Shown one piece after another: positions 1-64,000 of a DNA stretch of 64,000 bases (position 1 is the stretch's first letter; every line of letters begins with the position of its first letter). The stretch is from Haloterrigena turkmenica DSM 5511. GTDB taxonomy: Archaea; Halobacteriota; Halobacteria; Halobacteriales; Natrialbaceae. The notes beneath the pieces were generated by a model that saw nothing but the letters and a program-made list of their open reading frames with translations, ran no database searches and was not told the origin of the DNA. The stretch spans positions 434,001-498,000 of the forward strand of contig NC_013743.1 in assembly GCF_000025325.1 (NCBI RefSeq), in the 5' to 3' direction. The position numbers and the translations under genes were made by a program.

Positions 1-424
1 CCATCGCCAGCCGCTGGGCCATCCCCTTCGAGTAGTCGCCGACCGGGCGCTCGGCGTCCGCGCGGTCGAGGCCGACGCGGTCGAGCAGCGCCTCGGGCGA
101 CTCGCTGCCGCCTTTGGACGCGAGGGCGAACTCGAGGTGGCGATACCCCGAGGAGCGTTCCCAGAGGTCGAACCCGTCGGGGAGGATGCCGACCCGGTCG
201 CGGACGGCGTCGGTTTCGTCCTGCGCGTCGTGGCCGAGCACCGTCGCCGAACCGTCGGTCGGTCGGATGAAGTCGAGCAGGAGGTCGATCGTCGTCGTTT
301 TGCCGGCGCCGTTGGGACCGAGGAAGCCGAACACCTCGCCCTCGTCGACGGACAACTCGAGCCCCTCGAGGGCCGCTTCGTCACCGTAGCGCTTCGTCAG
401 GTTCCTCGTCTCGATGGCCGCCAT
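1..424 (-). CDS. ABC transporter ATP-binding protein, 3' part outside window
   Basis: The first 141 residues of an ABC-type ATPase are present; the C-terminus lies beyond the left edge. The Walker A motif GPNGAGKTTT is near residue 39 and the signature-like YSKGMAQRL near residue 133. The arrangement (ATPase with an N-terminal ETRNLTKRYG strand, gene alone) fits the ATPase half of an ABC-2/CcmA-type exporter whose permease would follow to the left. The start is the ATG at 424, right before the first core strand. The best promoter candidate upstream is TATATAAA at 668-675, leaving a long leader. The substrate cannot be read from the sequence. Confidence 0.9.
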   Translation of the reverse strand, partial: MAAIETRNLTKRYGDEAALEGLELSVDEGEVFGFLGPNGAGKTTTIDLLLDFIRPTDGSATVLGHDAQDETDAVRDRVGILPDGFDLWERSSGYRHLEFALASKGGSESPEALLDRVGLDRADAERPVGDYSKGMAQRLAM

Positions 425-694
425 GGTTACCACTCCACCTCCGATTTTGCGGCGGCGGACGGATGACCGGCCGCGGGCGCGGTACGCGCGCGCTCGGCGA
501 GCGAGCGTGCGGGAGCGGTTCGAAACGTCGTCGACGCCGGACTGCCGGCCGTTCCGGGCGCGGCGTGGGCGGCGCGATAGTGCGGATCGCTCATTGCGTT
601 TCGAGCGTCGGCCGGAACGATCCTATAAGACGGTTCACAGTTGTCGGCCCCTCAGCCGTGCCGAACGTTTATATAGGACGAGCGGTCGAACCGC

Positions 695-1477
695 TCAGCG
701 GGCCAGTCCGTCCTGCAGGTCCTCGAGGGCCGCGCGGCTGGACGAGCCGAGCAGGACGCGGCTGAACTGGCCGACGAGCCAGGCGAAGCCGTTGCAGATC
801 GCCAGCGAGAGCAGCAACGCGAGGAGTCCGACGGCCGAGACCGCGAGCGCTTCGGGGAGGGACGTCACCTCCCACTCGGTGATCGTGACGGCGAACTCGG
901 CCCCGATCAGGAGGTCGTTCCACGGCAGTTGCAGCGACGGCGTGAGCTGGATCGGCTCGCCCTCGTTGACGAAGCCGACGTGGACGTTCGGGTTGTGGTA
1001 GTACAGCGGCGTCAGCAGGAGCGTTATCGCGGTCGTGAACAACATGACCAGCATGGAAAACGCCGCGGTCCCGATGGCGAACTTCGCGACGAGAAAGCCC
1101 ATCGCCTTGTACGTCTCGCGGCCGAGCAGGAGCGAGCGGAACCCGTCCGTCGCGTCCTCGTCGTCGAGGAACGGGTACTCCGGCGAGTCGATTTCGACCG
1201 AGAGCAGGTAGCGAGCGCTCGCGCGCTCGAAGGCCGCGAAGACGTGGCTGGCCAGAAGCACTGCCAGTAGAATCGGCGCGCCGACGAGGATCACCAGCAA
1301 GCCGACGCCCAGAGAAACCCCCGTGACCAGAAAGACGAAATAGAGGAGTCCGAGCGGGAACGCCAGCAGCAGATACAGCAGGTTCAGATAGGTCTGGGGA
1401 CGAAACGGGCTCGTTATCGCCGTCTGGACCGCCCGCCGGGCGGTCCCGGGAGGGGAGCGACCGGATCGGTGACTCAC
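695..1477 (-). CDS. Membrane protein with putative sensor domain (PF13796-like)
   Basis: A 260-residue membrane protein. Two adjoining hydrophobic segments lie at about residues 27-75 (core YLNLLYLLLAFPLGLLYF), a long one at 120-150 and a last one at 200-222. The layout, with the paired N-terminal helices, matches the putative sensor domain found in archaeal and actinobacterial membrane proteins (recognised from memory). I prefer the GTG start at 1477 because a TATA-like GATTTATGT at 1501-1509 lies 25-30 bases upstream, fitting a leaderless transcript. The ATG at 1504 sits inside that box. It precedes the ABC ATPase on the same strand by 270 bases and may act with it. Confidence 0.75.
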   Translation of the reverse strand: MSHRSGRSPPGTARRAVQTAITSPFRPQTYLNLLYLLLAFPLGLLYFVFLVTGVSLGVGLLVILVGAPILLAVLLASHVFAAFERASARYLLSVEIDSPEYPFLDDEDATDGFRSLLLGRETYKAMGFLVAKFAIGTAAFSMLVMLFTTAITLLLTPLYYHNPNVHVGFVNEGEPIQLTPSLQLPWNDLLIGAEFAVTITEWEVTSLPEALAVSAVGLLALLLSLAICNGFAWLVGQFSRVLLGSSSRAALEDLQDGLAR

Positions 1478-1783
1478 GACCGATTCTTTTCGGCCGTCTA
1501 ACATAAATCTTGGCGGAGGCCGATCGACGCGGCGAGCGCGGCCGTCGACGCGCTTTTCCGTCGCGTTCCGCAGGCACCGCTCGGTTGCCTCGAGGGTCGC
1601 GCGAACCGGTTACGGATCCGAACGATTATTTTCCTGTCGAACGCGATTCGAGACAGACGTGTCGTTTCGACAACCGAACAGCCACGGCGAGTCCGCACTC
1701 GAGTCAGCCGGCCGTCCGTCCCGGTCGCTCACAACCGAGTCGCGCCCGGGAGCGGGTCGTCGTGGCGCTCGAGGGGACTGCCG

Positions 1784-2140
1784 ATGACGGCCGGCGTCGA
1801 TCCCGAGACCGAGGAGTTGCTCACCCTCCTCGAGGACGAGTACGCGCGGACGATCATCGTCGAAACGTACCGCGAGGCCCGGTCGGCCGACGCCCTGAGC
1901 GACGCCTGCGACGCCGACCCCTCGACCGTCTACCGACGCATCGATCGCCTCCAGGAACGGGGGCTCTTGCAGGACCAGCAACGGCTCGATCCGAACGGCC
2001 ACCACTACAAGGTCTACGTCGCCAGCCTCGAGCACGTCGGGATCGACGTCACCGAGGACGGGTTCGACGTCACGGTCGAGTACGCCGAGGAAGACGCCGC
2101 CGACACCTTCACACGGCTCTACGAGGAGTTTTCGGGATGA
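1784..2140 (+). CDS. Winged-helix transcriptional regulator (ArsR-like)
   Basis: A 118-residue protein with a helix-turn-helix: residues 35-65 read as the recognition region (ACDADPSTVYRRIDRLQERG) followed by a wing. The short acidic C-terminal part (DVTVEYAEEDAADTFTRLYEEF) is typical of small haloarchaeal regulators. Its stop overlaps the next start by an ATGA, so it is translationally coupled to the small membrane protein at 2137. Probable role: transcriptional control of its own three-gene operon. The signal is unknown. Confidence 0.85.
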   Translation: MTAGVDPETEELLTLLEDEYARTIIVETYREARSADALSDACDADPSTVYRRIDRLQERGLLQDQQRLDPNGHHYKVYVASLEHVGIDVTEDGFDVTVEYAEEDAADTFTRLYEEFSG

Positions 2141-2595
2141 TCGGAACTACCAGCGCGACGACCGGCGGGCTCGAGGCGATCCGCGGAGCGACTGCGTCCG
2201 TCGCATTCAGGAGGCCCACGTCCGGAAGAGTCGTGTCGCCGCTGGGCGATTCCCCTGCACTCGAGTCGTCGCCGACGCCGGATCCGGTTCAGGTCTCGGT
2301 CGACAGCGTCGGCGGATCGACGCCCGTCGTGCTCGCTGCCATCGTGACCTTCTTCGTGGCGACCGTCCTCGCCGTGCTCGTCACTTACCGGTTCGTCGAG
2401 GGCTACCGCCGGACGAAGGCACGGCCGATCCTGTGGCTCGCCGTCGGCATGTTCCTGCTCGCACCGAGCCCGATGTTCCTCCGCCTGCTCGCGGGCAACG
2501 TCGCGGCGATTCCCCTCTCGGCGCAGTTGCTGTTGACGACGCTGTCGGAACTGTGCGGCCTGCTCGTCATCCTCTATGCCGTCTACACCACCTGA
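2137..2595 (+). CDS. Small membrane protein, DUF7521-like
   Basis: 152 residues. The first 65 residues are polar and low-complexity; three hydrophobic segments follow at about 68-90, 100-120 and 128-150. The loop YRFVEGYRRTKARPILWLAVG is shared in pattern with the next gene and with the protein at 56463, so the three are paralogues. Start: ATG overlapping the stop of the upstream regulator. The function is unknown. Co-transcription with an HTH protein suggests a membrane-linked sensor or effector. Confidence 0.7.
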   Translation: MIGTTSATTGGLEAIRGATASVAFRRPTSGRVVSPLGDSPALESSPTPDPVQVSVDSVGGSTPVVLAAIVTFFVATVLAVLVTYRFVEGYRRTKARPILWLAVGMFLLAPSPMFLRLLAGNVAAIPLSAQLLLTTLSELCGLLVILYAVYTT

Positions 2596-2597
2596 AA

Positions 2598-2885
2598 ATG
2601 ACACTCGAATCCATCACCGCGGTCGCGTCCGCCCTCACGGCAGTCGTCGGACTGTTCGTCGCCTATCTCGCGTATCGCGGCTACCGGCGCAACGACAGTC
2701 GGACGATGCGCGCGCTCGCGTTCGGCATCGTCTGTATCGCCGTCGTTCCCTACGTGATCCTCTATCTCGCCGATCCGTCCCTCGGACTCACCGACGCCCA
2801 GGGCCTGCTCGCGATCACCCTCTCTCACACCGTCGGACTGGCCGCCATCTACCGGACGTTCGACCGCGGATCGTCCGACGCGTGA
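2598..2885 (+). CDS. Small membrane protein, DUF7521-like
   Basis: 95 residues with three hydrophobic segments (about 5-27, 36-58 and 68-88). The cytoplasmic loop AYRGYRRNDSRTMRALAFG matches the YRR-x-x-x-R-x-L pattern of the upstream gene. It starts two bases after that gene's stop, so it is the third gene of the HTH operon. No catalytic residues are apparent. Confidence 0.75.
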   Translation: MTLESITAVASALTAVVGLFVAYLAYRGYRRNDSRTMRALAFGIVCIAVVPYVILYLADPSLGLTDAQGLLAITLSHTVGLAAIYRTFDRGSSDA

Positions 2886-2996
2886 TCGGTGGTTGCTCCG
2901 GCGTCTCCACTCGAGAGCTGATGTCTCGAAAATCCGCGTGTCGATTGGCGACGCGTATCGCTTCCCCGTCTGCGTCCGACTCCCCTGTGATCGAGC

Positions 2997-3599
2997 CTAC
3001 AGTTCCTCGATGCTCCCGTCGGCTTCGCGCTCGCGGAAGACCTGGCCCTCGAACAGCGTGACGACGACGTCGTCGTCCTGCCAGGCCGTCGGCGGCAGCC
3101 CCGCCTTTCGACAAGTGCGATCGAGGTACTCGCGGGCGCTCCACTGGTTCTCGACCGGCACCGTCGGGTAGAGCCAGCCGCCCTCGCCGCCGCCGTCGAT
3201 GGAGATCCCGTGGGTCCCCAGTTCGAGATCCGCCAGGGGATCGTCCGTCAGGAGAACGTTCCTGACGGCACAGACCGAGACGGTGAGATTCGGCAGCTCG
3301 GAGGGGGTCACCTCGGAGCCACAGGAGTCCTCGCTGGCGGCCTCGATCGCCGAATCGACGATCACGTGACCGAGCTGTTCCCCGGATCGGTAGCCGCCGG
3401 CGCAGCCGCGAAGGCTCCCCCGGCCGCGCGTTGACTCGAGCCGAACGAACGCGCCGGTTCGCTCGTAGAAGGCCTCGCGCATGCTGCCCGGTTGTTCTCG
3501 TTGCCCGTGTTGTACGAAAGATTCGACGGCTTCGCGCGCGAGTTCGACCGCGCGTGCACCGTCTTCGTAGGAGAGTTCGACGCCCTGTCGCTGGGACAT
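2997..3599 (-). CDS. AMMECR1 / TIGR00296 family protein
   Basis: 200 residues covering the whole AMMECR1 fold. Family landmarks are the LRGCAGGYRSG stretch (about residue 57) and the C-terminal half with the segment TVPVENQWSAREYLDRTCRKAGL. The start is the ATG at 3599 (MSQRQG); longer in-frame versions would run into the rnpB promoter. The family is conserved in archaea and eukaryotes; archaeal members are sometimes tied to radical-SAM AmmeMemoRadiSam systems, but none is adjacent here. The biochemical role is unproven. Confidence 0.9.
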   Translation of the reverse strand: MSQRQGVELSYEDGARAVELAREAVESFVQHGQREQPGSMREAFYERTGAFVRLESTRGRGSLRGCAGGYRSGEQLGHVIVDSAIEAASEDSCGSEVTPSELPNLTVSVCAVRNVLLTDDPLADLELGTHGISIDGGGEGGWLYPTVPVENQWSAREYLDRTCRKAGLPPTAWQDDDVVVTLFEGQVFREREADGSIEEL

Positions 3600-3675
3600 A
3601 CAGATGTACATGGGAATAGTCGTCCTAAAACGCTTCCATTCGTTACGGTGTTCTTTTTGTACGTCGACCGGGGGA

Positions 3676-3681
3676 CTTATT
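3676..3681 (+). promoter_or_regulatory. TATA box of rnpB
   Basis: CTTATT lies 22-27 bases before the first base of the proposed P1 helix of RNase P RNA (3703), the normal archaeal distance between TATA box and transcription start. Confidence 0.55.
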
Positions 3682-3700
3682 CGGCCGACGCGCCTACCTC

Positions 3701-4178
3701 GAGTGGGAGAGAGAGCCCGGCCGCCGCGATGGCCCCGCCGGCAACGGCGCGGCCACCTACCGTTGGCCACCTCTCCGAGGTGCCCAACGTACCTAACGTG
3801 GCCCATCTCTTCGAGATGCGCCACGCTCGCGAGGAAAGTCCCCCCACCTGTTCGGGCAGGTGACCGGACGCAAGTCCGGAGCGGGAGACCGCTGGCTCTG
3901 GAACAGAAACGACACGTCTCGGCCCGACCGATGATGCCTGCGAACCCGACCGAGAGGAAGGGGAGCTAACCGGCAGAGGGAAGCGTGGTTCGAATCCACG
4001 GATCGCGCCGACGGCGCGATCGACCGTACAGAGACGGCCGAGGACCGATGGAACGGCGAACCCTCACCGGTGCAAGTCCGCGCCGTGGTAGCCCGAACGC
4101 CCCGCGGTTTCCGCGGACGGCGCGGACGCTCAGCCGAATGCCGGATCGAACAGAAGGGGGCTTACTCCTCTCACCCGT
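3701..4178 (+). ncRNA. rnpB: RNase P RNA (archaeal type A)
   Basis: The catalytic RNA of RNase P, which matures tRNA 5' ends. The universally conserved core is visible: GAGGAAAGTCC at 3831-3841 (CR I, P4 5' strand), GCAAGTCC in the middle, GCCGAATGCC at about 4133-4142 and ACAGAAGGGGGCTTA at 4150-4164 (CR V, P4 3' strand). The ends are set by a P1 helix I could pair by eye: GTGGGAG at 3703-3709 with CTCTCAC at 4168-4174. The total of about 478 nt is somewhat long for haloarchaea because of extended hairpins at 3715-3825. All ORFs drawn across this stretch are spurious. Confidence 0.93.
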
Positions 4179-4380
4179 TTTCACGTCCTCGAGTGGCGAC
4201 GCGATACCAGCGTCGTTTTCGTTCACAGTTCGACGCGGCACTCACGTCAGGTAGTCCAATGAGCCGGGAACGGGTTTTCGAAGCAGGCTCGTAGAAGAGA
4301 ACGGATTCTCGTCTTCGCACGGTCGCCGACGTCGGGTGCTGAAAACGCTCGGTCGACGAACCGGTGTCGCTTTCGTTCTC

Positions 4381-5898
4381 TTAACAGCCCTGGTTCTCGC
4401 CTCCGTTTTTCTTTCTTTTCTTCTTCTTTCCGTTCTCGTCATCGCCGGTGCCCTCGTTAGTCGCACGCGCTTCGGTCAGTTGCACGTTCTCGTTCACCTG
4501 ATAGTTCAGCTGCTCCGCCACCGCGTCGCCGCGGTCCGTGGCGTACGCGACCGCGCCGAACTGCTCGTTGACGTTCAGCTGCTCGACGAACTGTAACTGG
4601 TCGATGTCGACCTCGGCGACTTGCTGGGAACGCTCGCCGTCCCCGGTCTCGTAGGCGACCGCCCACGACTCGTCGCCGTTCGTGTCCGTCCCGTTCACTA
4701 CCGCACTCGCGCTGCGATGAGACTTGTCGATGTTCAGCGCCTCCGCCGACGCGACCTGCGCGTTGAAGTTCCCCTGGTAACTCTCTTGACGGGCCGTCGC
4801 CTGACTGTCGTCGACCCCGACGGCGATAGCCGCGTTCTGCAGGTTGATGTTCTCCTGCCCGACGCTCTGTACCTGCGTGACGTCGGCCGACGCCGTCTGC
4901 GCGTTCGACTGATCCGCTCCGGCTTTCGAGCGGGTCAGCTTCTCCTCCGAAACCGAGCCGACCATGTCGGCGCTGGCGGTGGCTTCGTCGAGGGATTTCG
5001 AATCGAAGTCGATCGCGGCGGCGTCGGCGACCTGTTCGTTCAGGTTACCCTGCGAACTCACCTGGCACGCCTCCGCGACGCTCCCGCTGCCGGCGGCGAT
5101 CGCGATGGCGACGCCCTGTTCGCTGACGTTCAGCTGCGAGACCGTCTGGGATTGCTCGACCGATGCGTCGGCCTCCTGGCGGTCGCCGTCGCCGATGTTC
5201 GCCGCGACGGCGTCGGCGTGCTGGTAGTTCTCGTTCGTCTGCGAACTGCGCTGGTACGCCCGCGATCGGCTCCCGTTCTCTGCGATCGCGACCGCGGTGT
5301 TCTGGCTGTTGTAGTTGTACTGGTCGACCTCCTGGCTCTGATCGATCGTCGCCTCGGCCGACTGCTCGCTCTGATAGGCGTCCTCGCCGACGACCAAGCC
5401 GGTGAACTCCCGACACTCGGCCTCCTCGGCGAAGACGACGTACGCCTGGCCGACGCCGGTGAACGTCCAGTCGGTCGTCTTCTCCTCAACGGTTACCGAT
5501 TCGGCGCTCCCGGCCTGGGTGTTGGTGTTGTTCTGGTCGGCCTGCTGTGCCGCCGTCGCCTCGCCGCCGTCGATCGCGATGCTGACGGCGTTGCCCTGCT
5601 GGGTGACGTTGAGTTGGGAGACGTCCTGGTACTGGATGACCTGCGCGGCTGAGTCCTGCGACGCCGCGGCGATCTCGTCCTCGTGCTCTTCGACCCACGA
5701 GTCGAGATCGGCTTCGGACGAGTCGGCTCCGAAGACCAGATACACGCTGTCACCGTCGACGTCGCGCTTTCCGTCCGAGTCCGCGTGCGAACGGCCAGTA
5801 CCCGTTACGAGGGCGCCGGCACCGAATCCGGTCGCTGCGATTCCTTTGAGATAGCCTCTTCGCTTCAGTCCGTCCTGGTTTTCGTGATTGTCAGCCAT
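4381..5898 (-). CDS. Tat-exported Gln/Asn-ladder repeat protein, putative curli-like amyloid
   Basis: 505 residues. A twin-arginine signal (KRRGYLKGIAATGFGAGAL) at residues 12-30 fixes the start at the ATG 5898. The rest is five copies of a ~50-residue unit at about 85-133, 182-233, 243-295, 336-389 and 427-480. The pattern is Q-x-Q-x-V-x-Q-x-N, then x-x-Q-x-x-A-x-A-x-A, then Q-x-x-x-Q-x-N-x-N-x-Q-x-A. This is the Gln/Asn/Ala ladder of beta-solenoid amyloids such as curlin (typical motif Q-x-G-x-N-x-A-x-x-x-Q). Spacers carry VYLVFGADSSEAD and AYVVFAEEAECRE stretches. Cysteines are at 162, 278 and the very last residue (505). The tail holds KKKKRKK, odd for a halophile. No membrane anchor is seen. 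Homology to curlin is inferred from pattern only. Confidence 0.8.
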   Translation of the reverse strand: MADNHENQDGLKRRGYLKGIAATGFGAGALVTGTGRSHADSDGKRDVDGDSVYLVFGADSSEADLDSWVEEHEDEIAAASQDSAAQVIQYQDVSQLNVTQQGNAVSIAIDGGEATAAQQADQNNTNTQAGSAESVTVEEKTTDWTFTGVGQAYVVFAEEAECREFTGLVVGEDAYQSEQSAEATIDQSQEVDQYNYNSQNTAVAIAENGSRSRAYQRSSQTNENYQHADAVAANIGDGDRQEADASVEQSQTVSQLNVSEQGVAIAIAAGSGSVAEACQVSSQGNLNEQVADAAAIDFDSKSLDEATASADMVGSVSEEKLTRSKAGADQSNAQTASADVTQVQSVGQENINLQNAAIAVGVDDSQATARQESYQGNFNAQVASAEALNIDKSHRSASAVVNGTDTNGDESWAVAYETGDGERSQQVAEVDIDQLQFVEQLNVNEQFGAVAYATDRGDAVAEQLNYQVNENVQLTEARATNEGTGDDENGKKKKRKKNGGENQGC

Positions 5899-5950
5899 GA
5901 CGCAGTTCGGCAGATGATAATTCCGTATTCTGTTATTGACCGACACACTG

Positions 5951-5960
5951 CAATAATTAG
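5951..5960 (-). promoter_or_regulatory. TATA box of the repeat-protein gene
   Basis: CTAATTATTG on the minus strand, in an AT-rich gap, 53-62 bases before the ATG at 5898. It implies a 5' leader of about 30 bases. Confidence 0.5.
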
Positions 5961-5974
5961 CTCTCTACCACATT

Positions 5975-5990
5975 GTTTCAAAACTGAAAC
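5975..5990. promoter_or_regulatory. 16-bp inverted repeat, possible operator
   Basis: GTTTCA-AAAC-TGAAAC, a perfect 6-bp inverted repeat with a 4-base spacer. It lies 15 bases upstream of the TATA box at 5951-5960, where archaeal activators or repressors commonly bind. Confidence 0.45.
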
Positions 5991-6191
5991 GGTACGGCGT
6001 GAGCCGTTGTATACGCCGCTCGGTGGCTGTTCAGGGATGCGGCTCGAGCAGCGGACGGTCAAACGCGGGCGACCCTCGAGTCAGTCTATGAGGACAGCGT
6101 CGCTCCGCGGTGGGGTTTCAGCGAGCGCGGTCGCTCCGACCGCCCGAACGAAACCGAAAAAAGCGATCAGTCACGCGTCGACGTGGCCGAT

Positions 6192-6584
6192 TCAGGGAGC
6201 CGGATCGACGGTGACCGTCCGTGAGTCGAAGCCGTTCTCGCACTCGATTCGCACCGGAAACACGTCTGTCGTCTGGACGGGGTAGGTCCTGTAGCCGAGC
6301 GTGACCGTGGTGCTCCGACCCGATGCGAGGGATACGTACTGGTTGTCGACCTCCGTCGGATCGTGACCGACGATACACCGCGCGTACCCCTGTAGTCGCA
6401 GGCGCCCGTGGTTCGTAATTCGTGCCGTCACGTTGAGCCACTGCCCGCCCTGAACCGGTTCGTTCGTTCTGATGATCTGTACCGTTGGTCGCGTGTGTCG
6501 ACCCGCCGCAGTCGACGCACCGCCGACGCCGGTGACCGCCGCGACGAGGGTGCCCGTCCCCCTCAGGATCTCTCTTCGTTCCAT
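6192..6584 (-). CDS. Small secreted beta-sandwich (CARDB/CsgH-like) protein
   Basis: 130 residues. The N-terminus MERREILRGTGTLVAAVTGV is a Tat-like signal (RR-E-I-L) followed by an Ala-rich cleavage region. The mature ~100 residues alternate short beta strands (VQIIRTNEPV, WLNVTARITNH, LQGYARCIVG, STTVTLGYRTY, FPVRIECEN, SRTVTVDP), as in CARDB or other Ig-like folds. Two cysteines (ARC, IEC) could form a disulfide. It lies 293 bases upstream of, and in the same direction as, the Gln/Asn repeat gene. By position and size it could be a secretion partner like bacterial CsgC/CsgH, but that is inference. Confidence 0.7.
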   Translation of the reverse strand: MERREILRGTGTLVAAVTGVGGASTAAGRHTRPTVQIIRTNEPVQGGQWLNVTARITNHGRLRLQGYARCIVGHDPTEVDNQYVSLASGRSTTVTLGYRTYPVQTTDVFPVRIECENGFDSRTVTVDPAP

Positions 6585-6905
6585 GACACACCGTGATCTT
6601 CGCTATCGCTCATCATAGTGTCATTCGGCGTCGATTCGACACTCCCCGTACGATTTCACCCCTTGAACGACCGCGACAGAACGCGTACCGATCGGATCGA
6701 CCGACCGCTCACCGTCCGTCGGGTTGACTGTTCGGTGAAACGACCGCTCGCTTTCCGTGGTGGTGCGTTCGGGCGATACTCGTGCGGTTTCGGCCCGTAC
6801 ACTCACCGTTTCGGAATCGGGATCGCGGGCCGGTCTTCGTTCTAACTACTTTCCCGCGGAACCATACGCATAGATTCAATCGGGCTCGAGTGGGACGCCC
6901 GAGAG
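6585..6905. other. Intergenic, divergent promoters
   Basis: A 321-base gap between divergent genes. It has no convincing ORF; the longest reading frames (about 60-75 codons) show random composition. It should hold the promoters of the genes at 6192-6584 and 6906-7712. Confidence 0.4.
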
Positions 6906-7712
6906 ATGGAACACGAACTCAAGGAGACGGACGCCGAACCCGTCGCAGTCGTGAACTTCCTGACCCAGTCGCCGGTTCGGATCGCCATCCTGGATCGACT
7001 CGACGAGACCGACCGGCTGAGCAAGACCGAACTGCGCGACGAGTTCGACGTCTCGCGGGTGACGGTCCAGCGGAACCTCGACGCACTCGAGGACCGAGAC
7101 CTGATCCGCAGTCACGTCCACGAGTACGAGATCCGTCCGCTGGGCGAACTCGTCGCCGACGAGCTCGACGCGACGATCGACACTATCGCCTTCGCCGAAC
7201 GAATTCGACCGTTTCTCCGCTGGTTTCCCGAGACGGCACTCGAGTTCGACGTCCGAGCGCTCGCCGACGCCACGGTCGTCGTCTCGGACTCGACGGACCC
7301 GTACGCCCCGGTGAACCGCCACATCGAGGCGATAGAGCGGGCGGATCGCTTCCGGTGTCTGCTTCCGGCGATCGGGTTACCGGCGCTGACGGTCGCCCAC
7401 GAGCGCGTCGTCGAGCACGATCAGCGCCAGGAAATCATCTGCAGTCCAGCCCTCGAGTCGACGGTGCGATCGGAACCGGAGTATCGGGACCTGGTCGCCG
7501 ATATCACGTCCCACGACGACTGCACGATGCGCGTCGCGGACAGCGAACTCACCTACTATCTCGGCCTCTTCGAGGAGGTCGTCCAGATCGGCGTCGAGGA
7601 CGACGACGGCATCCCTCGAGCGCTGGTCGAAACCGAGGCGTCCGAGATTCGGACGTGGGCGACCCGGACGTACGATTGCTATCGCGAGCGATCGGAGCCG
7701 ACCTCTCTCTGA
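6906..7712 (+). CDS. HTH regulator with FilR1-type sensor domain
   Basis: 268 residues. An N-terminal winged helix occupies residues 14-75 (VRIAILDRLDETDRLSKTEL then VSRVTVQRNLDALEDRDLI). The C-terminal ~150 residues have the pattern of the FilR1/DUF1724 middle domain: ETALEFDVRALADATVVVS, then a PYAPVNRHIEAIERADRF stretch and a final YYLGLFEEVVQIGVEDDDG. Such regulators are numerous in haloarchaea and mostly uncharacterised. The target is unknown; the divergent secreted-protein locus at 4.4-6.6 kb is the nearest candidate. Confidence 0.85.
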   Translation: MEHELKETDAEPVAVVNFLTQSPVRIAILDRLDETDRLSKTELRDEFDVSRVTVQRNLDALEDRDLIRSHVHEYEIRPLGELVADELDATIDTIAFAERIRPFLRWFPETALEFDVRALADATVVVSDSTDPYAPVNRHIEAIERADRFRCLLPAIGLPALTVAHERVVEHDQRQEIICSPALESTVRSEPEYRDLVADITSHDDCTMRVADSELTYYLGLFEEVVQIGVEDDDGIPRALVETEASEIRTWATRTYDCYRERSEPTSL

Positions 7713-7756
7713 GACGACCGTCGGTTCGACTCGAGGTACTCAGTATTGGGAAGAGA

Positions 7757-7990
7757 AACGCCTCGACGGAGCCTCACGCAAGCCAGACGGGACCGGAGAT
7801 TCCGCTGGAAACCGGCGGCGAAGCCGCTACTGGTGTATGAGCGTCCTGACGGAGTCCAACGCGAGCCGGGCGGGACCGAAGGTCCCGCTGGAAACCGGCG
7901 GCGAAGCCGCCAGTGACGCTAGCGAGCGTTGGGCACGTCAGGACCGAACGCAAAAGCGAGTGCTGAACAACGTGAAGCACTCGCGATAAG
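7757..7990 (-). repeat. tRNA-Arg 3'-end duplications with hairpins
   Basis: Directly downstream of tRNA-Arg. A 17-base copy of the tRNA 3' end (TGAGCGTCCTGACGGAG) at 7838-7854 repeats 7991-8007, and a worn copy lies near 7757-7772. A 26-base identical block occurs at 7802-7827 and 7885-7910, giving an ~82-bp period. Perfect hairpins: 7871-7877/7881-7887 and 7897-7902/7906-7911, both with GAA triloops, and a 9-bp stem 7956-7964/7976-7984 with the 11-base loop GAACAACGTGA. No gene is visible here. Confidence 0.75.
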
Positions 7991-7994
7991 TGAG

Positions 7995-8067
7995 CGTCCT
8001 GACGGAGATTTGAACTCCGGTCCCTGGCTCCGCAAGCCAAGAGGATAGTCCACTACCCTATCAGGAC
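7995..8067 (-). tRNA. tRNA-Arg (anticodon GCG)
   Basis: Full cloverleaf: acceptor GTCCTGA/TCAGGAC with discriminator G, anticodon stem TTGGC/GCCAG around the loop TTGCGGA (anticodon GCG), T arm CCGGAGTTCAAATCTCCG. It reads CGC and CGU codons. A TATA-like CTTTAATG at 8091-8098 lies 24-31 bases upstream. No CCA is encoded, so the CCA-adding enzyme at 11455 is needed. Confidence 0.95.
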
Positions 8068-8412
8068 TCATCTCTTAGTAACCGGGTGACCATTAAAGCA
8101 CTTTCGAAAGCGACCGGCTCCCGCACGACAATTTCACGCACGACCTGCTTGTAAACGGCCGTCTCTCGAGATCGGACAACGATAGCCCGGCGCCCCGTCG
8201 ACCACGCTGACGTTTATATTCGATCAGGCGCCCAGCGAGAGCCATGATCCGCCGCTCGAGTCTCGTCGACACACGGTCCGAGGCCGCCGTGTCGGACCGA
8301 CCGAAATCGCTCGATCGAATCGGTAGCACCGCCGTACTCGTCGGCCGTCGACCCGCGCCGGGACGCCGAATGAACAACGCTTATGCGCGGCCTACCCATG
8401 CACGAACATAGA
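8068..8412. other. Intergenic between tRNA-Arg and RPA gene
   Basis: It holds the tRNA-Arg promoter (left), a strong TATA-like GTTTATATTC at about 8213 and the rpa promoter at 8380. An open frame 8244-8411 (55 codons, Arg/Ser-rich) starts about 30 bases after the TATATTC element and stops just before the RPA start. I do not regard it as a proven gene. Confidence 0.3.
8380..8385 (+). promoter_or_regulatory. TATA box of RPA2-like gene
   Basis: CTTATG lies 28-33 bases before the ATG at 8413. This supports a leaderless transcript and the choice of that start over the in-frame ATG at 8398. Confidence 0.45.
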
Positions 8413-9876
8413 ATGAGCGACATCGAGGGCGTGTACGAAGACCTCGAGGCCGACGTTTCTCTCGAGGAGTTTCGCGAGGCCGTCGAGGCGAAAGTCGAGC
8501 AGATGGGCGGACTCGCGGACGAGGAGACGGCGGCGATGCTCGTCGCTCACGAGATCGGCGAGAGCGAGGTCGGCGGCATCGCCGACATCGAACCCGGCAT
8601 GGAGGAGGCGAAGTTCGTCGCCAAAGTGCTCTCGATCGGCGACGTACGGACGTTCGAACGCGACGGCGAGGACGAGGACGGCCGCGTCGTCAACGTCGAG
8701 GTCGCCGATGAGACTGGCTCCGTCCGGGCCGCCTTCTGGGACGAGCACGCCGAGGCCGCCACCGAGGAACTCGAGGAGGGCCAGGTACTGCGAATCAAGG
8801 GGCGTCCCAAGGAGGGCTTTTCCGGCGTCGAGGTCAGCGTCGACGACGTCGAACCGGATCCGGACACGGAGATCGACGTCCAAGTTTCGGACACTCACAC
8901 CGTCGAGGCCCTCTCGCTCGGTCTCTCGAACGTCAACCTCGTCGGGCTGGTCTTAGACACCGACAGCGTCCGCACCTTCGACCGCGACGACGGCTCCGAG
9001 GGGAAGGTGTCGAACCTCGTCCTCGGCGACGAGACCGGCCGCATCCGCGTCACGCTGTGGGACGAGCAGGCCGACCTCGCGACCGAGTTCGACCCCGGCG
9101 AGACCGTCGAGGTGATCGACGGCTACGTCAAGGAACGCGACGGCAACCTCGAGCTCCACGTCGGCAACCGCGGCGCCGTCGAGGAAGTCGACGAGGAGGT
9201 CGAGTACGTCCCCGAGAGCACGCCCATCGAGGACCTCGAGATCGGCCAGACGGTCGACATCGCGGGCGTCGTCCGCTCTGCGGACCCCAAGCGGACCTTC
9301 GACCGCGACGACGGCTCCGAGGGCCAGGTCCGGAACATTCGCGTCCAGGACGCGACCGGCGACATCCGCGTCGCGATGTGGGGCGAGAAGGCCGATCTCG
9401 ACGTCGGGCCGGGCGACGAGGTCGCACTCGGCGACGTCGAGATCCAGGACGGCTGGCAGGACGACCTCGAGGCCTCCGCGGGCTGGCAGTCGACGATCAC
9501 GGTTCTCGAGTCCGACTCCGGCAGTTCCGGCGGCGAGAGCGCTGCGGACGATGCGAGCAACGAGAACGCCGGTCTCTCGGCGTTCGGTGGCGATGCCGAC
9601 GGCCCAGCCGAGGAGGAAAGCGAAACAAGCGCCGCCTCGAGCGACGACGCCCGTGGCACCACCGGTGCCAACGCCGACGCCGAAACCGACGAGCCGACCG
9701 ACGGCGAGGAACTCGAGTTCACCGGCGTCGTCGTGCAGGCCGGCGACCCGGTCGTACTGGACGATGGCGAGTCGACGATGAGCGTCGCGACCGACGCCGA
9801 CGTCGGCCTCGGCGAGGAGGTCACCGCCCGCGGGATCGTCCGGGACGGTCGCCTCGAGGCAAACGACGTGTTCTGA
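8413..9876 (+). CDS. rpa2: Single-stranded DNA-binding protein, RPA2-like
   Basis: 487 residues with repeated OB folds at about residues 65-155, 170-260 and 280-375, each with the signature F-[DE]-R-D-(D)G then V-x-N-x-x-x-x-D-x-T-G-x-[IV]-R-x-[AT]-[LF]-W. An acidic Ser/Gly-rich linker follows, then a partial OB fold at 425-487. There is no zinc finger. Its length and domain order fit the haloarchaeal RPA2 group, which coats ssDNA in replication and repair. It is followed after 66 bases by a histone and its deacetylase, a DNA-management cluster. The start was chosen by TATA spacing. Confidence 0.92.
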   Translation: MSDIEGVYEDLEADVSLEEFREAVEAKVEQMGGLADEETAAMLVAHEIGESEVGGIADIEPGMEEAKFVAKVLSIGDVRTFERDGEDEDGRVVNVEVADETGSVRAAFWDEHAEAATEELEEGQVLRIKGRPKEGFSGVEVSVDDVEPDPDTEIDVQVSDTHTVEALSLGLSNVNLVGLVLDTDSVRTFDRDDGSEGKVSNLVLGDETGRIRVTLWDEQADLATEFDPGETVEVIDGYVKERDGNLELHVGNRGAVEEVDEEVEYVPESTPIEDLEIGQTVDIAGVVRSADPKRTFDRDDGSEGQVRNIRVQDATGDIRVAMWGEKADLDVGPGDEVALGDVEIQDGWQDDLEASAGWQSTITVLESDSGSSGGESAADDASNENAGLSAFGGDADGPAEEESETSAASSDDARGTTGANADAETDEPTDGEELEFTGVVVQAGDPVVLDDGESTMSVATDADVGLGEEVTARGIVRDGRLEANDVF

Positions 9877-9942
9877 CGGCGCGAGCAACCTCATCGGACG
9901 TCTAGGAAAAGCGTTAAGGGACTTTGCTCCGCCTAGCATGGT

Positions 9943-10374
9943 ATGAACGTCGAACTCCCGTTCGCCCCGGTGGACACGATCATCCGGCGGAACGCGGGCG
10001 ATCTACGGGTGAGTGCCGACGCGTCGAAGGAACTCGCAACGCGGATTCAGGAACACGGAAGCGAGCTCGCAATCGACGCCGCCGAGCAAGCGACCCGAGA
10101 CGGGCGCAAGACGCTGATGGCCCAGGACTTCGGCGTCGAGACGGTCGTCGATAAGGACGACCTCGAGCTGCCGGTCGCGCCCGTCGACCGTATCGCCAGA
10201 CTCGAAATCGACGACCGATATCGCGTCTCGATGGACGCCCGGGTGGCGCTGGCAGACATTCTCGAGGACTACGCGGACAACGTCGCTCGAGCGGCCGCGA
10301 CCCTCGCGCGCCACGCCGACCGCCGGACGATCACCGAAGACGACATCGAGACGTACTTCTCGCTGTTCGAGTGA
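9943..10374 (+). CDS. hstA: Archaeal histone, fused doublet
   Basis: 143 residues made of two histone folds in tandem. Fold 1 is about residues 3-66 (LPFAPVDTIIRRNAGDLRVS through DGRKTLMAQDFG). Fold 2 is about 76-142 (LPVAPVDRIARLEIDDRYRVS through ADRRTITEDDIETYFSLF). Such covalent heterodimer-like histones are typical of haloarchaea. It binds DNA and in halophiles may act more as a regulator than as bulk chromatin. One base separates its stop from the deacetylase ATG, so the two are co-translated. Confidence 0.97.
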   Translation: MNVELPFAPVDTIIRRNAGDLRVSADASKELATRIQEHGSELAIDAAEQATRDGRKTLMAQDFGVETVVDKDDLELPVAPVDRIARLEIDDRYRVSMDARVALADILEDYADNVARAAATLARHADRRTITEDDIETYFSLFE

Positions 10375-10375
10375 G

Positions 10376-11398
10376 ATGCAGTTTGGCTACAGCGAGACTT
10401 GTCTCGCACACGATCCCGGTTCGCGCCACCCGGAGTCGCCGGACCGGCTCCGCGCGATACGGGAGCGACTGAAGAAGAAACACGGCGTCGAGTACGTCGA
10501 GGCAGACCCCTGCGATCTCGACCGGCTGGCGGCCGTCCACGAGCGGGAGTACCTCGAGTCCGTCCGGGAGTTCTGCGCCGACGGCGGCGGCAACTGGGAC
10601 CCCGACACGAGCGCGGTCGAGGAGACCTGGGACGCGGTCTGCCAGAGCGCCGGGCTCGCCTGCTGGGCCGTCGAGGCCGCCCTCGAGGGAGCGACGGGGC
10701 GGCGGACGCCGTTCTCGATCGGCCGGCCGCCGGGCCACCACGCCGTCTACGACGACGCCATGGGGTTTTGCTTCGTCAACAACGTCGCGGTCGCCGCCCA
10801 GTACGCGCTGGACGCGTACGACGTCGATCGGGTCGCGATCGTCGACTGGGACGTCCACCACGGCAACGGGACCCAGGACATCTTCTACGATCGCGACGAC
10901 GTCTTCTTCGTCTCGATCCACGAACAGGGGCTCTATCCGGGCACCGGCGCCGTCGACGAGACCGGCGAGGGAGCGGGCGAGGGAACCACGATGAACATCC
11001 CGATGCCCGCCGGCACCGACGACCGCGAGTATCTCGCGGCGGTCGAGGGGCCGATCAGCCACGCGCTGACCGACTACGATCCCGATCTGCTCCTGATCAG
11101 CGCCGGCTTCGACGCCCATCGCCACGATCCGATCTCGCGCATTCGGCTCTCGACGGAGGCCTACGCCCTGATGACCGACCGATTCCGGACGCTGGCCGAC
11201 GAGACCGACGCCGCCTTCGCCTTCATCCTCGAAGGCGGCTACGGACTGGACGTTCTCGCGGACAGCGTCGCCATCGTCCACGAGACCTTCGACGGACGCG
11301 AGCCGATCGAGCCCGACTCGGAGTTCGGCGAGAAGGCCGAGTCGGCGCTCGACGAGGTTCTCGAGGCGCACGGACTGGATATCGACCTCGGGGACTGA
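10376..11398 (+). CDS. Histone deacetylase family protein (class II-like)
   Basis: 340 residues with the complete arginase/deacetylase core: GRPPGHHAVYDDAMGFCFVNN (tandem active-site histidines, about residue 120), VDWDVHHGNGTQDIFY (Zn Asp and His, about 160), SAGFDAHRHDP (Zn Asp, about 243) and LEGGYG near 287. It removes acetyl groups from lysines or polyamine-like substrates. The one-base spacing to the histone gene suggests, but does not prove, histone as substrate. Lysines are few in this histone (one in GRKT, one in SKEL, one in DKDD). Confidence 0.95.
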   Translation: MQFGYSETCLAHDPGSRHPESPDRLRAIRERLKKKHGVEYVEADPCDLDRLAAVHEREYLESVREFCADGGGNWDPDTSAVEETWDAVCQSAGLACWAVEAALEGATGRRTPFSIGRPPGHHAVYDDAMGFCFVNNVAVAAQYALDAYDVDRVAIVDWDVHHGNGTQDIFYDRDDVFFVSIHEQGLYPGTGAVDETGEGAGEGTTMNIPMPAGTDDREYLAAVEGPISHALTDYDPDLLLISAGFDAHRHDPISRIRLSTEAYALMTDRFRTLADETDAAFAFILEGGYGLDVLADSVAIVHETFDGREPIEPDSEFGEKAESALDEVLEAHGLDIDLGD

Positions 11399-11454
11399 GT
11401 ACTGACCTCGATTCGAAACGACGCACTCTCTGTCTCCCTTCTCGCGGCCGCGGT

Positions 11455-12939
11455 TCAGGGTCGCGGCTCGAAGTACCGCGCCAGCTCTCGGCCGAACTCC
11501 TCGCACAGCGTCGCGATCCCGTCGCCGACCAGCACCTCGTATTCGTCCTCGAGGGCTGTCTCGACGTGAGCGCCGAGCCCGACGTCGAAGAGCCGATCGC
11601 TCTCGAGGAATCCGCGAGCCGTGGTGAACTCGCGGGGCCGTTCGGTGACGTAGCGATCGCCGTCGATGAAGGGGCCGTAGGCGTCGGGATCGTCGGCGTA
11701 TGCCTCGTAGAACCCGTCGGCGTGACTCCGGACGTGGATCGGCGGCCCGTCGTGGCGCTCGACGGCGGGCCGGTTCGCGACCGCGAGTTCGGCGAGGATC
11801 ACCGCGGTGTCGTCGGCGACCGTCGTCGCCCGGAAGACGTCGAAGCCGCGGTCGTCGAGGCCGGTCGTGATCCCCTCGAGGGATTTCCGTAGCTGCGGGT
11901 AGAGCTGGTCTTCGACGAGGTCGGGTGCCTCGAACTGGACCGCGATCGGCGTGGTGCCCCGCCGCTCGAGGTGTGCGCGCAGGGCCGTCTCATCGAGCGG
12001 ATCGGGATCGTCGGGCTCGAACACCTCGGTGCGGGGGGCTTCGAGAAACCTGCGAGCGTAATGCTGGAGGCGAGCGACGTTCTCGGCGGCACAGACGGCG
12101 GCGACGTTGCGCTCGGGATCGGTGGGATCGATGACGATCAGTGGATCGTCGAACGGGAGGTCGGCGTCGCCGACCTCCGCATTCCGAGACGCCTTCGCCG
12201 TCTCGTGCTCCCGGCCGTGGTCTTCGGGATCGAGTTCGACCGGCGGCTGCCACTCGGCCGCGGCCTCGAGCAACTCTCGGAAGCCGCCGTACTCGACGAC
12301 GAGGAGTTCGGTGAGATAGCCGCTGAAACCGCGCGTTCGGAGGTCGCTCCCGTAGGCGCCGATCCCCTTGAGGAACTGCTTGGCGAGCCGGACGTCGGCG
12401 GTCAGCTCGTCGTCGAGTCGCGCCTGCAAGTAGCTGGTGTGGAAGGGCGTGCGGTCGACGGCCGAGCGAATTTCGATCGCCGACTCGAGGCGGAAACAGG
12501 GGACGACGTCGACGTCGAACCCCTCGACGGTCCCCTTGACGTAGGGGTGTTCGGCGTACTCTTCGTGGCCCTCGGGAAGCGTTTCGTGGCCGACCTCGAG
12601 GCCGTAGCGCTCTAAGGTCTCGCGGTCGAGTTCCGGCGGGAAGCGCACGAAGATGTCGATATCACGATCGCCGCTGATCCAGGTGTTTCGGGCGGTGGAG
12701 CCGACCTGCATCACGTCGGCCTCGGGAGAGCGCTCGGTCGCGGCGGCCTCGGCGCGCTCGATGAGGCGGTCGGCGACCGTCCGGAGGCGGTCGCGCTCCT
12801 CGGCGTCGGGCTCGATATGCTCACGGATCGCGGCGACGACCGACTCGACGTCGTCGCGGTCGTCGTCGATGCTCGAGCCGCGCTCGTCGACCGTCCCACT
12901 GGTCCCTCGCTCGTCGCTCTCGGCGTCCTCCTCGCTCAT
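11455..12939 (-). CDS. cca: CCA-adding enzyme (tRNA nucleotidyltransferase, class I)
   Basis: 494 residues. The catalytic motif is GSTARNTWISGDRDIDIFVRF at about 92-112 (GS...D-x-D), with the third carboxylate in FDVDVVPCF near 159. The archaeal class I central domain (HTSYLQARL, then VRLAKQFLKGIGAYGSD) and the tail domain follow. It adds CCA to tRNA 3' ends, required because none of the tRNAs here encode CCA. The first ~35 residues are an acidic Ser/Asp-rich extension. The gene stands alone, convergent with the deacetylase. Confidence 0.96.
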   Translation of the reverse strand: MSEEDAESDERGTSGTVDERGSSIDDDRDDVESVVAAIREHIEPDAEERDRLRTVADRLIERAEAAATERSPEADVMQVGSTARNTWISGDRDIDIFVRFPPELDRETLERYGLEVGHETLPEGHEEYAEHPYVKGTVEGFDVDVVPCFRLESAIEIRSAVDRTPFHTSYLQARLDDELTADVRLAKQFLKGIGAYGSDLRTRGFSGYLTELLVVEYGGFRELLEAAAEWQPPVELDPEDHGREHETAKASRNAEVGDADLPFDDPLIVIDPTDPERNVAAVCAAENVARLQHYARRFLEAPRTEVFEPDDPDPLDETALRAHLERRGTTPIAVQFEAPDLVEDQLYPQLRKSLEGITTGLDDRGFDVFRATTVADDTAVILAELAVANRPAVERHDGPPIHVRSHADGFYEAYADDPDAYGPFIDGDRYVTERPREFTTARGFLESDRLFDVGLGAHVETALEDEYEVLVGDGIATLCEEFGRELARYFEPRP

Positions 12940-13034
12940 CAGGTAGGGCTACTCGAGCGGTGCGTGAAAGGGTGTCGAACCGCCGGAAGCGAAAACGAAA
13001 GCCCTATCAAATACACCCGGCTATCATGAGATGA

Positions 13035-13140
13035 GCCGAAGTAGCTCAGATGGTAGAGCACCTCGCTGTTACGGTGACACAGTGTTTCGCTGGTCGCCGC
13101 AGATACGAGGTTGTCCCAGGTTCGAGTCCTGGCTTCGGCG
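13035..13140 (+). tRNA. tRNA-Asn (GTT) with 33-nt intron
   Basis: Acceptor GCCGAAG/CTTCGGC, D arm, anticodon stem CCTCG (13061-13065)/CGAGG (13106-13110), anticodon GTT at 13068-13070, T arm CCAGGTTCGAGTCCTGG. An intron of 33 bases (13072-13104) follows position 37, the canonical archaeal site for the splicing endonuclease. A TATA-like AAATAC lies at 13009-13014. The 3' end is duplicated at 13272-13293. Confidence 0.93.
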
Positions 13141-13293
13141 CTGTTTTCTCGATTTCAACTTACGAGGAGTTCTCTCCGAGCAAAAGCAGGAGAGAAAACA
13201 GCGGAACAAGACAGACTCGAACACGCGAGTCGCATGCGGCCGAACAAAGTAAGGCCGACCGTCTCGCACCTGTTCGAGTCCTGGCTCCGGCGC
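13140..13293 (+). repeat. tRNA-Asn 3'-end duplication with hairpins
   Basis: After the tRNA, an 11-bp perfect inverted repeat (GCTGTTTTCTC at 13140-13150 with GAGAAAACAGC at 13192-13202) encloses 41 bases. Then comes a CGGCC/GGCCG hairpin (13237-13257) with the 11-base loop GAACAAAGTAA, and then a near-perfect copy of the tRNA 3' end at 13272-13293 (one mismatch). No gene is visible from 13141 to 13465. Confidence 0.75.
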
Positions 13294-13465
13294 TCGCAAA
13301 TTTCTTCGACATTTTCGAGTAGATCAGAACGCATAGCGTTCCGAGCGTACTGTTTTTCGAACACTACTCGCGAGGAGCGATAGCGTCACTCGACTCTGTA
13401 CTTCGCAAACGCGAAAACACCGGATTCGAACGCGCAACTCGCAGTTCGGTCTCCGCGTCCTGTTG

Positions 13466-13472
13466 TTTATAT
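13466..13472 (+). promoter_or_regulatory. TATA box of PD-(D/E)XK nuclease gene
   Basis: TTTATAT lies 24-30 bases before the GTG at 13496, indicating a leaderless transcript starting at that GTG. Confidence 0.6.
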
Positions 13473-13495
13473 CCGATCGAGCGGCCAGACCGTTC

Positions 13496-13963
13496 GTGTC
13501 GGATCGAACCACGTGTTACGAGAATCTCGAGCAGCCACAGAAGCGCGGCCACGCGACCGAAGCGATCGTTCGGGCGGCGTTCGCGGTGCGCGATATCCCC
13601 GTCCTCGTTCCCACCTCCGATAACGAACCGTACGATCTCGTCGTCGAAGTCGGGGGTCGGTTCCACCGCATACAGTGCAAGACGGCCTACCGAAAGAGCG
13701 AGGGGACGGTCGCGTTCGAGACGGTCGTCACGCGACGGCGTGGCGACGGCTACGATCGCGAGGACTACCACGGACGCGCGGAGTACTTCGCGGTCTACGA
13801 TCCGATCAACGACAACCGGTATCTGATTCCTGTCTCGGACGCGGCGGACGGGAAGATGGAGATTCGGTTTCGGGAACCGAACAACGGGCAACGGGTCGGG
13901 ATCAACTGGGCCGAAGATTACCTGCTCGAGGAGCGACTCGCCGATCTCCGGCGGCCCCGATAG
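13496..13963 (+). CDS. PD-(D/E)XK endonuclease-like protein (PDDEXK_5 type)
   Basis: 155 residues from the GTG at 13496. The N-terminal helix KRGHATEAIVRAAFAVRDIPVLVP is followed by the nuclease core: PYDLVVEVGGRFHRIQCKTA carries the Asp and the Gln-x-Lys of the PD-(D/E)XK motif (about 48-68). The family is known from group I intron-associated homing endonucleases, but free-standing archaeal copies like this are common and probably serve DNA repair or defence. It stands right behind the tRNA-Asn repeat tract, a site where cargo genes accumulate. Confidence 0.85.
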   Translation: MSDRTTCYENLEQPQKRGHATEAIVRAAFAVRDIPVLVPTSDNEPYDLVVEVGGRFHRIQCKTAYRKSEGTVAFETVVTRRRGDGYDREDYHGRAEYFAVYDPINDNRYLIPVSDAADGKMEIRFREPNNGQRVGINWAEDYLLEERLADLRRPR

Positions 13964-13977
13964 CGATAGCGCTGGCT

Positions 13978-14460
13978 TCAGCCGTCCCGGAGCTGGCCGA
14001 TCGAATCCAGCGGGACCAGCGAGTAGTCGACGCGATCGACGGCCTCGATCGCGCGGAGGGTGCCGACGAACGTCGACATCGCCTCGAGATCGCCCTCGAG
14101 GACGAACAGGTCGACGAAGTAGCCGGGTTCCGACCGCGATTCCGGGTCGCGATCTGTGTCGCACGACGGACAGCCACACCCCTCGCCGACGTGACCGTGG
14201 TCGGTCGAGGCGACGACGTCGTCGTACTCGTGGCGCAGTTCCGTCACGCGGCGTTCGACGCGCTGGCTGCCGAACTCGTAGAAGACGCTGACGACGCCGG
14301 CGAGGGGTCGGTCCTCGAGACGGTCGTCCTCGAACTCCGCGAGTAGCGTCCGCGCGCTCTCGCGGACGACCTCGCTGCGACCGGTGTAGTCGTGATCGGC
14401 GGCGTGGGTGTCGAGTCGATCGATCAGGTCTGCAGGCATCGAGACGCTGACGATGGGCAT
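13978..14460 (-). CDS. NikR-like metal-responsive ribbon-helix-helix regulator
   Basis: 160 residues. The N-terminal ribbon-helix-helix is at 2-45 (VSVSMPADLIDRLDTHAADH, GRSEVVRESARTLL). The C-terminal ACT-like metal domain is at 55-155. Residues H77, H88, H90 and C95 fall where E. coli NikR has its nickel ligands (H76, H87, H89, C95). Two extra cysteines, C97 and C100, follow in an insert GCGCPSCDTD. It is divergent from two CobW-type GTPases with a palindrome between them, so it probably controls them in response to Ni, Co or Zn. Which metal is not clear. Confidence 0.85.
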   Translation of the reverse strand: MPIVSVSMPADLIDRLDTHAADHDYTGRSEVVRESARTLLAEFEDDRLEDRPLAGVVSVFYEFGSQRVERRVTELRHEYDDVVASTDHGHVGEGCGCPSCDTDRDPESRSEPGYFVDLFVLEGDLEAMSTFVGTLRAIEAVDRVDYSLVPLDSIGQLRDG

Positions 14461-14486
14461 CGTCGATATGAAGATCGGATAGAGCC

Positions 14487-14497
14487 ATAATAGTATT
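14487..14497 (-). promoter_or_regulatory. TATA box of NikR-like gene
   Basis: AT-rich AATACTATTAT on the minus strand, about 27-37 bases before the ATG at 14460. Confidence 0.4.
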
Positions 14498-14504
14498 TGT
14501 TAGA

Positions 14505-14526
14505 ATTGCTGTCTCAGTTACGCAAT
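14505..14526. promoter_or_regulatory. Inverted repeat ATTGC-N12-GCAAT, possible metal-regulator operator
   Basis: Two 5-base arms separated by 12 bases, centred between the two divergent TATA boxes (14487-14497 and 14534-14542). A NikR-type dimer or tetramer binding here could control both directions. Confidence 0.4.
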
Positions 14527-14533
14527 AGCTAAT

Positions 14534-14542
14534 ATTATTAAT
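14534..14542 (+). promoter_or_regulatory. TATA box of CobW-type GTPase operon
   Basis: ATTATTAAT ends 28 bases before the ATG at 14570, in keeping with a leaderless transcript. Confidence 0.5.
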
Positions 14543-14569
14543 CCGGCAGGGCATATTCACAACCGACCC

Positions 14570-15775
14570 ATGACCGACCGCATTCCCGTGACCGTCCTGA
14601 GCGGCCCGCTCGGTGCCGGCAAGACGACCGTTCTCAACCACGTACTGACCGCCGACCACGGCTTCGAGGCGGCCGTCGTCGTCAATGACATGGGCGACGT
14701 CAACGTCGACGCCGAACACGTCGCCCGGCAGACCGATCTGGGTGGCGACGAGGAAATCATCGAACTCTCGAACGGCTGTATCTGCTGTCGGCTGCGCGGG
14801 GACATGCTCGAGGAAGTCGGCCGACTGGCCGACCGCCTCGAGTTCGACTACCTGCTGGTCGAATCCTCGGGCATCTCGGAGCCGATTCCGGTCGCCCAGA
14901 CGTTCGCGATGGGATTCGAGGACGCCGACTTCGATCCGACCGACACCTACGAACTCGATACGATGGTTACCGTCGTCAACGCTCACAGCATCTGGGAATC
15001 GTTCGACGCCGGGACCGCACTGACGGACCAGCAGCTCGAGGGCGACGCCGGCCGCGTGCCCGAGGAAGTACTGCTCGACCAGATCGAGTTCTGTGACGCC
15101 CTCTTGCTGAACAAGTGCGACCTCGTCCCCGACGACGCGCTCGCGGAAATCGAGGCCGTTCTCGAGCGCCTGCAGCCGCGAGCAGAGATCGTTCGGACCG
15201 CGTTCGGCGACGTCGATCCGACCGACATCCTCGACACCGACCGGTTCGACTTCGAGCGCGCGCAGGCGTCGGCGGGCTGGAAGCGCGAACTGCAGCACGA
15301 CCACCACCACGACCCGCAGGCGGAACACGGCGTCACGTCGTTCGCGTACAAGCGCGATCGACCGTTCCACCCCGAACGCATCGCGGCGCTGCTCTCGGAG
15401 TTGCCCGCGGAACTCGTCCGTGCGAAGGGCTTCTTCTGGAGCGCCGGTCGCGAAGACGTCGCGATGGGGATCGACAAGGCCGGCACGTCCGTCCGGGCCG
15501 GTCCGACGGGACAGTGGTTGGCCACCCTTCCCGAAGAAGAGCGCGAGCAGTTCTTCGCCGCGCGGCCGGGCCTGAAAGACGACTGGGACGAAGAATGGGG
15601 CGACCGGGGAACGAGCCTCGTCTTTATCGGTCGCGACTTCGACGAGGAGCCCCTGATCGACCGCCTCGAGGACTGCCTGCTGACCGACGCCGAGATGGAC
15701 GACGACTGGGACGCCTACCCCGATCCGTTCGGATCGGAAGACCGACGTGAACTCGCGCTCGCTGACGAGACATGA
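14570..15775 (+). CDS. CobW/COG0523 family metal-chaperone GTPase
   Basis: 401 residues. Walker [10 protein letters not shown] is at 12-20, the metal-binding CICC motif of COG0523 at 70-73, Walker B-type ESSGISEP near 98, guanine-specificity NKCD near 182, and a CobW C-terminal domain from about 265. A His run ([11 protein letters not shown]) at about 240 may hold metal. COG0523 proteins deliver Zn, Co or similar metals to client enzymes. ATGA overlap with the next gene shows co-translation with a second COG0523 protein. Confidence 0.93.
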
Positions 15776-17100
15776 GCGTTCCCGTCACCGTCCTCTGTGG
15801 CGAACTCGGCGCCGGCAAGACGACCCTCCTGTCGGCCCTGCTGGAGTCGACCGACCGCGAGATCGCCGTGCTGGTCAACGACGTCGGCAGCGTCAACGTC
15901 GACGCCGATCTCGTCGAAGCGCGCACCGACTTGCGGACCGGCGAGGAGGTCGTCGCCCTCGAGAACGGCTGTATCTGCTGTAGCCTCGGCGGCGAACTCT
16001 CCCGGTCGGTCATCCAACTGTGGAAGGAACACGACTTCGAGTACCTCGTCGTCGAGGCCTCCGGCGTCGGCGAACCGGAGCCGATCGCCCGGCAGTTCGT
16101 CCGGGGCCCCGCGGGCGGCCCCTACGATCTCGACGCGGTCGTCACCGTGGTCGACGCCCGACGGTTCCACGATCGGTTCGCGGCCACCGGGGCGATCGAC
16201 GACGCGGGCGTCGCGGCGGACGACCCGCCGGAACGGCAGGGTCCCGACGAGACCGGCAGCCGCCCGCTCGGGGACCTGCTGCTCGAGCAGGTCGAGTTCT
16301 GCGATCTGCTGGTCGTCAACAAGTGCGATCTCGTCTCGGAGACCGAACGCGAACGCGTCGTCGGAATCCTCGAGACGCTCCAGCCCCGCGCCGAAATCGT
16401 TACCACCGAATACGGCTCGCTCGAGCCCGACGCGCTGCTCGAGAGCGGACGGTTCGATCTGGAGGCCGCGGCCGAGTCGGCGGGCTGGAAGCGAGCGATC
16501 GAGGCCGACGCCGACGACCGCGAGGGAAGCGAGCGCGACCACGACGATGACGGTCACGACCACGAACACGACCATTGGGACGGTGGCCACGAGTCCGATG
16601 ACGGTGCCAACGAGCACGATCACAGCGACCACGAACACGCACACCCGCCGGAACGCTACGGGATCGAGGTCGACACATACCACCGCCGGCGGCCGTTCCA
16701 CCCCGAGCGCTTCGAGGCGCTGCTCGCCGACCTGCCCGCCGGCCTCGTACGCGCGAAGGGATTGTGTTGGATCGCCGGCCGCGACCGGCAGGCGATCACG
16801 ATGAGCTACGCCGGGTCGGCGACGACCCTCGAGGTGACGGGTCGCTGGATCGCCAGCCTCTCCGAAGAGCGCCGAGAGCAGTACCGACGGGCCCAGGACG
16901 ATCTCTCGTGGGATGAGGAGTGGGGCGACCGCGAGACGCGACTCGCCCTGATCGGCCGCGACCTCTCGATGGACGACCTCCACGCCCGTCTCGACGACTG
17001 TCTGCTGACCGACGCCGAGATGGACGCCGACTGGTCGACGTTCGAGAACGCCGCGCCGACGGGGATGGGCGAGTCGGTGACGATCTCGAGCGACGAATAA
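15772..17100 (+). CDS. CobW/COG0523 family GTPase with His-rich linker
   Basis: 442 residues. Walker [10 protein letters not shown] is at 10-18, CICC at 67-70, NKCD near 183 and the CobW C-terminal domain from about 300. Between the domains (about 245-295) there is a long His/Asp linker with many H-x-H pairs, a metal store or sensor typical of this family. It is paralogous to the upstream gene and overlaps it by four bases (ATGA). Together with the divergent NikR-like gene it forms a metal-homeostasis island. Confidence 0.93.
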
Positions 17101-17211
17101 CGAGTCCGACCGCATCGCACGGCCCTGGACCGTCCACTGACCGCACCGCACTCGAGGCAACATCCCGCGGCGAGCCGAGGGATTAACGCCCTCCGGCGTG
17201 GACTACAGCGT

Positions 17212-17799
17212 ATGACAACCGATCGAGACGACCGTCGGAGCACGGACGACCACGGCCACGACATCATCGATCCCCTCTACGTCGGGATCGTCACGGTCTC
17301 GAGTTCGCGCGCGCAGGCCGACGAGGCCGATCCCGATGACCCGGGCGGAGACACGATTCAGGAGTGCTTCGAGGACGCGGGCCACGAGGTCCAAGAGCGG
17401 CTGTTAGTCCGGGACGACTACTCCGCGATTCGGACCGCCGTCCGCGGACTGGTTGCCCGGCGGGATATCGATATCGTGCTCACGACCGGCGGGACGGGCG
17501 TCACCGCCGACGACGTCTCGCCGGAGGCGACGGCCTCGCTGTTCGAACGCGACCTGCCCGGCTTCGGCGAACTGTTCCGGATGCTCTCCTGGGAGGAGGT
17601 CGGCACCCGCGCGATGGCCTCGCGCGCGACGGCGGGGATCGCCGTCGACACGCCGGTGTTCTGTCTCCCCGGGAGCACGAGCGCCTGCGAGACCGCCTGC
17701 GAGGAGTTGATCGTCCCCGAAGCGCCACACCTCGCGGGGCTGGCGACGCGCCACCGCACCGGGGCGAATGACCAGACGCTCGCGGATTACGGGGAGTAA
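17212..17799 (+). CDS. moaB: Molybdopterin biosynthesis protein MoaB
   Basis: 195 residues. MogA/MoaB fold with LYVGIVTVSSSRAQADEADP at the start, LTTGGTGVTADDVSPEA (about 100-117) and FCLPGSTSACETACEEL (about 155). It adenylates molybdopterin before metal insertion. Clients in this window include the sulfite oxidase at 47116. The ~18-residue N-terminal His/Asp extension is not part of the fold. Confidence 0.93.
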   Translation: MTTDRDDRRSTDDHGHDIIDPLYVGIVTVSSSRAQADEADPDDPGGDTIQECFEDAGHEVQERLLVRDDYSAIRTAVRGLVARRDIDIVLTTGGTGVTADDVSPEATASLFERDLPGFGELFRMLSWEEVGTRAMASRATAGIAVDTPVFCLPGSTSACETACEELIVPEAPHLAGLATRHRTGANDQTLADYGE

Positions 17800-17861
17800 C
17801 GAGACCGGTCGGATCCCCTGAACCAATTCTTATTGACGACAGGCGCGTAGCCTCACGTGCT

Positions 17862-17990
17862 ATGTGTCACCACTTCGAATCCGTCACCGAACTCGACGCC
17901 GAGGAGCGCGAGGACGTTCTCGAGTCCCACGATGAAGCGGAACTCGAGGAGGAATTGACTAGCGAGGAACTCGAGGCGCTGACCGCGTAG
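17862..17990 (+). CDS. 42-residue acidic micro-protein (MCHHFES...)
   Basis: A short frame with strong gene features. CTTATTG at 17828-17834 is a TATA box about 30 bases before the ATG, so the message is leaderless. The third positions are G/C-rich, and the sequence MCHHFESVTELDAEEREDVL is followed by a second acidic helix (LEEELTSEELEALTA). C2, H3 and H4 could bind a metal, perhaps with H23. Small CHH-type haloarchaeal proteins of this kind have no known function. Confidence 0.6.
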   Translation: MCHHFESVTELDAEEREDVLESHDEAELEEELTSEELEALTA

Positions 17991-18058
17991 GCTCCACCCG
18001 CTTGCGGCCGAAACGGACAGCAAGCGTTAATTAGCATGCACGTTTTCTCCCGAGTGAA

Positions 18059-18133
18059 GGGCCCTTAGCTCAGTCTGGTTAGAGCGCTCGGCTCATAACC
18101 GAGTGGTCAATGGTTCGAATCCGTTAGGGCCCA
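18059..18133 (+). tRNA. tRNA with CAT anticodon (elongator Met or Ile2)
   Basis: Acceptor GGGCCCT/AGGGCCC with A73, anticodon stem CTCGG/CCGAG around CTCATAA (anticodon CAT), T arm AATGGTTCGAATCCGTT. It lacks the initiator features (A1-type acceptor, GGG/CCC anticodon stem). The GGGCCCTTAGCTCAG start is close to bacterial tRNA-Ile2, so it may carry agmatidine and read AUA; elongator Met is the alternative. A TATA-like GTTAATTAG lies at 18026-18034. Its 3' end is the attachment site of the element to 20725. Confidence 0.93.
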
Positions 18134-18135
18134 TG
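18122..18135 (+). repeat. attL-like site inside tRNA 3' end
   Basis: CGTTAGGGCCCATG, overlapping the acceptor stem of the CAU tRNA; identical copy at 20712-20725. Confidence 0.65.
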
Positions 18136-18298
18136 CGCAAAACACCCAACGTCGCGGATTCCAATTTCCCAACCTCTGTCAAGACTGGCGTGCTGAATCG
18201 ATAGGATGTATCTATCACGGCTTGTGTTAATTTCCACTAATTAGAGCTGAATTTGACGCACACTCTCGGGGCATGCGGCACGGGAAAATCACCCACGA

Positions 18299-19408
18299 TC
18301 AGTCGAGTTGCGCCACCTGCTCGATCGGGGGCTCCGCGAGCTGGGTCGCCCGACCCGACTCACTCGAGCGGTAGATCGCATCGATCACACGCTGGACGGT
18401 CAAGGCCTCCTCAACCGTGTTCGTCTCTGGAGCACCCGCCGTCGCGACCGCCTCAAGAAACCGTTCGTCTTGCTCGACATAGCCAGTCACAGTAGCGTCA
18501 CCGCTCATATTGACATCAGCGTAATGATCACAACCGGCCGTTCCAGCTTCGAGAATCTGCAGATTCGTATCGCCGATGGTGAACTGGGCTCCCGACTGCG
18601 TGCCGCGGACGCGGAAGTCCATGCTCTCCTCGCGGTTGGTCGCCCACGCGGCCTCGAGTGAGATGGTCTGACCGTCGGTACAGCGGATAAAGGCACTGAC
18701 GGAGTCGTCGACCTCGTAGGTTTCGGCTTCAGCGTCCCAGTTGTCGCCGAAGCCCTCAGGGTCGGCGTACTCCTCGCTGGTGCCGAACGCAGTTTGTGTA
18801 ACGCCGCTCACTTCGACGATCTCAGGGAAGTCCAGCGCGTAGAGCGCCAGATCGAGCGCGTGAACGCCGATGTCGAGCAGGGCCCCGCCGCCGGCGAGTT
18901 CGGGATTGGTAAACCATGACCCTGGCCCGGGGACACCACGCCGGCGGACGTAGTTGGCCTCAACGTGGGTGAGGTCGCCAAAGCGGCCGCGCGCGTGCTG
19001 TTTGTCAAACATGGCCATTGACGCGGCATGGCGGTTGTGAAAGCCGACCATACAGATGCCGTCTTCCCGGGCCGCTGCCTCGGCGATCCGCTCGGCACTT
19101 TCCAGCGTGTGTGCGAGCGGTTTCTCGACGAGAACGTCGCATCCCGCCTCGAGGGCTGCGACGGCGATCGGTTCGTGGAACCGGTTGGGTGTCGTCACAA
19201 TGACGGCGTCGACCGCCTCATCAACGACGAGTTCTTCGTGGGTCTCATACGTCCGTGCACCGAACTCGTCAGCGAATTGACTGCGTTGGTCCACGACGGG
19301 GTCCGCGCCAGTGACAACAGTAGCGCCGAGCTCTTGTACGCTTCGTGCATGGAGATTGCCCATGCCGCCGAGGCCGACGATTCCGATCCCAACCCCATCG
19401 CCGATCAT
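18299..19408 (-). CDS. Gfo/Idh/MocA family oxidoreductase
   Basis: 369 residues. The N-terminal Rossmann fold has GIVGLGGMGNLHARS (about 8-22), the VEKPLAHT signature is at about 94 with the catalytic Lys, and the C-terminal domain has GGGALLDIGVHALDLALYAL near 172-191 (catalytic Asp/His). NAD(P)-dependent sugar or inositol dehydrogenases look like this; the substrate cannot be read. It lies inside the tRNA-bounded element, transcribed towards the tRNA. The ATG at 19408 begins just before the first strand. Confidence 0.9.
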   Translation of the reverse strand: MIGDGVGIGIVGLGGMGNLHARSVQELGATVVTGADPVVDQRSQFADEFGARTYETHEELVVDEAVDAVIVTTPNRFHEPIAVAALEAGCDVLVEKPLAHTLESAERIAEAAAREDGICMVGFHNRHAASMAMFDKQHARGRFGDLTHVEANYVRRRGVPGPGSWFTNPELAGGGALLDIGVHALDLALYALDFPEIVEVSGVTQTAFGTSEEYADPEGFGDNWDAEAETYEVDDSVSAFIRCTDGQTISLEAAWATNREESMDFRVRGTQSGAQFTIGDTNLQILEAGTAGCDHYADVNMSGDATVTGYVEQDERFLEAVATAGAPETNTVEEALTVQRVIDAIYRSSESGRATQLAEPPIEQVAQLD

Positions 19409-19719
19409 GGCCAGACCCCCAGTTTCGAGGGTTGTGATTTGTTAACCACACTCACTACTGACCACTACGTGCCTATGAGTTTCCCCGGTCACTATCTATG
19501 GTGTTTAAATGGCACCCCGTCCAGGCGATTGATCCTTGATACCTGCATACCCTGTGCTGAATGATCAGCACTTCGTGCCGCATTCGCGTCTTCTATTCAG
19601 CACGCTTCGGTGATTACATACAAAATTTGTCATTGTCCCAAATGATCAGTGGATATCTGTAGTTATCGAATCGTGCATTCAGTTATATACTCTATTCTAG
19701 TAAATAAATAATATTACTA
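19409..19719. other. AT-rich gene-free stretch in integrated element
   Basis: No gene is visible. Base composition is clearly lower in G+C than the flanks, with several A/T tracts around 19600-19725. Promoter elements of the oxidoreductase gene are expected near 19430-19500. Confidence 0.35.
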
Positions 19720-19875
19720 CTAGAAAACATCGCCGATCGGAATCTTCGCCTGCTCGGTGCCACGGTGATCGCCGTCGCCGTGCCAGCGAAGCAGTGGGAG
19801 ACTCGAGGCCTTGCACATCTTGTCCGTGACGATCGTGCAGCCGGAGCGCTCGTGGGGCCGGTAGACGACGATCAC
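19720..19875 (-). pseudogene. Fragment of unknown element gene (C-terminal part)
   Basis: About 51 codons reading VIVVYRPHERSGCTIVTDKM, then a continuing stretch that ends in AKIPIGDVF. It looks like coding sequence but has no clear start, apart from a possible GTG at 19875. It meets the truncated integrase head to head at about 19865-19880, as if one deletion removed the beginnings of both genes. The family is not recognised. Confidence 0.4.
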
Positions 19876-20662
19876 GCTCCGTGGGCAGCTGGCCACGCTG
19901 CGCGCGTTCCTTCGGTTCTGTGCCGACATCGACGCCGTGCCGGAGGATTTATTCACGAAAGTTCCGCTTCCGACGATCTCGGCGAGCGAGGGTGTGAGCA
20001 ACAGTACGCTCGAGCCGGACCGCGCCGTCGAGATTCTGGAATACCTCCAGCGGTACGAGTACGCTTTGCGAAAACACGTCACGCTGCTCTTACTCTGGCA
20101 TACGGGCGCTCGCGCGGGCGGTGTCCGCGCGCTCGATCTCCGCGACTGCGATCTCGAGAGCGACGCACCCGGTCTCCAGTTCGTCCACCGGCCGGAGACT
20201 GACACGCCGCTCAAGAAGGGAGAGACGGGCGAGCGGTGGAACAGCATCACCGGCTCCGCTGTCGGCGTCCTCCGGGATTATATCGATGGTCCCCGGGAGG
20301 ACGTGACCGACGAACACGGCCGGTCGCCGCTACTGACGACGAAATCCGGCCGTCCCGCTATCTCGACGCTCCGCGATACGATGTACGGGCTCACCCGACC
20401 CTGCTGGCGCGGTACGGAGTGTCAGCCCGATCGCGACCCGGCGGACTGCGAAGCGGCCTACTACGCGAGCAAGTGCCCGTCTTCGAGGTCGCCCCACGAC
20501 GTCCGGAACGGTCGGGTGACGGCCTACCGTCGCGAGGACGTGCCGCGTCGAGTCGTCGGCGATCGCCTCGATGCGAGCGACGATATCCTCGATCGCCATT
20601 ATGACCGGCGAAATGCACGCGAAAAGGCAGAACAGCGCCGCGACTACCTTCCCGACCTGTAA
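19865..20662 (+). pseudogene. Tyrosine recombinase/integrase, N-terminally truncated
   Basis: The frame opens after a stop at 19862 with TTITLRGQLATLRAFLRFC, the middle of the SAM-like core-binding domain of haloarchaeal integrases. The DNA-binding N-terminal ~60 residues are missing. The catalytic domain is complete: Arg in HTGARAGGVRALDLRDCDL, HDVRNGRVTAYRREDVPRRV (H-x-x-R) and the Tyr in LDRHYDRR near the end. A GTG at 19937 could start a shorter product. It probably integrated the element at the CAU tRNA but is now likely inactive. Confidence 0.75.
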
Positions 20663-21059
20663 CCATGAGCCACGAAAACCAGAAGACTACAACGAGCCGA
20701 GAGTCCAGTCTCGTTAGGGCCCATGACAGCGGGCAGCGTGGAACGGATCCTGACTGGTCGAACTAAACGACGGCGAGCGAAGCGAGCCGTCGGCGTAATT
20801 CGGGTCCGTTAGCGCTTATATGTGCTATAACGAACAGTTGCAGAAACTGAATCTCAAATAATCCTATCGAAATGACGGGGCTGAATACGTATTCCGGGAG
20901 GCTCGCATAGCTGTCAGTTCGAACGTACATCTGTACTCACCTGCTGCATTCACAGTCGTCGATCATCCGAACTGTCGGTTTCGGTCCATATCACCGATCG
21001 CAACAGGGCACGCAGGTGCCGTGGAGACGTTTACGTACAACGGGCGTTGCATCCTATCC
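20663..21059. other. Intergenic right flank of integrated element
   Basis: It contains the second att copy (20712-20725), a 7-bp hairpin CGACGGC (20768-20774)/GCCGTCG (20786-20792) with the 11-base loop GAGCGAAGCGA, and the promoter of the HalOD1 gene (TTTACGTAC near 21030). No gene is visible. Confidence 0.5.
20712..20725 (+). repeat. attR-like site
   Basis: CGTTAGGGCCCATG, an exact repeat of the CAU tRNA 3' end, 50 bases after the integrase stop. Confidence 0.65.
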
Positions 21060-21347
21060 ATGTCTACCGACAATCAAACCTATCAGGGATGTGGCAACGC
21101 GACGTTCAGTCCGGACGAGGACCGTACGCTGAGCGAGGCCGTGCTGGGAGCGATCGAGGCCCATCAGGACATCGACCTCGTAGAGGCGGATTTCACGCTG
21201 TACGAGATCATCAACCCGGACGCCCTCGAGCGCCTGTTTCGGTTCAACCAGAACGCGGCGACGACGGTCTCGTTCGTGATCGACGGCACGCACGTCTCGC
21301 TTCGCGACGTCGGCGACGAGATCGAGATCCAGGTCGTCGACGTGTGA
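21060..21347 (+). CDS. HalOD1 output-domain protein
   Basis: 95 residues with the pattern of HalOD1, a haloarchaeal output domain often fused to response regulators: VLGAIEAHQDIDLVEADFTLYEIINPDALERLF, then TTVSFVIDGTHVSLRDVGDEIEI. Here it stands alone. The ATG at 21060 is about 30 bases after a TATA-like TTTACGTAC, so it is probably leaderless. It may be a regulatory adaptor; the partner is unknown. Confidence 0.8.
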   Translation: MSTDNQTYQGCGNATFSPDEDRTLSEAVLGAIEAHQDIDLVEADFTLYEIINPDALERLFRFNQNAATTVSFVIDGTHVSLRDVGDEIEIQVVDV

Positions 21348-21509
21348 TCGCGACCGAAACGCCGAGGCTACTCGGGTCGGATATGTGACTCGGGACTCGA
21401 GGCTCGGCGGCCGTCTCGTGTGTCATGGCGCCCTGAGAGGACCGACAAGCGGTGCTCGTCGATCCCCCGCTGGCGCACGTGCGGTTCAGAACTGGGAGTT
21501 AGGAGACGG

Positions 21510-21782
21510 TCAGTCGATGTACTGCCGTTCCCACTCGCGGCGCTGTTCGATCGACGACTGCCCCTTATCGCTGATGGCGTAGTAGTTCGTTCGCCGATCG
21601 AGTTGCCCTTTCTCGACGAGCTCTTTGTTGACGAGCGTGTCGAGATTGGGATACAGCCGGCCGTGATTGATCTCACTGTTGTAATACTTCTCGACTTCGT
21701 CTTTGACTTCCTGGCCAGACGGCTGGTCGGCCCCGGCGATCACGTACAGAAGATCGCGTTGAAATCCGGTCAGATCGTCCAT
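21510..21782 (-). CDS. PadR family transcriptional regulator
   Basis: 90 residues of winged helix: DLTGFQRDLLYVIAGADQPSG, then a three-helix core and the wing with HGRLYPNLDTLVNKELVEKG and RRTNYYAISDKG. This matches the PadR DNA-binding domain without the long C-terminal dimerisation region. The start at 21782 (MDDLTGF) is preferred over the ORF extension MCRCGCK. The gene stands alone and its target is unknown. Confidence 0.9.
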   Translation of the reverse strand: MDDLTGFQRDLLYVIAGADQPSGQEVKDEVEKYYNSEINHGRLYPNLDTLVNKELVEKGQLDRRTNYYAISDKGQSSIEQRREWERQYID

Positions 21783-22144
21783 TTTGCAACCACACCGACA
21801 CACCGACTGTTCGACTATTTGTTATCGTTCGCGTATCAACTGTTTCTCGGCCGTTTCGGGGGACTAACTCAGATAAGCGGACGAATTGGATCGGCCGCTG
21901 GCAGTAAGGGGTGGCTACAGGGGAGGCACCTGAAACCCGCCGCCCGCGCTCGAATCGAGACTCACCGGACGACGAGGGCTCCGATATGACTGACAGTGAA
22001 CTACCAGTTCGCGAAACTCTATTTACGTCCTGACACGAGCGCTGACTCCGGTCGACGAGCGACCGTCGCCATCGCTATCCGATGACGTCTGCCGAAGAAT
22101 GTATAGTCGAATGTGAAACCCGTTACCGAACGCTAGAAGCCGTA
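21783..22144. other. Intergenic, nothing recognisable
   Basis: A 362-base gap between the PadR and cold-shock genes. The promoter of the PadR gene is probably near 21810-21822 (AT-rich GATAACAAATAG). No RNA or protein gene is visible. Confidence 0.35.
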
Positions 22145-22339
22145 TTACAGGCGGGTGACGTTGGTGGCGCGGGGGCCCTTGGGGGCCTGTTCGATGTCGA
22201 ATTCGATCTCTGTGCCTTCCTCGAGGTCCGGGCCGCCAACGTCTTCCATGTGGAAGAAAACGTCCTCGTCCGCGTCCTCAGTATCGATGAAACCGTAGCC
22301 GCCTGTGTCGTTGAAGAAATCAACGTTTCCTTTCGCCAT
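22145..22339 (-). CDS. cspA: Cold-shock domain protein
   Basis: 64 residues, the complete five-strand cold-shock OB fold. RNP1-like GGYGFIDTED is at about 13-22 and RNP2-like DVFFHMEDV at 26-34, with the end KGPRATNVTRL. It binds single-stranded RNA or DNA. A TATA-like GTTATAC lies about 25-30 bases upstream. Single-gene unit. Confidence 0.96.
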   Translation of the reverse strand: MAKGNVDFFNDTGGYGFIDTEDADEDVFFHMEDVGGPDLEEGTEIEFDIEQAPKGPRATNVTRL

Positions 22340-22668
22340 TGCAACCAAAGAGAGTAGAGCGACACGTATAACAGTTGTGTTATACTCGTCCTCTCGAAAA
22401 CAGGACAATCAGAGAATCGAATCGGCCGAAAACGGCGGTTTCAGCCATTATTCTGGCGTTTGAAATATCTATACAACCTGACTACTATCCGCTTATCGCC
22501 CCGGGAAGGAGGTTACCGGGACGCTACCGGCAGATCGTGATATCATCCGCCTAATGAGAGTGTCTCGGGCGTGTCCGTCGATAGTGCTGCAGCGCCGATC
22601 GGCCGTCTCGACGGTCGCTCCAGGCGGTCTCGAATCGTTTAGGTGGATTCGCTGGATACGCGCAGTGC
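22340..22668. other. Intergenic, divergent promoters
   Basis: Divergent promoters of the cold-shock gene and the queuosine-precursor transporter. AT-rich around 22440-22490. No gene is visible. Confidence 0.35.
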
Positions 22669-23406
22669 ATGTCTCACTCTCGATCGCAGTCTCGAGGGCC
22701 GTCGGGGCCGACGGTCGCGCAGGTGGCGCTGATCGGCCTGTTCGTGACGGCACTGGTGACGGCACAGCTGACGGCGTCGAAGGTGCTCGCGTTCTCGCTG
22801 CCGGTGTCGCTGCCGATCGCCGGCGCCGAGCTCGCCTTGCCCGGGGCGGCCGTCGCCTACGCGCTGACGTTCTTGGCGAGCGATTGTTATGCCGAACTGT
22901 ACGGTCGCCGGGCGACGCAGGTGGTTGTCAACGTCGGCTTCGCGATGAACTTCGTCGTCCTCGCGCTCGTCTGGTCGACGATCGCGGCCCCCGCGGCCGA
23001 CTCGAGTATCGATCCCGGGACGTTCGCGGACGTGCTGGGCGCCTCGACGAACATCGTCCTCGGGAGTCTGCTGGCGTACGTCGTCAGCCAGAACTGGGAC
23101 GTGATCGTCTTCCACCGAATTCGGGACTACACCGGCCGGGAGAAGCTCTGGCTGCGAAACATCGCGTCGACGGCGTGCAGCCAGGCCATCGACACCGTCA
23201 TCTTCGTCGCCGTGGGGTTCGCGGCCGCGCCCGCCCTGCTCGGCGTCGGCGCCGTTCTGCGGCTCGAGACACTGCTCGGGCTGATGATCGGGCAGTACCT
23301 GCTGAAACTCGCCATCGCCGTCCTCGACACGCCGATCGTCTACGCGATCGTCTCGTTCGTGCGCGCTCGAGAGGAGGACGCGGCCGACGAGACGACCGTC
23401 GCGTAG
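22669..23406 (+). CDS. VUT family queuosine/archaeosine-precursor transporter
   Basis: 245 residues with six hydrophobic segments. VUT/YhhQ signatures are the QLTASKVLAFSLP start after the first helix, TFLASDCYAELYGRRATQ (about 66-83), WDVIVFHRIRDYTGREKLWLRN near 142-163 and the final GQYLLKLAIAVLDTPIVY. It imports preQ0/preQ1-type deazapurines; in archaea the likely use is archaeosine in tRNA. Confidence 0.92.
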   Translation: MSHSRSQSRGPSGPTVAQVALIGLFVTALVTAQLTASKVLAFSLPVSLPIAGAELALPGAAVAYALTFLASDCYAELYGRRATQVVVNVGFAMNFVVLALVWSTIAAPAADSSIDPGTFADVLGASTNIVLGSLLAYVVSQNWDVIVFHRIRDYTGREKLWLRNIASTACSQAIDTVIFVAVGFAAAPALLGVGAVLRLETLLGLMIGQYLLKLAIAVLDTPIVYAIVSFVRAREEDAADETTVA

Positions 23407-23454
23407 CTCGCCGCGAACGGGGAGCGTTTAGTGGACCGCTCTCGAGTGCCCAAT

Positions 23455-24537
23455 ATGGACGAACGCGTACGCGAACACGCCGACGTACTGGTCGACTGGA
23501 GCGCCCGCGTCGAGGCCGGTGACGACGTCGTGCTCTCGGTCGGTCCCGACGCCCACGAGCTCGCGGTCGCGGTCGCCGAGAAACTGGGCGAGCGAGGCGC
23601 GAATCTGCTTTCGACCTACAGTTCCGGCGAGATCACTCGCGCGTACCTCCGCGCCCACGAGGGCGAGTTCGACGAGGACCCCGCCCACGAACTCGCGCTC
23701 GTCGAAAACGCCGACGTCTACCTCTCGCTCGGCGGCGGCCGGAACACGAGCGCGACCGCCGACGTCCCGGGCGAGCGGCGCCGGGCGTACAACAACGCCA
23801 GAACCGACATTCGGGAGACGCGACTCGGAACCCGCTGGGTGTCGACGGTGCACCCGACGCAGTCGCTGGCCCAGCAGGCCAACATGGCCTACGAGGAGTA
23901 CCAGGAGTTCGCCTACGACGCGATCCTCCGGGACTGGGAGTCGCTGGCCGAGGAGATGGCCCAGATGAAGGACCTGCTCGACGCGGGCGACGAGGTCCGA
24001 CTCGTCTCGAGCGGAACCGATCTCACCATGCGGATCGACGACCGGACGGCGGTCAACAGCGCCGCTTCGGTCGCATATGATTCGCATAACCTCCCCAGCG
24101 GCGAGGTGTTCACCGCGCCCTACGCCACCGAGGGTGAGGTGACCTTCGACGTCCCGATGACGCTGCGCGGCGAGTCAGTCCGGGACGTCCGACTCGAGTT
24201 CGAAGACGGCGAAGTCGTCGACTACGACGCCGCGCAGGGCGCGGACGTGATCGGCGAGATCATAGCGACCGACGACGGCGCGCGCCGACTGGGCGAACTC
24301 GGAATCGGGATGAACCGCGGAATCGACCGCTACACGGACAACATCCTCTTTGACGAGAAGATGGGCGACACGATCCACCTCGCGCTCGGCCGGGCCTACG
24401 ACGCGAACCTTCCCGACGGCGAGTCGGGCAACGACTCCGCGGTCCACGTCGACCTGATCACCGACGTCAGCGAGGACTCGCGTCTCGAGATCGACGGCGA
24501 GGTCGTCCAGCGGAACGGGCGGTTTCGGTGGGAGTAG
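23455..24537 (+). CDS. Aminopeptidase, M29 family
   Basis: 360 residues matching the thermophilic metallo-aminopeptidase family M29. The N-terminal domain has VLSVGPDAHELAVAVAEKLGERGAN. The metal-site region has GEVFTAPYATEGEVTFDVPM (Glu, about 222) and TDNILFDEKMGDTIHLALGRAYD (His/Tyr near 300), ending with AVHVDLITDVSED. It is a cytosolic peptidase acting on short peptides. The start at 23455 gives the expected N-terminal length. Confidence 0.93.
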   Translation: MDERVREHADVLVDWSARVEAGDDVVLSVGPDAHELAVAVAEKLGERGANLLSTYSSGEITRAYLRAHEGEFDEDPAHELALVENADVYLSLGGGRNTSATADVPGERRRAYNNARTDIRETRLGTRWVSTVHPTQSLAQQANMAYEEYQEFAYDAILRDWESLAEEMAQMKDLLDAGDEVRLVSSGTDLTMRIDDRTAVNSAASVAYDSHNLPSGEVFTAPYATEGEVTFDVPMTLRGESVRDVRLEFEDGEVVDYDAAQGADVIGEIIATDDGARRLGELGIGMNRGIDRYTDNILFDEKMGDTIHLALGRAYDANLPDGESGNDSAVHVDLITDVSEDSRLEIDGEVVQRNGRFRWE

Positions 24538-24538
24538 C

Positions 24539-24690
24539 GCGGTTCGGAGCGAACTCCGTGAGCGAGAACCGCGGATACCGAACGGCGAGCGGAGCGAGCC
24601 GTGAGGAATAGCGAGGGATCGAAGATCCCTCGAACGAACGGGCGCTGTGCGCCCGTAAGTAGCGAGCGTTGCGAGATCCCGAAACGGGAC
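24539..24690 (+). repeat. Train of small hairpins
   Basis: Downstream of the aminopeptidase gene: stem GCGGTTC/GAACCGC (24539-24545/24566-24572) around a loop containing GAACTCCGTGA. ACGGC/GCCGT (24582-24602) has the loop GAGCGGAGCGA. A 9-bp stem (24612-24620/24624-24632) has a GAA triloop, and an 8-bp stem (24638-24645/24649-24656) has a TGT triloop. No reading frame is credible. The rest of the gap to 24987 shows nothing else apart from the next promoter. Confidence 0.65.
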
Positions 24691-24987
24691 CGTAGAAGTC
24701 AGTTAACGGTCCCTTATGGTCGTTGTATCACGCCAACGGACGGTGAAGCCGCTCCATAATAATGTACCTCTGCGGTCTCGTTACAGGTACCGCCATGACC
24801 GGTGGCGGCACGTAACCGGTCGGGGACTCGCTGTTCGTCCTGTCACCTGATCACCGCACCGAGTCGATCAGTGTCCCCCTGTTCACAGTTGTCTGCCCGC
24901 CCCGCCGGAGGCGGTTGTATCCGGTACCCACCGCGGTCGGGTTTCTGCTGGCGACAGTATCTCGGGCCTCGAGTCCCTACCACGAGT

Positions 24988-25602
24988 ATGCGCGACCAGC
25001 TCCGGGCGGGCGCCGCGATCTACAACGCGGGGTACTACCACGCTGCCCACGACGTCTGGGAGGACCACTGGCTCGATCTCGAGGCCGGCACCGACGATGA
25101 GCGACTGCTCCACGGGCTGATCCAGTTCACGGCCGCGGTCGTCCACGCCCGCGAGCGCAACTGGGAGGGAGCCGTCGGGCTCGCCGAGAGCGCTCGGGAG
25201 TACCTCGCCGAGTTGCCGGCCGACTACCGCGACGTTCGGCTCCCGCCAGTGCGATCGTTCCTCGAGGCGCTGGCGGCCGATCCCGAACTCGTCGAGCGTC
25301 GGTCGCCGGTCCGACTCGTCCACGAGGGAACGGCGCCCGCGCCGACTGACCTCGCGTTCGAGCCGACGGCGATCGCCGCGGCCGTCCTCGCCGACGAACT
25401 GGGCTACGACGCCGACCCCGTCGACGCGGCCCGCCAGTACGCCGAACGCGATTTGGCGGCCGGCGACGACGGCAGCCGCTTCATCTCGCTGCTGTTCGAT
25501 TTCGTCCGCGAGGACGACCACCGCGGGATCATCCATCAGCGACTCACGGATCACGTCGGGCGGCGCGAGGCCCGCGAGTCCGACGTCGAAGGACTGTTCT
25601 GA
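24988..25602 (+). CDS. DUF309 domain protein
   Basis: 204 residues. The DUF309 motif YNAGYYHAAHDVWEDHW lies at 12-28 (H-x-x-x-H-x-x-W-E), followed by LLHGLIQFTAAVVHARERNWEGAVGL. The family is an all-helical, possibly metal-binding fold without proven function. The second half (about 110-204) is haloarchaeal-specific. The ATG at 24988 was chosen because it sits directly before the domain. Confidence 0.88.
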   Translation: MRDQLRAGAAIYNAGYYHAAHDVWEDHWLDLEAGTDDERLLHGLIQFTAAVVHARERNWEGAVGLAESAREYLAELPADYRDVRLPPVRSFLEALAADPELVERRSPVRLVHEGTAPAPTDLAFEPTAIAAAVLADELGYDADPVDAARQYAERDLAAGDDGSRFISLLFDFVREDDHRGIIHQRLTDHVGRREARESDVEGLF

Positions 25603-25612
25603 CGGACAGCGC

Positions 25613-26584
25613 TCACTCGTGGCCCGCGATCGGCAGCGGCTCGTAGGGCTCCTCGAGGTAGGCGATATCCGACGCGGTGAGATCGACCTCGAGCGCTTCG
25701 ACGGCCTCCTCTAGGTGTTCGACGCTGGTCGTCCCGACGATCGGCGCGTCGACCCAGTCCTTGTGGAGCAGCCACGCGAGGCTGAGCTGGGCCATCGTGA
25801 CGCCCTTCTCGGCGGCCAGTTCCTGTACCCGCTCGTTGATCTCCTCGCCGCCGCCCTCGAGGTAGGGGATCTGCGCTAAGTACTGGTCGGTCTGGCCGCG
25901 GGTCGTCGACTCGATCTGGTCGTGCGGGCGGGTGCCGACGCCGCGGGCCAGCGGCGACCACGGGATCACGCCGATCCCCTCCTTCTCACAGAGGGGGAGC
26001 ATCTCTCGCTCCTCCTCCCGGTAAAAGAGGTTGTAGTGGTTCTGCATCGTCGCGAAGCGCTCGAGGCCGAGTCGCTCGCTCGTCTGTACGGCCTCGGCGA
26101 ACTGGTGGGCCCACATCGAGGAGGTACCGACGTAGCGCACCTTCCCCCGCCGGACGGCGTCGTCGAGCGCCCGCAGCGTCTCGTCGATCGGCGTGTCGTA
26201 ATCCCAGCGGTGGGTCTGATAGAGGTCGATCGTCTCGAGGCCGAGTCGGTCGAGGCTGGCTTCGAGTTCCTGCTCGATCGCCTTCCGGGAGAGCCCGCTG
26301 GCATTGGGGTTGTCGGGGTCCATCTCGGCGAAGACCTTCGTCGCGATGACCTGCGCGTCGCGGTCGTACCCCTCGAGGGCGTCGCCCAGAATCTCCTCGG
26401 ACTCGCCCGTGGAGTAGACGTTGGCGGTGTCGAAGAAGTTGATTCCGAGGTCGATCGCGCGCTCGATGAGCTCGAGGCCTTCCTCGCGGTCTAACATCCA
26501 CTCCCGGCCGCTGCCGAAACTCATGCAGCCGAGGCCGATGCGACTGACTTTCATGCCGGTCGAACCGAGCGTCGTGTACTCCAT
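25613..26584 (-). CDS. Aldo/keto reductase
   Basis: 323 residues, a complete TIM-barrel AKR: GLGCMSFGSG near 18, catalytic Asp/Tyr in NFFDTANVYSTGESEEILGDAL (about 50-71), Lys in VIATKVF (about 82) and His in YQTHRWD (about 127), with the NADP site IVGTTSVEHLEEAVEAL near the end. It reduces carbonyl compounds with NADPH. Convergent with the DUF309 gene, 10 bases apart. Confidence 0.94.
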   Translation of the reverse strand: MEYTTLGSTGMKVSRIGLGCMSFGSGREWMLDREEGLELIERAIDLGINFFDTANVYSTGESEEILGDALEGYDRDAQVIATKVFAEMDPDNPNASGLSRKAIEQELEASLDRLGLETIDLYQTHRWDYDTPIDETLRALDDAVRRGKVRYVGTSSMWAHQFAEAVQTSERLGLERFATMQNHYNLFYREEEREMLPLCEKEGIGVIPWSPLARGVGTRPHDQIESTTRGQTDQYLAQIPYLEGGGEEINERVQELAAEKGVTMAQLSLAWLLHKDWVDAPIVGTTSVEHLEEAVEALEVDLTASDIAYLEEPYEPLPIAGHE

Positions 26585-26710
26585 AGATTCACTGACGGTG
26601 CGGGAACCAAAACGTCGGGGCCCGCCGGTTCCGGTTGCCGGTTTTCCCCTGCGATCGTGTCGACGGGCGCTGTTCGAGGGGACTAGTGCTCGAGGGAGTC
26701 GCGACGACCG

Positions 26711-27460
26711 TCAGTCGTCGGTGTGAGCGGCGGAGTTGTCCTGCGGCTCGTAGCCGAGCACTTCCTTCGCGCGCTCGATGGAGTAGTACTTCCGGTCGTT
26801 GTCGGAGATGCCGTAGACGATCTCGTAGTCGTAGTCGGCCTGAATGCAGCGATCGAAGAGGTGCGCACAGTCCCGGTAGGAGAGCCACATCGCCTGGCCG
26901 CGCTCGTAGTCGATCGGTGGGTGGTTCTTCGTGAGGTTTCCGATGCGGACGTTGACCACCGAGATCCCGTACTCGTCGTGGTAGTAGCGACCGAGGGCCT
27001 CGCCGGCGACCTTCGAGACGCCGTAGAGGTTTCCCGGCCGGGGCTGTTCGGTCCCGTCGAGCAGGTAGTCGTCGTCGGCCCGATACAGTTCGGGCGTGCG
27101 CTCCTCGGTTTCGTAGTGGCCGACGGCGTGATTCGAGGAGGCGAAGGCGACCTTCTCGACGCCGGCGTCGACGGCGGCCTCGAAGATCGTCTGGGTCCCG
27201 TCGATGTTGTTCGTCAGGACGCTATCCCACGGCGCTGTCTTTCGGGGGTCGCCCGCGAGATGGAGTACGACGTCGATGTCCTCCATCGCCTCGCGGATGG
27301 CCTCCTCTTCGGTGATATTCGCGACGACGAACTCGCCGGGGTAGTCCTCCGTCGGAGGATCCCGATCCAGCAACCGCCACTCGTAATCGTCCGCGAGGCC
27401 GCCGAGGATGGCCGCTCCGACCCGCCCCGCAGCCCCCGTCAGCAGGACTGACTGTGCCAT
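26711..27460 (-). CDS. azf: NAD-dependent epimerase/dehydrogenase, Azf-like glucose-6-phosphate dehydrogenase
   Basis: 249 residues, extended SDR: TGAAGRVGAAILGGL at 8-22, AFASSNHAVGHYE near 108 (catalytic Ser), YGVSKVAGEALGRYYHDEY near 144 (Y-x-x-x-K), and the ending DYEIVYGISDNDRKYYSIERAKEVLGYEPQDNSA. It strongly resembles from memory the haloarchaeal NAD-dependent glucose-6-phosphate dehydrogenase Azf of the oxidative pentose phosphate pathway. Uronate dehydrogenases are close relatives, so the substrate is tentative. Start at 27460 (MAQSV). Confidence 0.85.
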   Translation of the reverse strand: MAQSVLLTGAAGRVGAAILGGLADDYEWRLLDRDPPTEDYPGEFVVANITEEEAIREAMEDIDVVLHLAGDPRKTAPWDSVLTNNIDGTQTIFEAAVDAGVEKVAFASSNHAVGHYETEERTPELYRADDDYLLDGTEQPRPGNLYGVSKVAGEALGRYYHDEYGISVVNVRIGNLTKNHPPIDYERGQAMWLSYRDCAHLFDRCIQADYDYEIVYGISDNDRKYYSIERAKEVLGYEPQDNSAAHTDD

Positions 27461-28154
27461 TCGTTCGGTGGAAGGGAAAGCGTCGATAAGTACCATGCGG
27501 TTCCCCGTCAGTTCGGGCGGGAGTGGCATACGGGTTGGACGGCACTGCACGCCGCTCCCTTCGTCAGCCTGGTCGGCGATTCGCTGGGCGGTGGCGCGCG
27601 CTGGCGGCTGGTCGAGCGAAAGCGAGGCCAGTCGTCGACCTCGTGCGAGGTCTTCGCGAGTGTACCGAACGAAGTCGTTCGAGACGGCGAAGCCGTCTCG
27701 TGACTGAGCGAAGCGAAGCTTCGCGATGTCCGCGAAACCGAAGGTTTCGCTTGATGCGAAAAATCACCGATTTTCAGCGGCTTGGCAGAGCGTGCTCTGA
27801 CAGTGGGTGGGTGAGCGACTGAACGGAGCGAACGGTAGCGCGGAACCAACGGTTCCGCGAACCATGCGAATAGGGCGAGACCGGAGGTCTCGCCGACCAT
27901 GTGAACGGGCGCTTCGCGGTGAACAGACGGCGGCAGCGCCGCCGTGAGCAGCAATCGGCTGGGGAGGGCGTGGGATCCCTGTCGCCACGATAGCAGGGTC
28001 AGCAGACGCTCGAGGAACCAAACTTGCGATCGAGGCGGGACAGACACTCGAGGCACCGCCAGTCGAGAGAACGATAGTTCGAGACCCGGCTGATCCGTCC
28101 GCGAGATCCCTCCGCATCGCAATCCCCTTCCCGAGCGCACGCGAGCACTCGAGC
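27461..28154. other. Gene-free interval of 694 bases
   Basis: It holds the hairpin element 27587-27998 and, to the right, the probable promoter region of mptD. The long minus-strand frame across it (27508-28140) is only the read-through of palindromic repeats and is not a gene. Confidence 0.5.
27587..27998 (+). repeat. Hairpin-rich intergenic element, copy 1
   Basis: Left end GGCGGTGGCGCGCGC (27587-27601); right end a 21-base block at 27953-27973 followed by a CCCTGTCGCCA tail. Both ends recur, inverted, at 42456-42561. The interior is a row of perfect hairpins with three-base loops: stems 27680-27688/27692-27700 (GAA), 27708-27714/27718-27724 (GAA), 27732-27739/27743-27750 (GAA), 27839-27847/27851-27859 (AAC), 27874-27882/27886-27894 (GGA) and 27927-27934/27938-27945 (AGC). 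It has no coding features. Confidence 0.7.
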
Positions 28155-28529
28155 ATGACGACCGATTCGACTCGATCCGATCCCACCGACGCCGAGGCCG
28201 CCTGCTTCGAGGCCGGCATCAAGTTCGGCACGCTCTACCACCAGTTCGCCGGGACGCCCGTCGCGCCCGACAGCGCCGCCAGCCTCGAGACGGCGATGGA
28301 GGAGGCAATCGAGAACCAGCCCCACTGCACCGACGTCACCGTCGACGTCCGCACCGACGAACTCGAGACCGAACTCGCCGATTCGGCGGCCGACTACACC
28401 GAACTGACGGGACGGTTCCTCGAGGTCGAAATCGTCGTCGACTACGAGGACTGTGAGGTGGTGACCCGGATGGAGATGGAGGACGGCTATCCGCTGATGC
28501 GGGTCGAGTCAGTTCGCGGTCGTCAGTAG
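28155..28529 (+). CDS. mptD: Archaeal dihydroneopterin aldolase MptD
   Basis: 124 residues. The family pattern is present: ACFEAGIKFGTLYHQFAGTPVAPDSAASLETAMEEAIENQP near the N-terminus, ADYTELTGRFLEVEIVV (about 80-96) and DGYPLMRVESV at the end. It converts dihydroneopterin to 6-hydroxymethyl-dihydropterin in the pterin (folate/methanopterin-type) pathway. Length is normal. Single gene. Confidence 0.9.
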   Translation: MTTDSTRSDPTDAEAACFEAGIKFGTLYHQFAGTPVAPDSAASLETAMEEAIENQPHCTDVTVDVRTDELETELADSAADYTELTGRFLEVEIVVDYEDCEVVTRMEMEDGYPLMRVESVRGRQ

Positions 28530-28688
28530 GCGCTCGAGTCCCGGGCCCGGTCGCGGTCGATCGGATACGGGAGTCGCTCGCCAAAACGAAGGATACCGAA
28601 CGGTAATACTACAATAAACGCGCTGAAGACGCTCTATTTAGCGATACCCTGACGATAACAATAGTTACACTCGGCGAACGCGCGGCCG

Positions 28689-28925
28689 ATGAGACTGTAC
28701 TGGCCCAGCCCGAACCCACCGGGCGAACCGAAAGCCTGCCTCGAGTGCGAAACCCTCGTCGACGGGAGCGAGACCGAGGGATGGTGGCTGGAGCGAGAGA
28801 CATGCCAAAACCCGAATACGTATCACCTCTTCTGTCTCTCCTGTTGCGTCGAGAAGATGAACGAGTGGTCGAATCACCCGAGCGTCGACGACGAGGAAGC
28901 GGCGAAGAAACACCTCTACGGGTGA
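28689..28925 (+). CDS. Small zinc-binding protein, unknown function
   Basis: 78 residues with two CxxC-type pairs: KACLECETL at about 16-20 and TYHLFCLSCCVEKM at about 44-56, plus a further Cys in RETCQNPN, enough for one or two zinc sites. The N-terminus RLYWPSPNPPGEP is unusual and Pro-rich. I do not recognise a family. AT-rich promoter-like sequence (CTCTATTTAGCG) lies about 55 bases upstream. Confidence 0.6.
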   Translation: MRLYWPSPNPPGEPKACLECETLVDGSETEGWWLERETCQNPNTYHLFCLSCCVEKMNEWSNHPSVDDEEAAKKHLYG

Positions 28926-29162
28926 CGTCCCGTTTCGCTTCGCTCGATCGCCGGACGACTCGAACCCAATTCGAGAGGTACCGCGGCCGAGTCGTACCCG
29001 GGAATCGGCTCTGGATCACCGGCGAGTACCGGCGCCGGAGTACGTCGAGTCACCTGCCTTTCGAAATCGCGCTCCCGTTCGGCCGATATCGACTCGCTCG
29101 AGTCGGTTTTCACTTTCACTTTCGGGCGACCTTTTAACCCCAGTCCCCGTGAAGAGTGAGCT

Positions 29163-29663
29163 ATGAGCCAAGCGACATTCGGCGACGACGAGGAACTGTT
29201 CGGCGAGGCCGCCAACGAGATGCGCGCAGACGTCGAATCCTCGCTCGAGGACGGCTGGGCGGCGCTGCCAGATGCCGACGACGTCTGGGAGACCGACGCC
29301 GACAACGTCCTCGGCGTGCTCAACGGACTCAACTCCGCGCTGAACGCCGGCGACGCCGAGGAGCACCTCCGCGACGCCAAGAAGTGGTTCACGATGGGCC
29401 AGCGCGCCGACGCCTTCGAGGACGCCGACGATCTCGAGGCAGAGATCGGCGATCTCGAGGACGCCATCGCGGACATCTCCGAGGCCGGCGAGCAGGTCGG
29501 CGAACTGACGTCGACGATTCCCGCGCTTCGAGGAACCCTCGAGGATGCCGGTCCCGACACCGATGCGGAGGCCGACGACGAAGCAGAGGACGCAGACGAC
29601 GAGGAAGACGAAGCGGAAGCGGACGACGCGGACGAAGACGAATCCGACGAAGACGAGGAGTGA
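29163..29663 (+). CDS. Haloarchaeal DUF5790-like helical protein
   Basis: 166 residues, very acidic. The helical domain (1-120) has FGEAANEMRADVESSLEDGW, TDADNVLGVLNGLNSAL, HLRDAKKWFTMGQRADAFED and VGELTSTIPALRGTLE. A 45-residue Asp/Glu tail follows. It matches from memory a conserved haloarchaeal family (DUF5790); no catalytic residues are evident. TATA-like CTTTTAACC lies about 25-30 bases upstream, so it is leaderless or nearly so. Confidence 0.8.
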   Translation: MSQATFGDDEELFGEAANEMRADVESSLEDGWAALPDADDVWETDADNVLGVLNGLNSALNAGDAEEHLRDAKKWFTMGQRADAFEDADDLEAEIGDLEDAIADISEAGEQVGELTSTIPALRGTLEDAGPDTDAEADDEAEDADDEEDEAEADDADEDESDEDEE

Positions 29664-29708
29664 CGACGCCGCCACTCGAGACCGACTCGCGTCGCCCCGT
29701 GACCGCCG

Positions 29709-30476
29709 TTACTCCCGGCGTTCGGGTCGCGAGACGTCCCGTTCGGCGACGGCCTCGAGCAGTCGCGCCAGCGCGTCGCCGGCTAACTCGAGTAGTTCCT
29801 CGCCGCATTGCCGATCCCCGTCTTCGGGATCGCCGACGACACCGTTTTCCGTAAACTCCGCCGAATCGTAGGCCAGATTCGTGTAGCTCAGCCAGTCGCC
29901 CCAGCCCTCGGCGTGTCCGTCGCGAGCGTCCTCGATCCGCTCCTCGCGGACGAGGTCGGGCGCGCAGTGGCGCAGCAGGGCGGTCTCGAGCGGGCCGCCG
30001 TGACCCATCTCCGCTGAGTGCTCGCCGACGGCCTCGAACCACGTGAATGGGACGGCGTAGGCGTCGCCCCCGCGGGTGATCCGGCCGCCGACCTCCCGCA
30101 GGGCGTCGACGTTGCCGCCGTGACCGTTGACGATGACGACCCGATCGAAGCCGTGGTGGGCGAGGCTCTCGACGGCCTCGCGGACGTAGTCCCGAAAGGT
30201 GTCCTCGGAGACCCACATCGTCCCCGGGAACTGGCGGTGCTCTTCGGCGATGCCGACCGGGATGGCGGGCGCGCGGACGACCTCGCGGTCGACGTGCTCG
30301 ACGCCGGCGTCGGCGACCGCCTCCGCGGCGACGACGTCCGTCCCGAGGGGGGCGTGGGGGCCGTGCTGTTCCGTGCTGCCGACGGGGACGACCGCCAGCT
30401 CCGTCTCGCAGTCGCGGACGTCCGTCCACGTCGCGTCGCGTAGGTCCATGCGCGAGTACTCCCGCGGGGCGGACAT
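29709..30476 (-). CDS. Creatininase family amidohydrolase (possible ArfB)
   Basis: 255 residues from 30476 (or 246 from the ATG at 30449). Metal-site motifs: VPVGSTEQHGPHAPLGTD (Glu/His/Asp, about 32-49), VNGHGGNVDALREVGG near 116, and MGHGGPLETALL near 152. Archaeal creatininase homologues include ArfB, the formamide hydrolase of riboflavin/F420 synthesis, and haloarchaea use F420; the specific role here is inference. Confidence 0.85.
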   Translation of the reverse strand: MSAPREYSRMDLRDATWTDVRDCETELAVVPVGSTEQHGPHAPLGTDVVAAEAVADAGVEHVDREVVRAPAIPVGIAEEHRQFPGTMWVSEDTFRDYVREAVESLAHHGFDRVVIVNGHGGNVDALREVGGRITRGGDAYAVPFTWFEAVGEHSAEMGHGGPLETALLRHCAPDLVREERIEDARDGHAEGWGDWLSYTNLAYDSAEFTENGVVGDPEDGDRQCGEELLELAGDALARLLEAVAERDVSRPERRE

Positions 30477-30605
30477 GAAACTCTCGGAACCGTCGGTTCC
30501 CGCCGCACCCTCGGCGCGCTCGAGACCGATGCGCCGCTCCGCCGTGCGGTTCCGGTGGCGAACGCAGGGCCAACCGGTTTCCGGCGGTGTGAGTAATCTC
30601 GGTCC

Positions 30606-30950
30606 ATGACCAACGACGACCGACAGCTCGGCGTCGACCTCGGCGAGTTGGGCGACGACCTCGAATCCGCGGACTATCCGATGAGCGAGGACGAACTAAT
30701 GGAGCGCTACGGCGACGAGGAGATCGAGATGGAAGGGAACACGACGACCCTCGAGGAGCTCATCGGGCCGCTCAACCAAGAGGAGTACCAGGACTACGGT
30801 GACATCGAGACGGCGATTATGAACATGGTCGGCGACGAGGCGATCGGGCGGAAGAACTACAGCGACCGCACCCCGCCCGCGTCGGGCGAGCAGCGCCAAG
30901 ACGAGGGTGCGCCGGATCAGGGCGACCAGGAGGGACAGGAGTCGTTCTGA
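30606..30950 (+). CDS. Haloarchaeal DUF5789-like protein
   Basis: 114 residues, acidic. Conserved pattern: LGVDLGELGDDLESADYPMSEDELMERYGDEEIEMEG, TTLEELIGPLNQEEYQDYGDIETAIMNMVGDEAIGRKNYSDR, then a Gln/Gly tail. It matches from memory a small haloarchaeal family (DUF5789) of unknown role. Divergent from the creatininase-like gene. Confidence 0.8.
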   Translation: MTNDDRQLGVDLGELGDDLESADYPMSEDELMERYGDEEIEMEGNTTTLEELIGPLNQEEYQDYGDIETAIMNMVGDEAIGRKNYSDRTPPASGEQRQDEGAPDQGDQEGQESF

Positions 30951-31134
30951 GCGCGTCCGGAGCGGAACCGGTCGCTCGAGACCAAGACGAGGTATCGCTA
31001 GTACTTTTCAGAGGAGAGTGAACAGCGTGAGAGCGAACGAGCCACTTCTGACGGTGCGACTGTCTCGACGGTCGCCTCGAGCGGCGCGTCGGGCGTCTCG
31101 GCGGTACCGTAGGCGAGAACGTAGCTCGAGCCGA

Positions 31135-33087
31135 TCAATCGTCGTCGTCGGTACTGACGTCCGTTCGCGCCTGCCGGCGCTGGGCGCGCTCGATGAACTC
31201 CTGGGGAAGTTCGTCGATCTCGCCGGCCTGGACGCCCCAGAGGTGCGAGTAGAGCCCGCCGTTCTCGAGCAGGTCCCCGTGCGCGCCGCGTTCGACGACC
31301 TCGCCGCCCTCGAGGACCAGGATCTGATCGGCATCCTTGATCGTCGAGAGGCGGTGGGCGATGGCGAACGTGGTCCGGTCCGCCGCGAGCTCGTCGATCG
31401 ATCGCTGGATAAGCATCTCCGTCTCGGTGTCGACGTCGCTGGTGGCCTCGTCTAAGACGAGGATGTCGGGATCCTTGAGGATCGCTCGCGCGATGGAGAT
31501 GCGCTGGCGCTGGCCGCCGGAGAGTTTCACGCCGCGCTCGCCGACCTCGGTGTCGTAGCCGTCGGGCAGGTTCTCGATGAACTCGTGGGCTTCGGCCATC
31601 TTCGCGGCCTCGATCACGTCCTCGCGGTCGGCGCCGAACGTGCCGTACGTGATGTTCTCCTCGACGGTGCCGTAGAAGAGGAACGTGTCCTGACTGACGT
31701 AGCCGATCGATTCCCGCAGGCTCTCGAGAGTCACGTTTCGGATGTCTTGCCCGTCGACGGTGATCGCCCCCTCGTCGACGTCGTACATCCGCAAGAGGAG
31801 TTTGAGGACCGTCGATTTGCCCGCACCCGTCGGCCCCACGAGGGCCAGCGTCTCGCCGCCGGCGACGGTGAAGTCGATGTCCTCGACGATGGTCTCCTCG
31901 TCGTCGTAACCGAACGTGACGTCGTCGTAGGTGACGCGACCCTCCCCCACCTCGAGGTCGGTCGCGTTCGGGTTCTCCGCGACGCGGCTCGGTTCGTCCA
32001 TGAGGCCGAACATCCGCGCCGAGGAGGCCCTGGCGCGCTGGTACATGTTGATGATCTGCCCGAACTGGGCCATCGGCCAGATAAAGCGCTGCGTGTAGAG
32101 GATGAAGACGACGAACTCGCCTTCGGTCAGGGTACCGGTGAAGGGACCGGGGGGCCCCTGAAAGACCCACAGGCCGCCGACGAGGAAGGTGACGACGAAG
32201 CCGATGCCGGCGAGGACGCGCAGTCCCGGGAAGAACTTGATGCGCGTCTCGATGGCGTCCCAGTTGGCGTCGAAGTAGTCCTGCGAGACGTCCTCGACGC
32301 GCTCGGACTCGTAGTCCTCGGTGGTGCTCGACTTGATCACCTGAATGCCACCGAGGTTGTTCTCGAGCCGCGAGTTGACCTTGCCGACGGTCGAGCGGAC
32401 GGCGGCGTACTTGGGCTGGATGATCTTGACGAACAGGTAGGTGAAGCCGGCGATCAGCGGCACGGGAAGCAGGGCCACCAGCGCGAGCTGCCAGTTGTAG
32501 GCGAAGAGGATCACGCCGATCCCGACGATCATCACCGCCATCCGAAACAGGGAGTTCATCCCGTCGTTGAGGAATCGCTCGAGGCGGTTGACGTCGTTCG
32601 AGAGGATGGACATCATCTCCCCGGTCTGCTTGTCCGCGAAGAAGTCCATGTTCAGCCGCTGCATCTTGTCGTAGGTATCGGTCCGGATGTCGTGCTGGAT
32701 GTTCTGGGCGAAGGCGTTGAAGCCCCAGTTGCGAAGCCAGTGAAACGCCGCACCGAGGAAGAAGGCGGCGGCGATGACGCCGACGGTCAGGAAGAACTGT
32801 CCCTCCTGGGTCGCGGGGACGTATGGAGCAACAAGGTCGCCGCCGAAGGGGAGGGACTCGGCGTAGCCGGCCTCGCCGCGGAAGACGGCGTCGAGTGCGA
32901 CCGCCAGCATGATCGGCGGCAGCAGATCCAGAATCCGGGCGAAGGTGCTCGCGAAGACGCCGACAACCGCCTGAAACGCGTAGTTGTGCCCGTACTCGAG
33001 GAACAGCCGCTTCATCGGATTCTCGATCTCCTCGCGTTGCTCCTCGAACGGGTCGTCTTCCTCCCAATCGACGCCACTCCCGCTCAT
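31135..33087 (-). CDS. ABC exporter, fused permease-ATPase (MdlB/MsbA type)
   Basis: 650 residues. The transmembrane domain (about 25-330) has six helices and the coupling segment FADKQTGEMMSILSNDVNRLERF. The nucleotide-binding domain (about 370-600) has Walker A LVGPTGAGKSTVLKLLL, Q-loop YVSQDTFLFYGTVEENI, signature KLSGGQRQRISIARA, Walker B ILVLDEATSDVD and the H-loop IAHRLSTIKD. It works as a homodimer or heterodimer exporting lipids, drugs or peptides; the substrate is unknown. Start at 33087 (MSGSG). Confidence 0.95.
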   Translation of the reverse strand: MSGSGVDWEEDDPFEEQREEIENPMKRLFLEYGHNYAFQAVVGVFASTFARILDLLPPIMLAVALDAVFRGEAGYAESLPFGGDLVAPYVPATQEGQFFLTVGVIAAAFFLGAAFHWLRNWGFNAFAQNIQHDIRTDTYDKMQRLNMDFFADKQTGEMMSILSNDVNRLERFLNDGMNSLFRMAVMIVGIGVILFAYNWQLALVALLPVPLIAGFTYLFVKIIQPKYAAVRSTVGKVNSRLENNLGGIQVIKSSTTEDYESERVEDVSQDYFDANWDAIETRIKFFPGLRVLAGIGFVVTFLVGGLWVFQGPPGPFTGTLTEGEFVVFILYTQRFIWPMAQFGQIINMYQRARASSARMFGLMDEPSRVAENPNATDLEVGEGRVTYDDVTFGYDDEETIVEDIDFTVAGGETLALVGPTGAGKSTVLKLLLRMYDVDEGAITVDGQDIRNVTLESLRESIGYVSQDTFLFYGTVEENITYGTFGADREDVIEAAKMAEAHEFIENLPDGYDTEVGERGVKLSGGQRQRISIARAILKDPDILVLDEATSDVDTETEMLIQRSIDELAADRTTFAIAHRLSTIKDADQILVLEGGEVVERGAHGDLLENGGLYSHLWGVQAGEIDELPQEFIERAQRRQARTDVSTDDDD

Positions 33088-33163
33088 TGTTCTCGCCTCC
33101 GGGACGGCCGCCAATAAGGGTTTGCTACGAACCGAAACAGTCGCGTGCGGATCGATCGCTGCG

Positions 33164-33658
33164 TTACTCGTACTCGATTTCGATCTCGTCGCCGGCTTCC
33201 ATTCCCGTCTCGTTGGCGTAACCGCGGGGCACCTCGAGGACCCACTTCGCTTCCCCGGAGTGCTGGAGATCCTCGCCGTCTTCGTCGGGTTCGGGCGCGC
33301 GGGCGTGTTCGATCGCCGTGATCTCGCCGTCGGCGTCGACGAAGACGATGTCGATGTCGAAGTCCATCTCCCGCATCACGTACGTTCGCTCATCCTCGTC
33401 GTCGTGGACGAACAGCATTCCCTCGCCGTCGTCAAGCGACTCGTGGTTGCTCAACCCGGTGTGGCGTTCGTTCAGGGTATCCGCGACCTCGACCTCGACG
33501 GTGGCGAGTTCCGCGCCGGTGTCGCCGTCGACGACGCGGACGGTGCCCTCGTCTTCGGTCCACGGCGGTTCGACCAGCCCCATCTGCAGGACGAGCACGG
33601 CGATCACGGCGACGGCTACGATCGCCAGTAGGGACTTCTGGACGCGCTCGAGGGCCAT
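33164..33658 (-). CDS. DUF192 family membrane-anchored protein
   Basis: 164 residues. An N-terminal membrane anchor is at about 8-27 (LLAIVAVAVIAVLVLQMGLV), then the DUF192 beta domain: VEVADTLNERHTGLSNHESL, GMLFVHDDEDERTYVMREMDFDIDIVFVDADGEI, KWVLEVPRGYANETGMEAGDEIEI. The domain sits on the outside; function unproven. Followed (on the minus strand) by the ABC exporter after 76 bases. Confidence 0.9.
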   Translation of the reverse strand: MALERVQKSLLAIVAVAVIAVLVLQMGLVEPPWTEDEGTVRVVDGDTGAELATVEVEVADTLNERHTGLSNHESLDDGEGMLFVHDDEDERTYVMREMDFDIDIVFVDADGEITAIEHARAPEPDEDGEDLQHSGEAKWVLEVPRGYANETGMEAGDEIEIEYE

Positions 33659-33719
33659 GATCGATCCTCGAGCGCGAGAAAGTAAAGGTTATTCGGACGG
33701 GGTGATTTGGTTCGGATGC

Positions 33720-33793
33720 GGGCTCGTGGTCTAGCTGGTCATGACGCGGCCTTTACAAGGCCGAGGTCGGTGGTTCGAACCCGCCCGAGCCCA
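33720..33793 (+). tRNA. tRNA-Val (anticodon TAC)
   Basis: Acceptor GGGCTCG/CGAGCCC with A73, anticodon stem CGGCC/GGCCG around TTTACAA (anticodon TAC), T arm GGTGGTTCGAACCCGCC. The TATA-like GTTATTC at 33688-33694 lies 26-32 bases upstream. The 3' end is copied downstream. Confidence 0.95.
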
Positions 33794-33934
33794 TATTTCT
33801 GCCGCGAACAACCCGTGAGCGACAGCATCGTGACGGGAGGGCGGTTCGAATCCGTCCGAGCCCCGCTTCAACTCGAGTCAGTGCCGGCTTCAAATCCGCT
33901 CGAGTCTCCCGACTACGAACCCGCTCGAGCTCCC
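33794..33934 (+). repeat. tRNA-Val 3'-end duplications
   Basis: A copy of the tRNA 3' end at 33843-33864 differs from 33772-33793 at only three positions. Two worn copies follow at 33886-33909 and 33911-33934. Between tRNA and first copy lies a hairpin CTGCCGC/GCGACAG (33799-33805/33819-33825, one mismatch) with the loop GAACAACCCGTGA. Confidence 0.65.
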
Positions 33935-34299
33935 GCCGATGGGAAGCCGTTCTGGCGGAGCCTCACGACGAGAGACTCCATTCCCGAGCGCTGTGCCGAT
34001 ATCGATGCGCTTACGAGCGGTTCGCGAGCGAGGGCTACCGCTCGCAGTGGGAACTCGGCTACGGCTCGCTGCTCGGCGTCACCGAGGCGGTTCTCGTCGA
34101 CATCGGCCGCGGCGACGAACTCCTGTTCGTCAACGGCCGCCACCGCCTCGCGATAGGCAAACTGCTCGGCCTCGAGGAGATTCCCGTCGGCGCCCTCGTC
34201 CGTCACCGCTCGTGGATGACCCACCGAGAGCGGCGGGCTCGGAACGGGGCCGTCGACGACCATCCTGATCTTCGCGATCTGGCCGACACCGGGCCGTGA
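33935..34299 (+). pseudogene. ParB-like domain protein, decayed copy A
   Basis: After the tRNA-Val repeats, a coding-like reading starts without a start codon: PFWRSLTTRDSIPERCADIDAL. It is then shifted by one base at about 34012 and continues ERFASEGYRSQWELGYGSLL, then FVNGRHRLAIGKLLGLEEIPV and a normal stop at 34297. The GRHRLAIGKLLG stretch is a ParB/sulfiredoxin-like motif. The N-terminal half is missing. Related to copy B at 34748-35635. Confidence 0.6.
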
Positions 34300-34377
34300 C
34301 AGTGATGGAAGGAAAGCCGTGACAGTGACGGAAGGAGAACGACGGAGCGGCGGACGGCGGTCCAGCGGCGAAGCGGA

Positions 34378-34554
34378 TCAACGCTTGGCTACGAGGTCCA
34401 GCCACTGCGAGGACCAGAGCCACTCCGCGGACGACGGTCCGTCGTCCTCTCTGGTCGCGATGCGGACACCGACGACCCCGGACATCGACTGGGGTTCCCA
34501 CTCCGCTTCGGCGGGCGCCGGTCGGAACGCGTCCTCGTCTCGAGACTCGAGCAT
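34378..34554 (-). CDS. Possible 58-residue protein, unknown
   Basis: A short open frame beginning MLESRDEDAFRPAPAEAEW and ending EWLWSSQWLDLVAKR. Composition is typical of haloarchaeal proteins (acidic, Trp in the C-terminal helix), but there are no family hallmarks and the surroundings are pseudogenes, so it may itself be a remnant. Confidence 0.3.
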   Translation of the reverse strand: MLESRDEDAFRPAPAEAEWEPQSMSGVVGVRIATREDDGPSSAEWLWSSQWLDLVAKR

Positions 34555-34747
34555 ATTCCACTCGAGAGGATACCTCCGTATCGGTTAGTTAGGTGTGCCC
34601 GTACGCGCGGTACTCGAGCGATACCGGGTCGGTTGACTGCGTTATCGACCGCGTGGCGAGTCGGTAGCGACCGCATTACGGCTCCCTACGGCCGATTACG
34701 GATCGCTACCGTCGGTTACGCTTCGCCACGCACCCGTTACGACGCGG

Positions 34748-35635
34748 TCAGTCGCCCGCCTGTATCGCGTCTCCGTCGGCCGGCGTCTCGAACGAGTGGA
34801 GATCGCAGACATCGGGATGCCCGAGGTGCGTTCGCGCCCGGTCGGTCAGTTCCGAGCGCCGCGTCGCGGTCGAGAGTTCCTCGCGGATCGACTGCCACCG
34901 CGCGTGCCGCCGGCGGACGAGGACCGGCACCGCCTCGAGGTCGAGCAGTTTGGTGATGGCCAGCCGGTGATCGCCCCGGTCGTCGTGTAACGGCGCGCCG
35001 TCCCGTCCGATGCTGATCGTGATCTCGTCGAGTCGGGGGTCGAGCGTTCGATCCTACTTGTAGAAGACGTCCCGCTGGTAGTCCGGCCGGTCGTCCCAGA
35101 GCGCCGGCTGTGAGCGATACCTCTCGGTCGCGATCGGCTCGTAAATCGCGTCGAGTTCCTCGAATCGCGCCTCGAGTTCGCGCTCGGTGGCGCACCCTTT
35201 GGGTTGCTCGTCGGCCTCGAGGCACTCGAGGTAGCCCTCGAACTCGGCCGTCTCTCGCTACGGGACGCCGCGCCGGAAGTGGGCTTCGACGCTGCTGTAC
35301 GCGACGGTCTCCGTGACGGGAATCATCGTTCGATCCCAGTCGCCCCCACCGGTTCGACGCGCTCCGGTCCTGACGGTCGATCCGCGCCGGATCGATCCAC
35401 AGTCGAACGAAGGGGTCAGCATTGGTGATCGAGTCGGGTCGGACCTGCCGCCGCGCCCGGGGATACGCTCGCCCGGCGGGAATACCCCCGCTCGAGCCAG
35501 GGCGCGCCGGCAGAGTCGATCCCGTCGGCGCTTGATGACCGGGATACTTCGTCGGATCAGCGCCTCCGGCCCTTCCGATCGGAGCGTCGCGGCCGCACGA
35601 CCGAGGAGCGCCCGCACGCTGGGCTGTCGGCTCAT
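34748..35635 (-). pseudogene. ParB-like domain protein, decayed copy B
   Basis: It begins as a gene (MSRQPSVRALLGRAAATLRS) and continues through GDWDRTMIPVTETVAYSSVEAHFRRG to an in-frame stop at about 35258. It goes on as ARFEELDAIYEPIATERYRS, meets a second in-frame stop at about 35055 (after YQRDVFYK), and continues with DRGDHRLAITKLLDLEAVPV and ARWQSIREEL to a final stop at 34748. Joined, these give a ~295-residue protein with a ParB-like nuclease-type domain. It is paralogous to copy A; the two lie tail to tail. Confidence 0.65.
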
Positions 35636-36108
35636 CTGCCGAGGCTATTCCGACCCGCTACAAGAGTGTCTTGTCCCTTACTCCCCGATACGGTGCCCAT
35701 TCTAGTATCGACGACTGTCCGGTATCCGAGACACTCTCCGTCTCAGCGGTTGGCGGGAATAGTTTCGGTCAGCGAAACGGTCAGGTGACTGTCGATTGTA
35801 ACGTCTCTGTTCGGTTCGCTCTCCGTGGCCACCGTTCGGATTCGACGCGTCGCTCGAGCCGCCCCGTTCTCTTCCATATGACGTCCATAGCTGGAACTCA
35901 ATGACGTATTATGGGTCTCTGTCTGTTCAGCTGAGCCCGGTCGGTACTACGAGGGAACCGATTTCATGACGCTGGAATCGCTCCGACGCGCTGGTAGCGT
36001 CGTCGCGTCCCCGCGCACTGATCGTCACGAGTTGGGCGGACCGAATCGCCCCGCGAGAAAACACTACTGTGCCTCGAGCGACGCAGTTCGTCGTCGGTTC
36101 GGGTCGAG
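35636..36108. other. Intergenic, nothing recognisable
   Basis: 473 bases between a pseudogene and a convergently read regulator gene. I see no RNA or protein gene; a mixed-composition stretch at 35690-35960 may be the remains of the deleted element. Confidence 0.35.
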
Positions 36109-36555
36109 CTACTGCTTGAGCCAGCCGACGTTCTCCCGGACGCGTCCCAGGAAGCCGTCGCCGGATTCGTGTTCGAGCGCGGCGTGGAGCGTCGAGTTCT
36201 CCGGTTCGTCCTTGACGACGACGCGGAGGTAGGGCTCGAGCTGGTCGAAGTTATTCCCGAGGACGACCGTGTGATTGTCCTCGTCGTGGTCGACGACGCC
36301 CGCGTCGGCCAGCTTCGGGACGTGACACTGGACGGAGGAGACGTAGACGCTCTTGTATTCGTTCTTGGCGACTTCGTCCGGCGGCACGTCGTGTTCCCAG
36401 CCGGCGACCTGTTCGGCCAGCGTCGAGAGCTCGATCGGGTCTTCCTGCCCGCGGAGGGCATAGAGGAGGTACCGCCGTCGACGGTTCGCGAGCAGTTCGA
36501 GGATGGTATCTGCAGAGAGTTGTCGTCCCTCCTGACTCGAGGTAAGTGCCTCCAT
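36109..36555 (-). CDS. HTH protein of the haloarchaeal DUF7344 type
   Basis: 148 residues. The helix-turn-helix core matches the DUF7344 pattern from memory: ILELLANRRRRYLLYALRG, ELSTLAEQVAGWEH, then SVYVSSVQCHVPKLADAGVVDHDEDNHTVVLG. An extra C-terminal segment (about 105-148) ends in VRENVGWLKQ. Probable DNA-binding regulator; the target is unknown. Confidence 0.85.
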   Translation of the reverse strand: MEALTSSQEGRQLSADTILELLANRRRRYLLYALRGQEDPIELSTLAEQVAGWEHDVPPDEVAKNEYKSVYVSSVQCHVPKLADAGVVDHDEDNHTVVLGNNFDQLEPYLRVVVKDEPENSTLHAALEHESGDGFLGRVRENVGWLKQ

Positions 36556-36777
36556 AACACGATATTACTCGCCAGCCCGGAAAAGGGTGTCTTGAATATC
36601 TAAAAATCCAACAGACAAGCATCAATGACTGATAAACTCGAGCGTATTCCCCGCGTTACTTCTCGATGTGTTTTCCTAACCGCACTGATTACAGACGGAA
36701 TGAGACTCATGCAGATGCCTGGCACACCGTCTCCGATTCGAAATCCTTTTTTATACGATCGACGGAGATAGAGGTGC

Positions 36778-36851
36778 GCCGCCTTAGCTCAGACTGGGAG
36801 AGCACTCGACTGAAGATCGAGCTGTCCCCGGTTCAAATCCGGGAGGCGGCA
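36778..36851 (+). tRNA. tRNA-Phe (anticodon GAA)
   Basis: Acceptor GCCGCCT/AGGCGGC with A73, anticodon stem CTCGA/TCGAG around CTGAAGA (anticodon GAA), T arm CCCCGGTTCAAATCCGGGG-like. The TATA box TTTATAC at 36750-36756 lies 22-28 bases upstream. Three tandem copies of its 3' end follow. Confidence 0.95.
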
Positions 36852-37219
36852 CTTCTGTGATTCTAACCAGCGAGCGTAGCGAGCCACGTTAGAATCCAGA
36901 ATGCGATCCGGACGGATTTGAATCCTGGAAGACGAACGAAGTAAGTCTTCCTTCGGTTCAAATCCGGGAGGCGGCATATTCTGCGGCGACGAACGAAGTG
37001 AGGAGACGCAGAAACGACGCTGAGCGGATTCTGGACCTTACCAGTCGCGCGCAGCGGAGCGAGCACGTCTGGTTTCGGTTCAAATCCGGGAGGCGGCATG
37101 TTTTTGCGGCCGACAACGCGAACGAGCGGAGCGAGTGAGCCGTCGGCCGCGAAACTGCACCCGATCGATTTGAACGAGACTGAGGTTCTCAGGCGTAGTT
37201 CACAATCCGGGAGGCGGCA
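36852..37219 (+). repeat. Tandem array of tRNA-Phe 3' ends and hairpins, ~122-bp period
   Basis: The 22-base 3' end of tRNA-Phe (36830-36851) recurs at 36955-36976, 37077-37098 and 37198-37219 (spacings 125, 122, 121). Each interval holds a different long hairpin: GATTCTAAC/GTTAGAATC (36859-36867/36888-36896), TTCTGCG/CGCAGAA (36979-36985/37007-37013) and GCGGCCGAC/GTCGGCCGC near 37106-37150. A 7-bp GGAAGAC/GTCTTCC hairpin (36927-36951) has the loop GAACGAAGTAA. No gene is visible between 36852 and 37360. Confidence 0.8.
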
Positions 37220-37360
37220 TACTTTTGCGCCGAGCAATATCGCGAGCCGAACATATGCGATCCGAGCGAACTGCTCGTGCATTCACCGCCTTGAGCGTTT
37301 GCTCCGCCAACCGGGCCCGGCTCGTCGGTCGACTACGAGTACCTCGATGCGAACGGAGCC

Positions 37361-37945
37361 TCACAGCAGGGACGTGCCAGTCCACACGGCGACGGCGAGC
37401 CAGAGGAGTCCGATCGCGAGCTCTGCGTAGACGACAACTGTCGCGATCGATCCGGCCTCGTACCACGGCTGCTCGTCGACGCGGTACGTCCCGTCGCCGG
37501 TCCGAGAGAGACGCTTGAATTTCGAGTCGTTGCTCCGCAGGACGTCGGGGTCCGCCAGCTTCACGAAGTCCTCGATCTCGCTGCGTCGGTCCCACGAGGC
37601 GTCCCGGCCCTGTCTGTACCTGACCGACCAGTTCGCGAGTAGCCCGAACAGAACGACGCCGAGCGTCGACAGCCCGAACAGCGCGAGTTGCTCTTCCTGT
37701 TGGGCGAGTCGGTAGCCGACGTCGAGAAGAAGCCCGAACAGCACGAGCGACACGTAGAACGATTGGATCAGCAGCGTCTCTTTGTTCCGCGCGTCCTCAC
37801 CGGCACTCTCGTAGTCGACGACGAGTAGGTTCCGTTTCCACTCGGTCGAGAGCACCTCTTCGACCGCTTCCGGGTCGTACTCGACAGGATAGTCGACGCT
37901 CCACCCGTTTCCGAATGGTTCGTCGACCGGATCGTCCTCGCTCAT
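37361..37945 (-). CDS. Membrane protein of unknown function
   Basis: 194 residues. An acidic N-terminal ~55 residues is followed by two adjoining membrane segments (about 61-80 and 87-108) and a last one at 168-190 (TVVVYAELAIGLLWLAVAVW). The central loop has RQGRDASWDRRSEIEDFVKLADPDVL. I do not recognise the family. Start at 37945 (MSEDD) rather than the longer in-frame start. Confidence 0.65.
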   Translation of the reverse strand: MSEDDPVDEPFGNGWSVDYPVEYDPEAVEEVLSTEWKRNLLVVDYESAGEDARNKETLLIQSFYVSLVLFGLLLDVGYRLAQQEEQLALFGLSTLGVVLFGLLANWSVRYRQGRDASWDRRSEIEDFVKLADPDVLRSNDSKFKRLSRTGDGTYRVDEQPWYEAGSIATVVVYAELAIGLLWLAVAVWTGTSLL

Positions 37946-38166
37946 ACCTATCCAACGCTGCTGGTCCGTGAAAACCGTACGCCCTCGTCGACGCGGCGAG
38001 GTAGCAGGCGAGATGCGTTCGAGTTCGTCCGTTATCAGTGTCATCCACCGAAGCGGCACTGATGCGGGGTAGAGTTGGCCGGATCAGTTATTTCGAAATT
38101 GAGAGGGAACACCTCGGATACCACGACCGACGATAGATTATTGTACTATCATTTTAATCGTGAATT

Positions 38167-38286
38167 ATGAGCGTACTCGAGATACTGACGGAGACGATCG
38201 AGGGCTACCTCTCGGGTGGGGCAGAAGAAGCGATTTCGGAAGGAATCGAAGAAACGGCCGAAGAAGCGACTGGGGAGGACTTCTAA
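38167..38286 (+). CDS. 39-residue acidic helical micro-protein
   Basis: MSVLEILTETIEGYLSGGAE, then acidic repeats (EEAISEGIEETAEEATGEDF). The first 16 residues make an amphipathic helix, the rest a Glu-rich helix. The upstream sequence is AT-rich (CATTTTAATCG about 20 bases before), giving promoter-like context. It may be a membrane-associating peptide; no family is known. Confidence 0.4.
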   Translation: MSVLEILTETIEGYLSGGAEEAISEGIEETAEEATGEDF

Positions 38287-38428
38287 CCTGAGTTTTGGGC
38301 CGTCACGGCGCCTCGAGCGAATCGCTCCACCCGGTCCGAAGTTGGCGATCGAGACCTCGAGCGGGCAGAAACCGGAACCTGACGTGGCCGTGGCCAACGA
38401 TTATGAGTCCGCCGGCGGTAGCACGCCC

Positions 38429-39286
38429 GTGAGCGAGACACCGCAAAACGAGAGCGACACGTTCGAGATCGGAGACAGAACCGTCCACCGGCTCGGCTTC
38501 GGGGCGATGCGTCTCACCGGCGACGAGATTATCGGGCCGCCCGAGGACGAGGAGCAGGCCCGCGAGGTCCTCGAGCGGGCGGTCGATATCGGCGTCGATC
38601 TCATCGACACGGCTGACTCCTACGGGCCCGCGGTCAGCGAACGCCTCATCGGCGAGGCGCTCGGCGACCGCGACGACGTGCTGGTCGCGACCAAGGCCGG
38701 CCTGCTGCGCAACCGCGAGGGCGAGTGGCTCGCCCACGGCGACCCCGACTACATCCGCAATCAGGTGCTCACCTCGCTGGATCGCCTGCGGACCGACACC
38801 ATCGATCTCTACCAGTTCCACCGTCCCGACGACGACACGCCCTTCGAGGACTCGGTTGCGGCCTTCGCCGAACTCAAAGACGAGGGGCTCGTCGACGAGG
38901 TGGGGCTCAGCAACGTCTCGCCGGAACACATCGATCAGGCCCGCGAACAGGTCGAGATCGCGACGGTCCAGAATCGCTACAACATCGGCGACCGCGGCGC
39001 CGCCGACGCCCTCGAGCTCTGTACCGAGGAGGGGATCGGCTTCATCCCGTGGGCGCCGATCAACGGCGACGACGTCGACGAACACGGCGACCTCTTAGAC
39101 GAGATCGGCGACGAACACGACGCGACGCGCCGACAGGTCGCGCTGGCGTGGCTCCTCGAGCGCTCGGAGGTCATCCTGCCGATTCCGGGCACCTCGAGTC
39201 CGGAGCACCTCGAGTCGAACGTCGCGGCCTCGCAGCTGTCGCTGTCCGACGAGGAGGTGCAGCAACTGACTGACGCGGCCGACTGA
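38429..39286 (+). CDS. Aldo/keto reductase
   Basis: 285 residues from the GTG at 38429, which lies about 25-30 bases after a TATA-like GATTATGAG. AKR core: RLGFGAMRLTG near 22, Asp/Tyr in DLIDTADSYGPAVSERLIGEAL, Lys in VATKAGL, His in YQFHRPD, and the NADP-binding end IPGTSSPEHLESNVAA. It is only distantly similar to the AKR at 25613. It reduces aldehydes or ketones; the substrate is unknown. Confidence 0.92.
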   Translation: MSETPQNESDTFEIGDRTVHRLGFGAMRLTGDEIIGPPEDEEQAREVLERAVDIGVDLIDTADSYGPAVSERLIGEALGDRDDVLVATKAGLLRNREGEWLAHGDPDYIRNQVLTSLDRLRTDTIDLYQFHRPDDDTPFEDSVAAFAELKDEGLVDEVGLSNVSPEHIDQAREQVEIATVQNRYNIGDRGAADALELCTEEGIGFIPWAPINGDDVDEHGDLLDEIGDEHDATRRQVALAWLLERSEVILPIPGTSSPEHLESNVAASQLSLSDEEVQQLTDAAD

Positions 39287-39353
39287 GGCACTGGGTTTTC
39301 CGCCCGTCCAGTTCAGGCCCCACGCCTACCGGAGCGGGCGTTCGAGGGCCAAT

Positions 39354-39740
39354 ATGGGTGACCGAACTGCGCTGGATGACGCGACCGAGGACGATCGAGC
39401 GGCCCTCGAGGAGATCGAACGCGGCCTCGAGGAACTGCGCCGGGCCCACGGCGCGCTCGTGGAGTTTCACCACGCGGTCGGCCGCGGGATCGACCACTTC
39501 GACGAGGCCGAGGGGCGACTGGACGAGCGCGACGCCCTCGCCGAGCGGCTTCGCGAGGAGATCCTCCCTGCGGGCGTCACCGACGACGGGAAACTAACCT
39601 ACCAACTCGTCGCCGAGTTCGAGGAGGGGTTTCTGGCCGACGTCGAGTCGATCGGCGACGAGGCGCTCGCGGAGCTCGCCGACGGCCGGCGGTATCCGAT
39701 CGAGCGCGCCGAGCGAGACGAACTCGAGGAGTCGGCGTAG
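39354..39740 (+). CDS. Coiled-coil protein of unknown function
   Basis: 128 residues, nearly all helical: DDRAALEEIERGLEELRRAHGALVEFHHAVGRGIDHFDEA forms a heptad-like helix. Then come AERLREEILPAGVTDDGKLTYQLVAEF and a C-terminal ELADGRRYPIERAERDE. Such small haloarchaeal proteins are conserved but uncharacterised. No membrane or metal site is apparent. Confidence 0.7.
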   Translation: MGDRTALDDATEDDRAALEEIERGLEELRRAHGALVEFHHAVGRGIDHFDEAEGRLDERDALAERLREEILPAGVTDDGKLTYQLVAEFEEGFLADVESIGDEALAELADGRRYPIERAERDELEESA

Positions 39741-39801
39741 CGTCGGAACGCCGTTGAGCGTCGAGGCCTCTCTCGAGCGTCGGCTCGAGCGGTCGGCTGG
39801 C

Positions 39802-41112
39802 TCAGCTCTCGAGTCGGCCCGCGATGCGATGTGAGAGTTCGGTGAGGTAGAACGAGCCCCAGATCGCGGCGACGGCGGCGCCGACGACGTCGTAGAAGAG
39901 GTCGACGATCGTGTCGTTGAGACCGTGCTGGGCGACGACCGCGCTGAGGCCGAGTCGCTGTGCGCTCCAGTCGAGCGCGAACTCCAGCAGCTCCCAGAGG
40001 ACGCCGAAGGCCAGCACGAACACGAGGATGAAGGCGATCAGCATTCGCGGCGGGAAGTAGATCTCGTCGGTGTGGAGATCGATCGCCCGAACGACGGCGT
40101 AGCCGGCCGCGGCGACGATCGACGCCGAGACGGTGTGGGTCAGGCTGTCCCACGGACCGATGAGCGCGTATAGGCCGGCCGACCCCAGCGCGTGCAGAAA
40201 CACCGCCGCCGTGAGCCAGAAGACTAGTCCCGGCTCGAGGGGCAGTCGTCGGTCCCGTTCGAACACCGCGGGGAGGAACGTGATCCCGAGCGCGATGGCG
40301 CTGTTGGAGACCGTCGTCAGGTCCCGCGTGACGAGTCCGTACAGCAGGAGCACGGCGAGGGCGACCTGCATCGTTCGCGAGAGCACCGCGACGGTTCGGT
40401 CGGGGACGTCCAGCCGGTCGCGGATCAGACTCGGGACCGGATCGGGCTCTTCGTCCGGCGCGTCGTCGTCCGAATCACCCTCGTCCGGAGCGCTGTCGAC
40501 GGGTGAGTGCGGTTGCGTCTGATCGGCGTCCGCCGGCGCGTATACGAAATAGCGACCGAAGACGACGCTCGCGAGGAGCCCGGCCAGGGCCGCGTAGGCG
40601 AAGTCGATCATCAGCGCGCGGTTGGCCGCGTCCTGCGAGCGCCCGTCGAGGAGGTAGCTGGTATCGACGGTCACGTCGGCCAGCCACTGGGCGACGTTCC
40701 ACGCGCCGGCGACCGCCAGCGTCGTGAGCACGACCAGGACGATTGCGAAGGTGTGATTCATTCGCACGGCCGTGAACCGATCGATCTCCACGGTCGCGAC
40801 GAGCGCGACCGCCGCGACGGCGACGTAGGTCGCGACCGTCGTCAGCGGCGATTGGCCGAACATCGTCGCGTCGACGACGGGAACGGCGACCAGCGCCAGC
40901 AGCTCCCACGGTGGCATCGCGAGCGGATCGCGGAACGCGGCCACGGGGAGCAACACGATCGCGACCGCGAAGCCGGTGAAGGCGAACCAGCGATACGACT
41001 CGGCGAGTCCGTGATTGATCGCGAGGGCGACGAGCGCGAGCGTGACGATCCAGGCCAGCGCCGCGTTCCGCGCGGGCTCGTCGACGGTCCGTCCGAGTCC
41101 GGCATCGGCCAT
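39802..41112 (-). CDS. Multi-pass membrane protein, DUF2238-like C-terminus
   Basis: 436 residues with about eleven hydrophobic segments. A polar acidic loop (about 205-240: DSAPDEGDSDDDAPDEEPDP) separates two halves. The C-terminal half carries the DUF2238/YjdF pattern: GPWDSLTHTVSASIVAAAGYAVV, FVLAFGVLWELLEFALDW and NDTIVDLFYDVVGAAVAAIWG. The function is unknown. Confidence 0.8.
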   Translation of the reverse strand: MADAGLGRTVDEPARNAALAWIVTLALVALAINHGLAESYRWFAFTGFAVAIVLLPVAAFRDPLAMPPWELLALVAVPVVDATMFGQSPLTTVATYVAVAAVALVATVEIDRFTAVRMNHTFAIVLVVLTTLAVAGAWNVAQWLADVTVDTSYLLDGRSQDAANRALMIDFAYAALAGLLASVVFGRYFVYAPADADQTQPHSPVDSAPDEGDSDDDAPDEEPDPVPSLIRDRLDVPDRTVAVLSRTMQVALAVLLLYGLVTRDLTTVSNSAIALGITFLPAVFERDRRLPLEPGLVFWLTAAVFLHALGSAGLYALIGPWDSLTHTVSASIVAAAGYAVVRAIDLHTDEIYFPPRMLIAFILVFVLAFGVLWELLEFALDWSAQRLGLSAVVAQHGLNDTIVDLFYDVVGAAVAAIWGSFYLTELSHRIAGRLES

Positions 41113-41245
41113 ACCGCTCCGTACACGACCCCCGTCCTAAACGCGGAGGCATGAACACGCCGCCGAACGGGCCACTCGAAACGGTCCTCGGCTCCTCGCG
41201 TCGTTCTCGAGCGCTCTGGCCTGGGGTCCCTGCCTCGAGGGCCGA

Positions 41246-41413
41246 TCAGTCGCCGACGTAGACCGTCTGCAGTCGCGAGCCGCAGTGGGGACAACAAAGG
41301 GTCTGCCACGTCGCCGGATCGAGTCCGCCCATCGTTTTCGTTCGGCGGGCCTCCTCGAATCGAACGTCAGCGTCACAGGTGTCACACTCGAACGGACCGT
41401 CGGTGGCCGTCAT
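41246..41413 (-). CDS. Small zinc beta-ribbon protein
   Basis: 55 residues: MTATDGPFECDTCDADVRFE, then TLCCPHCGSRLQTVYVGD. Two CxxC pairs (CDTC at 10-13, CPHC at 41-44) form a classic zinc ribbon. Small haloarchaeal ribbons of this kind are numerous; the role is unknown. The frame is well supported by length, codon use and the clean start at 41413. Confidence 0.7.
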   Translation of the reverse strand: MTATDGPFECDTCDADVRFEEARRTKTMGGLDPATWQTLCCPHCGSRLQTVYVGD

Positions 41414-41558
41414 CGTTCGAACGGACAGCGGCAGCGGTATTCAACCTGTGGAGCTGTTCTCTCTCCACTCTCCATACCTGCGGTGAATGTGTCATACCGC
41501 GTGATTAAATCCACGGGCGGATTGCATCGCTCGCGGATTCGATCGCGGTAAAACGTTT

Positions 41559-41711
41559 CGAGTGCGAGAATCGAACCCAACTGCGAGACTCACTTCGTTC
41601 GTCTCGCGTAGTTCGATTCTCTGACGACTCCTGCGGCTCACGAGTTTGTTCGCCGGAGCAGCAAAGCTGCTCCGAGCCATCGCTCACTCTGTTCGCGATG
41701 ACGCCGCAGGA
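41559..41711 (-). repeat. tRNA-His 3'-end duplication with hairpins
   Basis: Downstream of tRNA-His: GTGCGAGAATCGAACCC of the tRNA (41719-41735) recurs at 41562-41578. A 9-bp inverted repeat TCCTGCGGC/GCCGCAGGA (41629-41637/41703-41711) encloses smaller hairpins. CATCGC/GCGATG (41678-41700) has an 11-base loop reading GAACAGAGTGA on the minus strand, and GGAGCAGC/GCTGCTCC has an AAA loop. GCGAGAC/GTCTCGC (41583-41607) has the loop GAACGAAGTGA (minus strand). Confidence 0.75.
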
Positions 41712-41712
41712 A

Positions 41713-41785
41713 GTCCGGGTGCGAGAATCGAACCCGCGTCTCAGCCTCCACAAGGCTGAAGGATAACCACTACCCCAACCCGGAC
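41713..41785 (-). tRNA. tRNA-His (anticodon GTG)
   Basis: Acceptor TCCGGGT/ACCCGGA with C73 and an encoded G at position -1 (41785), the hallmark of tRNA-His. Anticodon stem CAGCC/GGCTG around TTGTGGA (anticodon GTG); T arm GCGGGTTCGATTCTCGC. Confidence 0.94.
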
Positions 41786-41951
41786 ACGCTTACATAATCA
41801 GTTACGGCCGGTCGGACTGAAATACGTTACGACTCGAGTACGCGTCCGTGCGAGACGGTACCGCGGGTTTTCCGGACACCCTCGCCACCACCGGCACGGC
41901 CGGCGCGGACCGGGACGTTTTTCGGCCCAGCGCCGCTAGAGTCGCCAACGC

Positions 41952-42407
41952 GTGGCCATAACCGACAAAATTTACGTCAAAAACCACCGCCAGCTCAGCT
42001 CCCAGCTCGAGACGAACATCCCGAAGGGCGCGTTCAAGGGAGCGACGCTTGACATGCTCTTCCAGGGTCAGGGCCTCGAGAAGTTAGACGACGCGACCCG
42101 CGATCGCGTCCTCGACTTCACGGAGGACTTCCTGGACTGTAGCTGCGACAACAACCCCTACTGTGGCTGCCCGGAGCGGAAGTTCATCCAGTACCTCCTC
42201 GAGTTGCGCGCACAGGGGCTGGGCCCGGACGCAATCGTCGACGTGATGACCGACGACTACATGGTCTACGCCTACCCCGGTGACGTGCTCTCGTTTCTGG
42301 ACAACGGCGTCCGCACGCTCGAGGCGGCCGAGGGGCTGGCTCGGGTGGACGGCCAAGACAAGAAACGCGACGAGATCCGGCAGGCGAAGCAGAATCTCGC
42401 TCGATAG
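41952..42407 (+). CDS. DUF5814-like protein with Cys cluster
   Basis: 151 residues from the GTG at 41952. Distinctive features are KIYVKNHRQLSSQLETNIPKGAFKGATLDMLFQGQGL, then a Cys cluster DFLDCSCDNNPYCGCPERKF (four Cys at about 59-70, likely one Zn or Fe-S site), then LELRAQGLGPDAIVDVMTDDYMVYAYPGDVLSFLD. It matches from memory the haloarchaeal DUF5814 family, sometimes seen next to or fused with helicases. The biochemical role is unknown. Confidence 0.8.
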   Translation: MAITDKIYVKNHRQLSSQLETNIPKGAFKGATLDMLFQGQGLEKLDDATRDRVLDFTEDFLDCSCDNNPYCGCPERKFIQYLLELRAQGLGPDAIVDVMTDDYMVYAYPGDVLSFLDNGVRTLEAAEGLARVDGQDKKRDEIRQAKQNLAR

Positions 42408-42455
42408 TCGGTAAAAACCTGATTTTCGGTGTCACGCAGGACGAACGAGCGTTCT

Positions 42456-42561
42456 GCTACCGCTGGCAACAGGGAGGTCCACGCCCTCCCCAGCCGATTC
42501 GTTCGCTCGCGGTGCTCGCTCACTCATCCCTCGCGCAATATTGCCGGCGCGCGCCACCGCC
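42456..42561 (-). repeat. Hairpin element, copy 2 (short)
   Basis: Inverted, shorter relative of the element at 27587-27998: 15/15 identity at the left end (42547-42561) and 21/21 at the right-end block (42479-42499), plus the CCCTGT-GCCA tail. The interior is only about 47 bases and differs. It lies between the DUF5814 gene and the RHH gene. Confidence 0.65.
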
Positions 42562-42591
42562 GGGAAATACGCCGCCCCCACTGAACGCTGA

Positions 42592-42999
42592 CTATCGCAA
42601 CTGGTACGATTCGTCTTCTTCGTCTAAATCGTCCAGCAGCAGAATCTCGTCTTCCTCGTCCTCGAGTCGGTCCTGCAGGTCGTTGACGTAGCCCTTGTAC
42701 TCGTCGAGTTGCTCCCGGAGGTGGTCGGCCTCGAGTTCGAGCCGCTCGTGTTCGCGGATGAAGCTCTTGGGAACCTCGACGCTCGGCGGAAACGTTTGTT
42801 CGCCGTCGTCGCCGCTTCCCATCGCCTCGAGTTCCTCCTCGGGGACGACTTCGACCTGCCCGTCGTGTTCGACCAGCTGGTCGACGTAGTCTCGGAAGAC
42901 GGCGGACAACGAGATGTCGCGCTCTTCGGCGATATCCTGGAGCGCCTCGAACGCGTCCTCGTTTACCCGAAACGAGATCGTCTTGTTCTTGTTGCCCAT
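42592..42999 (-). CDS. Ribbon-helix-helix / coiled-coil protein
   Basis: 135 residues. Residues 4-50 look like a ribbon-helix-helix (KTISFRVNEDAFEALQDIAEERDISLSAVFRDYVDQLV). About 75-115 form a coiled coil (SFIREHERLELEADHLREQLDEYKGYVNDLQDRLEDEEDE) before an acidic tail. Likely a DNA-binding protein with a dimerising coil; no target is known. Confidence 0.8.
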   Translation of the reverse strand: MGNKNKTISFRVNEDAFEALQDIAEERDISLSAVFRDYVDQLVEHDGQVEVVPEEELEAMGSGDDGEQTFPPSVEVPKSFIREHERLELEADHLREQLDEYKGYVNDLQDRLEDEEDEILLLDDLDEEDESYQLR

Positions 43000-43109
43000 C
43001 TGTTTGCCGTCTATTCGTCGGGCATGACACTTAACGATTCGTCAGACGACCCCTCGATCGCCGCTTCCGGGACCGGACCTGCTATTCCGCTCGAGGCCCA
43101 ACGGCGACC

Positions 43110-44117
43110 ATGCCTTCGGACACGCCGGGACTCCACCACGTCACGGGGCTGGTCGGGGACGCCCAGACGGCCGTCGACTTCTACGCGGGCGTCCTCGGCC
43201 TCCGGCTGACGACCCAGACGGTGAACTTCGAGGACATCCTCCAGCATCACCTCTACTTCGGCGACGCGGCCGGCACCCCGGGAACGGTCCTAACTCACTT
43301 CCCGGACCCTCACGCCGATCCGGGGCGAGTCGGCAAACCGCAGGTCGCATCGGTCGCGTTCGCCGTTCCCGCGGGCTCTCTCGAGTACTGGCGGGACCGA
43401 CTCGCCGAGCACGACGTCGCGGTCGAGGGCCCGATCGAGCGCTTCGAGGAGCGCGTGCTGCGGTTCGAGGATCCCGCTGGGACGCAGCTGGAACTCGTCG
43501 CCGGCCTGCCCGACGCGCCGGACCCGAGCGGCGTCGAACCGTGGACCGACGGGCCGGTTCCCGACGAATCCGCGATCCGCGCGCTCTACGGCGTCTCGAC
43601 GCTGTCGGTCAATCCCTACGCGACCGCGAGCATGCTCGAGACGCTGGGCTTCGAGTACGAGGCCGAACGAGACGATAGAGTGCGGTACCGCGCCAGCGGC
43701 GAGCGAGCGACGGTCGTCGACGTGCTCGACCGTGAGGCCGAGTTCGGCCGCGAGGGTCCCGGAACCCTCCACCACGTCGCGGTCCGCGTCGGGAGCGAGG
43801 ACGACCTCCACGAGTGGCGGAAGCTCTTCGACGACCGCGGCTACGACGTTTCGCGGGTCAAGGACCGCCACTTCTTCCACTCGCTGTACGTCCGCGAGCC
43901 GGGCGGCGTCCTCTTCGAACTGGCGACCGAGAGCGGCGGCGTCGCCGCCAGCGGTCCTGAGGGCGGCCCTGGCGAGTCGCTGCACCTGCCCGACTGGTTC
44001 GAGCGGGATCGGGAGTTGATCGAGAGCCAGTTGCCGGAGCTGACGGTTCCCGAGACGACTGCGCGCGACGGCGACACTGGCGCCGCCGACAGCGTCGACG
44101 CCGGTACCGACCGATGA
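43110..44117 (+). CDS. VOC ring-cleaving dioxygenase (MhqO-like)
   Basis: 335 residues, two glyoxalase-type modules. Module 1 has GLHHVTGLVGDAQTAVDFYAGVLGLRLT (His) and QLELVAG (Glu). Module 2 has TLHHVAVRVGSEDDLHEWRKLF (His) and GGVLFELATE (Glu). The H...H...E iron site is complete. The ending LHLPDWFERDRELIESQLPEL is typical of the MhqO/YkcA group that opens hydroquinone or catechol rings. It overlaps the following esterase by four bases, as expected for an MhqO-MhqD-like quinone detoxification pair. Confidence 0.88.
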   Translation: MPSDTPGLHHVTGLVGDAQTAVDFYAGVLGLRLTTQTVNFEDILQHHLYFGDAAGTPGTVLTHFPDPHADPGRVGKPQVASVAFAVPAGSLEYWRDRLAEHDVAVEGPIERFEERVLRFEDPAGTQLELVAGLPDAPDPSGVEPWTDGPVPDESAIRALYGVSTLSVNPYATASMLETLGFEYEAERDDRVRYRASGERATVVDVLDREAEFGREGPGTLHHVAVRVGSEDDLHEWRKLFDDRGYDVSRVKDRHFFHSLYVREPGGVLFELATESGGVAASGPEGGPGESLHLPDWFERDRELIESQLPELTVPETTARDGDTGAADSVDAGTDR

Positions 44118-44797
44118 CTGGCCGAGACTCGGGTCGGACGATGGACTCGGTTTCGGGACCCCACGCCGGACAGCCGCTGCTCACGGCCGGTGCGCCCGCG
44201 CTTGCCGCCGAGGCCGCGCTCGTCGTCTGCCACGGTCGCGGCGCGACGGCCCAGGGCGTCGTCAACCTCTTCGAACCGGTCTACCGTCACGGCCTCGCCG
44301 TCTTCGCCCCGCAGGCCGAGCGGAGCTGCTGGTACTCCCGACCGGCGACCGCGCCGCGAACCGAAAACGAGCCGTGGCTCTCCTCGAGCGTCGACTGCGT
44401 GGGCGCCGCCTGCGAGGCCGCGGCGGAGATCGGCATCCCATCGGACCGTACCGTTCTCGCGGGGTTCTCGCAGGGCGCCTGCGTCGTCGCGGAGTACGGT
44501 CGCCGGAATCCGGACCGCTACGGCGGGCTCGCCGTCCTCTCCGCGACGCTGCCGGGATCGGACGCCGACCTCGAGGCGACCGAGATCGACGGCTCGCTGG
44601 CGGCGACGCCGGTCCTGCTCGGCTACGGCGCCAAAGATCCACACGTCGATCCGTCGCGCGTCGCCGCGACGGCACGGATCTTCGAACGAGCCGACGCCGC
44701 GGTCGACGAGCGGCGCTATCCCGAGACGGGCCACGAGGTCACCGACGACGAGTTCGCGGCGATCGGCGAGCTACTCGAGGCCGCTCTCGAGGACTGA
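44114..44797 (+). CDS. Phospholipase/carboxylesterase-type hydrolase (MhqD-like)
   Basis: 227 residues, alpha/beta-hydrolase fold: oxyanion region VVCHGRGATAQG near 38, nucleophile elbow LAGFSQGACV (Ser, about 119), Asp in GYGAKDPHVDPS (about 180) and His in PETGHEVTDDE (about 207). Closely coupled (ATGA) to the dioxygenase upstream. The family acts on esters or thioesters and in bacteria is part of quinone stress responses. Confidence 0.9.
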   Translation: MTGRDSGRTMDSVSGPHAGQPLLTAGAPALAAEAALVVCHGRGATAQGVVNLFEPVYRHGLAVFAPQAERSCWYSRPATAPRTENEPWLSSSVDCVGAACEAAAEIGIPSDRTVLAGFSQGACVVAEYGRRNPDRYGGLAVLSATLPGSDADLEATEIDGSLAATPVLLGYGAKDPHVDPSRVAATARIFERADAAVDERRYPETGHEVTDDEFAAIGELLEAALED

Positions 44798-44821
44798 CCG
44801 CTGCTAAAACTTGCGCTGCGC

Positions 44822-45310
44822 TCACTCCGAATCGGGCGCCAGCCCCTTCTCGTCGAGTTCCCGCAGGGCGTCGTCGGTCTTCTCGAGCCCCGCGAGTCCC
44901 ATCCCCTCGAGGACGTGATCCGCCTTCGTGAACTGGATCTCCTCGTAATCGACGATCTGGAACCGATTGCCCCACGGATCGTGGAACTCGAGTCCCGGCA
45001 CGTCGAGGCGATCGATGTCGAGGCTCTCGAGTCGCTCCGCGACGCGGTCCGCGTCGTCGACGACGAGCCCGAAGTGCCGAGCGTCGTCGGTTTTCTCGCC
45101 AGCCGCGTCGGTCTGGGCGAGCGCGACGAACTGGTCACCCATATCGAGAAACGCCGTCGTCTCGCTTCGACTGCGGAGGTCGAATTCGAACAGCGACCCG
45201 TAGAACTCGAGGGCGTCGTCGATGTCTCCGACCTCGAGGGCGACGTGGTTGATTCCGACGAGTCGCGCGCGGTCGCTGCTGCTCTCTGGCGTGTCGTCTG
45301 TGTCGCTCAT
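44822..45310 (-). CDS. VOC family protein
   Basis: 162 residues; one glyoxalase module: GINHVALEVGDIDDALEFYGSLFEFDL (His), MGDQFVALAQ (Gln in place of Glu), ARHFGLVVDDADRVAERLESLDI (His) and DPWGNRFQIVDYEEI (Gln). The metal site is thus H/Q/H/Q, probably altered. A C-terminal helical tail of 35 residues follows. Convergent with the MhqD-like gene, 24 bases apart. Confidence 0.85.
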   Translation of the reverse strand: MSDTDDTPESSSDRARLVGINHVALEVGDIDDALEFYGSLFEFDLRSRSETTAFLDMGDQFVALAQTDAAGEKTDDARHFGLVVDDADRVAERLESLDIDRLDVPGLEFHDPWGNRFQIVDYEEIQFTKADHVLEGMGLAGLEKTDDALRELDEKGLAPDSE

Positions 45311-45423
45311 CGATGCCACGTACGCACTGCTGTCCGGTAACGGCTGTGCTGGCACCGTATCCGCTCTCGCACTCGCCAGTTGCCTCGAGCGGTGCGAAAA
45401 AGAACCGAGTACGAGCGACCGTC

Positions 45424-46065
45424 TCAGGCCGGTGCTTCGGCGTCGTCGGTCTCGACGTCCTCGAGTTGCTCGAGCGCCTGAATCACGTCGTTACGGTAGT
45501 TGACGACCGGCGAGTCGTAGCGCTCGCGGGCCATCTGGGCGTACTCGTTGGTGGGCGCCGTCGAGCCGCTCTCGGGGGCTTCCTGCTCTGCTTCCCACTC
45601 CTCGAAGGCCTCGATGCGGTCGAGGGTGCGTTCGGCGGTCTCGACGACCCAGCGGTCGCGGGTGGCGTCGTCGACGATCGCGATCGACTCGGGCCGCAGG
45701 GAGACGTTGACGCTGCCGTCGTCGGTCTCGTAGGTTCGAGGCTTGCCGACGATAGAGACGTAGGCCGGCGGCTCCGTGTCTCGAAGCACCGAGGCGGCCT
45801 CGGGCTGGTACTGGCCGGCGTAGACGAAGAACGTCCCGGTCGGGTCGACGACCCGACCGCGCCAGTACTCGCTGTCCTCGCCGACGTCTTCGGTCTCGGT
45901 GAGGGTGCCGACGATGAACACGCGGTTGGCGCGGTCGCCGGTCGGGAGCAGCGCGTAGTTGGGCGCGCGCTCGTCGTCGCTCTCTTTGAAGGTGTACGTC
46001 GAATCGTTGAATTCCGATGCGAAGACGCGGCGGGCGACTTCGCGGGTGAGTTCTGACTGGCTCAT
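45424..46065 (-). CDS. rpap3: RPA-associated protein (Rpap3-like)
   Basis: 213 residues. The OB fold (about 45-125) has RVFIVGTLTETEDVGEDSEYWRGRVVDPTGTFFVYAGQYQPEA and AYVSIVGKPRTYETDDG. A C-terminal helical part follows (AERTLDRIEAFEEWE, QMARERYDSPVVNYRNDVIQALEQL). It matches the haloarchaeal RPA-associated family, encoded behind its RPA partner with one base between the genes. It probably forms a complex with the upstream RPA3. Confidence 0.9.
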   Translation of the reverse strand: MSQSELTREVARRVFASEFNDSTYTFKESDDERAPNYALLPTGDRANRVFIVGTLTETEDVGEDSEYWRGRVVDPTGTFFVYAGQYQPEAASVLRDTEPPAYVSIVGKPRTYETDDGSVNVSLRPESIAIVDDATRDRWVVETAERTLDRIEAFEEWEAEQEAPESGSTAPTNEYAQMARERYDSPVVNYRNDVIQALEQLEDVETDDAEAPA

Positions 46066-46066
46066 A

Positions 46067-46999
46067 TCACATCGACCTCGCTCTGATCAGCAGCTGTTCG
46101 GCGTCGGCGGGTCCGTCGTCGAGTTCCTCGACGTCGTCGGCCAGCACGTAACGGCCGAAGGTCGGTCCCTCGATGCGGTAGTAGGTTCCGACGATGTCCT
46201 CGTGGATCTCGTCGGCGACGATGGTCGTGTCCAGGGCGTCCATCGCCATATCCTTGGCCTCCTCGAGGCTCAGGCCCGTCAGGTCCTCGGTGGCCTCCTT
46301 GTCGAAGATGACCTCGTGGGCGTCGATCCCGTCGTCGACGACCGCCTTGATGCGCAGGTCGAACTCGCCTTCGACCTCGCCGTGTTCGTTACAGCGGCCG
46401 TTCTGGAGGACGCGCGTGCAGTCCTCTTTCGGGCAGCGCTTGATGAGGCCGCTGCCGCTCTGCATGTCCACGAGGGCGCCCTCGATCTCGCTGGTGTCGT
46501 CGCCGACCTCGAGGTCCTCGTCGAGTTCCTCGATCACCGTCGTCGAGTTGAGTTTGACCGAGTACCGGCCCTGGTACTCGTCGGTGACGACGTTTCGAAG
46601 GTCGTAGACCCCGCCCTCCTCGAGGGATGGCAGGTCCGATTTGGCCCACTTGGTGAACTTGATCGTGCCCGTCGGGTCGCCCAGCAGGCCGACCTGTGCG
46701 ACGGAGTCGCTCCGGGGATCCCAGAGTTCGATGACCTTCGCGGTGAGGTCGATCCACTGTTCGGGCTCGTCGACGTCCTCGACGTTCACTTCCTCGCTGC
46801 CGCCCCGCGAGATGTCCTCTCGCTCGAGGCCGGCCTCTTCGAGGTAGTGATTGGTGACGCTCCGGCGCGCCTCGTCGATGGGAACCTTGTACTCGTCGAC
46901 GAGCGTGGTCAGGCGCTCCTCGACGTCGTCGACGCTCACGTCGATGTGATCCGAAAACTGGTCGTGTATGTCGTCCGCGTGCTGTCGTACGTCGCTCAT
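46067..46999 (-). CDS. rpa3: Replication protein A, RPA3-like, zinc-finger type
   Basis: 310 residues. The N-terminal helical part (1-60) is followed by an OB fold at about 75-170 (WIDLTAKVIELWDPRSDSVAQVGLLGDPTGTIKFTKWAKSDL) and a second at 175-290 with the zinc finger CPKEDCTRVLQNGRCNEH (Cys3His). It binds ssDNA in replication and repair. It is distinct from the zinc-free RPA2-like protein at 8413. Start at 46999 (MSDVRQ). Confidence 0.93.
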   Translation of the reverse strand: MSDVRQHADDIHDQFSDHIDVSVDDVEERLTTLVDEYKVPIDEARRSVTNHYLEEAGLEREDISRGGSEEVNVEDVDEPEQWIDLTAKVIELWDPRSDSVAQVGLLGDPTGTIKFTKWAKSDLPSLEEGGVYDLRNVVTDEYQGRYSVKLNSTTVIEELDEDLEVGDDTSEIEGALVDMQSGSGLIKRCPKEDCTRVLQNGRCNEHGEVEGEFDLRIKAVVDDGIDAHEVIFDKEATEDLTGLSLEEAKDMAMDALDTTIVADEIHEDIVGTYYRIEGPTFGRYVLADDVEELDDGPADAEQLLIRARSM

Positions 47000-47115
47000 T
47001 GTGTCACGCCTCCTCTTTCGTTTCACTGGGAGGCATACCTCGTTTCGCGCCCGATAGTATTTAAAGTACCGGCACCGGGGTGAAAGTGAACGTCGTCGCT
47101 TCGAGCTCGGGGCCG

Positions 47116-48363
47116 TTAGGCCGACTCGACGTCGATTTCGACGGCGTTCGGCAGGACCGCGTTCGCGGCGTACCCGCCCTCGTTCCAGGGGAACTCGTCG
47201 GCCTCGAGCGCGTCGCGCCAGGCGTCGGGATTGGAGATCCGCATCGGCTGTCGGCGCCCCTGATCGTCGGTCGCCCGCGAACAGAGGACGTGCGTCCCCG
47301 GCCGCGCGTCCCAGTCGTAGCGGAACAGTCGCCACGCGCCCGCGTAGTCGGGGCCGAACAGCTCCGCGTCGGCCCACGTGTCGCCGCCGTCGGTCGAGAC
47401 CTCGACCCGTTCGACACCGTCATCGCCGGCCCAGGCGACGCCGGTGAGTTCGATCGTTCCGTCCTCGGGAGCGGTCACTGTGGACTCGCCGTCTGGCGCG
47501 CCGATGACCGACATCACGGTCTGGTCGAACGTGTAGGGATGATCGGGCTCGCCCGCCTCGAGTTGGCCCCACGTATCGACCGTTTCGACGGTCTCGTTCG
47601 GTTCGGGATCGACGTCGGCGGGGTGCATTCGGTAGGCCTCCTGCTGCCAGTAGGCGTGGTCACCGGGTCGATCCAGCGAGCCGTCGACGACCATCGTGTC
47701 CATCAGCCGGAGCTCCTCGACCCACTTGACGCAGTTGACGCCGTACCAGCCGGGAACGATCAGCCGAACCGGGAAGCCGTGTTCGCGGGGGAGCGGCCGG
47801 CCGTTCATCTCCGTGGCGAGGATGCAGTCCTCGAGCGCCTTCGAGAGGGGAATCGACCGCGCGAAGACGTCGTCGCCGTCCGAGGGGTCGCCGCCGACGG
47901 CCGTGAGCCACGCGTCGCCGTCCGCGTCGTCAAGCCGACCGCGTAGTATCGAACTGAGCGGCGTGCCGGTCCAGATCGCCGTCCCCGCGGCCTCGAACCC
48001 CCACTGGACGCTTCCGGTCTCGGGTCGGTGCTGTCCGCGGCCGTTTCCGGCGCACTCCATCGTGTGGGCCACCGCGACCGTCGGGAACTCGTCGTTCAGG
48101 TCCGACAGCGAGTACTCGTCGTCGAGCCGTCCCGTCAGGGAGACCGTCCACGAGTCCGCGTCGGCGTCGGGAATGTCGTTGCGGTGGCAGACGAAGTGTT
48201 CCTCGACGGGCGTCAGCCAGTTCGCGTACGTTCGCCTGTCGGCCGCGCCGACGACGGTGTACTTGTCGGCCTCGTCGCGGGTCTCGCGGACGCCGCCGTC
48301 CTTTCGCTCGAGGATCGCGTCGATCTCCTCGCGGCGACTCTCTCGAGACTGTTCCGTGCTCAT
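47116..48363 (-). CDS. Sulfite oxidase-type molybdopterin enzyme
   Basis: 415 residues. The molybdopterin domain has the Mo-binding Cys in AHTMECAGNGRGQHRP (about residue 106), with WTGTPLSSIL and GFPVRLIVPGWYGVNCVKWVEEL further on. The C-terminal Mo-co dimerisation (Ig-like) domain starts near 285 (VMSVIGAPDGESTVTAPEDG). No Tat signal is seen, so it is probably cytoplasmic. Oxidises sulfite to sulfate; the cofactor needs MoaB (17212). Start at 48363. Confidence 0.93.
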   Translation of the reverse strand: MSTEQSRESRREEIDAILERKDGGVRETRDEADKYTVVGAADRRTYANWLTPVEEHFVCHRNDIPDADADSWTVSLTGRLDDEYSLSDLNDEFPTVAVAHTMECAGNGRGQHRPETGSVQWGFEAAGTAIWTGTPLSSILRGRLDDADGDAWLTAVGGDPSDGDDVFARSIPLSKALEDCILATEMNGRPLPREHGFPVRLIVPGWYGVNCVKWVEELRLMDTMVVDGSLDRPGDHAYWQQEAYRMHPADVDPEPNETVETVDTWGQLEAGEPDHPYTFDQTVMSVIGAPDGESTVTAPEDGTIELTGVAWAGDDGVERVEVSTDGGDTWADAELFGPDYAGAWRLFRYDWDARPGTHVLCSRATDDQGRRQPMRISNPDAWRDALEADEFPWNEGGYAANAVLPNAVEIDVESA

Positions 48364-48515
48364 AGTCACCACACAACACGAGCTGGCAAAATCCTTCGCC
48401 CCGTCGTCGCGTCTCGAGCGGCCGCTCGTCGCCGGCCGGCCGAGACCGTTCCCGCGCCGACGAACCGCGGAACGGCGGCGACGGGACTATGTGGCCGGCG
48501 ACCGAATCACGTCCA

Positions 48516-48827
48516 ATGGCGGATCGTCGTCGGCTCGAGCGGTTCCTGCGCTCGAAGCTCCAGGAGGCTGGCGAGCAGTACGAACAGGTTCGCGGCTCGA
48601 CGGGCGAGCAACTCGAGGAGGCCCGCGAGGCCTACGAAGTGGCGAGAAACGCTCGCAGCCTGCCCTCCGATGAGGCGGGACGGGCGAAGATCGTCTGCCG
48701 GCGCTACGCCGAACAGCGGGCGGCGAAGCTCGACGACGAGTTCAGGCCGGCCTGCTACGAGGCGGGCCATCCCGACTGCGAGGGCTGTGCGGAGGACGTC
48801 CGCGAGGGGCGAATCGAGACTTGGTGA
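48516..48827 (+). CDS. DUF7091-like protein with Cys motif
   Basis: 103 residues: MADRRRLERFLRSKLQEAGE, a Glu-rich helix, AYEVARNARSLPSDEAGRAKIVCRRYAEQRAAKLDDEFRP, then CYEAGHPDCEGCAEDVREG with three Cys and one His, a likely metal site. Matches from memory a conserved haloarchaeal family of unknown role. The ATG at 48516 is preferred to the longer in-frame start at 48489. Confidence 0.75.
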   Translation: MADRRRLERFLRSKLQEAGEQYEQVRGSTGEQLEEAREAYEVARNARSLPSDEAGRAKIVCRRYAEQRAAKLDDEFRPACYEAGHPDCEGCAEDVREGRIETW

Positions 48828-49005
48828 CGACCGCCGCTTTTCCGCGATCGGAACCGAATGGGGCGATTCGATACCGATGTCTGCGAATGTACCACTGCGA
48901 CCTCTATCAGTTACCGTAGATATTCCCGAAGCTATGCTGAACAGAGGGCGCGAATCTTGTAATCCAGATCGTGCTGAAATATCAGTAACGCAAACTGCTT
49001 CGTTT

Positions 49006-49176
49006 TCAGTCTCCCATCAATTCATTCATACACTCGGCGCAAACTTTCAAATCATCCTCCCCGGCAAGGTCTTCTTCGCCGTGATCGATTGAGTCTATCA
49101 GTTCTTTCGTAATAGCATCTGGCGTGATGTCTTGAACGTCATCCACATCACGGCCGCATCGAGCACATTTGACCAT
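49006..49176 (-). CDS. Small CxxC-CxxC zinc protein, lower G+C
   Basis: 56 residues: MVKCARCGRDVDDVQDITPD ... DLKVCAECMNELMGD. CARC at 4-7 and CAEC near 48-51 form one zinc site. The gene is noticeably richer in A/T than its neighbours. A TATA-like run of TAATAATAATAACC at 49201-49214, about 26-38 bases before the ATG at 49176, supports a leaderless transcript. Probably acquired by transfer. Confidence 0.65.
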   Translation of the reverse strand: MVKCARCGRDVDDVQDITPDAITKELIDSIDHGEEDLAGEDDLKVCAECMNELMGD

Positions 49177-49200
49177 AGAATGAAGTAACAAGGTCACAGG

Positions 49201-49214
49201 TTATTATTATTAGC
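49201..49214 (-). promoter_or_regulatory. TATA-type AT tract of the small zinc protein gene
   Basis: TAATAATAATAACC on the minus strand, 25-38 bases upstream of the ATG at 49176. Confidence 0.45.
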
Positions 49215-49413
49215 CCGAATCCTACCGTTAACGCTGTACGTTACCGATCTGCTGAATTTATCCTCCGTATTCAATACGCTGGTTTTGGCAGTTCTCAGAG
49301 AGCTAGATAGCCGCTCCGGTAACGCCTTTGTCTGTACTGAACGCGAGCGTCACACGCTTCTCTGGAGAAACCGCAGTCCGACTACTGGATAGGGTATCGG
49401 TCGCCGTGACCGG

Positions 49414-49629
49414 TTACTCGGGACCAGTTGGTTCGGTCTCGGTGCTGCCATTCCCATCGGACGGCCACACCGCCCAGACGACGATCGCGAGGACGACCGC
49501 GACGCCGAGGGCGACCCCCTCGAGGATCGAAAGTTCGATGCCGAACCACGAGAGCGCGGTGCGGAGTTCGACGACGATCGGGATGACGATCGCCGTAACG
49601 ACGAGCAGGCCGGCCTTGGAGATGCGCAT
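49414..49629 (-). CDS. Small membrane protein of the ba3 oxidase cluster
   Basis: 71 residues with two hydrophobic segments (about 6-24 and 36-56), then a polar tail GNGSTETEPTGPE. It begins directly after the subunit I stop (no spacing), so it is the last gene of the cba operon. Role unknown; likely a small oxidase-associated subunit or assembly factor. Confidence 0.65.
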   Translation of the reverse strand: MRISKAGLLVVTAIVIPIVVELRTALSWFGIELSILEGVALGVAVVLAIVVWAVWPSDGNGSTETEPTGPE

Positions 49630-51381
49630 CTAGGGGATCACCTCCCGGACGGTCTCGAGGGCGGCCGCGGTATCGGGGACGAGCGTGAGCTGTCGCCCCT
49701 CGATGCCGGGACCGAACAGGCCGCCGTTCTCGATGATGCTCGCGAGCGGGAGCGTGTACGCGAAGATCACGAGGACGATGGCGATGGCGGTCCAGAGCTT
49801 GAGATTGTCGAGGATCTCCGGCGCGTCCTCCGGGCCCGAGAGCGTTCCGGCGTAGGTGTTGTCCGGAATCGCGTCGCTGGTCCCGTTGAACGAGGTCATG
49901 ACCATGTTCAGGAGGAACAGGGCCAGCGAGACGGTCAGGATCACGGCGCCGAGGGCGACCTGCGCGTTGATTTCGCCGACGGTCCCGGCGGCGGGTTCGA
50001 ACGCGAAGTTCTCGTACTGCGGTTCGGCGGTCCGGCGGGGCATCCCGAACAGCCCCGAGCGGTGCATCGCGTTCGACATGAACGTCATCCCGATGAACCA
50101 CAGCAGGACCTGGCCCAGCGCGACGGAGCGGTTCCACAGCGCCTTGCCGGTCACCTGCGGGATGAACCAGTAGGCGGCAGCCATGAACGTCAGCGCGACG
50201 GCGGTGCCGACGGTGAGGTGGAAGTGGCCGACGACCCACCAAGTGTTGTGGACGAGGTAGTTGATGTTCATCCCCGCGTTGATCATGCCGGAGAAGCCGG
50301 CCGCGGCGAACATCAGGCCCGCGAGCGCCATGCCGGTGAAGACCGGATCGCGCCACGGCAGGGCTCTGAGCCAGCCGAGGTAGCCCTCGCCGCCGCGCTG
50401 GCGCGCGCCGTGTTCCATGCTCGCGACGACGGTGAACGCGGTCAGCAGGCTCGGCAGCAGGAGGAACATCGTATTCGTCATCGCGATGAACTTGTACCCC
50501 TCTGCGATGCCGGGATCCAGATACTGGTGGTGGATGCCCAGCGGCGTCGAGAGCAACAGGAACAGCACGAAGACCACACGTGCGAGCGGGTCGCTGAACA
50601 GCTTCCCGCCGGCGAACTTCGGCAGCATGACGTACCACATGATGTACGTCGGCATCAGCCAGAAGTAAACGACCGCGTGGCCGAAGTACCAGAACAGCGT
50701 CCGGGTCAGCAGCGGGTTCACGGAGTCGACGAGCCCCAGCGACCACGGCAGCAGGAAGACGAGGATCGACAGCGCGACGCCGAACGTACAGATGTACCAG
50801 AACAGCGTCGTCGTCAACACCATGAACGTCGGTAGTGGGATTCGCTCGTCGGGGTTCTCCGCCCGCCAGGCCCACCACGTTCGGAACCAGTCGACGCCGG
50901 CCAACCAGGAGCCGACGACGAACAGCACCAGTCCGACGTAGAAGAAGGGATGGGCCTGCAGCGGCGCGTAGAACGTGAAGAGCACGTCCGCGTTCAGCGG
51001 CGCGCCCAGGATCTCCGGCGCGTCCTCGAGGAAGCCGGCGAAGATCGTGACGCCGACCAGCACCGTGCCGACGACCATCATGGCGTACCACGACCAGGTG
51101 AAGCGGGTGTCGACGACGCCCCGCTCGAGGCTGGTCGTCACCGCCCAAGTGAAGATGCCCACGAGGAAGAAGATCGTGAACGTGATCGCCAGCAGGACGC
51201 CGTGGGCGGTCAACACGGTGTAGTAGTCCGCCGAATCGATAAAGCGGACGACGTCCGTCCGGTGGAGCGCCTGCACGAGTCCGAGCACGCCGCCGACGGC
51301 CAGCGCGAGGAACGAACTCCAGAACGCGGCCTTGATCACCTTCGCCTCCGCCGGGAACTGATCGACGTAGGCGTTACGCAT
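49630..51381 (-). CDS. cbaA: ba3-type cytochrome c oxidase subunit I
   Basis: 583 residues with about thirteen membrane helices. The heme-copper core is complete: low-spin heme His in VLTAHGVLLAITFT (about 56), WYFGHAVVYFWLMP (CuB His and cross-linked Tyr, about 220), the pair in LGIHHQYLDPG (about 272) and WWVVGHFHLTVG (heme His pair, about 368). It is a B-type (ba3) terminal oxidase. It overlaps subunit II by 8 bases. Confidence 0.96.
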   Translation of the reverse strand: MRNAYVDQFPAEAKVIKAAFWSSFLALAVGGVLGLVQALHRTDVVRFIDSADYYTVLTAHGVLLAITFTIFFLVGIFTWAVTTSLERGVVDTRFTWSWYAMMVVGTVLVGVTIFAGFLEDAPEILGAPLNADVLFTFYAPLQAHPFFYVGLVLFVVGSWLAGVDWFRTWWAWRAENPDERIPLPTFMVLTTTLFWYICTFGVALSILVFLLPWSLGLVDSVNPLLTRTLFWYFGHAVVYFWLMPTYIMWYVMLPKFAGGKLFSDPLARVVFVLFLLLSTPLGIHHQYLDPGIAEGYKFIAMTNTMFLLLPSLLTAFTVVASMEHGARQRGGEGYLGWLRALPWRDPVFTGMALAGLMFAAAGFSGMINAGMNINYLVHNTWWVVGHFHLTVGTAVALTFMAAAYWFIPQVTGKALWNRSVALGQVLLWFIGMTFMSNAMHRSGLFGMPRRTAEPQYENFAFEPAAGTVGEINAQVALGAVILTVSLALFLLNMVMTSFNGTSDAIPDNTYAGTLSGPEDAPEILDNLKLWTAIAIVLVIFAYTLPLASIIENGGLFGPGIEGRQLTLVPDTAAALETVREVIP

Positions 51382-52174
51382 CGCCGTCACCTCCGTCGGA
51401 GCCGCCCTCACCGTCCACGACGGTGAGCGTGCCGCTTTCCTCGTAGCCGGCGGCGGTCACCGTCCAGTCGTGGTCGCCGGCACCCAGTTCGTCGGTGTCG
51501 ACCGCGAACTCGACGGACTCGCTGCCGGCGCCCTCGATCGCGACGTCTTCTTCGTACTGCTGGTCGCCGATCTCGAGGGTCACGGTCGTCCCGAGGTCGG
51601 TCTGCATCCCGTCGCTGACGGTCGCGTTGATCGTCGTCTCGTTGCCCGCCTCGACCTCGTCGGGGGCCTCGACGGACAGCTCGGTCATGTTGAACTCGTC
51701 TTCGGGAACGACGGTCAGTTTCCCCTCCATGTTGTGGTGGCCCTGACCGCAGTACTCGTTACAGAGAATGCCGTACTCGCCCGGTTCGTCGAACTCGACG
51801 GTCATCTGCGAGACCTCGCCGGGGATGACCATCGTGTTGATGTTCGTTCCGACCACGGAGAAGCTGTGGGTCACGTCCCGGCTCGTGACGTAGAACGTCA
51901 CTTCGCTGCCCGCCGGCACCTCGATCTCGCCCGGCGAGTACGACCACGCTTGCGCGACGACGGCGACCTCGTACTCGTCGCCACCGACGTGTGTGACGCC
52001 GGTGTCGCCGAACCGCTCGTGGTCGCTGATCGCGTCGGGGTCGATCGAGCCGCCGTCGTCGTTGACCATCGTGACGCCGGGCCCGACCGCGCCGTACGTG
52101 ATCGTCGCGATGAAGCCGACGATCAACACCATCGCCGCGGCCAGCCAGAGCTTCTCGTAGGTGTGGATGTTCAT
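51374..52174 (-). CDS. cbaB: ba3-type oxidase subunit II with extra C-terminal beta domain
   Basis: 266 residues. A membrane anchor is at about 9-31, followed by the cupredoxin domain (55-165) with the CuA ligands His (VTHSFSVVG) and CNEYCGQGHHNM. After residue ~170 there is a further ~85-residue segment (FNMTELSVEAPDEVEAGNET, GTTVTLEIGDQQYEEDVAIEG, VTAAGYEESGTLTVVDGEGG) with the pattern of a CARDB/Ig-like domain and an acidic tail. Standard ba3 subunits II end after the cupredoxin. ATGA overlap with the small upstream gene. Confidence 0.93.
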   Translation of the reverse strand: MNIHTYEKLWLAAAMVLIVGFIATITYGAVGPGVTMVNDDGGSIDPDAISDHERFGDTGVTHVGGDEYEVAVVAQAWSYSPGEIEVPAGSEVTFYVTSRDVTHSFSVVGTNINTMVIPGEVSQMTVEFDEPGEYGILCNEYCGQGHHNMEGKLTVVPEDEFNMTELSVEAPDEVEAGNETTINATVSDGMQTDLGTTVTLEIGDQQYEEDVAIEGAGSESVEFAVDTDELGAGDHDWTVTAAGYEESGTLTVVDGEGGSDGGDGDA

Positions 52175-52407
52175 GCCAGCCCCACCACCGTCATGAGCGC
52201 CCCGACGACCGTCGGGCCGTTGCCGAGGAACTCGACGAAGTACATGAACAGCCACAGCAGTACCAGTATCGCGAAGTAGATGGCGATCAGGATCAGCGTC
52301 CCGATCGGATCGTACTCGTCGTGACCGATCTCGCGAACCGGACCGGTCTCCCCGGAGTCGGTCTCGGCGGTCCGATCGGTCGTCCGTTGTTCTGTTGCCG
52401 AACTCAT
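52171..52407 (-). CDS. cbaD: Small ba3 oxidase subunit (CbaD-like)
   Basis: 78 residues. A polar N-terminus (1-35) is followed by one or two membrane segments (GTLILIAIYFAILVLLWLFMYFVEFL, then VVGALMTVVGLA). It overlaps the subunit II start by four bases, so it is the first gene of the oxidase operon. Function assigned by position and hydropathy only. Confidence 0.75.
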   Translation of the reverse strand: MSSATEQRTTDRTAETDSGETGPVREIGHDEYDPIGTLILIAIYFAILVLLWLFMYFVEFLGNGPTVVGALMTVVGLA

Positions 52408-52507
52408 ACGAGAGGATTGGGGAGAGTGGTAACTTACGACCGATCGTAATTCCCGTCCGCTGAAAACGACTGGTGGTATTAAGACGATAACAGCCCGAGA
52501 GACGGCT

Positions 52508-52723
52508 ATGACCCTCGAGACAGTCACGCCGCGGTACGCGGCGGCCGTCGGACTACTCGCGGTCGTGCCGGTTCTCGTCTACGGAGTCACGAACTCGGGC
52601 GTCGCCGGGCTCGTCAGCGCGGTCAACGTCGCGGTGATCATCGGCTCGCTGTACCTCGCCATGTCGCCGGTCGAGGGGGCACACGGCGATCACGCCGCGA
52701 CAGAAAACGGGGCCGCCAGGTGA
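52508..52723 (+). CDS. cbaE: Small ba3 oxidase-associated membrane protein (CbaE-like)
   Basis: 71 residues with two membrane helices (about 11-28 and 33-52), then a His/Ala tail GAHGDHAATENG. Divergent from the oxidase operon, 100 bases away. Small proteins of this form next to haloarchaeal ba3 oxidases are annotated as oxidase subunits (from memory). Confidence 0.7.
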   Translation: MTLETVTPRYAAAVGLLAVVPVLVYGVTNSGVAGLVSAVNVAVIIGSLYLAMSPVEGAHGDHAATENGAAR

Positions 52724-52751
52724 CGCCTCGGCGGTCGGACGACAGCCGTAG

Positions 52752-53558
52752 ATGACGCTCGCAACACTCGCGAGCGCCGGACCGGGGCTCGGCCTCGAGC
52801 ACGCGGACCTGGTCGTCCTCTTCGTCGTCGGCCTGCTCGCCGGCGCCCACTGCCTGGGGATGTGCGGGCCGCTGGTGACGGCCTACGCCGACCGGATTGG
52901 CGCCGCCGGCGACAAGCGCCGCGACGATACGCTCACCGGCTACGAGGTGCGCCAGCACGCGCTGTTCAACCTCGGTCGGACGGCGAGCTACGCGGCGATC
53001 GGCGGCCTCTTCGGACTCCTCGGCGCGGCGACGGTCGCCTCGAGCGAGGCCGTCGCCGCGGTCGGCGACTCCGTCAGGGGCGCGACGGGAATCCTCGTCG
53101 GGATCGCCATCATTGCCAGCGGGCTCTACTATGTCCGCGGGCGGACGGCCGTTCCCGGCCACGATCTCCCTGTCGTCGGGACGCTGTTCCGGCGCCTCTC
53201 GACGCTGCTCTCGAGCCGGATCGACCGACTCGCGACGTCGCCGGGGATCGCCGCCCTCGGCGCGGTCCACGGATTCATGCCGTGTCCGATCATCTACCCG
53301 GCGTACCTCTACGCGTTCGCGGTCAGCTCGCCGACCCGCGGGGCGCTCTCGCTGGCCGTCCTCGGGCTCGGAACGATCCCGACGCTGTTCGCCTACGGCA
53401 CCGTCCTGACCGCCCTCGAGTCGGCGACGCGCGTCCGCCTCCACCGCGGGCTCGGCGTCGCCTTCGTCGTCCTCGGCTACGTCCCCCTCTCGCACGGACT
53501 GATGCTGTACGGAATCCACCTGCCCCACCCCCCGTTGCCGTTCGCACCACCGTTCTAA
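52752..53558 (+). CDS. SafE/TauE-like membrane protein linked to copper ATPase
   Basis: 268 residues with six or seven membrane segments. Motifs: LLAGAHCLGMCGPL (about 27-40) and AVHGFMPCPIIYPAYLYAF (about 180), the paired Cys/Met sites of the SafE/UreH-like family that accompanies cytochrome oxidase copper insertion in bacteria. It stands two bases before the copper P-type ATPase and next to the ba3 oxidase, so a role in copper delivery is likely. Confidence 0.88.
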   Translation: MTLATLASAGPGLGLEHADLVVLFVVGLLAGAHCLGMCGPLVTAYADRIGAAGDKRRDDTLTGYEVRQHALFNLGRTASYAAIGGLFGLLGAATVASSEAVAAVGDSVRGATGILVGIAIIASGLYYVRGRTAVPGHDLPVVGTLFRRLSTLLSSRIDRLATSPGIAALGAVHGFMPCPIIYPAYLYAFAVSSPTRGALSLAVLGLGTIPTLFAYGTVLTALESATRVRLHRGLGVAFVVLGYVPLSHGLMLYGIHLPHPPLPFAPPF

Positions 53559-53560
53559 CG

Positions 53561-56023
53561 ATGTGCCCAGACTCACGGAACCCAGACTCGTCGGAACGCC
53601 CGCACACGCCCGCACCGTCGTCGCCGGCCGAGGGGAGCGACGGCTGCGACCTCTGTGACCTGCCGCTCCCGTCGGTACCGATCACCGATCCCGACGTCGA
53701 CGGCACCTACTGCTGTCGCGGCTGTCTCGAGGTCGCGCGAACCCTCGAGCGACGCGATGACGGGCCCGACGAGGCGGCGGTCCGATCGCGGCTGGACGGG
53801 GCGGACGCGGCGGGCGGCCGCGACCTCGACGATCTCGACGGCGAGGACGCCTTCCTCGCGGTCGACGGCATGCACTGCTCGACCTGCGAGGCGTTCCTTG
53901 AGTCGGTCGCCGAGCGCGAGGCGGGCGTGCTGGGCGCGACGGCGAGCTACGCGACGGACACGATCCGGATCGTCTACGATCCGGACCGGCTCGCGGCCGA
54001 CGACCTCCCCGAGATCGTCTCGGGCTACGGCTACACCGCGGCCGACCGATCGGGCGCCGACGGCGACGCGGGCTCCGACGACGGGCTCGCTCGGCTGCTG
54101 CTCGGCGGCTTCTTCGGCATGATGGTCATGGTGTGGTACGTCCTCTTTCTCTACCCGACCTACTTCGACCTCGAGCCGGTCGTCGCCTTCGGCGGCTACG
54201 AGCTCGCGTTTCTGTCCGCGAACATCTGGGCGTTCACGTCGTTCATCCTCTTCTACACCGGGTACCCGATCCTCCGGGGCGCGTACGTCAGCCTCCGGGC
54301 GGGACGACCAAACATGGACCTGCTCGTCGCGACGGCCGCGCTCGGCTCGTACGGCTACAGCGCGGTCGCGATCGTCCTCGGGGAGAGCCACCTCTACTTC
54401 GACGTCACCGTCGCCGTCGTCCTCGTCGTCACCGCGGGCACCCACTACGAGCGGGCGGTCAAGCGCCGCGCGACGGGGCTGCTCTCGGAACTGACCGAAC
54501 GCCAGGTCGACGAGGCCCGCCTCGAGAGCGGCGAGACGGTCCCGCTCGAGGCCGTCGAGCCCGGCGATCGGCTGCTCGTCCGGCCCGGCGAGCGGGTCCC
54601 CCTCGACGGCGAGGTCCTCGAGGGGTCCGCGGCCGTCGACGAGTCGCTGGTCACCGGCGAGTCCCTGCCCGTTCGGAAGACTCCCGGCGACGAACTCCGC
54701 GGCGGCACCGTCGTCACCGACGCGCCGATCGTCCTCGGGGTCGGCGACGAGGCCGAGAGCACCCTCGACCGGCTCGTCTCGCTGCTCTGGTCGATCCAGA
54801 GCGCTCGGCCCGGCGTCCAGCGGCTCGCGGACAAGCTCGCGACGGTGTTCGTCCCGCTGGTCGTCGCCCTCGCCGTCTCTACGGCCGCCGTCCTACTCGC
54901 GACCGGCTCGAGCCCGTCGACCGCCCTCCTGATCGGACTGACGGTCGTCATCGTCTCCTGTCCCTGCGCGCTCGGGCTGGCGACGCCGCTGGCGATCGCC
55001 GCGGGCGTCCAGGCCGCCGCGAAGCGCGGGATCGTCGTCGCCGCGGAGACGATCTTCGAGGACGCCCCGGACGTCGACGTCGTCGTGCTGGACAAGACGG
55101 GGACGCTGACGACCGGCAAAATGGCCGTCGAGGGCGTCCACGTCGTCGACGGAACCGACTCGGACGAGTTGCTTCGGCGAGCCGGCGCGGTCGAATCGCT
55201 GTCGGAGCACCCGATCGCCGCCGCCGTCGTCGAGGCGGCGCCCGTCGCCGCGGCCGACGGCATCGGCGACCCCGCGACCGGTACCGACGGTTCCGCCGTC
55301 GACTCGTTCGAGCGAGCCGACCGCGGCGTCAGCGGCGTCGTCGACGGCGACCGCGTCGTCGTCGGCCATCCCGACTTCTGCCGCGAGCGCGGGCTGTCGG
55401 TTCCAGATTCCCTCGAGTCACCGATCGAAGACGCCCGCGCGGCCGGTCGCGTCCCGGTCGGCGTCGGCTGGGACGGCCGGACTCGCGGCGTCGTCGCGGT
55501 CGGCGATTCGGAACGCGAGGAGCTCGACGCGGCCCTCGAGTCGCTCTCGTCGGGTCGCGAGATCGTCGTCCTCACCGGCGACGAGGGGCCGGCCGCCGAG
55601 CGGTTCCGCGCGGTCGACGGCGTCGACGAGGTCTTCGCGGGCGTCCCACCGGAGGCGAAAGCCGAGACCGTCGACCGCCTCCGCAGGCGGGGGACGGTCG
55701 CGATGGTCGGCGACGGGAGCAACGACGCGCCCGCGCTGGCCGCCGCCGACGTCGGCATCGCGATGGGCGGCGGGACCCAACTCGCGACCGACGCGGCCGA
55801 CGCGGTGATCGTCGGCGACGACCTCGAGGCCGTCGGCGAGACGCTCGAGATCACCGCGAGCACGCACCGGCGCATCCGTCAAAATCTCGGCTGGGCGTTC
55901 TGCTACAACGCGGTGGCGATCCCGCTGGCGGTCGCCGGCCTGCTGAACCCCCTCTTCGCCGCCGTCGCGATGGCCGCGAGCAGCCTCCTGGTCGTGCTCA
56001 ACTCCTCGCGCTCGCTCCGATGA
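53561..56023 (+). CDS. Copper-translocating P1B-type ATPase (CcoI/CopA-like)
   Basis: 820 residues. The N-terminus has a Cys-rich treble-clef-like segment (CDLCDLPLPS, then CCRGCLEVA, about 27-65), typical of CcoI-like pumps, then an HMA domain with GMHCSTCEAFLE (about 105). Eight membrane segments follow, with SCPCALGLATPLAIAAG (ion-binding CPC), DKTGTLT (phosphorylation Asp), SLSEHPIAAAV (HP motif) and MVGDGSNDAPALAAADVG. By position it loads copper for the ba3 oxidase rather than detoxifying. Start: ATG 53561, two bases after the upstream stop. Confidence 0.93.
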   Translation: MCPDSRNPDSSERPHTPAPSSPAEGSDGCDLCDLPLPSVPITDPDVDGTYCCRGCLEVARTLERRDDGPDEAAVRSRLDGADAAGGRDLDDLDGEDAFLAVDGMHCSTCEAFLESVAEREAGVLGATASYATDTIRIVYDPDRLAADDLPEIVSGYGYTAADRSGADGDAGSDDGLARLLLGGFFGMMVMVWYVLFLYPTYFDLEPVVAFGGYELAFLSANIWAFTSFILFYTGYPILRGAYVSLRAGRPNMDLLVATAALGSYGYSAVAIVLGESHLYFDVTVAVVLVVTAGTHYERAVKRRATGLLSELTERQVDEARLESGETVPLEAVEPGDRLLVRPGERVPLDGEVLEGSAAVDESLVTGESLPVRKTPGDELRGGTVVTDAPIVLGVGDEAESTLDRLVSLLWSIQSARPGVQRLADKLATVFVPLVVALAVSTAAVLLATGSSPSTALLIGLTVVIVSCPCALGLATPLAIAAGVQAAAKRGIVVAAETIFEDAPDVDVVVLDKTGTLTTGKMAVEGVHVVDGTDSDELLRRAGAVESLSEHPIAAAVVEAAPVAAADGIGDPATGTDGSAVDSFERADRGVSGVVDGDRVVVGHPDFCRERGLSVPDSLESPIEDARAAGRVPVGVGWDGRTRGVVAVGDSEREELDAALESLSSGREIVVLTGDEGPAAERFRAVDGVDEVFAGVPPEAKAETVDRLRRRGTVAMVGDGSNDAPALAAADVGIAMGGGTQLATDAADAVIVGDDLEAVGETLEITASTHRRIRQNLGWAFCYNAVAIPLAVAGLLNPLFAAVAMAASSLLVVLNSSRSLR

Positions 56024-56042
56024 CCGCGTAACGACTCCCCGG

Positions 56043-56315
56043 TTACTCGTCGCCGTCGCCATTGCCGCTGTCGTTGCCGTTTCCGTCCGCCTCCGCTTCG
56101 GTCACGACTCGCTCGACGACCCGACGCTCGCCGTCTTCGTAGACGTAGGTCTCGTCCGGGTCCTCGTCACGGGTCCGCCGATGGCTCCCGTCACAGAACG
56201 GAAACGAGTCCGACAGGCCGCACCGACAGACCGCGACGTCTCCCTTCTCGTCGTCGATATCCGACGGCTCGAGCTTTCGCGGACCCGTCTCCTCGAGTTC
56301 GACCAATCGCGTCAT
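56043..56315 (-). CDS. CDGSH iron-sulfur protein
   Basis: 90 residues with one CDGSH motif: VAVCRCGLSDSFPFCDGSH (Cys-x-Cys ... Cys-Asp-Gly-Ser-His, about 29-46), binding a 2Fe-2S cluster through three Cys and one His. An acidic, Gly/Asn/Asp-rich tail follows. Role in electron or cluster transfer; partners unknown. Start at 56315 (MTRLVE). Confidence 0.92.
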   Translation of the reverse strand: MTRLVELEETGPRKLEPSDIDDEKGDVAVCRCGLSDSFPFCDGSHRRTRDEDPDETYVYEDGERRVVERVVTEAEADGNGNDSGNGDGDE

Positions 56316-56462
56316 AGCCGTCGGTTCGGGACCGTCGAGCAAAAGACTCGGGTATCCGCGGTCGGCTCGAGCCACCTCGCCGGCGACGGTCGCGGCCGGC
56401 CGCGTTCGTCGTGAACGCAAGCTACTTGGTTCCCGTTCGTAATTTTCGACGTACGGACCACT

Positions 56463-56756
56463 ATGAGTTTCCACGACGCAGGGACGTCGATCGCCATCAC
56501 GCTCGCCGTCGTCAAGACCCTCATCCTGCTCGTGGGCAGCTTCATCACCTTTCTCGCGTTCAAAGCCTACCGCCGGACGCGCCAGCGCGCGCTTTGGCTC
56601 CTCGCCGTCGGGTTCGGTCTCGTGACGCTGGGTCTCGTGCTCGCCGGCCTGCTGTACGAAATCCTCGGCGTCTCGCTGATGACCGGCATCCTGCTCGAGA
56701 GTCTCCTCATGCTCGTGGGCTTCGTCGTCATCGCCTACTCGCTGTACGTGACCTAG
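56463..56756 (+). CDS. Small membrane protein, DUF7521-like
   Basis: 97 residues with three membrane helices (about 9-31, 42-64 and 75-95) and the loop FKAYRRTRQRALWLLAVGFG. Same architecture and YRR-x-x-x-R-x-L motif as the two small proteins at 2137 and 2598, but without a regulator gene next to it. Confidence 0.75.
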   Translation: MSFHDAGTSIAITLAVVKTLILLVGSFITFLAFKAYRRTRQRALWLLAVGFGLVTLGLVLAGLLYEILGVSLMTGILLESLLMLVGFVVIAYSLYVT

Positions 56757-56809
56757 GCTCGTCGAATCCCGCGGGAAGACTAAGGGACTGCGTCCCGCGA
56801 GTGCGAGTC

Positions 56810-57409
56810 GTGACCGGAAATTTCGACGAGAGATCGGACGCGGCTCGCTCTCGAGGCGACGCCGTCGGATCGGACGGACTCGCGCCAATCGTTCGGTCGG
56901 TCGTCGAGGGGCTGTCCCCCGGGCGGGCACTCGACGTCGCCACCGGCACCGGGCGGAACGCCCTCGCCCTGGCGGAGCGCGGCTGGACCGTCGACGCCGT
57001 CGATCTCTCGAGCGCGAAGCTCTCGCGGGCCCGCGAGCGGGCGACCGAACGCGGCATGGCCGTCAACTGGATCCTGGCCGACGTCGACAGCTACTGCCTC
57101 CCCGAGGAGCGCTACGACCTCGTAACGGTGAGTTTCTTCGACGCGCGCGGTCGGCTGCCGGCCCTGATCGACGCCCTCGCGCCCGGCGGCGTCCTCTGTT
57201 ATGAACACTACCTCGCGTCGGCGGAGCGCGACGCGGGCCCGGGCGATCGGTTCCGGTTCGATTCGAACGAACTCCTGGCGGCGTGTTCGGACCTCGCGAT
57301 CCTCTACTACGCCGAACGTCGGGTCGGCGACGAGCCGCGCGTCACGCTGGTCGCCCGGAACGAAACGGACGTTCCGCGGTGGCGCCCGCAGTTCCCGTCC
57401 CCCCGGTGA
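56810..57409 (+). CDS. SAM-dependent methyltransferase
   Basis: 199 residues from the GTG at 56810. Class I fold: motif I LDVATGTGRNALALAERG (about 44-61), acidic loop VDAVDLSSAKL (about 66), VNWILADVDSY and LVTVSFFDARGRLPALIDALAPGGVLCYEHY. The tail resembles tellurite-resistance (TehB-like) methyltransferases, but the substrate is open. Confidence 0.88.
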   Translation: MTGNFDERSDAARSRGDAVGSDGLAPIVRSVVEGLSPGRALDVATGTGRNALALAERGWTVDAVDLSSAKLSRARERATERGMAVNWILADVDSYCLPEERYDLVTVSFFDARGRLPALIDALAPGGVLCYEHYLASAERDAGPGDRFRFDSNELLAACSDLAILYYAERRVGDEPRVTLVARNETDVPRWRPQFPSPR

Positions 57410-57425
57410 CGGCGCGGAGCGGGCC

Positions 57426-58355
57426 TCAGAGCCACGTCGGCCCCGAGACGTCCTCGTCGGGCCCCTCGTGCCAGGAGTGGGCGGGCATCCAACCGAGCAC
57501 GTCGGCCGCCTTCGCGTTCGACAGCGCCGACTCCTTGCCCTCGAGATCGACCGCGCCGGGGATCGGCCCGCAGACCGTCTCGACGAGTTCCGCGGTCGGC
57601 CGCCCGAGGTAGTTCTCGTCGGCGACGCAGAGGAACTCCTCGTGGCCCTTGAGGTCGGCCGCCAGCGCCGCTTCGATCATCCGGGCGACGTCGCGCACGT
57701 CGACGTAAGACGCGAAGTCGCCGGTCGGCTCCTCGCTCGAGAGATCAGAGCCGTCCTCGGTCGGTCGCGCTCGTTCCTTCGTCGGCGAAAAGATCGTCGC
57801 CGGTCGGATCGTGGCGACCGAGATCTCGTACCGGCGGGCCATCGATTTCGCGATCTCCTCGCCGCAGACCTTCGAGAGCCCGTAGGCGTCCTCGGGCCGG
57901 CGGTCGTGGGCCTCGTCGATCGGCAGGTAGTCCGGCGTCCACGTCGACTCCGCGAACAGCGCGCCGTAGGTCGCCTGCGAGGACGACCAGACGACGTCGA
58001 TCCCCTCGCGCCCGGCCGCCTGCAGGACGTTGTACGCGCTCGTGACGTTGTTCTCGAAGAGCCGCGTCGACGGGTTCTCGAGGGGATCCGAGAGCGCCGC
58101 CAGGTGGACGACGGCGTCGGGATCGACCTCGGCGATCGTCTCCCAGGTGTCGACGCCCTCGGTCAGGTCGACGCCCCGAAAGTCGACGTTGGCGCGTACG
58201 CCGTCGGGCCGGTCGAAATCGACCCCGACGACGTCGACGCCGCGATCCGCCAGTCGATCGACGACCCACGACCCGACGTCGCCGGTCGCCCCCGTGACGA
58301 TCGCGCTCTCGATATCGTACTCGAACTCCGGCGTCGATAGCTCGGTCTCGGCCAT
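57426..58355 (-). CDS. NAD-dependent epimerase/dehydratase
   Basis: 309 residues, extended SDR: IVTGATGDVGSWVVDRLADRG at 19-39, VHLAALSD near 86, VWSSSQATYG near 121 and YGLSKVCGEEIAKSMARRYE (Y-x-x-x-K) near 155. The second half has FASYVDVRDVARMIEAAL and the ending NAKAADVLGWMPAHSWHEG. Acts on nucleotide-sugars or related compounds; a relative of the Azf-like gene at 26711. Start at 58355 (MAETE). Confidence 0.92.
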   Translation of the reverse strand: MAETELSTPEFEYDIESAIVTGATGDVGSWVVDRLADRGVDVVGVDFDRPDGVRANVDFRGVDLTEGVDTWETIAEVDPDAVVHLAALSDPLENPSTRLFENNVTSAYNVLQAAGREGIDVVWSSSQATYGALFAESTWTPDYLPIDEAHDRRPEDAYGLSKVCGEEIAKSMARRYEISVATIRPATIFSPTKERARPTEDGSDLSSEEPTGDFASYVDVRDVARMIEAALAADLKGHEEFLCVADENYLGRPTAELVETVCGPIPGAVDLEGKESALSNAKAADVLGWMPAHSWHEGPDEDVSGPTWL

Positions 58356-58583
58356 ACCGGTCGTCCAACGGTCACCCACTAAACCGTGGTTCCAAACTGC
58401 ACCTCGAGAAGGGAGACGGCGGGACCCGTCTACTGGATTTCGACGCACTTGTCAGCGTCCACCGCCGCGTCGCTCGTCTGCCCGTCGTTCGTCCAGTACA
58501 GGTCGTCACAGTCGCCAAATCGGCGACGAAATTACGGTAGTCGAGAGACAGCAGCAACGCTCTGTGTGTGAGTTCTCGAGAAA

Positions 58584-58655
58584 AGCCTAGGCCGGGATTT
58601 GAACCCGGGCTCTCGTCCTTACCAAGGACGCGCTTTACCGCTAAGCTACCCAGGC
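58584..58655 (-). tRNA. tRNA-Thr (anticodon GGT)
   Basis: Acceptor GCCTGGG/CCTAGGC (one G-T pair), discriminator T73 as usual for haloarchaeal tRNA-Thr, anticodon stem CGTCC/GGACG around TTGGTAA (anticodon GGT), T arm CCGGGTTCAAATCCCGG. TATA-like CTAAAG lies at 58683-58688. No 3'-end duplication is seen downstream. Confidence 0.95.
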
Positions 58656-58746
58656 GCGCACTTCTTCGTTGACTCGAGTCGTCTTTAGGGCTTTCGATTT
58701 GCGGTGGGGCGTGGGGCTGTGTAGCGGGCCACTCGAACCCACGCAC

Positions 58747-59541
58747 TCAGGGATCGGTCGCCGACGTCGCTCGATCGGTCGTCGGATCCTCGAGGGACTG
58801 CTCTCCGGGCATCGGCTCGAGGTCGGCGAGACAGTCCGCGGCCGGCGGGAAGGAGGGGCCGACGGTGTCAGCGAGGGCCTCGGCGGTAGCGAGCAGCCGC
58901 TGGGACGGTGCGTCGCCGACCGCGGCGGCGCCCGTGCGGACCGCGAGTTCGAGGATATCGCGCTCGAGATTGGCGTCGATCGTCGTCGCCTCGCTGTCGT
59001 CTGGTACGGGCTCGCCGTCAGCGTCGGTGGTCGGCCCGCTCGAGCGATCGGCGACCGCGTCGCGGCGGGTCTGGTCGCGCCCGAATTTCTGGACGGTTCG
59101 GACCGCCTTGCCGGCGGCGTCGGTGCGAGCGAGCAGGTAGAAGCCGCGGGCCACGAGGATGTCGGCGGCGAGGATCGCGAGGTCGCTCTCGTCGTCGCCG
59201 TTCCCGTCGGCGGCCCAGGGTTCGTCGTGGGCGAGCGACCGCGTCAGTCGCAGCCCCTCGTAGATGAGCTGGACGCCGGCCGCCTGGGTGGCGAGCCCGT
59301 CGGTATCGCGGTCGCCGTCGCGGCCGCGGCGCTGTGCGTGACCGCGGTCGGTCTCCGCGCTGCGCTCGGACTCGGCGACGGCGCGCCCGTCGGCCGTCGT
59401 CGCGGCGCTCTCGAGTGTCAGTACGCCGGGAACCATCGATGCCTCGGTGAGGGCGGTCTCGATGCGGTCGTGCAGCGCCGGCGGCTCCACGTCCGCGACG
59501 GCTTCAAAGGCGGCACGCCGACAGCTGTCGGCTCGATCCAT
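58747..59541 (-). CDS. Haloarchaeal DUF7114-like helical protein
   Basis: 264 residues, mostly helical. LIYEGLRLTRSLAHDEPW, SDLAILAADILVARGFYLLARTDAAGKAVRTVQKFGRDQ and a later VRTGAAAVGDAPSQRLLATAEALADTVG resemble the helix pattern of prenyl-synthase-fold proteins but lack their DDxxD motif. From memory it fits a conserved haloarchaeal family (DUF7114). The function is unknown. Confidence 0.75.
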   Translation of the reverse strand: MDRADSCRRAAFEAVADVEPPALHDRIETALTEASMVPGVLTLESAATTADGRAVAESERSAETDRGHAQRRGRDGDRDTDGLATQAAGVQLIYEGLRLTRSLAHDEPWAADGNGDDESDLAILAADILVARGFYLLARTDAAGKAVRTVQKFGRDQTRRDAVADRSSGPTTDADGEPVPDDSEATTIDANLERDILELAVRTGAAAVGDAPSQRLLATAEALADTVGPSFPPAADCLADLEPMPGEQSLEDPTTDRATSATDP

Positions 59542-59602
59542 TGATAGCGGCTTACGACGGGGGAGCCAAAGACCTTTGGAAACGTCCGGTAGACTCGCGC
59601 AC

Positions 59603-60313
59603 ATGATCGATGTGGACAGTAACGCCGACCGATCGATTCGAACCGTGACGATCGACCGCCCCGACGCGCGCAACGCGCTGACCGTCGCGGGTCTCGAGGC
59701 CCTCGAGACGGCGATCGCGGACGCCGAGGAGCCGGTGATCTACCTCCGCGGACGCGGCGGGGCGTTCTCCGCGGGCGCGGACCTCGAGGCGGTCGCCGAT
59801 CTCGACGGCGACAGCGAGCGGGCCGTCGAGTTCGCCCGCCTGGGCCAGCGGGTCGCCCGGACGATCGAGGACTCGCCGGCGGTCGTCGTCGCCGGTATCG
59901 ACGGCCCCGCCCGCGGCGGCGGCCTCGAGCTCGCGCTGGCCTGTGACGTCCGCGTCGGGACGCCCGACTCGACCTACGGCGAGCCCGGCGTCACGTTCGG
60001 CCTGTTCGGCGCCTGGGGCGGCACCGTCCGCCTGCCCCGCGTGCTCGGCGAGGGCGACGCCCTCGAGTTCGCGCTCTCGGGGCGGGCCGTCGACGCCGAC
60101 GCCGCCCTGCGCATGGGCCTCATTTCGAGAATCGACGCCGAGCCGCGGACGGTCGCCGAGGAGATCGCCGAGAACGCGCCCGACGCGCTCGCCGTCCTCA
60201 AACGACGCATCAGGGACGACAGCGAGCGCGCCACGCAGGAACGTCGCGAGGCGCAGGCGTTCGGCGACCTCGTCGCAACCCACGCGGACGATATCGACGC
60301 CGTCCTCGAGTAG
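59603..60313 (+). CDS. Enoyl-CoA hydratase/isomerase family protein
   Basis: 236 residues, crotonase fold: RPDARNALTVAGLEALE near 19, oxyanion loop GGAFSAGADLEAVADL near 55, GPARGGGLELALACDVRVG near 104 and YGEPGVTFGLFGAWGGTVRLPRVLG near 125. The usual second catalytic Glu position (Pro-Glu) reads Pro-Gly here, so the exact reaction may differ from hydration. Probably a step of fatty-acid or amino-acid breakdown. Confidence 0.9.
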   Translation: MIDVDSNADRSIRTVTIDRPDARNALTVAGLEALETAIADAEEPVIYLRGRGGAFSAGADLEAVADLDGDSERAVEFARLGQRVARTIEDSPAVVVAGIDGPARGGGLELALACDVRVGTPDSTYGEPGVTFGLFGAWGGTVRLPRVLGEGDALEFALSGRAVDADAALRMGLISRIDAEPRTVAEEIAENAPDALAVLKRRIRDDSERATQERREAQAFGDLVATHADDIDAVLE

Positions 60314-60393
60314 CGACTGGCGACCGGGCCGACGGTGCCACGAGAACTGTAGCTCAGGGAATATTTTTTACGTTTCACGATGAGGGTGGATCA

Positions 60394-60933
60394 ATGCCCG
60401 ACTCGGTGTTCCTCTCCGGCGACAGCGTCGATCTCCGACCGATCGAGGAGGACGACCTCGAGTTCCTGCGGCCGGCGGTCAACGACCGGCGCATCTGGCG
60501 ACCGATCGGCCGGTCCCGTCCCGTCAACCGCGAGCAGGAACGGGAGTTTTTCGAGGACGTCGTCTGCAACGACGACACGGTGAACCTCCTGATCGTCACC
60601 GATTCGACACCGATCGGGACGGTCGCCTTCAACGGGATCGACTGGGAGGCCGACCGGGCGGAAATCGGCTACTGGATCGCGCCCGACCACCACCGGCAGG
60701 GGTACGCCACCGACGCGGTCGAGCGGTTCGTCACCTACGGCTTCGACCAGCTCGGGCTGCACAAGATCACGGCCCGCGTGTTCGAGTTCAACGAGGCCTC
60801 ACAGCGGCTGCTCGAGTCGATCGGATTCACCAAAGAGGGAATTCATCGCGACGAGGTGTTCGTCGACGGCGACTACCAGGACACGTACTGGTACGGACTC
60901 CTCGAAGCGAACTGGCGCTCGCGGGTCGACTGA
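60394..60933 (+). CDS. GNAT acetyltransferase, RimJ/RimL-like
   Basis: 179 residues. Complete GNAT fold: VDLRPIEEDDLEFLRPAVND, TPIGTVAFNGIDWEADRAEIGYWIAPDHHRQGYATDAVERFVTYGF (acetyl-CoA motif H-R-Q-G-Y-A-T) and the C-terminal FEFNEASQRLLESIGFTKEGIHRDEVFVDGDYQD. Acetylates protein N-termini or small molecules; substrate unknown. TATA-like AATATTTTTTAC lies about 25-35 bases upstream. Confidence 0.93.
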   Translation: MPDSVFLSGDSVDLRPIEEDDLEFLRPAVNDRRIWRPIGRSRPVNREQEREFFEDVVCNDDTVNLLIVTDSTPIGTVAFNGIDWEADRAEIGYWIAPDHHRQGYATDAVERFVTYGFDQLGLHKITARVFEFNEASQRLLESIGFTKEGIHRDEVFVDGDYQDTYWYGLLEANWRSRVD

Positions 60934-61024
60934 CCGCGCCTCGTGCGGACTGCTGGACGTCAGTTCCGGTGCACCCACGATTCCGTCCAGTGGATACGCC
61001 GGGAAATCGGTACGGCAGACCGTA

Positions 61025-61819
61025 TCAGTCCAGCGGCTCCGGCGCTGGCGGCGCCCGCCGTTTGTGTTCGCTGCGTTCGTACATTCCGCGGACCTTCTCG
61101 ACGGTCTCCGCCTCGACCTCGAGCAGGCGGGCCGTCGCGTCGACCGACAGCGGGCCGTCGATATGGGTCGCCAGAATCGAGTCGAGCGTCTCGTAGCTGA
61201 CGCCCATCTCGTCCTCGTCGGTCTGGTCGGCCCACAGCTCCGCGGTGGCCGTCTTCGCGGCCAGTTCCTCGGGGACGCCGACGTGGCGGGCGAGCTGGCG
61301 GACCTGCGCCTTGTAGAGGTTGCCGATCGGGTGGCAGTCGACCGCGCCGTCGCCGTACTTGGTGAAGTAGCCGACCGCGGCCTCGCTGCGGTTGCCCGTG
61401 CCCAGAACCAATCGCTCCTCGTGGTTCGCGACGAGGTAGTTCAACACTGCACGAGCGCGCGCTCGTGCGTTGCCGACGGCCTCGCGGTCGCCCTCCGCTT
61501 CGGGGTAGGCCTCGAGCAGCGCGTCGACGATGGGCTCGACCTCGATGACGTCGTAGCTGATCTCTAGGTCCTGGGCGACCCGCTCGGCGTCGCTCATGTT
61601 CCCCTCGCTGCTGACTCGAGCCGGGAGAACGAGCCCGTGGACGTTCTCGGCGCCCAGCGCCTCGACGGCGAGGTGGGCGGTGAGCGTGCTGTCGATTCCG
61701 CCCGAAAGCCCCAATACGGTCCCGTCGGCGTCGGCGGCGTCGACCTGCGACCGAATGAACTCGGTGATGTGTTCGCGTCGCCGTTCCAGTTCCGCCTCCG
61801 AGAAGCGAAGGTCGAGCAT
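61025..61819 (-). CDS. nadE: NAD+ synthase (NH3-dependent)
   Basis: 264 residues. P-loop LGLSGGIDSTLTAHLA at about 37-52, RARARAVLNYLVANHEERLVLGTGNRSEAAVGYFTKYGDGAVD in the middle (deamido-NAD and ATP sites), IGNLYKAQVRQLARHVG and the ending KVRGMYERSEHKRRAPP. Last step of NAD synthesis, using ammonia. Normal length; no glutaminase domain. Confidence 0.96.
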   Translation of the reverse strand: MLDLRFSEAELERRREHITEFIRSQVDAADADGTVLGLSGGIDSTLTAHLAVEALGAENVHGLVLPARVSSEGNMSDAERVAQDLEISYDVIEVEPIVDALLEAYPEAEGDREAVGNARARARAVLNYLVANHEERLVLGTGNRSEAAVGYFTKYGDGAVDCHPIGNLYKAQVRQLARHVGVPEELAAKTATAELWADQTDEDEMGVSYETLDSILATHIDGPLSVDATARLLEVEAETVEKVRGMYERSEHKRRAPPAPEPLD

Positions 61820-61987
61820 CTGTCTGGGCGTTCGTACGGCTGGCCCGTCCTAATAGCCTCGCCTCGACGGCGAAAAGTGGACGACTGTCCGATCGGTGAA
61901 CTGTCGGTCGACTATTCACCGCAGCCAAACTGTGTGTCATGTTAACTTCTACCAATCACTAAATACGCAGACGGAGAACGCTCTCCT

Positions 61988-62740
61988 ATGCAGGCGCTCG
62001 AACAACGCGACTTCGAAACCGACGTCCAGCGGGAGGTGTACGACTTCGTCGAGCAAAACGGGGCCGTCGAACGGCAGCAGTTGAAAGCGGCGTTCTCGTT
62101 CGACGCCGACGAACTCGAGGAAACGCTGTCGACCCTCGAGGATGACGGGTTCGTCGAAACCGAGGACGGGCTCGTGCGGTTGTCGATCGACATCGGCGAA
62201 GAGAAGACGCACACGACCGACGATCTGGAGTATACGATCCGACCGGCCGAACAGAGCGATCTGCGGGGGATCGTGGGCGTGATGCGACAGGTCGCCGAGG
62301 AGAACGACTACCTCGTCGCCGAGACGATCGTCGACCTGCTCGACCACGAGGAGGTCGTGTTCCGGCACAACGACATCACGTCTCGAATTTTCTTCGTCGC
62401 AACGGTCGACGACGACGTCGTCGGCTGGGTCCATCTGCAGGCGCCCAACTACGAGAAACTCTCTCACACCGCGGAGCTGACCATGGGCGTGCTCGAGGAG
62501 TACCGCGGTCACGGCATCGGAAGCAATCTCCTCGAGCGGGGGCTCCAGTGGGCCACTGAAAACGAGTACGATAAAGTGTACCAGAGTTTGCCCGCGACAA
62601 ACCAGGACGCCATCAGGTTCCTCGAGAACCACCGCTGGGAGACCGAGGCGATTCGCAAGGCCCACTACAAGATCGACGACCAGTACGTCGCCGAACAGAT
62701 GATGGCCGTCATGACCGGTCAGTCCCTACTCCCCTCGTAA
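61988..62740 (+). CDS. GNAT acetyltransferase with N-terminal winged helix
   Basis: 250 residues. Residues 10-68 form a winged-helix-like domain (VQREVYDFVEQNGAVERQQLKAAFSFDADELEETLSTLEDDGFVE). Residues ~80-250 form a GNAT domain with YTIRPAEQSDLRGIVGVM, TMGVLEEYRGHGIGSNLLERGLQWA (acetyl-CoA motif) and NQDAIRFLENHRWETEAIRKAHY. The DNA-binding part suggests an acetyltransferase acting on or near chromatin or its own promoter; no partner is known. Confidence 0.9.
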   Translation: MQALEQRDFETDVQREVYDFVEQNGAVERQQLKAAFSFDADELEETLSTLEDDGFVETEDGLVRLSIDIGEEKTHTTDDLEYTIRPAEQSDLRGIVGVMRQVAEENDYLVAETIVDLLDHEEVVFRHNDITSRIFFVATVDDDVVGWVHLQAPNYEKLSHTAELTMGVLEEYRGHGIGSNLLERGLQWATENEYDKVYQSLPATNQDAIRFLENHRWETEAIRKAHYKIDDQYVAEQMMAVMTGQSLLPS

Positions 62741-63021
62741 TCGCACCCCGGTCGGCGGCCTCACACCCGATTTTCGCCTGACAGAACCCGGAATTGCCAC
62801 GGGACGACGCTCGTGCGGTCAGACGGATGGGATCCGAGTGGCGTCCCGGTGAGGACCCAGGTTCTCACGCGCCGCCGACAGGCGACCGGTCAGATTGCCG
62901 TCGCTCGTGGCCACACGATCGCGATCCGGCGGCTTTCCGGTGCGCTCGAGGGTTCCCGGTCCGCCGATCGCGCGTCGCCGTCCGTTCCTTTTAATACGAG
63001 CCGTGCCTGAATTCGATACGA

Positions 63022-63092
63022 GCGCTGGTGGTCTAGTGGTAGGACATGAGCTTCCCAAGCTCATAGCCCGGGTTCAATTCCCGGTCAGCGCA
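63022..63092 (+). tRNA. tRNA-Gly (anticodon CCC)
   Basis: Acceptor GCGCTGG/TCAGCGC (one mispair at the inner end) with A73, anticodon stem TGAGC/GCTCA around TTCCCAA (anticodon CCC), T arm CCCGGGTTCAATTCCCGG. TATA-like CTTTTAATAC lies at 62988-62997, 25-34 bases upstream. No downstream duplications. Confidence 0.95.
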
Positions 63093-63197
63093 TTTTCGGT
63101 CGACTACCACACCGATAGATTTGTCTCCTGATCGTAGTACACTCGAGAGCCGAGTACACGTCACCGCGGACAGCAAAACACGCCCAAAAACCGCCTG

Positions 63198-64000
63198 CTA
63201 GATACCCATCGCTTCGATCTGCTCCTGATACCGATTCCGGATCGTCACCTCGGTCACCTGCGCGACCTCGGCGATTTCGCGCTGAGTCTTCTTCTCGTTA
63301 CAGAGCAGCGAGGCGGCGTAGATCGCGGCGGCGGCGTAGCCCGTGGGCGACTTGCCCGACAGCAGTCCCTTCTCGGTCGTCGTGTCGATGATCTCGGTGG
63401 CCTTGGCCTGGACCTCCTCCGAGAGGTCGAGCTCCGAGCAAAAGCGCGGCGTGTACTGTTTCGGATCGACGGGCTCCATCTCGAGGCTGAGCTCCTGGGC
63501 GACGTAGCGGTAGGTGCGGCCGATCTCCTTGCGCTCGACGCGGGAGACGGCGGCGACCTCCTCTAAGCTGCGGGGAATGCCCTCCATGCGGCAGGCGGCG
63601 TAGAGGGTGCTGGTGGCGACGCCCTCGATGGAGCGCCCGCGGATGAGGTCCTCGTCTAACGCGCGGCGGTAGATGACGCAGGCGACCTCGCGGACCGACC
63701 GGGGAATGCCCAGCGAGGAGGCCATCCGATCGATCTCGCTGAGGGCGAACTGTAGGTTGCGTTCGCCGGCGTCCTTGGTGCGGATGCGTTCCTGCCACTT
63801 GCGCAGGCGGCGCATCTGGCTGCGCTTGTCCGCAGAGATCGAGCGGCCGTAGGCGTCCTGGTTCTTCCAGTCGATGGAGGTCGTCAGCCCCTTGTCGTGC
63901 ATCGTCTGGGTCGTCGGCGCGCCGACGCGGGACTTGCTCTGTCGCTCCGAGTGGTTGAACGCGCGCCACTCCGGGCCGTGGTCGATGTTCGAGCCTTCGA
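63198..64000 (-). CDS. tfb: Transcription initiation factor TFB, 5' part outside window
   Basis: 267 residues to the window edge; the N-terminal zinc ribbon lies beyond it. Present are the end of the linker with the B-finger ([20 protein letters not shown]), the B-linker ([19 protein letters not shown]), and two cyclin folds: the first at about [21 protein letters not shown] through [13 protein letters not shown], the second from [20 protein letters not shown] to [18 protein letters not shown] (recognition helix). It recruits RNA polymerase to TATA/TBP. Haloarchaea have several TFBs; which one this is cannot be said. Confidence 0.95.

Follow-up and report, generated by a model that had tools for sequence, protein, structure and literature searches.

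In curlin, repeats of about 23 residues (Q-x10-Q) follow one another without gaps. Its strands follow the pattern N/S-$-Psi-$-Psi-$-Q, in which N, both Psi positions and Q point inward (PMC10192328). The repeats of FapC are imperfect and fixed in number, with ~52 residues per layer or slightly more; the Asn/Gln network inside is conserved, the surface residues vary, and the linkers are long and variable (PMC12392863, PMC12822426). FapC polymerises despite the fixed repeat number and the linkers (PMC12822426). A survey of curli and Fap operons across GTDB named bacterial phyla only, and a survey of 2012 mentioned curli-like repeats in one archaeal protein (PMC3521004). A sheath protein of the methanogen Methanospirillum hungatei, likewise archaeal and extracellular, is described as amyloid-like (PMC10593813); its likeness to the protein studied here lies in that description. 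Biofilms of Haloferax volcanii are stained by Congo red and ThT; which protein is responsible is not established, and the one suggestion is a putative gene, HVO_1403 (PMC4180959). The original prediction on the present locus had likewise named the staining as known and the proteins behind it as not.

The present study deals with a gene in a stretch of 64,000 nucleotides of Haloterrigena turkmenica DSM 5511 (NC_013743.1, positions 434,001 to 498,000), which is called the window throughout. Its product carries five Gln/Asn-rich repeats and belongs to a real, widespread and unnamed family of haloarchaeal proteins. The layout of the protein is like that of the fibre proteins in bacterial biofilms, no sequence kinship to them was found, and the family is a good candidate, open to testing, for a biofilm fibre of archaea.

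Repeats, conservation parity and predicted structure

The open reading frame lies on the minus strand, with ATG at 5898 and stop at 4383-4381, and codes for 505 amino acids, as had been read originally (Table 1). Also borne out were the presence of three cysteines, at residues 162, 278 and 505 (the C-terminal residue), and of a probable Tat signal, judged by its motif (LKRRGYLKG at residues 11-19, then a hydrophobic stretch and no lipobox Cys). The Lys/Arg cluster near the end, which had been singled out as unusual, does exist in this protein, but neither the tail nor the terminal Cys is fixed in the family; within the Tat clade, the C-terminal 45 residues contain anything from 1 to 29 K+R. 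A PGF-CTERM tail (TIGR04126) is absent from the window protein.

Table 1. Features of the gene and its product in window coordinates. For the repeats, the two motif positions are the first residues of QxQxxxQxNxxxQ and of its partner QxxxQxNxNxQ, and the p-values refer to conservation parity of the two strands.
Feature	Residues	Coordinates	Strand	Basis
Whole gene including stop codon, putative Tat-signal Q/N-ladder repeat protein		4381..5898	-	ORF and homologs
Putative Tat signal peptide	1-40	5779..5898	-	RRGYLK motif, hydrophobic stretch, SHA/D at expected end, without lipobox Cys
Twin-arginine motif KRRGYLKG	12-19	5842..5865	-	R13 invariant in A2
Conserved N-terminal segment DGDxVYLVFGAD...W	48-76	5671..5757	-	columns near-invariant; no conservation parity
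Repeat 1	82-134	5497..5655	-	motifs at 89 and 118; p=0.028 and 0.0002
Spacer 1-2	135-179	5362..5496	-	conserved AYVVFAEE...F.G segment; no parity
Repeat 2	180-234	5197..5361	-	motifs at 187 and 216; p=0.0002, both strands; modelled
Repeat 3	242-297	5008..5175	-	motifs at 249 and 279; p=0.0008 and 0.0002; modelled
Repeat 4	335-389	4732..4896	-	motifs at 342 and 371; p=0.0002, both strands
Repeat 5	427-477	4468..4620	-	motifs at 434 and 463; p=0.0004 and 0.0010
Basic cluster KKKKRKK	491-497	4408..4428	-	sequence; variable within Tat clade

The claim of five repeats stood, with one correction. Five Q/N repeats of ~51-56 residues exist, but they are not units joined end to end; their starts are separated by 98, 62, 93 and 92 residues, and long spacers come after repeats 1, 3 and 4. 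The two strand motifs occur 5 and 8 times in the protein, the count of 8 including three overlaps with the first motif, as compared to 0.006 and 0.0035 times in shuffled sequences. The predicted recurrence of Gln or Asn at every second residue was confirmed by 36 lag-2 pairs against 14.7 expected (z 6.7), with a further excess at lags 4, 6 and 8 and a deficit at odd lags. Effectively all of 41 homologs have five repeats; 34 carry the strict motif and the rest a substituted motif position. Within a rung, the two strand motifs of these homologs are offset by a nearly constant 28-30 residues, whereas the spacing between repeats varies.

In an alignment of 41 proteins, conserved positions take turns with variable ones along each of the ten repeat strands. 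Over these strands the mean entropy is 0.34-0.75 bits on the conserved face and 1.55-2.37 on the variable one. Permutation gave p 0.0002-0.0010 for nine strands and 0.028 for one; since the strand limits were set after the motifs had been seen and the proteins are related, these values express strength and are not independent tests. Parity was absent (p 0.2-0.85) from four stretches used as controls, namely three spacers and the N-terminal segment. The conserved face reads about A-V/I-Q-Q-V-Q-N-N-Q in strand 1 and about A-A-Q-S-Q-N-N-Q-A-A-A-N in strand 2, and the opposite face is highly variable with many charged or polar residues. Strong evidence from the sequence thus favours repeats that are stacked beta-strand rungs with Q/N ladders. 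This evidence is independent of AlphaFold2, because parity and strand offsets come from the sequence; for proteins with perfect repeats, beta-solenoids are known to be over-predicted by AlphaFold2 (PMC11795689).

Structure prediction, which had been proposed originally as a check, recovered the rung periodicity in the best model of repeats 2-3, but confidence for the full length was low. The full-length AlphaFold2 model from 29 sequences has two long strands per repeat in all five repeats, at a mean pLDDT of 51.5. For repeats 2-3 (41 sequences) the best model reached a mean pLDDT of 79.2 and the other four 58, 42, 37 and 33. In that best model both repeats have the same three-strand pattern, at 3-23, 27-32 and 36-61 and at 65-85, 89-94 and 99-124. 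The conserved N-terminal segment is modelled as a strand and a helix. Conservation places the Q/N residues on one face, and the model would bury that face. Foldseek comparison of the repeats 2-3 model with 350,542 PDB chains ranked FapC first (9u4u, E=0.003, TM 0.19, rmsd 25), an E. coli CsgA fibril second (8enq, E=0.57) and FapC again third (9nqd, E=0.79). This ranking may serve as a pointer only, because no match is significant (E above 0.001 throughout) and the TM-scores are very low. Viral models gave no Foldseek match at E 0.001 or below. The original reading of stacked rungs with Q/N ladders is therefore carried by conservation parity, with weaker support from AlphaFold2 and Foldseek, and the formation of fibres would be a step beyond it.

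A haloarchaeal family with two predicted export routes and small paralogs

Pfam, NCBIfam and PHROGs contain no relative of the window protein, and sequence search of the PDB gave no usable chain. A PhoQ chain that appeared in the PDB profile search (E 0.11 and 0.005) was rejected as compositional, a short Q/N-containing stretch being what matched. According to the original prediction, Halobacteria have no known family of this kind. This holds for the named libraries searched, but the family is common in the group, where its members are annotated as hypothetical proteins. Of 391 Halobacteria genomes sampled, 86 carry it, a few of these by weak matches of signal-peptide length only; the carriers fall into 28 of 86 genera, mostly Natrialbaceae. 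Relatives occur at 13 loci of the genome contig collection, and nine haloarchaeal plasmid records contain one member each, annotated as hypothetical or PGF-CTERM protein. A search at the level of phyla gave matches only in Natrialbaceae; its sample missed known carriers in other families and sets no bound on the range. Among viral contigs 78 pattern matches were obtained and no relative was confirmed. Searches of open-access literature, outside which lie most subscription journals and bioRxiv, turned up no description of the family, and this absence is weak evidence.

The genome of H. turkmenica contains a second full-length copy at C1:2232199-2233701 (L018:7197-8711), which has a Sec-type signal. 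In a tree of 41 proteins a single branch with support 100/100 separates 17 Tat-type from 24 Sec-type members, these types being assigned by signal-peptide pattern without a trained predictor. Five members of the Sec clade form a subclade with a C-terminal extension, in which PGF-CTERM (NCBIfam) scores above cut-off in four and just below in the fifth. These tails are direct sequence evidence that would place family members on the cell surface. Together with the putative Tat or Sec signals they support a surface or extracellular location. Members of the Tat type do not have the PGF-CTERM anchor, and several end in a variable Lys-rich tail. The Tat clade includes Haloterrigena, Natronococcus, Halalkalicoccus, Halogranum, Haladaptatus and Halocatena. 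Transfer of the genes between genera is likely, because this clade spans many genera and some of its copies are borne on plasmids. In Natronococcus sp. A-GB7 (L015:5485-6702) the C-terminal part of a Tat-type member is fused in frame to unrelated sequence, and this is probably a recombined remnant.

Small secreted proteins with about one repeat each accompany several of the Sec genes. They are divergent and lie 0.5-2.2 kb upstream of seven of the Sec genes examined (L018, L063, L064, L067, L068, L069 and L076). Halogranum (L010), where the small paralog lies downstream, is the only case found beside a Tat gene; the search used fixed patterns and others may have been missed. Several of the small proteins match the family profile, with E 1e-9 (L018), 8e-12 (L010) and 4e-7 (L044). 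They could act as nucleators or caps by analogy with CsgB and FapB. As one rung cannot make a multi-rung solenoid alone, they plausibly stack on something else. Two near-identical secreted one-repeat paralogs of 118 aa form a tandem pair at L018:9818-10174 and 10197-10553 and are divergent from the family's Sec copy. The Tat and Sec clades, the PGF-CTERM subclade of the latter and the small one-repeat secreted paralogs near several Sec genes are new here.

Comparison with curlin and Fap and the competing readings

The original prediction was reminded of curlin, and a likeness does exist. The presumably inward Q, N, A, V/I and S of the window family fall on alternate residues, and in strand 2 the signature S-x-A-x-A-x-Q is close to the curlin motif as published, if S is allowed in place of N (PMC10192328). 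Kinship did not survive comparison. PF07012 at E 10 has no match in the window protein or in 28 relatives, profiles of half-repeats score against CsgA/CsgB within the range of shuffled sequences, and hhalign of the family with CsgA/CsgB gives a probability of 0.1%. Membership of curlin (CsgA/CsgB, PF07012) thus fails every sequence test made. The arrangement is also different, with a rung of about 54 residues, spacers, and starts 62-98 residues apart instead of contiguous repeats. CsgG (PF03783) has no match in the genome of H. turkmenica; a cell bounded by a single membrane would not be expected to have such a channel. It could be possible that the window protein works like curlin without being related to it.

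A different gene of the same genome does match PF07012. L058:7052-7789 (contig C1, minus strand) codes for a 245-aa protein with a Sec signal and 19-residue repeats (NNDADVDQRNKAFVDQDGK), which scores above the cut-off in a PF07012 search of the genome in which the window gene has no match. Among 391 Halobacteria it was found only in the genus of the window. Both proteins are secreted Q/N ladders encoded in one genome, and their profiles are not similar.

FapC appears to be a closer analogue than curlin because of its fixed imperfect repeats, layers of ~52 residues, inner Asn/Gln, variable surface and long linkers. The window family likewise has a fixed number of imperfect repeats and spacers of varying length. 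The differences are that FapC has three repeats against five, that export here would be through Tat or Sec in a cell without an outer membrane, and that no fap-like operon is seen beside the window gene. Profile searches of PDB sequences returned no FapC chain at E 10, and the protein is not filed as a Fap member because no sequence similarity to FapC was found.

The reading that we favour, if by a little more than even chance, is an extracellular beta-solenoid of the functional-amyloid type, in which five rungs stack and molecules stack edge to edge into fibres. Each repeat would be one rung of two long strands and a short joining strand. The Q/N face would be turned inward, and its Gln and Asn side chains would form hydrogen-bonded ladders across the five stacked rungs. 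Through its open edges one molecule could stack on the next, and the fibre so built would lie at the cell surface or within the matrix of the biofilm. The copy in the window would leave the cell via Tat without a membrane anchor, and the Sec copies via Sec, those of one subclade being held at the surface by the PGF-CTERM tail. The small one-repeat paralogs beside Sec genes may nucleate or cap the stacks. Fibre formation is favoured by these paralogs and by the Fap-like layout. Several observations argue against it: only one AlphaFold2 model of five is confident, it covers repeats 2-3 and comes from a method with a bias towards solenoids, while the full-length pLDDT is low; no sequence kinship to CsgA, CsgB, FapC or solved chains was found, and all Foldseek E-values exceed 0.001; and the small paralogs adjoin Sec genes, with Halogranum as the one exception.

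The five rungs could on the other hand form a discrete monomer that does not polymerise, a surface adhesin, a spacer or an S-layer-associated protein whose ladders hold its own rungs only. A single molecule rather than a polymer is suggested because the conserved N-terminal segment and conserved segments in spacers 1-2 and 4-5 could be caps, and the constancy of five repeats in 41 homologs, the anchoring of single molecules by PGF-CTERM in one subclade and the habit of Tat to carry folded proteins point the same way. Yet FapC, with fixed repeats and linkers, polymerises (PMC12822426), one-repeat paralogs alone cannot make a multi-rung solenoid, and no adhesin or glycan-binding domain was found with Pfam and NCBIfam. 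Such a monomer is the main rival, a serious contender that we nevertheless consider less likely. It is improbable that the Q/N/A face is exposed as a flat array for a ligand, e.g. a surface polysaccharide, as in ice-binding solenoids: these solenoids conserve regular exposed arrays and several stand far down the Foldseek list, and genes for sugar-nucleotide enzymes and glycosyltransferases are found close to several members of the family, but it is the other face that is variable and rich in charged or polar residues as a surface would be, and the conserved face also carries Ala, Val and Ile. A low-complexity, largely disordered secreted protein, with the rung pattern as an artefact of modelling, would fit the low mean pLDDT of the full chain and the known bias of AlphaFold2; the alternating conservation of ten strands and the near-constant strand offsets, both independent of AlphaFold2, make it very improbable. 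The slightest chance of all is given to a true curlin acquired from bacteria, in spite of the fit of strand 2 to the published motif and of the PF07012 match elsewhere in the genome, given the failed profile comparisons, the rung of about 54 residues against 23 and the lack of CsgG.

If the beta-solenoid fibre is real, it would be an unusual amyloid-type subunit that has switched between Sec and Tat export, and the control of polymerisation before export would become addressable within one family. The family would supply named genes in other haloarchaea, and the conserved pattern predicts where single mutations should break a fibre. The staining in Haloferax is perhaps not explained by it, because no Haloferax locus is among those recovered. 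A wider proposal, which we hold tentatively and at less than even chance, is an amyloid system specific to haloarchaea that arose independently of curli and Fap, with sister clades exported by Sec (unfolded) or Tat (folded), one-repeat starters or caps, and amyloid staining of biofilms in the carrier species.

Gene surroundings

The neighbours of the window gene code for an AMMECR1 protein, a FilR1-type regulator and a small Tat-signal protein without a family, and none of them points to a function. The small protein (130 aa, window 6192-6584, minus strand) lies just upstream of the repeat gene and has a Tat-like signal and no Pfam family. Elsewhere, the loci L065, L071, L072, L075, L016, L009 and L018 have sugar-nucleotide, epimerase or glycosyltransferase genes, or else glmS together with a GlmU-like gene, in the vicinity of the family member, and these members are from both the Tat and the Sec clades. 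A PF00483 gene occurs within about 7 kb in 5 of 7 genomes, but four of these seven had been picked for showing such a gene in the first place. As the loci were not chosen blind and share ancestry, a link of the family to surface polysaccharide is only suggestive. Further along the window, on the plus strand at 8383-11398, an OB-fold/RPA-like gene, a histone-fold doublet and a histone-deacetylase-domain gene follow one another head to tail, the latter two nearly touching.
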